38,084 nucleotides of DNA, from positions 1-38,084 of the forward strand of contig SICS01000008.1 in assembly GCA_009691305.1 (NCBI GenBank). Direction: 5' to 3'. This DNA comes from Candidatus Peribacteria bacterium. Lineage in GTDB: Bacteria; Patescibacteriota; Gracilibacteria; Peribacterales; Peribacteraceae. Positions 1-38,084 of this stretch are shown one piece after another. Made by a program: the position numbers and the translations under genes. The stretch's first letter is position 1, and the number at the start of each line of letters is the position of its first letter. The notes under the pieces were generated by a model. The model saw nothing but the letters and a program-made list of their open reading frames with translations, was not told where the DNA came from and ran no database searches.

Positions 1-1727
1 GTTTGATCTAACATGTATCTGTATAAACCAAAGGTAATTGCCAAAGCCAATTCAGCGCAGAGCAATGCTGTTACCAATACCTTGCGCATATTCAGCACCT
101 TCCACAATTCCATAAACAATGACCGATTGAAGGCTGTTAAACGAATGAGAACGAAGAGAAAAAAGAATCCTAGGAAATAGAGAGCTGGCTGAAAAACATC
201 TGTCGTACGCTGCTGTAAAACTGTCGCCTTCATATCGACGCCAATGACACCAGCAGTCCTGCCATTTGCATCTCCAATTGGCGCAAAGCCAGAGACGACT
301 TTGCCAAACGAATCGTCAATCATATGATCTGTTGTTGTAGGTTTTTCATACGCAAGAAATATTGCCGGATCAGGATCCGGGTACGGCTGCCCTGGCCACT
401 GAAGCTTATCGTGACCCTGCGGATCAACTATTCCATCATTATCTGCATCCACATCGTTAGTGGTAACTGAATCCAGGTTTGCGTATGGATTAATAGAATG
501 TGAATCAGAAATAAATTCCATTTTTGTTGGATCATTTTTTGTTTTTCGGAAAATGTAGACAAATGTGATGTCGTCGTTGTTCATCCTGATTCGTTCCTGT
601 TGCTTCACCACCTTCATCCACTCCGGCTTCTTCCAATCTGACTCCACTTGCAACGCATCAAGATCTTTCGCATCAAACTGGAAAGCAGCTGTTGCAGCAA
701 TCGATTTCACGGTTTCTTTCATGCGGTCGAACTGAAGGTTTTTTGTGTACTGATAGAGGCCGAATGTAATCCCCGCCGACAGCACCGCAATCGCACAGAA
801 TGCGGCGATGCTTGCCCGGCTGAGGAAGAATTCCCGAAGACCGGAAAGGGTACGGGTACTCAGGGGAACCACTATAGGACCGGGCTTTATCACAGAGACG
901 GCATCCATTGCCATTGCAGCCCCTACGACGGGCTTCTGAGCGGGCTGTACGGGGTCTTTGTGTTCCAACCGCTTCCACCAGCTTTCAAACATGGCACGCT
1001 CCATGCTGGCCATTTCAGGATATCTAAGCATGCAGGCCCGCTTCTCGGTATAATTGAAAAATACGACCGTGTCTCCGCAAATGATTTTTTCAAAGGTGAA
1101 TGGCAATTGGTCTTCTTCCACAAGCAGTGATTTTCGGTATTCAAAGAGGTCTCGTGACAGGTATCGGCGCCCGAGAGGGGTGTTGTGGGTAATGATGCGA
1201 GAGAAGACCCCTTTCTTCCGCCGCTGCCGAAACCATTCGACCATGAAGTCGCGCAGAGGATGGTCTTCGATGGAACAGAAGACCGGCACATAGCCAATCA
1301 TTTCCTTGCCGCAGTCCAGGAGCTTTCGGTATGCTTTCGCAAGGCCGTCAATGCCATCGAAGTACTCGATTTCCGGACGGTTTTTCTGGTGCTCGACGGA
1401 CCGGAGAAACGATTCAAATGTCTGTTGCCTGCGGACCATCAATTCACGTTTATGCTTGCTGTCATCCTCCATCCACCGGAGCACAAAATCCAAGGATGTG
1501 ATGGTGAATTTTTCCGTGCCGTTGATCGTCTCTTTTCGGATAATATTTTTCTGAAGCAATTTTTTGGTCGCCTGATCAAGCACGCCTGTGCTCTTCCCCG
1601 AAGCCGACGCGAGGCCGCGCAATGAGAGCGCGTCGTTTTCGAGAAGCCGTCGGATAATGGCGACCTCCGTTGCGGAGAAGCCGGCTTCGAGGAGGGATGC
1701 CTCTATGCCTGCAGGGATAAAGTTCAT
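1..1727 (-). CDS. TrmB-type HTH/effector-domain regulator fused to transmembrane helices and an extracytoplasmic Cache/PDC-like sensor (partial; runs off window start)
   Basis: Manual translation from ATG at 1727 (MNFIPAGIEASLLEAGFSATEVAIIRRLLENDALSLRGLASASGKSTGVLDQATKKLLQKNII...) stays open to position 1; absent from ORF track because it has no stop in the window. C-terminal part of cytoplasmic region (IICGDTVVFFNY...MERAMFESWWKRLE) resembles the TrmB gene at 17743 (LIYGDTLMMFSI...AHRALFNAAWEAA). Then TM (SIAAFCAIAVLSAGITFGLY), Cache-like region (WPGQPYPDPDPAIFLAYEKP...DDSFGKVVSGFAPIGDANGRTAGVIGVDMKA), and two more TMs. Confidence 0.8.
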   Translation of the reverse strand, partial: MNFIPAGIEASLLEAGFSATEVAIIRRLLENDALSLRGLASASGKSTGVLDQATKKLLQKNIIRKETINGTEKFTITSLDFVLRWMEDDSKHKRELMVRRQQTFESFLRSVEHQKNRPEIEYFDGIDGLAKAYRKLLDCGKEMIGYVPVFCSIEDHPLRDFMVEWFRQRRKKGVFSRIITHNTPLGRRYLSRDLFEYRKSLLVEEDQLPFTFEKIICGDTVVFFNYTEKRACMLRYPEMASMERAMFESWWKRLEHKDPVQPAQKPVVGAAMAMDAVSVIKPGPIVVPLSTRTLSGLREFFLSRASIAAFCAIAVLSAGITFGLYQYTKNLQFDRMKETVKSIAATAAFQFDAKDLDALQVESDWKKPEWMKVVKQQERIRMNNDDITFVYIFRKTKNDPTKMEFISDSHSINPYANLDSVTTNDVDADNDGIVDPQGHDKLQWPGQPYPDPDPAIFLAYEKPTTTDHMIDDSFGKVVSGFAPIGDANGRTAGVIGVDMKATVLQQRTTDVFQPALYFLGFFFLFVLIRLTAFNRSLFMELWKVLNMRKVLVTALLCAELALAITFGLYRYMLDQ

Positions 1728-1884
1728 AACAAACTCGAAAGATACAGAAGTTTGCAGATAAGTAAAGGGAACATTATTTATCTAAACGTCAAATGCAATT
1801 GGTGTAATTGAATAATGCGCAAGTACTCCTGAAAAGATCTTTTCCGCGAAATGGACTTTTCCTCTTCTGTAAGCGGAAAAATCA

Positions 1885-1904
1885 GTTCCGTACCCCTGTG
1901 GAAC
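1885..1904 (-). terminator. Putative intrinsic terminator after pilT (GTTCCACA-GGGG-TACGGAAC followed by TGATTTTT on minus strand)
   Basis: Inverted repeat followed by a T-run immediately after the pilT stop codon; also a member of a 3-copy dispersed hairpin family. Confidence 0.5.
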
Positions 1905-1905
1905 A

Positions 1906-2940
1906 TCACGCCCCCTCCCCAATCGACTCGTAGACCTCCTTCGATATCGCCCCATCTTTGTAGAGCTTCTTCGCTGACTTCTCAAACGTCGTCATTCCCA
2001 GCTGGTCGTTGGTCTGGAGGACCGAGGTGAGCTCTGCCGTCCGGCTATCACGGATGATATTCTGCACCGCCGGGATGGTGATAAGGACTTCGCGGACTGC
2101 GATGCGACCGCCGGCCACAGAGGGGACGAGGCGCTGCGCGACGATGGCCTTCAGGGACATCGAGAGTTGTGAGCGAATCTGGCCCTGCTGGTGCGGTGGG
2201 AAGACGTCGATGATGCGGTCGATGGTTTGGAGGGCATTCGGGGTGTGGAGCGTGGCGAAGATGAGGTGGCCGGTTTCGGCCAGGGTGAGGGCTGCAGCGA
2301 TGGTCTCGGGGTCACGCATTTCACCGACCATGACCACGTCGGGATCCTGGCGGAGGACATGCTTGAGTGCCTCGGGGAAGCTAAGGAAATCTTCGCCGTA
2401 CTGGCGCTGGCGGACGACGCCTTTGCCATGGTCGAAGAGGTATTCGACCGGGTCTTCCAGCGTGACGATGTTAAGGGGGCTCGCCTGTGCCATCGAGTGG
2501 ACGATCGCGGCGAGCGACGTGGATTTGCCGCAACCGGTGGGGCCAGTGAAGAGGACGAGACCCTGCCGGTCTGCGGAGAACTTCGCGGCGAGATCCTGCA
2601 GGCCGATCGCTTCGAGTGTTGGGATGTCCTTGGGGATCACGCGGGCGGAGATGCTCATTGTCCCGCGCGCGACGGAGCAGTTGATACGGAGCCGGAAGCC
2701 TTCCTTGAGGTCGTACGATCCGTCCATTTCGCGGTCTTCCAAAAATTTCTTGAACTTCTCTTCGCCAAGGACTGTCAGCGCACATTCCTCCGCCTGTTCA
2801 GCCGCCACAAGCTGCTTGGTCTGTGCGACCAGTTCGCCGTTGATGCGGAAGAGGACCGGTCACCCGACCGTCACGTGCACGTCGGACGCGCCGACCTCGC
2901 AGGCCTTCCCAAAGATGGCGGAAACCGCAGCTTTATCCAT
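1906..2940 (-). CDS. pilT: PilT-like twitching motility/type IV pilus ATPase, interrupted by an in-frame TGA at 2860-2862
   Basis: Walker A GPTGCGKSTS, ASP/Walker B region DPDVVMVGEMRDPETIAAALTLAETGHLIFATLHTPNALQTIDRIIDVFP. Upstream in-frame MDKAAVSAIFGKACEVGASDVHVTVG*PVLFRINGELVAQTKQL matches a PilT N-terminus; the track ORF starts only at the downstream GTG (2808). Confidence 0.85.
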
Positions 2941-2971
2941 CGGGATATTGTAGCAGATTTCGCCTTCAAAG

Positions 2972-3217
2972 TCACTCCTCCGATTTGCACAGTTTCATCA
3001 GCCCCTTGCCGATAATCGTCATCGCGCCCAAGTGCAGGCCCTTCTCATCCCCCATCTCCTGCCACTCGCTCAGGAGCTCCGCCTGCGCAGCGGCATCAAA
3101 CGCGTGCTCGCCTTCTTCCATCGCACGTCGGCAGAGCGTAACGCGCTCGGCAAGGAGTTCGACGAGTTGATGGTCGAGAGCGCGCAGTTGGTCGTGGATG
3201 CTTCCGGAGATGCTCAT
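2972..3217 (-). CDS. Chorismate mutase (AroQ-like) small helical protein
   Basis: HDQLRALDHQLVELLAERVTLCRRAMEEGEH resembles the AroQ helix 1 pattern (LR..iD.id..l..LL.eR). Confidence 0.5.
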   Translation of the reverse strand: MSISGSIHDQLRALDHQLVELLAERVTLCRRAMEEGEHAFDAAAQAELLSEWQEMGDEKGLHLGAMTIIGKGLMKLCKSEE

Positions 3218-4112
3218 GTAGAAGCGAGTGTAGCATCACGACGTCCCCGCGACACAAGTTGTTGGATGCGTTCGGGTTCCAGGAACAAGATGTACGCTGG
3301 GATGAGCGCGAGGAACCACCAGATCGCGAGCAGGAGGGCGATCATGATATGGAACAGGGCACCCCCGGCGAAGAACCACCAGCGGTACCGTCGACTCCAG
3401 AGCCCGAATGGGAGGGTGCACTCGAATGCTTTGATGAGCCAGTTGAGCGCGTCGTAGTACGGCAGTGGGATGTTCATGCGGGCGATCGCCCACGCAGGCG
3501 GCGTCGCCCACCGGCCGAGGAAGCCGTATGCGAGGACTTTGCCCGTCTGCCACGCGGGCAATGCGAGCTTCTGCCAACCGACGCCGAGGTACGTCATCAT
3601 GATCTGCACCGAGAGCAGCCGCTGTGGGAGAATGGAAATCGGTTCCCAGGCGAGGAAGGAACCCCGTCGCAATTTCATATCGACCGAGAGCGTCTTGCCG
3701 CAGCCGCTGAAGGTGAGCACGAGCATCGTGAAGAGGAAGAGCCGGTCGAACGACGTGCCGAACTGAAAGAGGGTGATCACCCAGTAGTAGCTATAGAGGA
3801 GGAAGACGACCGCTGCCGATACGCGTGTGAGCAGGCCGATCGTGAAGAAAAAGAGGAATGCGAGGAATGTAATGAAGAGGAAAAGAGCGATCTGTGGAGA
3901 GGGCGGTGTGAAAATAACCGTGAAGATGCGGTCGGGGACATGGAGCGGCATCAGGAGCCCCTTGCGTGAGAAGAACATGCCCACATGGGGCAGCTGCAAG
4001 CCGAAATAGAGGAGGAGGAACGCGCCAAAAATGATCCGGAAGACCGCGAGGAGATGCGGGGGACAACTCCGGAACCAGAAATGATTCCATTGTGCGATGA
4101 AAGAAAAAATAT

Positions 4113-4116
<4 letters not shown>
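3214..4116 (-). CDS. HTTM-domain (VKGC-like) multi-pass membrane protein
   Basis: MNIFSFIAQWNHFWFRSCPPHLLAVFRIIFGAFLLLYFGLQLPH...; HTTM-like pattern of FRI.fG..ll and repeated hydrophobic helices; start trimmed to internal ATG that overlaps upstream stop (ATGA). Confidence 0.7.
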
Positions 4117-6801
<2,685 letters not shown>

Positions 6802-6812
6802 TGGAAATGCTC

Positions 6813-7100
6813 TCATGCAAACGGTTTTGCAGCGCACGCGAAGGACACCGCAATGGAATGATTCGTGTTGTCAGGAATGCCTTCTTTCATGAGTAGTGAT
6901 TTCATGGTCTCCACCAATCTATCGTGGATTGCGAATAGATCACTCTCCGGATGGTCCCGTAGGATCTTTGCAGCCTCTACCGCTGCTCTATGGATGAAAT
7001 CATTTGGGCAGCTCGGCATATGCACGTCCGCTGCATGTCCCATTCCCACCTCAATTCTGCTCGCATCGACTTCGTGTAAAGTAGGTGGGCTCATCAACAA
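6813..7100 (-). CDS. Hypothetical protein
   Basis: Isolated ORF without recognised motif; probable start at an internal ATG (MSPPTLHEV...). Confidence 0.4.
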   Translation of the reverse strand: MLMSPPTLHEVDASRIEVGMGHAADVHMPSCPNDFIHRAAVEAAKILRDHPESDLFAIHDRLVETMKSLLMKEGIPDNTNHSIAVSFACAAKPFA

Positions 7101-7191
7101 GACATGTTACGCCTTTACATGGAGGGAAAAGATAAATGTCCTTGCAGAGCGGCAAAGAGCTACTGCTAGACATGAAGTCATCGTCACAAGA

Positions 7192-7878
7192 TCAGCTGCT
7201 CTTCGAGAATTCCTCAACAGCACGGCCGAACGCAGGTTCATATTGATGTTTTGAGAGGCCCAAAAGCGCTCCTGTGAACTCGAGTGATCGAGAAGCTGCA
7301 GCAAGGTTCTCCCGCAAACGTTCCACATTCCTCAATTGCCATCCTGGCAGGTGATTTTTAATCTCAACTTGCTTGTAATCTCCGATCAAAACAGAAGCCT
7401 CATGGGTGCCCTTGTCGACGAAAAAAAGGAATGCCGCCCGATGGATTTTTAATCCGGACTCAGCACATTTTTTTGCTAGTTGGATGATCTCCTGTAACAG
7501 TTCTTCAGAATTACTTGGTGGTGACATTTTTCCTGCCAGATCTTTCCAATTATTTTTACTGAAGACGTAACGTTTTCCGTCCATCGATATATCCGTGCAG
7601 TAGACATGCGTCGGGTTCTGTGGATCCTGCCGAAACGTTGGGATTGCCGGTATGTCATGCTTCATTAGTTCCTCGTGGACTCGAAGTTCTTGCTCGACAA
7701 GCTCGACAGAAAAATTTCCAAGCGGGACTTTGCGGACCATCCGTTCAACTCGCTTCCGCATCCCAGCAACGACTTGGACATCAATCAATTCCGCTTTGCG
7801 GTTTGTACCTCGCGCAATTTCTCGGGCAGTAGATTCGAGGGGGATATGCCTTCCATCCTGCAATTCTTTGTGTGCCAT
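7192..7878 (-). CDS. Hypothetical protein, weak protein-kinase-like pattern
   Basis: ORF preceded by TATAAT; segments HEELMKHDIPAIPTF, TDISMDGKRYVFSKNN and LFFVDKGTHEASVLIGDYKQVEI are only vaguely kinase-like. Confidence 0.6.
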   Translation of the reverse strand: MAHKELQDGRHIPLESTAREIARGTNRKAELIDVQVVAGMRKRVERMVRKVPLGNFSVELVEQELRVHEELMKHDIPAIPTFRQDPQNPTHVYCTDISMDGKRYVFSKNNWKDLAGKMSPPSNSEELLQEIIQLAKKCAESGLKIHRAAFLFFVDKGTHEASVLIGDYKQVEIKNHLPGWQLRNVERLRENLAAASRSLEFTGALLGLSKHQYEPAFGRAVEEFSKSS

Positions 7879-7924
7879 GTTAATTATATTTTACACTTTA
7901 ATTGGTACTTCGGCAACTTCCAAC

Positions 7925-10162
7925 CTAAATCAACGGTTCTTCGAATTGTTCTTCCACGGCTGCCTGCTCTTCCTTTGATGGTGGTGCCGAGGCAGCCTCG
8001 TCCCACTTCTTCATCATTTCCTCCACCTGCGCTTTGGGCAGGCAGTATTTTTGGCGAGAGGATGCGATAATCTGCTGGGTGAAGTCTTTCTCAGACTTGG
8101 GCGCATCGAGTGTGCGGCCAGAGAACGCCTCACGCAGTTCACCTCCCACCGACATCTTGATGTAGAACTCGCGCACGCCCAGGTTGATGATGTCACGTTC
8201 CTTGAAGATCGGCGTGTATTCCTCGGCAAGGATAACAGCATCCTCGGCACCCACGCGGAAGTTGATGATGGAACCCACGTTGCCGAAGACCGTTTTGCGC
8301 ACGACATCATTGAGCTGGCCCATGTACTGGTGCGCCAGCGTCATGTTCAGCTTGTACTTGCGGGCTTCGCTGAGGATTTCGGCGAAGGTATCGGTCGCGA
8401 AGTTCTGGAACTCATCGACGTAGAAGTAAAAGTCTGTGCGCTTCTCCTCCGGCGTATCCGCCCGGCTCATCGCCGCCTGATACAGCTTGGTAATGAACAT
8501 GGAGCCGATCAGCGACGAGTTCTCTTCGCCGAGCAACCCTTTGCTGACTTTCATGAGCAAAATCTTCTTCTTGTCCATGATCTCGCGAATGTCGAACTTC
8601 GTCTTCGGCTGTCCCACCATGTTGCGGATCATGTTGGTGGCGACGAACTGCCCGACCTTGTTGAGCAGCGGCGTGATGGCGTCGGCATCAAATTTTTCGC
8701 TCCACGCAGCGAATTCCGAGACCCAGAAGTTCTTCACGACAGAGTCCTCGATGCGCGAGACAATCTTCTGGCGATAGTTCTTGTCGGTGAGCATTTTCAG
8801 GATGCTGAGGACCGTTGTGTTCGGACTGTCGAGCAGGGCGAGCGTCGTGTAGCGCAGCACGTGCTCGAGCCGGTCGCTCCAGTTGTTGCCGAAGAGTTTC
8901 TTGAAGATCTGCAGGAAGCCGATCGTCACCTGCATTTTAAACGCGTCGTCGACCTTTTCGAGTGGGTTGAAGGCGATGGGGAATTCGGTGTCACCCGGGT
9001 CCACCAGCACGACATCGTTGATACGGTGTTCGGGGATGAACCGCATAATCGCGTCGATCAAGTCCCCGTGCGGATCGAGCACGGCGATGCCTTCGCCGTT
9101 CTTGAGGTCTTCGTAGATGAGAAGCTCCAGGAGCTTGCTCTTGCCCGCGCCGGACTTCCCGATCATGTAGAGATGTCTGCGTCGGTCAGTGCGGCGGATT
9201 CCGAAGGGTACGAAATTGTTGTGGTAGTTCGTCAGTCCGAAGCCTGAGACGTCCTTTTCGCCGACTTTCGGCAGGTCCTGCGGCGGGTCGGACTTGCGCG
9301 CGAGGACGTGCACGATGTGTGGGACGGTATCGGCGTTGGGGAAGTGGTAGAGCGTCGCGACTTCCTTCGCGCTGAGAATAAATGGCGTTGCGTGCGTCCG
9401 CGCGCGGAACTGCTCCACGAATTTTGCGCCGTTCACGTGGTGCCCGTGCATCTCGTTGATGTCCTTGTCGTTGAACTGCGAGAAACTTGAGATCACGGCT
9501 TCCAGACGCTGCTCCGCGGCCTTTGCGTCGGGCGCGATATACGCGCACCGGATACTGACGCGATACGGCTTGATACCCGATTTCTCCGCGGCCTTCTCGT
9601 GCCGCATGTGCGAGACACCTTTGCGCCCGCCCTCGCGCATCCGGTCGCGGATGGAAAAGAAGTGGCTGATGTCGGCGCGGCGTCGGCGCCAGTTACGCAG
9701 GTAATGGAACGTGCCGGTGTCGTCCTTGGGTTCCGAAATGATTTGCACCCACACCTGGTCGTCGGGGCCGATCTTCGAGATGACAGACAAGAGACGGGAT
9801 GCACTGTCTTCCTCGAACATGTCGTACGTCTTGATAGGATAGATGTCGGCGTGGTGCAGGATGATCTCGGCTCCGGCTATCGACTGCTTCTTCGGGTCAA
9901 ATGCGAGCGTGTAGTCCTTCGTCTCCTTCACTTCTGCATCGGAGAACGTGGAATAGACGAGGCCTTCCACCGTCTCAAACAATTTGTCCTCGAGCACGAT
10001 ATAGAAGTACGTGTACTGCGCGTAGCCGTAGAACTCCAGGCTTACACGCTTACCCGTGAACGTGTTGCGCATGTTGATGAGCAGCTCCTGGAACTTCGAT
10101 TCCAGCTTCTTCGCCCCCTCAGTCCCCTGGGGGATCACGATATGCATGTAGCGGAGCGCCAT
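7925..10162 (-). CDS. Type IV secretion/conjugation coupling-protein-like ATPase (VirD4/TraD/HerA-type)
   Basis: Walker A YMIGKSGAGKSKLLELLI, VLDPHGDLIDAIMRFIPEHRINDVVLVDPGD, Walker B-like FYFYVDEFQNFATDTFAEILSEARKYKLNMTLAHQYMGQL. Confidence 0.88.
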   Translation of the reverse strand: MALRYMHIVIPQGTEGAKKLESKFQELLINMRNTFTGKRVSLEFYGYAQYTYFYIVLEDKLFETVEGLVYSTFSDAEVKETKDYTLAFDPKKQSIAGAEIILHHADIYPIKTYDMFEEDSASRLLSVISKIGPDDQVWVQIISEPKDDTGTFHYLRNWRRRRADISHFFSIRDRMREGGRKGVSHMRHEKAAEKSGIKPYRVSIRCAYIAPDAKAAEQRLEAVISSFSQFNDKDINEMHGHHVNGAKFVEQFRARTHATPFILSAKEVATLYHFPNADTVPHIVHVLARKSDPPQDLPKVGEKDVSGFGLTNYHNNFVPFGIRRTDRRRHLYMIGKSGAGKSKLLELLIYEDLKNGEGIAVLDPHGDLIDAIMRFIPEHRINDVVLVDPGDTEFPIAFNPLEKVDDAFKMQVTIGFLQIFKKLFGNNWSDRLEHVLRYTTLALLDSPNTTVLSILKMLTDKNYRQKIVSRIEDSVVKNFWVSEFAAWSEKFDADAITPLLNKVGQFVATNMIRNMVGQPKTKFDIREIMDKKKILLMKVSKGLLGEENSSLIGSMFITKLYQAAMSRADTPEEKRTDFYFYVDEFQNFATDTFAEILSEARKYKLNMTLAHQYMGQLNDVVRKTVFGNVGSIINFRVGAEDAVILAEEYTPIFKERDIINLGVREFYIKMSVGGELREAFSGRTLDAPKSEKDFTQQIIASSRQKYCLPKAQVEEMMKKWDEAASAPPSKEEQAAVEEQFEEPLI

Positions 10163-10242
10163 ACCCTCTATTGTGCCGGAAAATGGCTTACTGTAAATGA
10201 GAAAATGCCATCAGAGCGCCCTTCCACGGGCGCGAAATGAGC

Positions 10243-11934
10243 TCAATAGACGGCCTCCAGATAACACTCCTCACAATAGACAATCTCCGGCCTGTCCGGT
10301 GCGTACGTCGTCTCAATCCCCTTCTTACATTTCATACATTCCCTCGACCAAAATTTTCGGGGGTTCCGTTGTGCAAAGCGGTCGAGGTGGCGCTGGTCCG
10401 GCGATCTACGGGGAAGTGGAAGCCGCTGCTCACGATAGAACTTCAATTCTTGTGGCGTGATTTTGAATGGCTTACTGGTGATTTCACATTTCACTGCCCA
10501 ATTCAACACATCATCAGGAATATTGCTGATTGAATCGGGTAACGATGCACTGTCGATGACTTTCTTCACGCTGGGAGGTGGATCCTGCACATCATCCCAG
10601 TTCCATCCCTGGACGAGCACTGCCTCCTTTTTCATTGGGTAGTACATCTGTGCGGTTGTTTTGTTGTAGCCAAAGGGAGAGAACGTGAACGGGAAGAATT
10701 CCCCCCACTCACCTGTAGTTTGCATATGCTCAATGACTTTCGATATCAGCTTCTCATAGTCTTCCTTGGAATATTGCTTATTGAGGATGCAGTACTGCTT
10801 GTGATGGACATTGACGCATCCAAAACAATTTCTCGAACTATGGACAAACCACGAGTAGAAGATTTCGGAGCAATTCATGTGCACTTGGTGGCTGAAGAGG
10901 GCATGGTAGACATCATTACCAGCCGTACAGCATTCATAGGATTCGCGAAGCTGGAGACCGTACTGGTAGCAGTCGTAGAGATCCTTGGCGCCGGTGACGA
11001 TCTGGTAGAGGTACTTTCCGTTCTCGACGTCCTCGCAGTCAAAGCTCTCCCGAGTGTCCTTGCAATTCTGTAGATGATCGCCTGAGCAATTCTGCAAGTT
11101 CTGTCCCTGGAATTCCTTAAAAGGATGTCCTTTTTCGACCTCTCGGCGTTGTGACTTCCATTGTTGATACTGCTGATGTGAACCGAGGTCGATAGCTGCG
11201 ATTTTCGCTTCGTACTGCTCTTTGCCGAGTTGCATATTCTCGAAACAATATTCCTTCTCACGGAGCCCGGCGCAGAGGAAGCAATTCTTGCAACCGACAC
11301 AGTCGCGCAAGAAGGCAGACGAACTGCAATTGACGCAATCTTGGCTGCCTTTCAGTCCGTAACAGCTATGGATATCCACACAGTCGTAACAGAGTTCGCA
11401 GCTGAGGTTGTAGAAACCGTCTACACAAGACGTGTTTTTCTTGAACCCGTACCCGTAGTAACAGTCTTCGCAGAAATCTGCGTGCATGATCAAATAACAG
11501 TTCTTGGCGAATCCCGCGTAGTGGATATAGTCCGAATTCTCATTCGTTCCTTCATTCAATAGGTTTTCCGCTGGCACCGCGCGCCAGAGTTCTTTGCATT
11601 GTTCAAAGAAGGGTCTAGAGAAATCGACATCGCGGCCATACGTACTCGGATCCCATTTGTCGCTATGCCAGCATTCGCGACAGTATATCACTTTATTGTT
11701 GTGCGGCGGCTGCTCCGTGAGCGCATTTTTCCCGCAGAGTCCACACTTCGCCGAATAGAAGTTCCGCTCATTGCACTGCGCAAGCCGTCGCTGTTGCCGG
11801 CAATCGGGACAATGCGTGGGTGGCGGGATCGGACATTTCTTTCCCGCAAACACCGGCGACACACGGTCGTAAAAATCGAGGTCGTCCTGGGTGACCTCAA
11901 ACGGTTGGCTGCAGTGTCTGCAGGATTGCTTCAT
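10243..11934 (-). CDS. Cys-rich double zinc-ribbon repeat protein, paralog P1
   Basis: CRHCSQPFEVTQDDLDFYD...PTHCPDCRQQRR N-terminal zinc ribbon; dense CxxC repeats; CILNKQYSKEDYEKL; C-terminal CMKCKKGIETTYAPDRPEIVYCEECYLEAVY. About 41 Cys in 563 aa. Confidence 0.93.
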   Translation of the reverse strand: MKQSCRHCSQPFEVTQDDLDFYDRVSPVFAGKKCPIPPPTHCPDCRQQRRLAQCNERNFYSAKCGLCGKNALTEQPPHNNKVIYCRECWHSDKWDPSTYGRDVDFSRPFFEQCKELWRAVPAENLLNEGTNENSDYIHYAGFAKNCYLIMHADFCEDCYYGYGFKKNTSCVDGFYNLSCELCYDCVDIHSCYGLKGSQDCVNCSSSAFLRDCVGCKNCFLCAGLREKEYCFENMQLGKEQYEAKIAAIDLGSHQQYQQWKSQRREVEKGHPFKEFQGQNLQNCSGDHLQNCKDTRESFDCEDVENGKYLYQIVTGAKDLYDCYQYGLQLRESYECCTAGNDVYHALFSHQVHMNCSEIFYSWFVHSSRNCFGCVNVHHKQYCILNKQYSKEDYEKLISKVIEHMQTTGEWGEFFPFTFSPFGYNKTTAQMYYPMKKEAVLVQGWNWDDVQDPPPSVKKVIDSASLPDSISNIPDDVLNWAVKCEITSKPFKITPQELKFYREQRLPLPRRSPDQRHLDRFAQRNPRKFWSRECMKCKKGIETTYAPDRPEIVYCEECYLEAVY

Positions 11935-11938
11935 AACC

Positions 11939-13600
11939 TTAGTATACTTCCTTCAAGTAGCACTCTTCGCAATAGACGGTTTCGGAGCGGTCGGGTGCAT
12001 AGGTAGTCTGGATCTCCTTTTTGCATTTTCCACACGCTCGCGGAAATAACTTGACTCCCGACCGCCGCGCGATCCTTTCCTTGTGCCGCTCATCCGGGTG
12101 TTTTCGCGGGAGTGGTAGATCCAGCTGCCGATAGAACGCGAGCTCCTGCTTGATAATACGGAACGGGCGGGCGGTGACTAGGCATGTCACAGCCCAGTTC
12201 AACACATCATCCGGAATTTCAGTGATTGTTTGGGGCAGCTGCGCTGCTGGAATGACCTTCTGCACATTCGGTTTCTCATCAGACGGCTCTCGCCATGTGT
12301 ATCCTCGTTTTGTCGCCTCTTCCTTATTCAGGGGGAAGTATTCCATCGAGATCGTCTCATTGTACGCGTAGGGACAAACTGACTTCGGAAAAAATTCGCC
12401 CCATTCGGCCGATTTCTTCATGTGAGCGACAAGTTGATCGCGGAGCTTCGCATACTCTTCTTTGGAGTACTGCTTATTGAAAATACAGTGCTTCTTCCTC
12501 CGCATGCCCACGCAGCCGAAGCAGTCGCTGCATCCGGAACAATGCGCACAGTATTCAAGGTTACTGTTGTTCGTCGTACAGGTGGTGCAGAACTTGAGGC
12601 TGTAGCAGCTATCCCCGCACGACGCGCACTGGTACATCAGCTCCGACTTGTCTCCCCATGACGTGTAGTCCATCGACGATTTGACCGAGAAGGTGCGTGC
12701 GCAACGAACGCAATCCTCAAGGTCCTTGCAGTCGTAACAATCCTCGGAATTTTTGGAATCGTAGAGATGGTTGCCGATTGATCGCTCATTGTTTTCATTC
12801 TGCAATGCTTTGTGCGGTTGCTCCAAGAAGAACGCCTCAGATTCTTTGCGGATCTTCTGGACTCCATCGAACGTGTTCAGCTTCAGTGCAGTTTTCTGCT
12901 TTTCATATTCCTCCTTGGTCAGTTGTTTGTTCATGACCATGTACTGCTTCTGCCGCTGGTTGATGCAGCCGATGCAGTCCTTGCAGCCGATGCAATTACT
13001 GAGAAAGAAACTCTCGCTGCAGTTCAGGCAATCCTGGCAGAAGCGGAGCCCGTAACTCTTCTGGCAATCGATGCATTCGTAACACAACTCGTTCTCGAAT
13101 ACGTTGCTGCAGTCGACCATCGACTTGTTGTGGAAGATGCGGTTGCCGTAGTAGCAGTGCTCGTTGTAGTCGGTTTCCGCAATCAAGTAACAGTCCTTCA
13201 GGTATCCCGCACAGTTCACGTAGTCGCTGTTCTGCATCGTGCCCGGGACGACGAATTGCCCCTGATGGGGAACAACGCCGAGCAGCTCAGCGAACTGCTC
13301 AAAGAACGGACGCGAAAAGTCCGGATCGCGCCCGTAGGACATCTCATCCCACCCGTCGCCCCACCATGCGTCAGGCATGTAGACAGGAAACGTGTGGTCG
13401 GGATGGTATGGCGAGATAAACTCTTTCCCGGTGAGGTCGCATTTCCTTTTATAGAGAGTGCGAGCGTTGCGTTCGATGAGCCGGCGCATCAGCCGGCAGT
13501 CGGGACACGACTTCGGCGGAGGGACATCCATATTTTTGTAGAAGTCCTGGTCACGGGAAGTGACCTCGAACGATGCTGTGCATTCCGCGCAGGTGGCCAT
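11939..13600 (-). CDS. Cys-rich double zinc-ribbon repeat protein, paralog P2
   Basis: CAECTASFEVTSRDQDFYK...CPDCRLMRR; NKQLTKEEYEK and CIFNKQYSKEEYAKL; ends CEECYLKEVY. About 40 Cys. Confidence 0.93.
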   Translation of the reverse strand: MATCAECTASFEVTSRDQDFYKNMDVPPPKSCPDCRLMRRLIERNARTLYKRKCDLTGKEFISPYHPDHTFPVYMPDAWWGDGWDEMSYGRDPDFSRPFFEQFAELLGVVPHQGQFVVPGTMQNSDYVNCAGYLKDCYLIAETDYNEHCYYGNRIFHNKSMVDCSNVFENELCYECIDCQKSYGLRFCQDCLNCSESFFLSNCIGCKDCIGCINQRQKQYMVMNKQLTKEEYEKQKTALKLNTFDGVQKIRKESEAFFLEQPHKALQNENNERSIGNHLYDSKNSEDCYDCKDLEDCVRCARTFSVKSSMDYTSWGDKSELMYQCASCGDSCYSLKFCTTCTTNNSNLEYCAHCSGCSDCFGCVGMRRKKHCIFNKQYSKEEYAKLRDQLVAHMKKSAEWGEFFPKSVCPYAYNETISMEYFPLNKEEATKRGYTWREPSDEKPNVQKVIPAAQLPQTITEIPDDVLNWAVTCLVTARPFRIIKQELAFYRQLDLPLPRKHPDERHKERIARRSGVKLFPRACGKCKKEIQTTYAPDRSETVYCEECYLKEVY

Positions 13601-13604
13601 GGCC

Positions 13605-15290
13605 TCAATATACTTCCTTCAAGTAGCACTCTTCGCAATAGACGGTTTCGGGGCGGTCGGGCGCGTAGCTCGTCTGGATCCCCTTTTGGCACTTCATGCA
13701 TGCGCGGTTCCAGAGTTTGCGCGGATTCCTCCACGCGAGACGGTCATCGTAGCGGACATCGGGATGGAGACGCGGGAGGGGGAGGTTCATGTCCCGGCAG
13801 AACTGCAGTTCCTGCTTGATGATGCGAAAAGGCCGGTCTGTTTTTTCGCAACGGATGGCCCAGTTAAGGACGTCATCCGGGATATCGGTGATGCTATCGG
13901 GGAGTTGTGCGGCCGGGATGACTTTGGCGACGTCGGGCATGCGGTCGGTGAGGTCACGCCACAGGAACCCTTTCGCAATGGCCTCCTCTTTCGTCAGCGG
14001 GAAATATTCGTTGGCGAGCGTTTCGTTGTACCCGAACGGCGCGTTCTTTGCCGGGAAGTATTCCCCCCACTCGCCGCGCCTTCGCATTGCGTCGATGATC
14101 TCTGGAACCAGTTTTTCGTATTCCTCTTTCGTGTATTGCTTGTTGAAGATGCAGTACCGCTTGTGTTTGAGGCCCACGCATCCGAAGCAATCTTTACAGT
14201 GCTGGCAATATTCGGAATAGAGAAGGTCCTGGCTGTAAAAACAGAAGAGGCAATAGGCGCCGTGGTAGACCTCGATGGCGCCGAGGATGTCGTAACAGAG
14301 CTCCACCTTCATATACATGTTCGAGCTGTGCTGCGTGTCTTTGATCGCGACTCCCACGTACGCATGTAGGCAATCCTGGCTGTCGGTGAGGTCGAAACAT
14401 TCGGTGCAGTGTTTGGAATTTTCGATTTCGTCGCCGGTGCAGGCTTCGCAATTGACGATATTCGCGAAACGATGGACGCGTGACCGCTCGATCTCGTGCC
14501 ACTCCTTCGTAAGCGCTTCATGCGCGGTGTGGGAATTTTGGAAACTGAGGAGTGTCTTTTGATATTCCTCTTTGCTGACGGGCTTGTTACGGACGTGAAA
14601 CTCCTTCTGGCGCAAATTGCTGCAGAGGATGCAGTTCTTACAGCCGAGGAGGTTTGTGGAGAAGTGGCAGTCTGAACAATTTTTTGAGAAGGCAAGGGAC
14701 GTGCAGCCATACGAATCGTACACGCCGACGCAGTCGTAACACCGTTCGCTGTCATAGATGTAGGAACAGTCGACGCAATTGCGGCACTTCTGCAGGAGTT
14801 TGCCGTAGTAGCAATCCTCGCAGTACTCCGAGGAGTTCGTGAGGTAACAATTTTTGCTGTACGCGGTCCCCGTCGTAAAGTCGCAGTTCTCGTTCGCGAG
14901 GACGATCAGCCCCATGCGCGGGACGGCTTTGTGGAGGTCTGCCCATTGTTCGAAGAAACTCCGTGCGGGGTCATACGTCCTGTTGTCCTTGGATGCCTCC
15001 CACCCGTCCCCGTTCCATTCGTCGTGGCCGTACACCAGATAATCTTTTCCCCACAGCGCTCCTGCTTCGTAGATGGAGACCATCGGCTTTCTCGAGAGGC
15101 TGGATTCCGCCTTATAGAGGAACCGTTCATTCCGGTGGCATGTCCGCCGCTGAAGACGGCAATCCGGGCAGCGTGTCGGTTCCGGCAGAGGAATAGTGAT
15201 ACTGCCGAACGTGAAGGCCATGCGTTTCAGGAAATCCCTCTCGTCATCGGAGAGCAGGAATGTCTGGCCGCATGTTACACACGTTTTCAC
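13605..15290 (-). CDS. Cys-rich double zinc-ribbon repeat protein, paralog P3 (GTG start)
   Basis: CVTCGQTFLLSDDERDFLK...CPDCRLQRR; NKPVSKEEYQK and CIFNKQYTKEEYEKL; ends CEECYLKEVY. About 39 Cys. Confidence 0.93.
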   Translation of the reverse strand: MKTCVTCGQTFLLSDDERDFLKRMAFTFGSITIPLPEPTRCPDCRLQRRTCHRNERFLYKAESSLSRKPMVSIYEAGALWGKDYLVYGHDEWNGDGWEASKDNRTYDPARSFFEQWADLHKAVPRMGLIVLANENCDFTTGTAYSKNCYLTNSSEYCEDCYYGKLLQKCRNCVDCSYIYDSERCYDCVGVYDSYGCTSLAFSKNCSDCHFSTNLLGCKNCILCSNLRQKEFHVRNKPVSKEEYQKTLLSFQNSHTAHEALTKEWHEIERSRVHRFANIVNCEACTGDEIENSKHCTECFDLTDSQDCLHAYVGVAIKDTQHSSNMYMKVELCYDILGAIEVYHGAYCLFCFYSQDLLYSEYCQHCKDCFGCVGLKHKRYCIFNKQYTKEEYEKLVPEIIDAMRRRGEWGEYFPAKNAPFGYNETLANEYFPLTKEEAIAKGFLWRDLTDRMPDVAKVIPAAQLPDSITDIPDDVLNWAIRCEKTDRPFRIIKQELQFCRDMNLPLPRLHPDVRYDDRLAWRNPRKLWNRACMKCQKGIQTSYAPDRPETVYCEECYLKEVY

Positions 15291-15294
15291 GCCC

Positions 15295-15345
15295 TCAGTA
15301 TACCTCCTTCAAATGACACTTCCCGCAATTCAAAGAGAAAACATT
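15295..15345 (-). pseudogene. Fossil C-terminus of an additional Cys-rich paralog
   Basis: Minus-strand GTG AAT GTT TTC TCT TTG AAT TGC GGG AAG TGT CAT TTG AAG GAG GTA TAC TGA = ...NCGKCHLKEVY*, collinear with the paralog ending CEECYLKEVY*, stop exactly 4 nt before the P3 start. Confidence 0.8.
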
Positions 15346-15623
15346 CACGAGAGATTGAGATATCCATGCGTACCCGTCCGTAAGAGATGGACGATCCCCG
15401 GTTCTTGTTGCCGGAATAAGACGACCCAATTGTGGGTGATATGTGCGTCGAGGGTTCCTTGCATGTCTCCTTTTAACGGATGAATATTGTATCGCTCAGG
15501 AAAAGGGGGGCCTTTTTGAAGTTCCTGAAAGAATTTCTGGAGCTGTGGCATGTTCCAACCAGCCTTCTTCAGACGCTTCACATCTTTATCAAACTGCCGA
15601 TGAAATCTAAATTTACAGGTCAT
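15345..15623 (-). CDS. YafQ/RelE-family mRNA-interferase-like toxin
   Basis: MTCKFRFHRQFDKDVKRLKKAGWNMPQLQKFFQELQKGPPFPERYNIHPLKGDMQGTLDAHITHNWVVLFRQQEPGIVHLLRTGTHGYL; typical YafQ pattern (FkkDvKr..krg...L......L..g..Lp......L.G...g..d.Hi.pdwvL.Y). Confidence 0.88.
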   Translation of the reverse strand: MTCKFRFHRQFDKDVKRLKKAGWNMPQLQKFFQELQKGPPFPERYNIHPLKGDMQGTLDAHITHNWVVLFRQQEPGIVHLLRTGTHGYLNLS

Positions 15624-15894
15624 TGATGTACTTCTCGATGTCTTCGGCGGTCTCCAACGTTGCAACGATATCCGGGTTACGGATCTGCTTTAGCAGGCTT
15701 GCCTCAAATTCAGGAGTGAATCCGTTCACTGTTACTCGAGGAAGAGGCACAGTTCCCTGCATGGTGGTGTGCATGAAAAACAGCCGAATGGCGGAACTTA
15801 CATCTAATCCATTTGCCTCAAAAACCTTTAGGGCATCGCGCTTGAGCTTCCGTGGCATACGGATATGGATATCGTCAGAGGGGGAAGTGGCCAT
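15613..15894 (-). CDS. RelB/DinJ-family antitoxin
   Basis: DDIHIRMPRKLKRDALKVFEANGLDVSSAIRLFFMHTTMQGTVPL; RHH antitoxin pattern; overlaps toxin start; ATG at 15894 used rather than the longer track ORF. Confidence 0.88.
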   Translation of the reverse strand: MATSPSDDIHIRMPRKLKRDALKVFEANGLDVSSAIRLFFMHTTMQGTVPLPRVTVNGFTPEFEASLLKQIRNPDIVATLETAEDIEKYINDL

Positions 15895-15930
15895 GTACAC
15901 ATAGTACCACGTTGTGGATACAATGGTCAA
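15895..15930 (-). promoter_or_regulatory. Putative leaderless promoter of the antitoxin (TTGACC-N18-TACTAT-N6-ATG), -35 overlapping the P4 stop codon
   Basis: Minus strand TATTGACCATTGTATCCACAACGTGGTACTATGTGTACATG. Confidence 0.55.
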
Positions 15931-17600
15931 TAGACCTCCTTCAAATAGCACTCCTCGCACAGAATCTTCTCCTTTCTGTCGGGTGCATACGAGGTTTGTA
16001 TGGGTTTCCGACAGGTTGCGCATGCCCGATCCCAGAGCTTGCGGGGATTCCGCGATTCTTTGCGGGAACGATGACGACAAAAGAAGCACTGGTCGGGAAC
16101 CGGGAGTCCACGACTGCGGTAGAAAGCGAGTTCCTGCGGAATAATTTTGTAATTCTTACGGCAGGACGTGCACGCAAGTGCATGGGAAGAAATATCGTCC
16201 GCAACGTCCTTAATCGCATCCGGGATTGGGTATTGCTGTGGAAGAAATTCCTTCTCATCGTCCGTCCGCCACTGGTATCCGCGTGCTGTCGCGACTTCCT
16301 GCGTGAGTGGAAAATGGTCGAATGCAGTCGATTCGTTATACGAAAATGGGGACAGGGTGACGGGAAAGAATTCACCCCACTCTTTTGTTGATTGCATGTG
16401 CGCAATGATTTTCGGCACCAGCCGCTCGTATTCCTCTTTCGAGTATTGCTTGTTTAGGATGCAGAACTTTTTCCTACGTACCCCGTTGCATCCAAAGAGG
16501 TGGCTGCTGTGGAGACAGAACGTGGAGTAGAGCAGGTCGGAAATTTGGTCGAGGCAATTGGATGTGAATAGCAAATGGTTGGCGTTGTAGCCGCAGACGC
16601 CGCACTCATAGAGCTGTTCTCCTTCCCCGACCGCTTCGCAGTCCATGGAATCTTTTACGGGCAGGAAGGCTCGATACACGTTGGTGCAATCCCATAATTG
16701 GTTTCCGTCGAAACAGTGCCGAACATTCTTTGATTGGGTGATGTAATCGCCCGTCACGTTTTCATTTTGCCAGCCATGCATATATTTCTGCGCATAGAGC
16801 AATTTGCGCTGCTCAAAGTGCTTCTGTGAAGCATTAATGCTCGAGCGGGACTGCAGAGCCAGAACAAACCGGTCGAATTCCTCCTTTGTGACCTGCCGGT
16901 TTTCCACCACGTACTCCCGGTTCACTAGGTTGCTGGACATCAGGCAATTACGGCATGAGGTGCAGTTTTTTAAAAAGAGGCAATCCGTGCAATTGACGCA
17001 GTCCTGTAGGAAGGAGCTGCTGTAGCACTGCTGACAATCGATACACCCATGACACAACTCGCTTCCCCGGACGCGGAAGCAGTCCAGGCAGTCGCGCGAT
17101 CCATTCAGGCTATAGGAGTAGAGGCAATCGCGGTTCTCATCGGAATCGAAGATGAGGTAGCAGTTCTTGTTCTTGCCAGAGTAGTTGGTGTAGTCGCAAT
17201 TTTCGTCATACTGATAACCAGTGAACAGGTTCATGTGTGGCACTGCCAAACTGAGTTCAAGGTACTGCTCAAAGAATGGCCGGCTGAAATCAAAATCCCG
17301 GCCGTATTCCAGAGGATCCCACTTGTCCGAGTACCACACCTCTTGGTCGTACACTTTGTACGGTGACGACGGATGGATATTGGAAATGATGTCTTTCCCG
17401 GTCAAATCACATTTGCGTTTGTAGAGATGGATCTCATTGCACTGTGCAGCCCTCCTCTGCTGGCGACAATCCGGACACTGCGTGGGCGGAGGGATCTGCA
17501 TCTTCTTTCCGCCGATGACCGGGGAGACCTTGTCGTAGAAATCTAGGTCACTCTGGTCGATGACGAAGGGGTGCTGGCACTGGGTGCATGTCTGTTGCAT
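15927..17600 (-). CDS. Cys-rich double zinc-ribbon repeat protein, paralog P4
   Basis: MQQTCTQCQHPFVIDQSDLDFYD...CPDCRQQRR; CILNKQYSKEEYERL; C-terminal ribbon with complete CTSC...CFFC and CEECYLKEVY. Start trimmed to ATG 17600. Confidence 0.92.
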   Translation of the reverse strand: MQQTCTQCQHPFVIDQSDLDFYDKVSPVIGGKKMQIPPPTQCPDCRQQRRAAQCNEIHLYKRKCDLTGKDIISNIHPSSPYKVYDQEVWYSDKWDPLEYGRDFDFSRPFFEQYLELSLAVPHMNLFTGYQYDENCDYTNYSGKNKNCYLIFDSDENRDCLYSYSLNGSRDCLDCFRVRGSELCHGCIDCQQCYSSSFLQDCVNCTDCLFLKNCTSCRNCLMSSNLVNREYVVENRQVTKEEFDRFVLALQSRSSINASQKHFEQRKLLYAQKYMHGWQNENVTGDYITQSKNVRHCFDGNQLWDCTNVYRAFLPVKDSMDCEAVGEGEQLYECGVCGYNANHLLFTSNCLDQISDLLYSTFCLHSSHLFGCNGVRRKKFCILNKQYSKEEYERLVPKIIAHMQSTKEWGEFFPVTLSPFSYNESTAFDHFPLTQEVATARGYQWRTDDEKEFLPQQYPIPDAIKDVADDISSHALACTSCRKNYKIIPQELAFYRSRGLPVPDQCFFCRHRSRKESRNPRKLWDRACATCRKPIQTSYAPDRKEKILCEECYLKEVY

Positions 17601-17705
17601 GCGGTTAGTCTGGCAAATTCCCAATAAACGTCAATATATACAACGGAATTCATACTACTATTTTGGCTTGTATTAGAGGAAATATGACAGTAGGATTCTA
17701 TAAAT

Positions 17706-17722
17706 CGTCAGAAAAGTTGACG
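17706..17722. promoter_or_regulatory. Inverted repeat CGTCA-N7-TGACG upstream of the TrmB-like gene; candidate operator
   Basis: Perfect 5-bp arms, 20 bp upstream of ATG 17743; another CGTCA half-site at 17629-17633 near the divergent P4 start. Confidence 0.3.
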
Positions 17723-17742
17723 CTAATTCTCCCACGCCACCC

Positions 17743-18501
17743 ATGCACGACGCACTCCTCACCAAACTCGGCCTCAGCCCCAAGGCGGCAGCCGTGTACC
17801 TCGCGTGCCTGCAGCTGGGCCCATCCGGCATGACGGAGATCGCCAAGGCGGCATCACTCAAGCGGCCGTCAACGTACCTGGTCGTCGATGAACTCTTGAT
17901 GCGCGGATTCCTGAGCGTCTCGAAGAAAGGGAAGCGCACGCTCTACGCGCCGGAGCACCCGCGTCGTTTTCTCCAGCAACTCAAGACCCGTGAGCGCGAA
18001 CTGGAAGGCATGTTGCCCGAGCTGGAAGCGCTTTACTACGAACCGCGCGACAAGCCCCGCATCCGCGTGTTCGAAGGGCGGGAGGCGATGATGCAGATGT
18101 ACGAAGGAGTGTTCCGCCGGCTTGCCGAAGAGCGCGGTGAACTCCTGTTCTACACCGCCATCGGGGACCTGCAAGAAAATTTCCCCGAGGCACTCGACCG
18201 TTTTTTCACACTCGTCCGCGGCCATGATGAATTCCACATCCGTGAATTGAACATGGGCGATGCACGAGGCATCCAGTACGCGAAAGATGCCAAGCGGATG
18301 GCCGGGAAGAATCACCAGATCCGCCTGCTGGACCCCAAAAAATTCCCGTTCTCGGAAACGGACAACCTCATTTATGGCGATACCCTGATGATGTTCTCCA
18401 TCAAGCGCGACATCTTTGCCGTCGAAATCGGGCACAAGCAAATCGCCGACGCCCACCGCGCCCTCTTCAATGCGGCCTGGGAAGCGGCCGCTCCGATGTG
18501 A
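17743..18501 (+). CDS. TrmB-family transcriptional regulator
   Basis: LLTKLGLSPKAAAVYLACLQLGPSGMTEIAKAASLKRPSTYLVVDELLMRGFLSVSKKGKRTLYAPEHPRRFL wHTH plus TrmB-type C-terminal effector domain. Confidence 0.88.
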   Translation: MHDALLTKLGLSPKAAAVYLACLQLGPSGMTEIAKAASLKRPSTYLVVDELLMRGFLSVSKKGKRTLYAPEHPRRFLQQLKTRERELEGMLPELEALYYEPRDKPRIRVFEGREAMMQMYEGVFRRLAEERGELLFYTAIGDLQENFPEALDRFFTLVRGHDEFHIRELNMGDARGIQYAKDAKRMAGKNHQIRLLDPKKFPFSETDNLIYGDTLMMFSIKRDIFAVEIGHKQIADAHRALFNAAWEAAAPM

Positions 18502-18549
18502 GAATCACGGCGTAGTCTCGGCTGCTAAGAGCAGCCGGACGAAGCCGGA

Positions 18550-18636
18550 TGGTGCCGTGGAGAGGACTCGAACCTCCACATCCTTGCGGATTCACGCCCC
18601 TCAAGCGTGCGCGTCTACCAATTTCGCCACCACGGC
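18550..18636 (-). tRNA. tRNA-Leu (anticodon GAG)
   Basis: GCCGTGG acceptor/CCACGGC, anticodon arm CACGC-TTGAGGG-GCGTG, long variable arm, GGAGGTTCGAGTCCTCT T-arm, encoded CCA. Confidence 0.95.
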
Positions 18637-18723
18637 ACGGTGGGACCAAAAGAACGAGGCTACGAGTGTAGCAAGCCCTAGCCGAAGGGCAAATCCCCTA
18701 TTGATAGGTTTATACTCCCAGGG

Positions 18724-19593
18724 ATGTTCTACTTCCTCGCCATTGGTGCGATGCTGGCGTACGCCCTGCAGCAGACGCTGTTAGTGCATCATGCGCGCAA
18801 AGTCGACGGGCTGAGCCTGGCGTTCTACCGGAACGTCTCCTTCGGCATCACGCTGCTGCCGCTCCTCATTGGGACGACGAGGTCCGACATCGCGGTGATC
18901 CTCTCGTTCTGGCCGCTGTTGCTGGCGTCCGGCATCGCTGGCGGGGTGTACCTCGGCATGATCTTCGCCTCATACAAATTCCTGCCGGCCGGGATCGGCA
19001 CGAGCGTTTCCATCGCGGTCTCGACGATCTGCATCGGGATGTTCGGATGGGTCTTCCTCCAGGAATCCATTTCGCCCGCAGGCCTGGCGCTGATGGCAGT
19101 GATCCTCGTAGGCGTCCTCGTGATGGGGGTGCAGCACAAACATTTTTCGCACCTCGACGGCCGCTTCCTCCTCGGTATTGTCATCGCGGCAGTGGGCACC
19201 GTCCCCGTCGCCTTCGTAAAGTACGCGCTCACCGTGATCAGCCGGGAAGCGAACCCACTGGCGAGCGGATATTTCTGGGAACTCTCTATCGGCATCGGCT
19301 GCCTCCTTCTCCTATTGGCACGGTCGACCTTCACGTCACATCACATCCAGAAGATCAGCATGCGCGACTTTCTGGTCATCGGCGCATGCTCCGCTCCCAC
19401 ATTGATTGGGACGGGGCTCTTCGCGCTTGCCGTGAGCAAAGGACCCATCGCGATCGTGGGCGCTATCGGCAGCGGCTCCCTTGTCGTCACATCCCTCCTG
19501 GCATGGCTGTGGTACCGCGAGAAACTTTCTATGGGTCAGTGGGCGGCCATGGCGCTGATCATCGCGGGGGTCATCGGCCTCAAGTTCGTCTGA
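18724..19593 (+). CDS. EamA/DMT-family transporter
   Basis: Ten-TM pattern, LGMIFASYKFLPAGIGTSVSIAVSTICIGMFGWVFLQESISPAGLALMAVILVGVLVM and ALIIAGVIGLKFV end. Confidence 0.85.
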   Translation: MFYFLAIGAMLAYALQQTLLVHHARKVDGLSLAFYRNVSFGITLLPLLIGTTRSDIAVILSFWPLLLASGIAGGVYLGMIFASYKFLPAGIGTSVSIAVSTICIGMFGWVFLQESISPAGLALMAVILVGVLVMGVQHKHFSHLDGRFLLGIVIAAVGTVPVAFVKYALTVISREANPLASGYFWELSIGIGCLLLLLARSTFTSHHIQKISMRDFLVIGACSAPTLIGTGLFALAVSKGPIAIVGAIGSGSLVVTSLLAWLWYREKLSMGQWAAMALIIAGVIGLKFV

Positions 19594-19597
19594 ACTC

Positions 19598-20905
19598 TTA
19601 CAACATCTCCAACAGCCGCTTCTTCTCGCTTTTGGGGATATCCAACGAATCGACAAATTTCTTCAGCGATTCTTTCGTCACCTTCTCGCCCCGCGTCAGC
19701 GCCTTCAATTTTTCGTACGCTCCCGCCACTCCGTGCTTGCGCAGCACCATCTGGATTGCTTCGGCAGCGACTTCCGGATGCTCATCCAATTCTTTTTGGA
19801 TTTTCTTCCGATCGACATCGACTTTGCCGAGTCCTTTCATCAATGACTGGATTGCGAGCAGGTGATAGCCGAAGGCCACGCCGATGTTCCTCTGTACTGT
19901 TGAATCACTGAGGTCACGCTGGAGGCGACTCACCGGGAGCTTTTCTGCAAAGTGCAAGAACAGCGCTGTGCTCAGCCCTAAGTTTCCTTCAGCATTCTCG
20001 AAATCAATGGGGTTTACCTTATGCGGCATGGCCGAAGAACCCACTTCTCCTTTGATGACCTTTTGACGGAAGACGCCGCGACTGATGTACATCCACATAT
20101 CACGACTCAGATCGAGCAGGATGGTGTTGATGCGCGACATCAGATGACTGAGCTCAGCCAGGTCATCGTGCGGATTGATCTGCGTTGTGTACTGGAGCGG
20201 TAGCAGCCCGAGGCTTTTGACGAACTTGTTGCGAAACGTCTCCCATTTCACCTCCGGATACGCGGCCTTGTGCGCGGAGAAGTTGCCGACTGCACCGCCG
20301 AGCTTGCCATTGAGGCGGCCATTCTTGAGCTGATTGAGCTGATGCGTCAGACGCTCGACGAAGACCATCATCTCCTTCCCGAGCGTCGTCGGTGTCGCGG
20401 GTTGGCCGTGGGTGAGGCTCAGCAGCTTGATGTTCTTTGTGCTGTTACCAAGACGCTGGAGTGTCCGGAGAACTGCTGTCAGTTCGGGGATGATGACTGT
20501 CCGTAGGGCAGCGTGTATGAGAAGACCATATGCGAGATTATTCACATCCTCACTCGTGAGGCCAAAGTGAAAAAATTCGAGCGAGTCCTTCAGCCCTTGG
20601 ATTTTCGCACCTTGTTCCTTCAGATAATACTCAACAGCTTTCACGTCGTGCTTCGTCACCTTCTCGATCTGTTTGATTCGCTCGTATGCCCTGTCGTTGA
20701 AATTCTCGAAGAGCGACATCAATGCCTTCTCCTGCTTGCTCTTCATGCGCTTGAGCTCTTTCACACCGTCCACATTCGACAATGCGATCAAATACCGCAC
20801 CTCCACCTCCACGCGCGCTTGCATGAGAGCTTCCTCACTGAAGAACGGGCGCAACGCATCGACTGATTTCGCGTAGCGGCCGTCAAGGGGGGAAAGAGGC
20901 TGCAT
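19598..20905 (-). CDS. purB: Adenylosuccinate lyase
   Basis: MQPLSPLDGRYAKSVDALRPFFSEEALMQARVEVE..., signature GEVGSSAMPHKVNPIDFENAEGNLGLS. Confidence 0.97.
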   Translation of the reverse strand: MQPLSPLDGRYAKSVDALRPFFSEEALMQARVEVEVRYLIALSNVDGVKELKRMKSKQEKALMSLFENFNDRAYERIKQIEKVTKHDVKAVEYYLKEQGAKIQGLKDSLEFFHFGLTSEDVNNLAYGLLIHAALRTVIIPELTAVLRTLQRLGNSTKNIKLLSLTHGQPATPTTLGKEMMVFVERLTHQLNQLKNGRLNGKLGGAVGNFSAHKAAYPEVKWETFRNKFVKSLGLLPLQYTTQINPHDDLAELSHLMSRINTILLDLSRDMWMYISRGVFRQKVIKGEVGSSAMPHKVNPIDFENAEGNLGLSTALFLHFAEKLPVSRLQRDLSDSTVQRNIGVAFGYHLLAIQSLMKGLGKVDVDRKKIQKELDEHPEVAAEAIQMVLRKHGVAGAYEKLKALTRGEKVTKESLKKFVDSLDIPKSEKKRLLEML

Positions 20906-20937
20906 TGGCCTCTATTATACACAAAAACAGCTCTTGG

Positions 20938-20986
20938 GAGCAGCCTTTCTGGCTGCGGTCACCGCGGGCAGAAAGCCCGCTTCTTG
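20938..20986. repeat. Composite palindrome (two hairpins, GCAGCC/GGCTGC and GCGGGC/GCCCGC) between purB and ftsH
   Basis: gggagcagcctttctggctgcggtcaccgcgggcagaaagcccgcttct is close to its own reverse complement. Confidence 0.7.
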
Positions 20987-20992
20987 TCATTG

Positions 20993-22966
20993 TCAGCTCT
21001 GCTGAGTTTCCCCAGCCTGTGAATCGTCTGCCGGCTCATCCGGAGAATCCGGCTCCTTCGCCTCGATATCGCTCTTGATGCCGAGCTCTTTGGCCTTCTT
21101 CTTCTCGATCTCTTTCCCCTGCTCGCCGTCGAACACGACGAGGAATTCCTCCACGCTCATCGTCTCTTTCTGCTGCAGGACTTTAGCAAGCTCATCGAGC
21201 TTCGCGCGGTGCTCCACGAGGAAGCCCTTCGCGCGCACGTACTGGTCGCTGATGATCTTGCGCACGTATTCGTCGATCTTCTGCGCCATGGAATCGGAAT
21301 AGTTGCGCGCCATGCCGGGGTCGACGCCCGCGAACATCGAGCCCTGCTTTTCGCCGTAGACGACAAGGCCGAGCGCATCATCGCCCATGCCGAACTTCAT
21401 CGCCATGTTGCGCGCGATGGCAGATGCGCGTTCGAGGTCGTTGCTCGCACCGGTGGTGATCTCGTTGAAGATAAGTTCCTCAGCGGCGCGTCCGCCCAGC
21501 AGGCCGCAGATCTCGTCGATGAACTTACTCTTGGAGGTCGTGTACTGGTCTTCCTGCGGCAAGAACCACGTGACGCCCAGGGTGGAGCCGCGTGAGACGA
21601 TGCTAATTTTATGGAGAGGGTCCGCATGCGTGCAGAGGTGCCCGACAATCGCATGGCCGAGTTCGTGGTAGGCGGTGATGTCCTTTTCGTGCTGGGTGAG
21701 CTTGCGGGACTTTTTCTCCGACCCGATCGTGACTTTCTCGACGGCATCGACGAGGTCGCGCTGCGTGACAGCGGGGCGCTTCCGCTTGGCAGCGAAGATC
21801 GCCGCCTCATTCATGATGTTCTCCAAATCGGCGCCCGTAAGGCCGACGGTCTGCTTGGCGACGTCTCCGAGCTTAATGCTCTTGGCGACCTTCTTGTTGC
21901 GCGCGTGGACTTCCAGGATCTTCTGGCGGGCGTTGAGGTCGGGCTTGTCGATGAAGATGCGGCGGTCAAAGCGTCCGGGACGGAGCAATGCCACGTCCAG
22001 CACGTCGGGACGGTTGGTGGCAGCCATCACGATCACGTTGGTCCCCTGCTCAAAGCCGTCCATTTCGGTGAGGATTTGGTTGAGCGTCTGCTCGCGTTCG
22101 TCGTGCCCTCCTCCGAAACCTGCACCACCGCGTTGTCGGCCGACAGCGTCAATTTCATCGATGAAGATGATGCACGGCGCGTTGCGCTTGGCCTTGGTGA
22201 ACAGGTCGCGGACGCGCGATGCGCCCACGCCCACGAACATCTCCACGAACTCGGAGCCCGCGATGGAAAAGAAGGGGACGCCCGCCTCTCCCGCAACCGC
22301 GCGCGCCAGGAGCGTCTTGCCTGTGCCTGGGGCGCCGACGAGCAGGACGCCCTTCGGGATTTTTGCGCCGATGTTCGTGTACTTGGTGGGGTTCTTCAGG
22401 AAATCGACGACCTCGACGAGGTCTTCCTTCGCTTCCTCGGCACCCGCGACGTCGACGAACCGCGTCTTCACCTGCTTGGCGTCCGCCACGCGTGCGCGCG
22501 ACTTACCGAACGAGAGCGCGGTCGACTGGCTGCGCGCGATCCCGCGGAAGAGCCAGATCACCCCACCGATTACGAGCAGAAAGAAGAGGATGTCGGGTAG
22601 GACCGCGAAGAGCATGTTGCGTGTTTCCTGGTTTTCGATGTTCACGATGGTCGGGTTCTTTGGGTCGTTCCATCCCAATTCACTCACGGTATCCTCTCCC
22701 TCCTTATATGATTGTAAGATTTTGCCGTCCTTGAGCGTGGCGTACACGGTGCTATCGCGGATGAGGATGTCTTTGAACTCCCTGCTCGCGTAGCCCTGCG
22801 TGATGCGGCTGAGCGGCACTTCCTGCGCGTCGGTGTACTTCTTCTCGTTCTCCCACTGGGGGTTTAGGAGGAACGCGATCGACAGGAACGCAAGCAGCCC
22901 GAAGAGCAGGATGCTCAGGAGCCACTGGTAGCGGTTGCGCTGCGGCGGACGGGAAAGTGGAGGCAC
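20993..22966 (-). CDS. ftsH: ATP-dependent zinc metalloprotease FtsH
   Basis: [56 protein letters not shown] zinc site, SRH region; N-terminal TMs. Confidence 0.98.
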
Positions 22967-23056
22967 GGGACGAGTATAGGGTGAGGATTAGGGCTAGGGC
23001 TAGGACTCTTTCAAGATGTTTTGAACAATTTCTTTTGCACCGTATACTCAGCGTCG

Positions 23057-24568
23057 ATGTCCGCAAAAACGTCCACAAAGGGGAAATGGCACGCATGGCT
23101 TTTCCTCGGGTTCGTGCTGCTCCTCTCGTACTTCACGTACTTTCACCGCTACTGGGATCCGCCGCGCGTCTTTTGGGATGAAAACTACCACATCGCGAGC
23201 GCGCAGAAGTACCTGCACAACGTGTACTTCATGGAGCAGCACCCGCCACTCGGAAAACTGTTGATCGCGCTGGGCGAGAAGATCTTCCATCCCAATGAGA
23301 AGACCGACCAGTTCCTGGCTACCGATTACGGCACGGAGTTCGACGACGGCTTCTCGTTCGCTGGCTATCGCTTCTTCTCGGCGCTCTTTGCGTGGTGGAC
23401 CGCGCCCGTGCTATTCCTGATCTTCCTGGCGCTACTGCGCAATCCGTTGCACAGCGTCCTTCTCAGCTTCTTCTACATCTTCGACAACGCGCTCATCGTG
23501 CACACGCGCGGCGCGATGCTCGAGGGGCCGCTCTCGTTTTTCGCCGCACTGACGATCCTCTTCTTCATTCTCACGTTGCGCGACCGCGGTCGTACAAAGT
23601 CGTTCCTCCTCTGGAGCATCCTCTTCGGCGTGAGTTTCGGGCTGATGGTGAGCACGAAAGTCCTGGGGCTCGCATTCATCCTGCTCACGCTCCCCATCCT
23701 CTGGAAGTTGTGGCCGCGATGGAAGCGGGCAATCGGGTTCCTCGCCATCTTCGGCACGAGCGCACTGGTGGTGTTCCTGAACATCTGGTGGATCCACTTC
23801 TCGCTCGGCCAGCGGATCAACACCGAATTGCCCGACGGCGGCTACTACCAGGCGTCGGACACGTACAAAGACCTCCTCGCAACTGGCCACACCTCTTCAC
23901 TGACCGGCTTCCCGGTGATGCTACGCGACTCGCTCGCGTACATCCCCTTCTATAACCGTGGCGCCCCCCGGCTCGACTTCTGTAAGGAGGACGAGAACGG
24001 CAGCCCCCCGTGGATGTGGCCGCTCGGCGCCCGCACAATCAACTACCGCTGGGAGACACCCGATAGCAGCGCGTACCTGTACCTCTACCTCGTGCCGAAC
24101 CCCGTCGTGTGGTGGACCGCACTCGCGGCGGTGCTGGTCGCCGCCAGCATGCTCGTCTGCTCGGTCGTGGCCCCACCCAAGCGCCCGCTCAAGAACCGCT
24201 TCCTGCTCTTCGTGTTTCTGGGGCTCTATCTCTCCTTTATGATCGCGGTCTCCCGGATCCCGCGCGTGCTCTACCTGTACCACTACTTCATTCCCCTACT
24301 CGTGAGTTTCGTCCTCGTCGCGCTCGTGTTCAATGAGATCCAGTCGCTCTGGCGCAAGCCGCTGCAGGAGCATGGCAAGACAATCCTCGCGCTCACGTTC
24401 GCCGCGCTGATCTTCCTGGGCCACCAGTACTACCGCCCGTTCACGTACTACGAACCGCTGACGGATGCGCAATTCAACCGCCGCAACATCTTGAACCTCT
24501 GGGACATGCGCTGCGTGAACTGCGAACGCAACAGCAGCCTGGTCGTGCCGACGAAAGAGCCAAATTGA
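23057..24568 (+). CDS. PMT/GT39-like integral membrane glycosyltransferase
   Basis: RYWDPPRVFWDENYHIASAQKYLHNVYFMEQHPPLGKLLIALGE: PMT-type DE and HPPLGK motifs; many TMs. Confidence 0.85.
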   Translation: MSAKTSTKGKWHAWLFLGFVLLLSYFTYFHRYWDPPRVFWDENYHIASAQKYLHNVYFMEQHPPLGKLLIALGEKIFHPNEKTDQFLATDYGTEFDDGFSFAGYRFFSALFAWWTAPVLFLIFLALLRNPLHSVLLSFFYIFDNALIVHTRGAMLEGPLSFFAALTILFFILTLRDRGRTKSFLLWSILFGVSFGLMVSTKVLGLAFILLTLPILWKLWPRWKRAIGFLAIFGTSALVVFLNIWWIHFSLGQRINTELPDGGYYQASDTYKDLLATGHTSSLTGFPVMLRDSLAYIPFYNRGAPRLDFCKEDENGSPPWMWPLGARTINYRWETPDSSAYLYLYLVPNPVVWWTALAAVLVAASMLVCSVVAPPKRPLKNRFLLFVFLGLYLSFMIAVSRIPRVLYLYHYFIPLLVSFVLVALVFNEIQSLWRKPLQEHGKTILALTFAALIFLGHQYYRPFTYYEPLTDAQFNRRNILNLWDMRCVNCERNSSLVVPTKEPN

Positions 24569-24580
24569 TTTCTGATACCA

Positions 24581-24626
24581 GAGGGCAGGCATACCTGCCT
24601 GCCGGCGGGCACGTATGCCCGCCCTC
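24581..24626. repeat. 46-bp imperfect palindrome between convergent genes
   Basis: gagggcaggcatacctgcctgcc|ggcgggcacgtatgcccgccctc; half-sites match at ~20/23; related copy at 37836. Confidence 0.8.
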
Positions 24627-25338
24627 AATTCTTTTTCATGAACTTCTTCCAATAGAGGGACAGCACCGACCCGAACATCTGCACGCCATCTTGGACGAGA
24701 CGGACTTTTGAGCGCTCGATCGCGCTCCACTGCACGGGGAGTTCCACGATCTTCATGCCCCGCCCGATCGCAAGCGAGAGGATTTCGACGTCGAACGCGA
24801 ACCGGTCGATGGTCTGGAGTGCAAAGATTTCCTGTGCAGATTCCCTACGGAAAAGTTTGCAGCCACACGCCGCGTCGCGAATGCCGGGGTGCAACCCGCG
24901 GCAAAGCGCATGGTAGATCCTCCCGATCAGTCGGCGGTGGTGCTGCATCGAGACGCCGGACCGGGAATCGACGCGTGAGCCGATGGCGATCTGGGCGCCC
25001 TGCTGTTCCATTGCCCCCCACAGCCGGATGACTTCGTTGATCGGTGTCGCGCCGTCGGCGTCGTACATGAGCAGGAGGTCGCCGGTCGCGGCGAGCATCC
25101 CTTCGCGCACCGCGGCGCCTTTTCCGGAATTTTTCAGCAAGCGGAGAACACGGACCGGGAGGCGGGTACCCCACGATTCGGCAAGCACCACGGTGTCGTC
25201 GGCACTGCCATCATCGACGACCAAGACTTCTTCGAGATGCAAGGGAGTTGATTCGCCAAAGAACCCGGCGATCGCCGCAAGGGTCTGCGGAAGACGTGGG
25301 GACTCATTGTAGGCGGGAATGACGATGGAGAGGGTCAC
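24625..25338 (-). CDS. Family 2 glycosyltransferase (dolichyl-phosphate-mannose/glucose synthase-like)
   Basis: LSIVIPAYNESPRLPQTLAAI..., VLVVDDGSADDTVVLAESWG, LLMYDADGATPINEV. Confidence 0.92.
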   Translation of the reverse strand: MTLSIVIPAYNESPRLPQTLAAIAGFFGESTPLHLEEVLVVDDGSADDTVVLAESWGTRLPVRVLRLLKNSGKGAAVREGMLAATGDLLLMYDADGATPINEVIRLWGAMEQQGAQIAIGSRVDSRSGVSMQHHRRLIGRIYHALCRGLHPGIRDAACGCKLFRRESAQEIFALQTIDRFAFDVEILSLAIGRGMKIVELPVQWSAIERSKVRLVQDGVQMFGSVLSLYWKKFMKKN

Positions 25339-25347
25339 CCGCGGATC

Positions 25348-26655
25348 CTAAAGGAAGAACCAGCGGAGCGCGACCGGAACGAAGAGAAGTATGGCAAAGG
25401 TCCCGCTATACACCGCGGAGATGGTTTCCAGTCGGCTGGATTTGCTTTCGCGGAAGAGGAGGAACAGCACCATCGGGACAAAATAGTACCGCTGCTCGAC
25501 CAGCCAGGACGGGAGCAGATAGAGGATGGTAGCGGGGTACAGGAGAGTGGAGAACGGCCACGTGAGGCGGGTCGTCCAGAAGGAGAGGAACGAATAGCCG
25601 ACGGGGACAAAGAACAGCATCTTCAGCGTTGGGGTCTCCGTGAAGTACGTGAGGATGCGGTTGCGCAGGTACACGGAATCGAGCCCTTGGTTGTACCCAT
25701 GGTCGTTCACGAACGTCATCATGAAGATGAGGAAGAACACCAGGAAGAGCGGCCACAGGATCCTGGATGTGCGGAGTGCGGTGATGATCCGCTTCGTGTT
25801 GCTCAGGTGTAGTGGAAGGAACATGAAGAACGACAGGAAGAGGCAGAAGTAAATGTTGCCCGGATGAAACGACGGGAAGGGGTGCGACTCCTTGTCGCCG
25901 ATGGCGATGCCCTGGTTCCACCACACAAACGCGGCGAAGAGCACGATGCCCATGATGAAGACCGCGACCGCGGAGAGGAGCCGCACGCGGGTGACGCGCG
26001 TCCGGTAGCGTTCACGGATGCGCCGCAGCAACGCAAACAGGATGAATTTCTGTCGGACAATCCGCAGGAAGCCCGGAAGCTCCGCCAGCACGAGAGCGGC
26101 GAGGAGGAACAGCAGCCAGATGATGTTGTTCTGCCGCACGAGCAAGGACGCGGTGATCATGGCCGCGGACGCCGTGTACCAATGGCGCAGGAACAACCAC
26201 AGCGCCAGTAGGATGACGAAGAGGGAGAACGCGTCCGTGTACACGAATAGGAAGTACGGGAAGAGGATGGGCAGGAACGCGTACTGCACCACGCGGGTGG
26301 CCGTCGCACGCGGGTGGAGGATCCCCAGAATGGCACGGAATACCGCCACCGAGAGCAGGCTGATGAGGATATTGATGAACCGATAAAAGTTCAGGTCATG
26401 GATACCAGCGGCACGCGAGAACGCGAAGAGGACGAGGTGGTAGCCCGGCAGCATCGTCAACTGATGGTCAATGCTAAAGTCGCCTTCGTGGAACCTGCGC
26501 AACTGCTCGAAGTGGAAACCCTCGTCACCAAAAAAAGATTCACCATGGATTGCGAGAAACGCCATCAGGAACATCACAGCGATCATGATGCCGCCGATCT
26601 TTCTGGACCTGCGCAATTCGCCGTCACTGTTTTTTCGTCTGGGAAACGCTGACAC
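25348..26655 (-). CDS. ALG10/DIE2-like membrane glucosyltransferase
   Basis: FFGDEGFHFEQLRRFHEGDFSIDHQLTMLPGYHLVLFAFSR parallels ALG10 DE.FH..Q...y..g.f...d..iTtlPGly; multiple TMs. Confidence 0.7.
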   Translation of the reverse strand: MSAFPRRKNSDGELRRSRKIGGIMIAVMFLMAFLAIHGESFFGDEGFHFEQLRRFHEGDFSIDHQLTMLPGYHLVLFAFSRAAGIHDLNFYRFINILISLLSVAVFRAILGILHPRATATRVVQYAFLPILFPYFLFVYTDAFSLFVILLALWLFLRHWYTASAAMITASLLVRQNNIIWLLFLLAALVLAELPGFLRIVRQKFILFALLRRIRERYRTRVTRVRLLSAVAVFIMGIVLFAAFVWWNQGIAIGDKESHPFPSFHPGNIYFCLFLSFFMFLPLHLSNTKRIITALRTSRILWPLFLVFFLIFMMTFVNDHGYNQGLDSVYLRNRILTYFTETPTLKMLFFVPVGYSFLSFWTTRLTWPFSTLLYPATILYLLPSWLVEQRYYFVPMVLFLLFRESKSSRLETISAVYSGTFAILLFVPVALRWFFL

Positions 26656-26708
26656 CGGAACACTCTATCATATCGCGCGCGGCGACGTTATGATACTCTC
26701 CACATCCT

Positions 26709-27965
26709 ATGCAACAACAATCGGTCGTGTCGCGGATGGTCCGCTCACCGCTGACGTCGTGGGTCCTCCTTGCCGGAGTACTCGTCCTCATCCTCATGCA
26801 GGCGTACCATCCGTGGTGGCGCACGCACCTGGAGGCGGACATCGGCACGTTCCACGCTCGGGCGGTCCACTTTTTGAAGAACGGCACCTGGGCGGGCATG
26901 GAGTACAACGAGTACCAGCCGGGCGCGCTGTGGTTCTTCGTCTTCGTCGCGTCGTTCACGGCTAACTTCGCGAACTACGACGCGTACCTGACGGCGATCA
27001 TCTTCATCAACGTGCTGTTGATCGTGTTGCACTTCCTCCTCTTTGAACGGTTCAGCCACCGCGCGGCGCCCCTCGTGTTTGTGGCCCTCGTGGCCGCAGC
27101 CGGTCCAATCCTCCTGTACCGCTTCGAATTGCTCGTGAGCCTCCTCACGGTCTGCGCGTGGGTCCTCTTCCGACGGAACCGGATGGAACTCGCCGCATTG
27201 CTTACGGGGCTTGCGGTCAGCATCAAACTGTACCCCATCGTCCTATTCCCGCTCCTCGTCGCGCCATCCCTGAAGGCTCGCGATTGGGCGGAGTGCTTCC
27301 GGACATCGCTGTTCTTTGGGATCGGCGTGCTCGCGCCCGTCACGTTCGCTGTGCAATTCGGGGCCACGATCACAGATATTCTCCATGGCATAGCGGTCCA
27401 TGGGCTCAAGCCCGTCGGACTGGAAGGGCTGTGGGGCGCCGTCGTCACCGCGCTCCAATGGATCCTTTCGATCCCTCTGCACATCACGCCCGGGTTCGGC
27501 GTCCATGGCCTCACGTCCGATCTGCCCTTCCTGTCTAACACGCTGCTCAATTCCATCTGGATCCTCCCGACAGGAATCGTGTTGTTCTGCATCCTGTATG
27601 TCGGACGCAAGCGCGGCTTCACCGATCCCGGCTATGCTTGCCTGCTCCTGCTCACATTCCTGACGTTCTCCAAAGTCGTAAACCCGCAGTACCTGTGGTG
27701 GGCGACGGCCTTCATTCCGCTCATGCCAGTGTCATGGTTCGGTCGGGAAACGAGGAAGATGATCGTCTTCATCGTGCTCGCATGCCTGCTCGTGACACAG
27801 ATCGTGTATCCTCTCTACTACACGGAATTCCTCAAGTGGTACGACGGGGCATCGGACACATCGCCGTTCCTGTTTACCATCATGGCCATTCGGAATGTCG
27901 TGATGGTGGCGCTTGTCGTGATAGGCACAGAGCGGCTCTTCCATCTTCCGAAAACCGCCGCATGA
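26709..27965 (+). CDS. GT87-like (DUF2029) membrane glycosyltransferase
   Basis: DIGTFHARAVHFLKNGTWAGMEYNEYQPGALWFFVF; multi-TM with NPQYLWWATAFIPL. Confidence 0.75.
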   Translation: MQQQSVVSRMVRSPLTSWVLLAGVLVLILMQAYHPWWRTHLEADIGTFHARAVHFLKNGTWAGMEYNEYQPGALWFFVFVASFTANFANYDAYLTAIIFINVLLIVLHFLLFERFSHRAAPLVFVALVAAAGPILLYRFELLVSLLTVCAWVLFRRNRMELAALLTGLAVSIKLYPIVLFPLLVAPSLKARDWAECFRTSLFFGIGVLAPVTFAVQFGATITDILHGIAVHGLKPVGLEGLWGAVVTALQWILSIPLHITPGFGVHGLTSDLPFLSNTLLNSIWILPTGIVLFCILYVGRKRGFTDPGYACLLLLTFLTFSKVVNPQYLWWATAFIPLMPVSWFGRETRKMIVFIVLACLLVTQIVYPLYYTEFLKWYDGASDTSPFLFTIMAIRNVVMVALVVIGTERLFHLPKTAA

Positions 27966-27966
27966 G

Positions 27967-28413
27967 CTATTGGCCGGGCACAAAGCCCGCAGCCTCCGCC
28001 ACCGCTGCATTGGGGAAGTAGATCCGATTTACAGGAGAGAGATTTTGCGCTGACCGTGACGTGACCGGATAATATTTCTTCCCGCGCTTGGAGGCGACGA
28101 ACTGCATGCCGGAGGGAATGGATACCGACGTGACTTCTTTGAGGAGATCGCGAGCGGCAAATTGGAATGATCCGCTCCCATTGGGGATGATGAGCGTACC
28201 GCCGAAGAAGATTCTTGCATTACCGATAGTATCGCCAAAGATGGTGCCGTCCCTCGCCCCGAGAATCCGAACGACGGGAATCTGCGGCCTTGCATCTGCC
28301 TGAAGAACAATCGGCATGCTTTCCTGTTCCGTGATCCGAAGAATCGTGCCCAGCAGCATCCCCAGGATCAGGGCGAAGAGAATCGCAAGAATGATGAGAA
28401 TCCTTTGGCGCAT
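27967..28413 (-). CDS. Single-TM hypothetical with degenerate Ada-metal-binding-like C-terminus
   Basis: MRQRILIILAILFALILGMLLGTILR TM; VASKRGKKYYPVTSRSAQNLSPVNRIYFPNAAVAEAAGFVPGQ resembles Ada-like metal-binding repeats lacking the Cys residues. Confidence 0.6.
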   Translation of the reverse strand: MRQRILIILAILFALILGMLLGTILRITEQESMPIVLQADARPQIPVVRILGARDGTIFGDTIGNARIFFGGTLIIPNGSGSFQFAARDLLKEVTSVSIPSGMQFVASKRGKKYYPVTSRSAQNLSPVNRIYFPNAAVAEAAGFVPGQ

Positions 28414-28511
28414 TGCCCCACAGTGGCCTGCAGAAAGACAGCTCAACAGGGGCGTTGAAAGATTTCTTTTGCGACTATCTCATTTTATTAGATCCTGAAG
28501 CCACAAAATCG

Positions 28512-28531
28512 GTTCCACACCACTGTGGAAC
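28512..28531. repeat. Hairpin GTTCCACA-CCAC-TGTGGAAC (dispersed family copy 2)
   Basis: Perfect 8-bp stem; same core and flanks at 1885 and 34272. Confidence 0.75.
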
Positions 28532-28540
28532 ATCGTCCCA

Positions 28541-28669
28541 AAACCCCCTATCCCCAAACCCCTTTCCCCCTGCACGGGAGAAAGGGGCTTACCAAATTCC
28601 ATGCAAACCCAATCCCCCCCCTCTCCCTGCGCCGAAGGCGCTGGGGGAGGGGTCGGGGGAGGGGGTAAA
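28541..28669. repeat. C/G-rich intergenic hairpin tract
   Basis: cccctttccccctgcacgggagaaagggg and cccctctccctgcgccgaaggcgctgggggagggg, two adjacent inverted repeats. Confidence 0.6.
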
Positions 28670-28678
28670 GGATCCGAA

Positions 28679-29125
28679 TTACTTCTTCGACGATGACGAT
28701 GCCCCTGCGCTGGACGGCGGCGTGATCTGCACGGGGACGACGTCGACGATCTTGTCCGAGATCGGGTCGTAGAGGATCGCGCGATCGTTGGTGACGATCA
28801 GGTGGTCGCCGTTCTTGGCCTTGGCGTAGAAGGCGTTCCGCTCGCGCAGCTGCTTCACGTCGACAATCGTGGCGACGGTCGGCTCAATGCCTGCAGGGAT
28901 GGTGTACAGCCTGCGGACCTTCTCGATGACCTGCTTGGCAACTTCCTGGTTCTGAGCCTCATTACCGCCGGTCTGGCCAACCTGGACGGAAAGTTGGGCG
29001 AGCTTGTTCTCGGCATCTCGGCGGCGCATGTCGAGGACGACAATGACAACGACTAGTGCCAAAAGGAGGACAATCATGAGGGGTTTCGGGCGGCTTTTCT
29101 TAGGGCTTTCAGAAGTGATATCCAT
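28679..29125 (-). CDS. Single-TM hypothetical protein
   Basis: MDITSESPKKSRPKPLMIVLLLALVVVIVVLDMRRRDAENKLAQL then DVKQLRERNAFYAKAKNGDHLIVTNDRAILYDPISDKIVDVVPV. Confidence 0.75.
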   Translation of the reverse strand: MDITSESPKKSRPKPLMIVLLLALVVVIVVLDMRRRDAENKLAQLSVQVGQTGGNEAQNQEVAKQVIEKVRRLYTIPAGIEPTVATIVDVKQLRERNAFYAKAKNGDHLIVTNDRAILYDPISDKIVDVVPVQITPPSSAGASSSSKK

Positions 29126-29196
29126 TGAAAAAAGGGGAAATGTCGTGTGGATGCTAAGCCCTTCCACCGGACAAATCAAATCCGTATGATCCCCCC

Positions 29197-30168
29197 ATGA
29201 TGTCCACCGCCGCCCTACGGCCTTTTCTAACGACAACGCTCGATTCTAGCGATATTTCAGGGCTCGGAGCCAAATACACCGGGAAGGTGCGGGACGTGTA
29301 TACCGAAGGGGACCGGGTGATCCTCATTTCCACGGACCGCCAGTCAGCGTTCGACTACCAGTGGTGCACCATTCCGCTCAAAGGGCAGGTCCTCAACCAG
29401 CTCAGTAACTGGTGGTTCGAACAGGTGAAGGACGTGATGCCCACCCACGTGGTGGCCGTCCCCGACCCCAACGTCACCGTCGCCAAGCGGCTGAAGATGT
29501 TGAAAGTGGAAGTCGTCGTCCGCGCCTACATGACGGGATCGACGTCGACCTCCATCTGGGTGAATTATGAGAAGGGCGTGCGGGACTTTTGCGGCAATCC
29601 CCTCCCCGACGGGATCAAGAAGAACCAGAAGCTCGACAAGACCATCTTCACCCCGTCGACGAAGCCGGAAACGGGACACGATGAATCGATGAGCCCGGCG
29701 CAGCTGATCGCCCTGGGGCTGACGACGCCCGAGGAGATCGGACTGGTGAAGGAGTACGCGTTCGCGCTGTTCAAACGCGGACAAGAGGTTGCTGCAAAAC
29801 GTGGCTTGATCCTGGTCGATACCAAGTACGAATTTGGGTATGACTCCAACGGCGTGCTCCGCGTAGGCGACGAAGTCCACACGCCCGATTCTTCCCGCTA
29901 CTGGGTCGCCGCCAGCTACGCCGAGCGCTTTGCGCAGGGAAAGGAACCCGAGTCGCTCGACAAAGAGTTCTTCCGACTATGGCTCAAGGAACAGGGCTTC
30001 GTGGATGATGGCCGGCCGCGCCCCGCAGTGACGGATGATGTGCGCGTTATGCTCGCGGAAAAATATATCAACCTGTACGAAAAGATGACCGGCCTCGAGT
30101 TCCATGTGCCGCAGGACCCCGACGTGATCGGCAGGATCAAGAAAAACCTGCAGGTCCATGCTGCCTGA
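29197..30168 (+). CDS. purC: Phosphoribosylaminoimidazole-succinocarboxamide (SAICAR) synthase
   Basis: YTGKVRDVYTEGDRVILISTDRQSAFD, VVVRAYMTGSTSTSIW, GLILVDTKYEFG. Confidence 0.97.
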   Translation: MMSTAALRPFLTTTLDSSDISGLGAKYTGKVRDVYTEGDRVILISTDRQSAFDYQWCTIPLKGQVLNQLSNWWFEQVKDVMPTHVVAVPDPNVTVAKRLKMLKVEVVVRAYMTGSTSTSIWVNYEKGVRDFCGNPLPDGIKKNQKLDKTIFTPSTKPETGHDESMSPAQLIALGLTTPEEIGLVKEYAFALFKRGQEVAAKRGLILVDTKYEFGYDSNGVLRVGDEVHTPDSSRYWVAASYAERFAQGKEPESLDKEFFRLWLKEQGFVDDGRPRPAVTDDVRVMLAEKYINLYEKMTGLEFHVPQDPDVIGRIKKNLQVHAA

Positions 30169-30170
30169 AT

Positions 30171-30638
30171 CTACCAGCTCAAATGCCATCCTTTGGCGAT
30201 ACCCTGCCGCTGCACATAGCCCGCCGGCACTTCGAGTGCGAACGCCGACGACGCGCCGTAGGACACATACTGCGCACAGGGGTCCGCCTCACACGGGACC
30301 ATCGTCGACGCAGAAACGACGTTCCTCTGGTCATCGAAGAAGATGATGTCGAGCGGGATCAGCGTGTTCTTCATCCAGAACGCCAGCTCCTGCGGCTGGT
30401 CGAACAGGAAGAGCATGCCCGATCCCTCCGCAAGCCCCGTGCGCCCCATCAACCCCAACGCACGCTGCTCCTCCGTCATCGCCAATTCCACATCCAGTTC
30501 AATCCGCTTCCCTTCAGGCGACTCCAGAGTGACTGCCATCTTGTCGAATGACACTTTGACCGATGAAGCAGATGAGCAAGCAGAAAGAACAAGTACGAGG
30601 CCTATCAAAACTCCAGAGAGGGAAATTGCTTTCGTCAT
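30171..30638 (-). CDS. DUF192-family lipoprotein
   Basis: Lipobox LVLSACSS; LAMTEEQRALGLMGRTGLAEGSGMLFLFDQPQELAFWMKNTLIPLDIIFFD. Confidence 0.92.
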   Translation of the reverse strand: MTKAISLSGVLIGLVLVLSACSSASSVKVSFDKMAVTLESPEGKRIELDVELAMTEEQRALGLMGRTGLAEGSGMLFLFDQPQELAFWMKNTLIPLDIIFFDDQRNVVSASTMVPCEADPCAQYVSYGASSAFALEVPAGYVQRQGIAKGWHLSW

Positions 30639-30641
30639 AAT

Positions 30642-31289
30642 TCATGCAGTACGAAGAGCTTCAATCGCCCCCTTCCGATCCTGAGCATCAAAAATGAAAC
30701 TCGCAGACACTAGGTTATTCGCCCCCGCCTTCTTGCACTCTGCTGCCGTCAAAGAGTCGATGCCACCATCCATCTGAATCATGAGTTCCGGATGGGCCTT
30801 GCGGAGCGCGGTGACCTTCCCGAGCACTTCGGGCATAAACTTCTGCCCGCTGAACCCCGGATGCACCGACATGATGAGGACAAGGTCGACCTCATCGACG
30901 ACATCGCCAATCGCACTCACCGGCGTCCCGGGATTGAGGGCTATGCCGGCGGTCGCTCCGGCTTTATGGATATGGCTGATGATATCTTTCCGGTCTGCAG
31001 TGGAGGCCACCGCTTCGGCATGGAACGTAATGTTCTTCGCGCCAACGGCAAAAAATTCCTTCAGGCGCTCTTTGGGGTTGCTGACCATCAGGTGCACATC
31101 GAGTGGCAGCGACGTCTTGAGATGCTTGAGCACGGGCGCGCCAAAGCTGAGGTTCGGCACGAAGTGCCCGTCCATCACGTCGACCTGCAGCCAGTCGGCG
31201 TACGACTCAATGCTCGTCACCTCGTCCTGCAAGTGCGCGAGGTCGCACGAGAGGATGGAGGGGGTGATGAAGACGGATTTTTTGGCCAC
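30642..31289 (-). CDS. rpe: Ribulose-phosphate 3-epimerase
   Basis: ITPSILSCDLAHLQDEV, DWLQVDVMDGHFVPNLSFGAPVLKHL, LVLIMSVHPGFSGQKFMPEVLGKV; GTG start 31289. Confidence 0.96.
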   Translation of the reverse strand: MAKKSVFITPSILSCDLAHLQDEVTSIESYADWLQVDVMDGHFVPNLSFGAPVLKHLKTSLPLDVHLMVSNPKERLKEFFAVGAKNITFHAEAVASTADRKDIISHIHKAGATAGIALNPGTPVSAIGDVVDEVDLVLIMSVHPGFSGQKFMPEVLGKVTALRKAHPELMIQMDGGIDSLTAAECKKAGANNLVSASFIFDAQDRKGAIEALRTA

Positions 31290-31359
31290 GGAACTATCAT
31301 ACAGCAATCTCCGCCACCATAAGTTGCAGGGAAGAGAATGTGGAGTAATGTAAACTCTA

Positions 31360-31908
31360 ATGGAAACTTCTGAAGCAATCCCGGTGGAGACCCCCGCATC
31401 TGTACAGGAGATACGCGACGTGCGGCAGCCGTACTCGGACGAGACCCTTGGGACTCTTCTGGAACAGTACGCCGAAACCGCCAGGAAAAATTTTGGAAGT
31501 GGAGCGAAAGCGCAGGTCTTCACCATGAAATTCTATGGGCCCTCCAATCCAGAAAGGCGTTCCCGTGCAATACAGATCGCAACAGACACACTGAATACTC
31601 TCTGTGTGGGGTTCCGCCGCACAATCACATTACGGACACCAGTAATGCGGGATGCGACGCAGGCTGTCGTGGAGGAAGGGATCCATCTCGACCCGAATGA
31701 TCCAATCAGCGATATGAGCCTCCTGATTGATGACACTACCAGCCATGTCACTGATCCAACCACTGACAAAGAGCCCCTTCCGAAGCAGAAGACACCCAAG
31801 GTACCCGAGAAAAATACGGTTGGTGCCGCTTCAGACGCCGCTTTGAACACGCTGAATACAATGAGGGAGAAGAGGAGAGCTGCCAAAAGAGCAGGGCAGA
31901 AACAGTGA
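31360..31908 (+). CDS. Hypothetical protein
   Basis: 182-aa ORF in a convergent/divergent slot with no overlapping gene; no recognised domain. Confidence 0.6.
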   Translation: METSEAIPVETPASVQEIRDVRQPYSDETLGTLLEQYAETARKNFGSGAKAQVFTMKFYGPSNPERRSRAIQIATDTLNTLCVGFRRTITLRTPVMRDATQAVVEEGIHLDPNDPISDMSLLIDDTTSHVTDPTTDKEPLPKQKTPKVPEKNTVGAASDAALNTLNTMREKRRAAKRAGQKQ

Positions 31909-32343
31909 TCACTCCAAATCCTCAATCCTCTTCACATGCCGTCCGCCTTCGAACTCGGTTTCGAGGAATGCGTCGACCATCTTCTTCGCGAGTTCCGGGT
32001 CCAGCATGCGTCCACCCAGGCTGAGGACATTCGCGTCATTGTGCTGGCGCGTGATGATGGCGTCGTCGACCGTGCAGCACCGCGCTGCGCGGATGCCGCG
32101 AACTTTGTTGGCAGCGATGGATTCCCCGATCCCGCTGCCGCCGAAGACGATGCCAGGGCACTTCTGCTCAAGAACGACTGCGCATGCCTTGCGGATGAAC
32201 GGCGGGTAATCGACCTGCTCCTCGGAGAACGTCCCCTCGTCGATCACATCAATCCCGCGATCGAACAGGTGCTTCTTGATGATTTCCTTGAGCGGGTAGC
32301 CGGCGTGGTCGGTGCCGATGGCAACACGGGGGATCTTCTTCAT
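31909..32343 (-). CDS. rpiB: Ribose-5-phosphate isomerase B
   Basis: VAIGTDHAGYPLKEIIKKHLFDRGIDVIDEGTFSEEQVDYPPF, GIVFGGSGIGESIAANKVRGIRAARC. Confidence 0.96.
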   Translation of the reverse strand: MKKIPRVAIGTDHAGYPLKEIIKKHLFDRGIDVIDEGTFSEEQVDYPPFIRKACAVVLEQKCPGIVFGGSGIGESIAANKVRGIRAARCCTVDDAIITRQHNDANVLSLGGRMLDPELAKKMVDAFLETEFEGGRHVKRIEDLE

Positions 32344-32371
32344 GCACCACCCATGCTACTCTACCGGGCGT

Positions 32372-33082
32372 ATGGATCGGAAGTTCTTGATTGCCGCAAA
32401 TTGGAAGATGAACCCTGCCCCCGCAGGATTCGATGCTGCAGACTCCCCGTTCCGCGCGGAGAGCGCCGTCGATGTGATCGTTTTGCCCACATTCGTCGAC
32501 CTGCAGAAGGCGATTGCTGCGAAATTGTCTGTTGGAGGCCAGTGCGGCCGCTCGGAACCGTCCGGTGCCTTCACGGGGGACGTCAGCATCAGCCAACTCA
32601 AGGCACTCGGCTGCCGATACATCCTCTGTGGCCACTCGGAGCGGAGGAGACACCATGGCGAAACGGACAAGATGGTTGCAGAGCAGGCCATCGCGACACT
32701 CGAGGCGGGTCTCCACCCGATCGTTTGTGTGGGGGAAACCGAGGAAGAGCGGAAGGCTGGGAAAGAGAAAGACATCGTTAAAAAGCAGATGAAGGGGCTC
32801 CCCGCCGACGTCACGATTGCCTACGAACCGGTGTGGGCGATCGGCACGGGCAAGAACGCGACGCCCAAGGATGCACAAGAGATGCATGGCTTCATCCGTT
32901 CACTGCTGCCAAAAGACCAGCGTGAATCCACGCGTATCCTGTACGGCGGCTCCATGAATGCCGCGAATGCGGAGGAGCTCTTGAAGCAGGAAGATGTTGA
33001 CGGTGGGTTGATCGGGGGTGCGTCGTTAAAGCCTGACGAGTTCAGGAAGATTGTGGAAGCTGCTGAGGGACTCTCGAAATGA
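32372..33082 (+). CDS. tpiA: Triosephosphate isomerase
   Basis: FLIAANWKMN, YILCGHSERRRHHGETD, IAYEPVWAIGTGKNA, ILYGGSMNAANAEELL. Confidence 0.97.
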   Translation: MDRKFLIAANWKMNPAPAGFDAADSPFRAESAVDVIVLPTFVDLQKAIAAKLSVGGQCGRSEPSGAFTGDVSISQLKALGCRYILCGHSERRRHHGETDKMVAEQAIATLEAGLHPIVCVGETEEERKAGKEKDIVKKQMKGLPADVTIAYEPVWAIGTGKNATPKDAQEMHGFIRSLLPKDQRESTRILYGGSMNAANAEELLKQEDVDGGLIGGASLKPDEFRKIVEAAEGLSK

Positions 33083-34174
33083 TCAGCTACGAACCCACTG
33101 TCCACTCCCGACGTTCTTCACTGCGCCGTTCAATTCGAGCACGGTGAGGACCGAGCTGACGACAGATGTCATGAGGCCGCTCTTCTGCACGAGCTCATCA
33201 ACCGGTTGCGGCATCGTGGTGAGAACACCGAGAAGTGTCCGCTCATCATCCGTCTGAGCAACGTAGGAGCTCTTCTCGAGATCGTCTGACGGGACAATCA
33301 CGCCAATCTCCTCAAGAACATCTCTTGGAGAGCTCGTCAGCCGGGCCTGATGTTTCCTGACCAGCGCATGGCATCCGGCAAAATTCGGATCGAAGATCTG
33401 CCCAGGCACTGCGAAGACGTCGCGGCTGTAATCGAACGCCAGTTTCGCGGTGATAAGCGCGCCGCTACTCTCGGGCGCCTCCAGCACGATCGTTGCCAGG
33501 CTGAGCCCGGCGATGATGCGGTTGCGGAGGGGGAACGTGAACATATCGGGCGCCATCCGGAGAGGGAACTCGCTCAGGATGAGCCCGCCTGCCGCGACGA
33601 TCGTATCCGCAAGAGCTTTTGATTGTGGGGAAAGCGTCAGAAGCCCCTGCCCAAGGACGGCGACGGTCTTCCCGCCACCCGCAATGGTCTCTTCGGCCAC
33701 AAGCGAGTCGATCCCGCGGGCCAGACCGCTGACCGTCGTGATTTCCGCATGCACTAGGGCTCGCGTGTATTCCTGCGCCACACGCTTACCGTATCCCGTC
33801 ATCTTCCGGGTGCCCACCAGTGCGACCGACGGCCTCTGGAGGATGGACAGGTCGCCCCTGGCATAGAGGAAAATCGGTGCATCGGGGATCTGCTCGAGGC
33901 GCGCGGGATAGCTCTCGTCTGTGAGGGAGAGGATCACGGCGCCGGCCGATTCCAGGAGCTTCTCCTCCAGTTCTGCATCGCACTTCTCCAGTCGTTCCAG
34001 CACATTGCTGATCGTCTTTTCACGGCACCCGAGGCCACGCAGCAGTTCGGAATCAATGTGGTAGCTGGCATCGTCCAGTGTCCCGAAGACTTTGATGAGG
34101 GCATCGTGGCGTTCGCGGTTCAGGACTTGGATGCAGGACCAGAGGAGTGCCGATCGTCGTGAGGATGGGGTCAT
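33083..34174 (-). CDS. dprA: DNA processing protein DprA/Smf
   Basis: VALVGTRKMTGYGKRVAQEYTRALVHAEITTVSGLARGIDSLVAEETIAGGGKTVAVLGQGL; VFAVPGQIFDPNFAGCHALVRKHQARL. Confidence 0.96.
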   Translation of the reverse strand: MTPSSRRSALLWSCIQVLNRERHDALIKVFGTLDDASYHIDSELLRGLGCREKTISNVLERLEKCDAELEEKLLESAGAVILSLTDESYPARLEQIPDAPIFLYARGDLSILQRPSVALVGTRKMTGYGKRVAQEYTRALVHAEITTVSGLARGIDSLVAEETIAGGGKTVAVLGQGLLTLSPQSKALADTIVAAGGLILSEFPLRMAPDMFTFPLRNRIIAGLSLATIVLEAPESSGALITAKLAFDYSRDVFAVPGQIFDPNFAGCHALVRKHQARLTSSPRDVLEEIGVIVPSDDLEKSSYVAQTDDERTLLGVLTTMPQPVDELVQKSGLMTSVVSSVLTVLELNGAVKNVGSGQWVRS

Positions 34175-34271
34175 GCCATCACGCTACTGGCCGCAAGGAT
34201 TTGTAAAAGATGCCACCGAAAAGATTCTTTTTGGGTATGCTGTTTTTTGGCTTCAGAAAAACGTTTTTTCG

Positions 34272-34291
34272 GTTCCACACCCCTGTGGAAC
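34272..34291. repeat. Hairpin GTTCCACA-CCCC-TGTGGAAC (dispersed family copy 3)
   Basis: Perfect 8-bp stem. Confidence 0.75.
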
Positions 34292-34364
34292 ATCCGCGGG
34301 TGAAATGGAAAAACGCATCAAAAAGATCTTGTCTTCGATTGTCACAGTCCTATGATCGCTTTTC

Positions 34365-34580
34365 ATGGATGACAACACGCCAGCAACGAAAGGTGATCTG
34401 CAGAGACTCGAAATGGGGCTCGAGAAGAGGCTCACCGATTCTATGGATATACGGTTTAAGAGCGTTAACGAAGGCATTGATCAAGTCTTAGATGTTCTCA
34501 TCCACGGTGAGAAGAGGACAAAGCGAAAGCTCCAAAACCATGAACAGCGCATTCGTGTTATCGAGAAGGTCTTGGCATAA
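34365..34580 (+). CDS. Small coiled-coil hypothetical protein
   Basis: 71 aa, charged heptad-like sequence; TATGAT-N8-ATG upstream. Confidence 0.6.
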   Translation: MDDNTPATKGDLQRLEMGLEKRLTDSMDIRFKSVNEGIDQVLDVLIHGEKRTKRKLQNHEQRIRVIEKVLA

Positions 34581-34621
34581 GGCTTGTCGAAAGGCCGAAA
34601 ATGCGGCATTCTGCGATGTAG

Positions 34622-34696
34622 GCCGCCGTAGCTCAGCGGTAGAGCAACGGTATCGTAAACCGTGGGTCACCGGTTCAATCCCGGTCGGCGGCTCCA
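34622..34696 (+). tRNA. tRNA-Thr (anticodon CGT)
   Basis: GCCGCCG/CGGCGGC acceptor, D-arm GCTCAGCGGTAGAGC, anticodon arm ACGGT-ATCGTAA-ACCGT, GGTTCAATCC T-loop, encoded CCA. Confidence 0.95.
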
Positions 34697-34703
34697 CTCT
34701 TGC

Positions 34704-36230
34704 TCACTGCGTATAGATCCCGAGAACCTTCACTCCTCCCACCATGATCGAGTGGATTTCCGGATGCGGATAATCCTGCTTGTACCCGAACAGCCGATAG
34801 TTGTTGAGCAGATACGTCGCATCTTTTTCGTCGACGAACTGGATCCGCGCCTGTTGGTCCGCCGGCATGATGGCGACGGTGGAGTATGCGGGGCTGCTGG
34901 AAGCCCAAATCTTCAACACGGGGCTGGTGTCATGCGCGAGCACGTATTCGAACGCCGGTCGGAACGAGAGCCCCCAGTAATCGAGCTCAAAGTTGTGTTG
35001 CACCCACGGGGCGGGGATCGAAAAATACGCGTTCTGGATGGGATGGTTTGCCACCATCCAACCGGCGATCCAGAGTGAATGGACGGCGAGAATACTGGTG
35101 AGGACCATCTCCTTCTTGATGAAATGATGGAGCCACTGCAAGCCCAGGAGGGCAATGATGACGACCGCCGGGTAGACGAAGTACAGGTGCCGCCAGCCAT
35201 CGAAAATACCAGCGCCCGTCAGATGGACCGAGATGATCGGGAGGAGCAGCCACATCAGCGGCAGCAGATGATCGATCCGCGTGAGGAACCAGTCGACTGG
35301 ACGTTTGACGGCAGCGGTGAGGATCGCGGCTAGCCCGCAGAAGAAGAGTCCGATATAGAGGAGGGGCGTCGTGACCCCGACCCACACGAAGAGGTAGTGC
35401 CACGGGAGCTTGTGGATTGTCTCGCCCATGTAGTAGGTGGAGATGCCGAGCGTGCTCATGAAGGTGAACGCTTCTTGGAGGTGCGCGACCGGCTGCTCCC
35501 ACAGGAACGGCCAGACGCCGATGGTGAAGAGGATGGTGAGGACGAGGTAGCAGACAAGGAGACCTGCCCGTTTCCCGAATTCGGAGCGGCCGGACTTCAT
35601 GCCGTGGAGGACGTGCAGCAACAGGAAGAACCCTGTGAACGCTGGCACGAGAAAACTTGTAAGGCGGATGCCGATGGCGAGTGCCGACGCGAACGCATGG
35701 ATGGCCATCCATTTGGAATTCTCTTCGTCCGAAAAGCGCACCAGCGTGTACATCGCGATGATGAAGACTGAGAGGTTGGGGAGGTCTTTGCTGTTGTAGA
35801 ACGCATCGGCGAAGATCCGCGGGCTCAGGACGAGAACCACGGCCCCAAGCAACCCCATCCAGGTACTAGAGAACAGGCGCTTGCAGAGGAGGTAGAAGAA
35901 GATCGTGCCGATGAAGAAGTAGACGAACGTCAGGAAATGCCGCAGGAGGAGGATGCTGCGCCCGTCATTGAGCTCCAGAAGATGCCCCACGACCGCCGCG
36001 GGCAGCTCGAAGACTGTGCCGTAGAACCGCTCCCCCACGATCGTCGGCCATGGCTCGCCGTGGAAAACATACTGATAGGCCTTCTCACTCACCCGGAACT
36101 GGTTCGGCTCATCCCACGAAACCCCGTACGCCGGGAACGCGAGCGCCCCAATGCAGAAGAGCGCGATGAAGAACCCGATGATGAAAGGCTGCGGATTGCT
36201 GCGAGCGCTGTGAAAATGCTGGCTGAACAT
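34704..36230 (-). CDS. PMT-like integral membrane glycosyltransferase
   Basis: ~10 hydrophobic helices; AYGVSWDEPNQFRVSEKAYQYVFHG motif near N-terminus as in GT39/ArnT-like proteins. Confidence 0.75.
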   Translation of the reverse strand: MFSQHFHSARSNPQPFIIGFFIALFCIGALAFPAYGVSWDEPNQFRVSEKAYQYVFHGEPWPTIVGERFYGTVFELPAAVVGHLLELNDGRSILLLRHFLTFVYFFIGTIFFYLLCKRLFSSTWMGLLGAVVLVLSPRIFADAFYNSKDLPNLSVFIIAMYTLVRFSDEENSKWMAIHAFASALAIGIRLTSFLVPAFTGFFLLLHVLHGMKSGRSEFGKRAGLLVCYLVLTILFTIGVWPFLWEQPVAHLQEAFTFMSTLGISTYYMGETIHKLPWHYLFVWVGVTTPLLYIGLFFCGLAAILTAAVKRPVDWFLTRIDHLLPLMWLLLPIISVHLTGAGIFDGWRHLYFVYPAVVIIALLGLQWLHHFIKKEMVLTSILAVHSLWIAGWMVANHPIQNAYFSIPAPWVQHNFELDYWGLSFRPAFEYVLAHDTSPVLKIWASSSPAYSTVAIMPADQQARIQFVDEKDATYLLNNYRLFGYKQDYPHPEIHSIMVGGVKVLGIYTQ

Positions 36231-36254
36231 GTCGCGAAGAACTCTACCACATCT

Positions 36255-38084
36255 CTACTGCGCCCCTATCTGCTCCAACGCCTTGGTCGCGGAGGCATTA
36301 TTGGGATCGATCTTCAAAATCGCCTCAAACTGCGCCCGTGCGCCATCGTGGTCGCCGGCGTTATAGAGGAGCAAGCCCAGGTTGATGCGCGCGGGGATGA
36401 ACGTGGGAGCCTCGCCGATGACGTCGGTGAACGCCTGCATAGCCTCGTCATTCAGGCCTTTCTGGGTCAGGGCGACGCCCAAGTTATAGCTGGCATCGGG
36501 GTAGAACGGGTTGATAACGAGGGCGATGCGGTACTCGCGGATGGCATCGTCCGTCCGACCGGTGGTCATGTAGACCGCGCCCAGGTTTGTGTGCGCCTCC
36601 AGGTACCGCTGGTCGGTGGTGATGGCATGCTGGAAATCGGCTTCGGCCTTCGCGAAATCCTTCTGGCCGAACCAGACAAGGCCGCGGCCCATGAGTGCCT
36701 CTTTGCCATCGGGGTCGAGAGCCAATGCCTCCTGATACGTCTTGAGGGCCTCATCGATCTTCCCCTGCTTGCGGTACACCGCACCCAGGTTGGCATAGAT
36801 CTTGGAGTGCTTCTTGATCGCAAGCGCCTTCTGGAATTCTGCGATCGCATCATCCAACTTCCCCTCGAGCCGCCAGGCGTTCGCGATATTGTTGTGTGCG
36901 ACGTGGGACTCAGGATATTCAATCAACACATGACTCAATAAGGAGTAGGTCGTCTTCCATACTTGCGATTGCTGATATGCGAGGAACCCCAGGACCACGA
37001 CGATGACCGATGCGAGCCCGATACGAATCTGTTTGGAATCGGCCCTGATTTTCCTCAGGATCCAATCCCCGACCGTGATCAACGCAATGAAGATTCCAAT
37101 CGACGGTATGTACGCGTACCGATCCGATGCGAAGTAGACGTCCAGATCCCCTCCTTTGGTGAAGTTGATGAAGGTGGGACCGACGGTGATGAAGAAGAAC
37201 GCGAAACCGAAGGCGATGTCGCGCGTCTTTTTCAGCGACAGGAAGACCAAAACCGCTATTACCGACCAAATGAGGATGGGGACGTAGAAGTCCGGCGACA
37301 TGATCGTCACCTCCTTGTGGTAGGGATAGAGGAGGGAGAAGAAGTCCGGCCAGACGATCTTCTGGAGATAGAAGAGGGACGACTTCCCCGCCATGATCAT
37401 TTTCTCCCATGTGGACGACGACGCGACCACCCCCGTCTTCCCACCGATCCCGATCAAACCGAAAATGAGCGATAACGCAAAGAACGAAATTTTTTCCGTG
37501 AACATGTCGCGAATCCGCGTGGGTGCTTGTAGGGGCGTAGCACCGCTACGCCCTCCGCTGCGCCCATCGCGCCAATCAAGCAGCAACAAGATGACGGGCA
37601 GCGTGATCGCCATGACTTTGGAGAGCAATGCGAGCGCGAAGAACCCGATGGCCATCAGGTACCACCGACGGATGGGATGATTCCGCCAGCGCATCCAGTA
37701 GATGAGCGTGAGGAGAAAGAAAAATGTGGAGAGCACATCTTTCCGCCCGCTCACCCACATCACCGCTTCGGTATGGAGAGGATGGAGGAGGAACAACAGG
37801 CCACAGAAGATCCCCAGCCAGAATTCAGAATCTTGGGAGCGGGCATACTTGCCCGCTTGTTGGCAGGCAGGAATGCCTGCCCCCATAAAGAATAGAACTG
37901 CAAACCACGCGACAAGCAGTGCGTTGAGCGTATGGAACAGGAAACTGGTGAGGTGGTACTGGAACGGCGCGATGCCGCCGATCTGGTAATCGATCTGATA
38001 ACTGAGGAATGTGAGAGGGATGTAGAGCTCCGGGTCGTACATCGAAAAGATCCTCGCAACCGACTTCGGCGTGATGTCGCGGAT
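36255..38084 (-). CDS. TMTC-like membrane protein with C-terminal TPR repeats (partial; continues past window end)
   Basis: DPELYIPLTFLSYQIDYQIGGIAPFQYHLTSFLFHTLNALLV, LHPLHTEAVMWVSGRKDVLSTFFFL, then several TPRs (AIAEFQKALAIKKHSKIYANLGAVYRKQGKIDEALKTYQEALALDPDGKEAL...). Frame open to 38084 (IRDITPKSVARIFSMYDPEL). Confidence 0.9.
   Translation of the reverse strand: MRDITPKSVARIFSMYDPELYIPLTFLSYQIDYQIGGIAPFQYHLTSFLFHTLNALLVAWFAVLFFMGAGIPACQQAGKYARSQDSEFWLGIFCGLLFLLHPLHTEAVMWVSGRKDVLSTFFFLLTLIYWMRWRNHPIRRWYLMAIGFFALALLSKVMAITLPVILLLLDWRDGRSGGRSGATPLQAPTRIRDMFTEKISFFALSLIFGLIGIGGKTGVVASSSTWEKMIMAGKSSLFYLQKIVWPDFFSLLYPYHKEVTIMSPDFYVPILIWSVIAVLVFLSLKKTRDIAFGFAFFFITVGPTFINFTKGGDLDVYFASDRYAYIPSIGIFIALITVGDWILRKIRADSKQIRIGLASVIVVVLGFLAYQQSQVWKTTYSLLSHVLIEYPESHVAHNNIANAWRLEGKLDDAIAEFQKALAIKKHSKIYANLGAVYRKQGKIDEALKTYQEALALDPDGKEALMGRGLVWFGQKDFAKAEADFQHAITTDQRYLEAHTNLGAVYMTTGRTDDAIREYRIALVINPFYPDASYNLGVALTQKGLNDEAMQAFTDVIGEAPTFIPARINLGLLLYNAGDHDGARAQFEAILKIDPNNASATKALEQIGAQ
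37836..37884. repeat. Palindromic element inserted in-frame in the TMTC-like gene
   Basis: gggagcgggcatacttgcccgcttgttggcaggcaggaatgcctgccccc, same family as 24581-24626; encodes MGAGIPACQQAGKYARS in the host protein. Confidence 0.75.

What the first reader, a model, noticed from the sequence alone, without database searches (positions are those of the whole stretch)
10243..17600. Tandem array of four giant Cys-rich zinc-ribbon repeat paralogs, function unknown
Seen: four same-strand paralogs of ~555-565 aa with 38-41 Cys each, sharing an N-terminal CxxC...CPDCRxxRR ribbon, two Cys-rich blocks and an almost invariant TTYAPDRPExVYCEECYLKEVY end. Central Cys-containing segments recur as short turns (e.g. 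CELCYDCVDIHSCYGLKGSQDCVNCSSSAFLRDCVGCKNC), suggesting a Cys-lined solenoid. Knowledge: the terminal modules resemble treble-clef/zinc-ribbon domains. Inference: the array could be a metal storage/buffering, redox or scaffold system. There is no signal peptide, so a cytoplasmic location is likely. The paralogs diverge strongly in block B while ends are constant, as in a diversifying family.
Basis: partly seen in the sequence, partly recalled or inferred. Interest (0 to 1): 0.85.

Follow-up and report, generated by a model that had tools for sequence, protein, structure and literature searches.

The report
Dedicated motor with cysteine-solenoid partner proteins
Four related cysteine-packed proteins in a candidate-phylum bacterium belong to a previously undescribed gene system: they travel with one secretion-type ATPase that ends in a conserved docking-like tail, so they are probably interchangeable partner subunits of that motor rather than metal stores.

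Summary
In detail: four same-strand paralogs (563/553/561/557 aa; 41/40/39/38 Cys) lie at 10243-17600, in a Peribacteria-like Patescibacteria genome. Their ends are paired treble clefs. The middle is a beta-solenoid with an inward residue every third position, predicted at mean pLDDT 90, with no significant fold match in the PDB.

The metal-store reading is not supported. Cys of the terminal zinc sites appear and vanish together (phi 0.92-1.0). No solenoid Cys pair exceeds phi 0.35, and solenoid Cys are replaced by S/V/L/I/T/A, as core-packing residues are.

The new result is a conserved system. A divergent TrmB regulator lies on one side. On the other is a VirD4/HerA-like ATPase (7925-10162), encoded 80 bp downstream on the same strand. 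Of about four such ATPases per genome, only this orthogroup accompanies the family (51 of 52 genomes; Fisher 3.5e-21). It ends in an unstructured tail F-x-x-P-[LI]-[ILV]: present in 32/34 ATPases next to the family, absent from 33/35 others. Solenoids define discrete, conserved paralog types; the last treble clef is the region most matched within genomes.

Best model: a motor with exchangeable, solenoid-specified clients docked by their ends. Architecture and linkage are shown; docking is inferred; substrate and role remain open.

The parts
10243..11934 (-). Cys-solenoid paralog 1 (563 aa, 41 Cys)
   Evidence: ORF, family profile 1023 bits, alignment; ortholog in a same-genus genome, L034
11939..13600 (-). 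Cys-solenoid paralog 2 (553 aa, 40 Cys); the structure-predicted member
   Evidence: AF2 mean pLDDT 90.1, pTM 0.90
13301..13600 (-). paralog 2, N-terminal double treble-clef module (residues 1-100): Zn site C4/C7/C32/C35 plus an optional second site C54/C57/C75/C78
   Evidence: Cys conservation 94-100% (first site); all-or-none covariation of the second site, phi 1.00; homologous to the C-terminal module, hhalign probability 99.8, E 1.1e-29
12917..13240 (-). paralog 2, solenoid block A (residues 121-228)
   Evidence: period-12 and triplet Cys register; AF2 strands
12467..12796 (-). paralog 2, solenoid block B (residues 269-378)
11942..12208 (-). paralog 2, C-terminal double treble-clef module (residues 465-553); last site C523/C526/C544/C547 nearly invariant
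   Evidence: (LIM second finger, E 0.0023)
13605..15290 (-). Cys-solenoid paralog 3 (561 aa, 39 Cys)
15927..17600 (-). Cys-solenoid paralog 4 (557 aa, 38 Cys)
   Evidence: its C-terminal first clef keeps all four Cys
7925..10162 (-). VirD4/HerA-like ATPase (745 aa, no predicted membrane segment), downstream on the same strand; the dedicated partner candidate
   Evidence: Pfam T4SS-DNA_transf above cut-off; Foldseek TrwK/VirB4, TrwB, DotL, HerA; co-occurrence and adjacency
7928..7945 (-). C-terminal tail FEEPLI of the ATPase; consensus F-x-x-P-[LI]-[ILV]-COOH
   Evidence: conservation and specificity; residues 739-745 have pLDDT below 50
17743..18501 (+). TrmB-family transcriptional regulator, divergent from the array
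   Evidence: Pfam TrmB 40.8 bits, cut-off 25.6; enrichment next to family arrays
17601..17742 (.). divergent intergenic region between the regulator and the array, with an imperfect inverted repeat (17623-17634 / 17717-17728)
   Evidence: not conserved in relatives, so no operator is claimed

Best explanation
The array encodes alternative client or adaptor subunits of one dedicated VirD4/HerA-like ATPase. SHOWN by sequence: the family, this one ATPase orthogroup and a TrmB regulator form a conserved neighbourhood; the ATPase and the family are gained and lost together; the ATPase carries a C-terminal tail found only when the family is next to it; solenoids define discrete paralog types; the last treble clef is the region most matched among paralogs of one genome. 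INFERRED: the hexameric motor presents several copies of the acidic-hydrophobic tail (FEEPLI) on flexible linkers, and Cys-solenoid proteins dock on it through their basic terminal treble-clef modules, so that different paralogs compete for or share one motor. Each solenoid, folded around a ladder of small core residues that are often Cys, carries the type-specific surface that binds a particular substrate or partner. Zinc is structural and sits in the end modules. TrmB sets when a type is made. NOT determined: whether the motor moves nucleic acid or protein, and whether the solenoid proteins stay inside as adaptors or are themselves moved.
For: Adjacency: in 20 class genomes each with about four VirD4-like ATPases, the best-matching orthogroup lies next to the family in most, commonly 65-175 bp downstream on the same strand. 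Co-occurrence in 118 genomes: both 51, ATPase only 1, family only 11, neither 55, Fisher 3.5e-21, with both states inside seven GTDB families. Several of the 11 have a divergent, adjacent ATPase (G312, G342, G354, G359, G364, G368, G377). Adjacency recurs outside the class (G014, G168, G208, G291). Tail: 32/34 adjacent versus 2/35 other ATPases, and 3/1377 background ORFs; one of the two 'others' is 2.9 kb from a family gene. The tail is unstructured in the model. Specificity split: different types have solenoids 33-42% and C ends 47-61% identical (pairs at 35-50% overall); same types (60% or more overall) have solenoids 62-92% and C ends 64-80%. C-terminal matching within a genome: 0.547 versus 0.506, z 4.7, other regions z at most 1.4, with no matching jump in synonymous identity. 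C module net positive, +5 to +10. TrmB: 27 of 92 lie within 1.5 kb of a family gene, 1.8 expected, 22 of them divergent.
Against: No physical interaction is shown; the tail could bind the ATPase itself, a membrane component or an unlinked protein. The two loci with split or short Cys proteins still have an adjacent ATPase without this tail (G208, G312), so linkage can exist without the tail. The genome-matched signal is modest (4 percentage points) and shared ancestry of co-located genes could add to it; two N-terminal positions also score. Fisher values ignore phylogeny, and the ATPase cut-off (1e-200) was chosen after seeing the gap in E-values. Many family genes lie as singletons away from the ATPase (56 of 83 runs are single genes).
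Confidence: 0.45

Rival explanations
1. Secreted cargo: the ATPase is a true type IV coupling protein and the Cys-solenoid proteins are its substrates, passed through the Patescibacteria T4SS to host cells. The conserved, basic C-terminal module is the export signal and the solenoid is the effector or adhesin part.
For: The partner belongs to the VirD4/TrwB/DotL group. A conserved, positively charged C-terminal end fits what is generally known of T4SS signals. Multi-copy families of 4-38 members per genome recall effector repertoires. Patescibacteria are mostly epibionts with a T4SS of non-conjugative role (PMC12102498).
Against: This ATPase has no membrane segment and no other conserved neighbour, so no T4SS gene in its conserved context. 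Of 5,713 Patescibacteria VirD4 homologues only 148 are near virB4, and exaptation is considered (PMC12102498). Solenoids are the slowest-evolving part among orthologs, unlike arms-race effectors.
Confidence: 0.2
2. Anti-phage or conflict system: a HerA-type motor with a repertoire of recognition subunits, patchily distributed and next to a toxin-antitoxin pair.
For: HerA defence complexes are among the fold matches (8xav, 8sub, 8zit); PADLOC mad8 E 3e-12 and HerA E 1.3e-4. Patchy distribution inside families.
Against: Those matches reflect the shared ATPase superfamily. No nuclease, SIR2 or other killing gene is conserved in the neighbourhood. The TA pair was not seen as a recurrent neighbour. 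Up to 38 conserved-type paralogs per genome is unusual for defence.
Confidence: 0.12
3. Metal storage, buffering or redox protein: the many solenoid thiols bind Zn, Cu or Fe-S, or cycle through disulfides.
For: About 7% Cys; CxxC spacing and period-12 stacking put thiols close together in space.
Against: Solenoid Cys do not covary (maximum phi 0.35) whereas genuine zinc quartets in the same proteins reach 0.92-1.00. They are freely replaced by S/V/L/I/T/A and their number per protein varies from 27 to 53. TrmB regulators here carry few Cys.
Confidence: 0.08
4. Scaffold family whose genomic neighbour is functionally coupled but not a physical partner; the ATPase tail docks elsewhere, for example on a membrane or replication protein.
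For: Only sequence evidence links the two; the tail resembles acidic-hydrophobic C-terminal tails that recruit diverse partners (general knowledge: bacterial SSB). Many family genes lie far from the ATPase gene.
Against: The tail's presence follows adjacency to the family almost perfectly and it is absent from the other ATPases of the same genomes.
Confidence: 0.15

Closest known systems
zf_Tbcl (PF13451) and zf_Tbcl_2 / CxxC-x17-CxxC (PF23477, TIGR04272)
   Same: The end modules match these profiles in position and Cys spacing.
   Different: All matches lie below the curated cut-offs and cover only the ends; these families do not include the solenoid, the duplicated double-clef layout or the ATPase link.
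LIM domain second zinc finger (CRP1, CRP2)
   Same: C-terminal CxxC-x17-CxxC finger aligns with CRP LIM, E 0.0023 by profile.
   Different: One finger only, marginal score, eukaryotic proteins; no LIM pair above cut-off.
Small beta-solenoids such as the Tenebrio antifreeze protein (12-residue coils, Cys in the core; from general knowledge)
   Same: Period of 12 and an inward residue every third position.
   Different: No Foldseek match. The i, i+6 Cys spacing remembered for that protein is the weakest multiple of three here, and Cys are not paired. Analogy only.
VirD4/TrwB/DotL type IV coupling proteins and HerA translocases
   Same: The partner ATPase has the T4SS-DNA_transf, TrwB and TraG-D domains and the fold of TrwK/VirB4, TrwB, Cag-beta, DotL and HerA.
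   Different: No membrane segment, not near T4SS genes, own C-terminal tail, linked to Cys-solenoid arrays.
Secreted Cys-rich proteins of Ca. Peribacter (PMC4736985)
   Same: Same lineage, similar Cys percentage (about 7%), some in a gene cluster.
   Different: Those average 1,655 aa, most with a signal peptide, predicted extracellular; the window family averages about 558 aa and shows no such segment.

Membership tests
Type IV coupling protein (for the partner ATPase) | VirD4-type motor domain with Walker A | tested here: met
   PF02534 38.7 bits over cut-off 20.1; invariant GKSGxGKS region; TrwB TM-score 0.64 normalised to target
Type IV coupling protein (for the partner ATPase) | N-terminal membrane anchor | tested here: not met
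   Highest 19-residue hydropathy 1.0
Type IV coupling protein (for the partner ATPase) | Encoded with other T4SS genes | tested here: not met
   Only TrmB and the Cys family recur as conserved neighbours in 20 loci
Metallothionein-like / metal-storage protein (for the Cys family) | Cys kept in sets that form metal sites | tested here: not met
   Solenoid Cys pairs phi at most 0.35; zinc quartets 0.92-1.00
Metallothionein-like / metal-storage protein (for the Cys family) | Binds many metal ions per chain | not testable with these tools
   Needs purified protein
zf_Tbcl / zf_Tbcl_2 domain families (end modules) | Profile score above the curated cut-off | tested here: not met
   Best 26.2 bits against 27 for zf_Tbcl_2; 20.4 against 24 for zf_Tbcl
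zf_Tbcl / zf_Tbcl_2 domain families (end modules) | Four zinc-ligand Cys in CxxC...CxxC order | tested here: met
   C4/C7/C32/C35 and C523/C526/C544/C547 at 94-100%
Known beta-solenoid folds in the PDB | Significant structural match | tested here: not met
   No Foldseek hit at E <= 0.001 in 350,542 chains
T4SS effectors | Translocation into another cell | not testable with these tools
   Needs a co-culture reporter
Known anti-phage defence systems (PADLOC) | Family protein matches a defence model | tested here: not met
   No PADLOC match for the Cys family; only ATPase-superfamily matches for the partner

The most novel reading that the evidence does not exclude
An undescribed Patescibacteria machine: a soluble VirD4/HerA-like motor whose C-terminal docking tail recruits exchangeable Cys-solenoid subunits, each solenoid type giving the motor a different specificity, under TrmB control.
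Probability: 0.4. Interest if true: 0.85.

Novelty: categorically new. Interest (0 to 1): 0.74.

Why it matters
Published work counts 5,713 VirD4-type ATPases in Patescibacteria, hardly any of them near T4SS genes, with no function for the orphans (PMC12102498). This finding gives one orphan orthogroup a partner family, a likely docking motif and a regulator, so its role can now be tested with peptides and purified proteins. It also describes a large, strongly conserved protein family with no significant PDB fold match, present in up to 38 copies in genomes of about 1 Mb, and it removes the metal-store reading as the default for such Cys-rich arrays.

Tried and rejected
Pfam, NCBIfam and PADLOC: only sub-threshold end-domain matches for the Cys family. 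PDB by sequence: only LIM fingers, marginal. Foldseek against PDB and viral models: nothing at E <= 0.001. Phage and plasmid records: no match; one fragment at the end of a viral contig, not followed. Recent tandem duplication as the source of the array: rejected, since the nearest relative lies in another genome for 74 of 79 proteins. Recent gene conversion of the 3' ends: rejected, since synonymous identity shows no jump there. Paired-Cys metal or disulfide model: rejected by the covariation control. Arms-race diversification of the solenoid: not supported, low dN with saturated dS, and solenoids are the most conserved part among orthologs. Shared operator in the regulator-array gap: the window's inverted repeat is not conserved in relatives. 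My first sort of genome-matched columns was spoiled by undefined values and was redone.
Full report
OBSERVATION. The four minus-strand ORFs are real: 563, 553, 561 and 557 aa with 41, 40, 39 and 38 Cys, the last starting best at ATG 17600. Paralogs 2-4 are 42-44% identical to paralog 1. A YafQ toxin (15345-15665) and a weakly RelB-like antitoxin (15613-15891) sit between paralogs 3 and 4.

WHERE IT OCCURS. The genome is 1.07 Mb in 44 contigs, with four full copies and one short C-terminal fragment. The closest named relatives are Candidatus Peribacteria and Peregrinibacteria. In a spread of 294 phylum genomes 23 carry the family, mostly in the same class. Among 118 class genomes 62 carry it. 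Copy number reaches 22, 19 and 38. It also occurs in TGA-recoding genomes with in-frame TGA. Adjacent copies in the fetched loci are always on the same strand, 149 of 149.

ANATOMY. The N-terminal and C-terminal modules are homologous to each other (hhalign 99.8%, E 1.1e-29): each is a pair of treble clefs. Two of the four zinc sites are near invariant; the other two are complete in roughly a fifth to a quarter of members and are kept or lost as a set. Between them lie two solenoid blocks. The AF2 model has mean pLDDT 90.1 and pTM 0.90, with weaker stretches around 121-180 and 290-350. In block A pairs of Cys occur 5-7 times per protein at every multiple of three residues and 0.1-0.2 times at other distances, strongest at 3 and 12. 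Foldseek finds nothing at E <= 0.001 in the PDB; predicted cellular structures could not be searched, so fold novelty is relative to the PDB and viral models only.

WHAT THE CYSTEINES DO. An internal control settles much of this. Cys that are zinc ligands covary almost perfectly: 57/75/78 phi 1.00, 476/504 phi 0.96, 7/35 phi 0.92. Among 946 pairs of solenoid Cys columns the highest phi is 0.35. Solenoid Cys are replaced by Ser, Val, Leu, Ile, Thr or Ala. They behave as individually exchangeable core residues, not as sets of ligands or obligate disulfides. Loose or non-specific metal binding is not excluded.

HOW THE FAMILY EVOLVES. For 74 of 79 proteins the nearest relative is in another genome, so the paralogs are old types. 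Between types (pairs at 35-50% overall) solenoids are 33-42% and C modules 47-61% identical; within types (60% or more overall) solenoids are 62-92% and C modules 64-80%. The solenoid therefore defines a type and is conserved within it. Between different types, paralogs of the same genome resemble each other more than expected only in the C-terminal module (0.547 against 0.506, z 4.7; other regions z at most 1.4), with peaks at 519, 528 and 550 and two N-terminal positions, 5 and 10. Synonymous identity shows no corresponding jump, so recent gene conversion is not the cause.

THE SYSTEM. The two commonest neighbours of family arrays are a TrmB-type regulator (40 loci) and a VirD4-like ATPase (19 loci), and the window has both. 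In 20 genomes 27 of 92 TrmB genes lie within 1.5 kb of a family gene against 1.8 expected, 22 of them divergent. Each genome has about four VirD4-like ATPases, but one orthogroup lies beside the family, usually 65-175 bp downstream on the same strand. Co-occurrence over 118 genomes is 51 both, 1 ATPase only, 11 family only, 55 neither (Fisher 3.5e-21), with mixed states inside seven GTDB families. The single ATPase-only genome, G390, is a 230-contig assembly. Seven of the 11 family-only genomes have a divergent ATPase beside the family, as do four genomes of other classes (G014, G168, G208, G291). No third gene recurs.

THE TAIL. The window ATPase ends in FEEPLI. All 25 ATPases of this orthogroup in the alignment end in P-[LI]-[ILV] after a variable linker; the paralogs do not. 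Over all fetched loci the tail is present in 32 of 34 ATPases within 2 kb of a family gene and 2 of 35 others; of those two, one is 2.9 kb from a family gene and one is the ATPase of G390. The exceptions the other way are a second copy in a locus whose other copy has the tail (L187) and a locus with short split Cys proteins (L186). In G208, which also has split Cys proteins, the ATPase lacks the tail too. The residues are unstructured in the model. A conserved peptide on a disordered linker at the extreme C terminus is the usual form of a docking motif (inference). The motor itself matches TrwK/VirB4, TrwB, Cag-beta, DotL and HerA and has no membrane segment.

INTERPRETATION. Shown: family architecture, type-defining solenoids, structural zinc ends, genome-matched C module, linkage to one ATPase, and the linkage-specific tail. 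Inferred: the tail docks on the terminal modules, and solenoids select what each complex acts on. Open: substrate, direction of transport if any, and whether the solenoid proteins are adaptors or cargo. Lineages where the Cys protein is split and the tail missing (G208, G312) may show an older or different arrangement.

COMPARISON WITH WHAT IS KNOWN. The secreted Cys-rich proteins reported for Ca. Peribacter are much longer, mostly with signal peptides (PMC4736985), and are a different set. Orphan VirD4 homologues in Patescibacteria are known and exaptation has been suggested (PMC12102498), but I found no description of this family, tail or pairing in the papers I could search. That search covers open-licence papers only.

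LIMITS. Fisher tests ignore shared ancestry; the ATPase cut-off of 1e-200 was set after seeing the gap between 1e-223 and 1e-160. Genome samples are capped and some are fragmented. Family counts are lower bounds. Structure models contain no metals and coordinates could not be inspected. No step here measures binding or activity.

Noticed in passing
window 15345-15891 (- strand): YafQ toxin (PF15738, 72 bits) with a weak RelB-like antitoxin inserted between paralogs 3 and 4; not seen as a recurrent neighbour of the family elsewhere.
   Followed up: partly
L051, L067, L071 (intergenic regions between TrmB and the array): Palindromes such as TTGTCTATAATTATAGACAA lie just upstream of the TrmB start; other loci (L089, L038) have a different palindrome (TGTTCTT...AAGAACA). 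They may be TrmB operators with differing specificity.
   Followed up: no
L189 (G208) and L186 (G312): The Cys family is split: a short solenoid protein (306 or 350 aa) and a separate clef protein of about 105 aa beside a VirD4-like ATPase without the tail.
   Followed up: partly
L114, L118: Full-length family members on contigs labelled Micrarchaeota (DPANN archaea): transfer or mis-binning, not resolved.
   Followed up: no
L151:1973-3331 (G000:C1): A 453-aa, 38-Cys protein with a signal-peptide-like start and repeats of the ILDPGEECDKG type, probably one of the secreted Cys-rich proteins reported for Peribacteria.
   Followed up: no
L183-L188, L193 (genomes with in-frame TGA): Genomes that read TGA as an amino acid carry the same gene pair and the same ATPase tail, so the system predates or crossed the code change.
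   Followed up: partly
L005 (G000:C33:6271-6519): A short stand-alone relative of the C-terminal double-clef module elsewhere in the same genome.
   Followed up: no
L128 (IMGVR_UViG_3300025030_000857), 5838-5963: Fragment of a family member at the end of a contig classed as viral.
   Followed up: no
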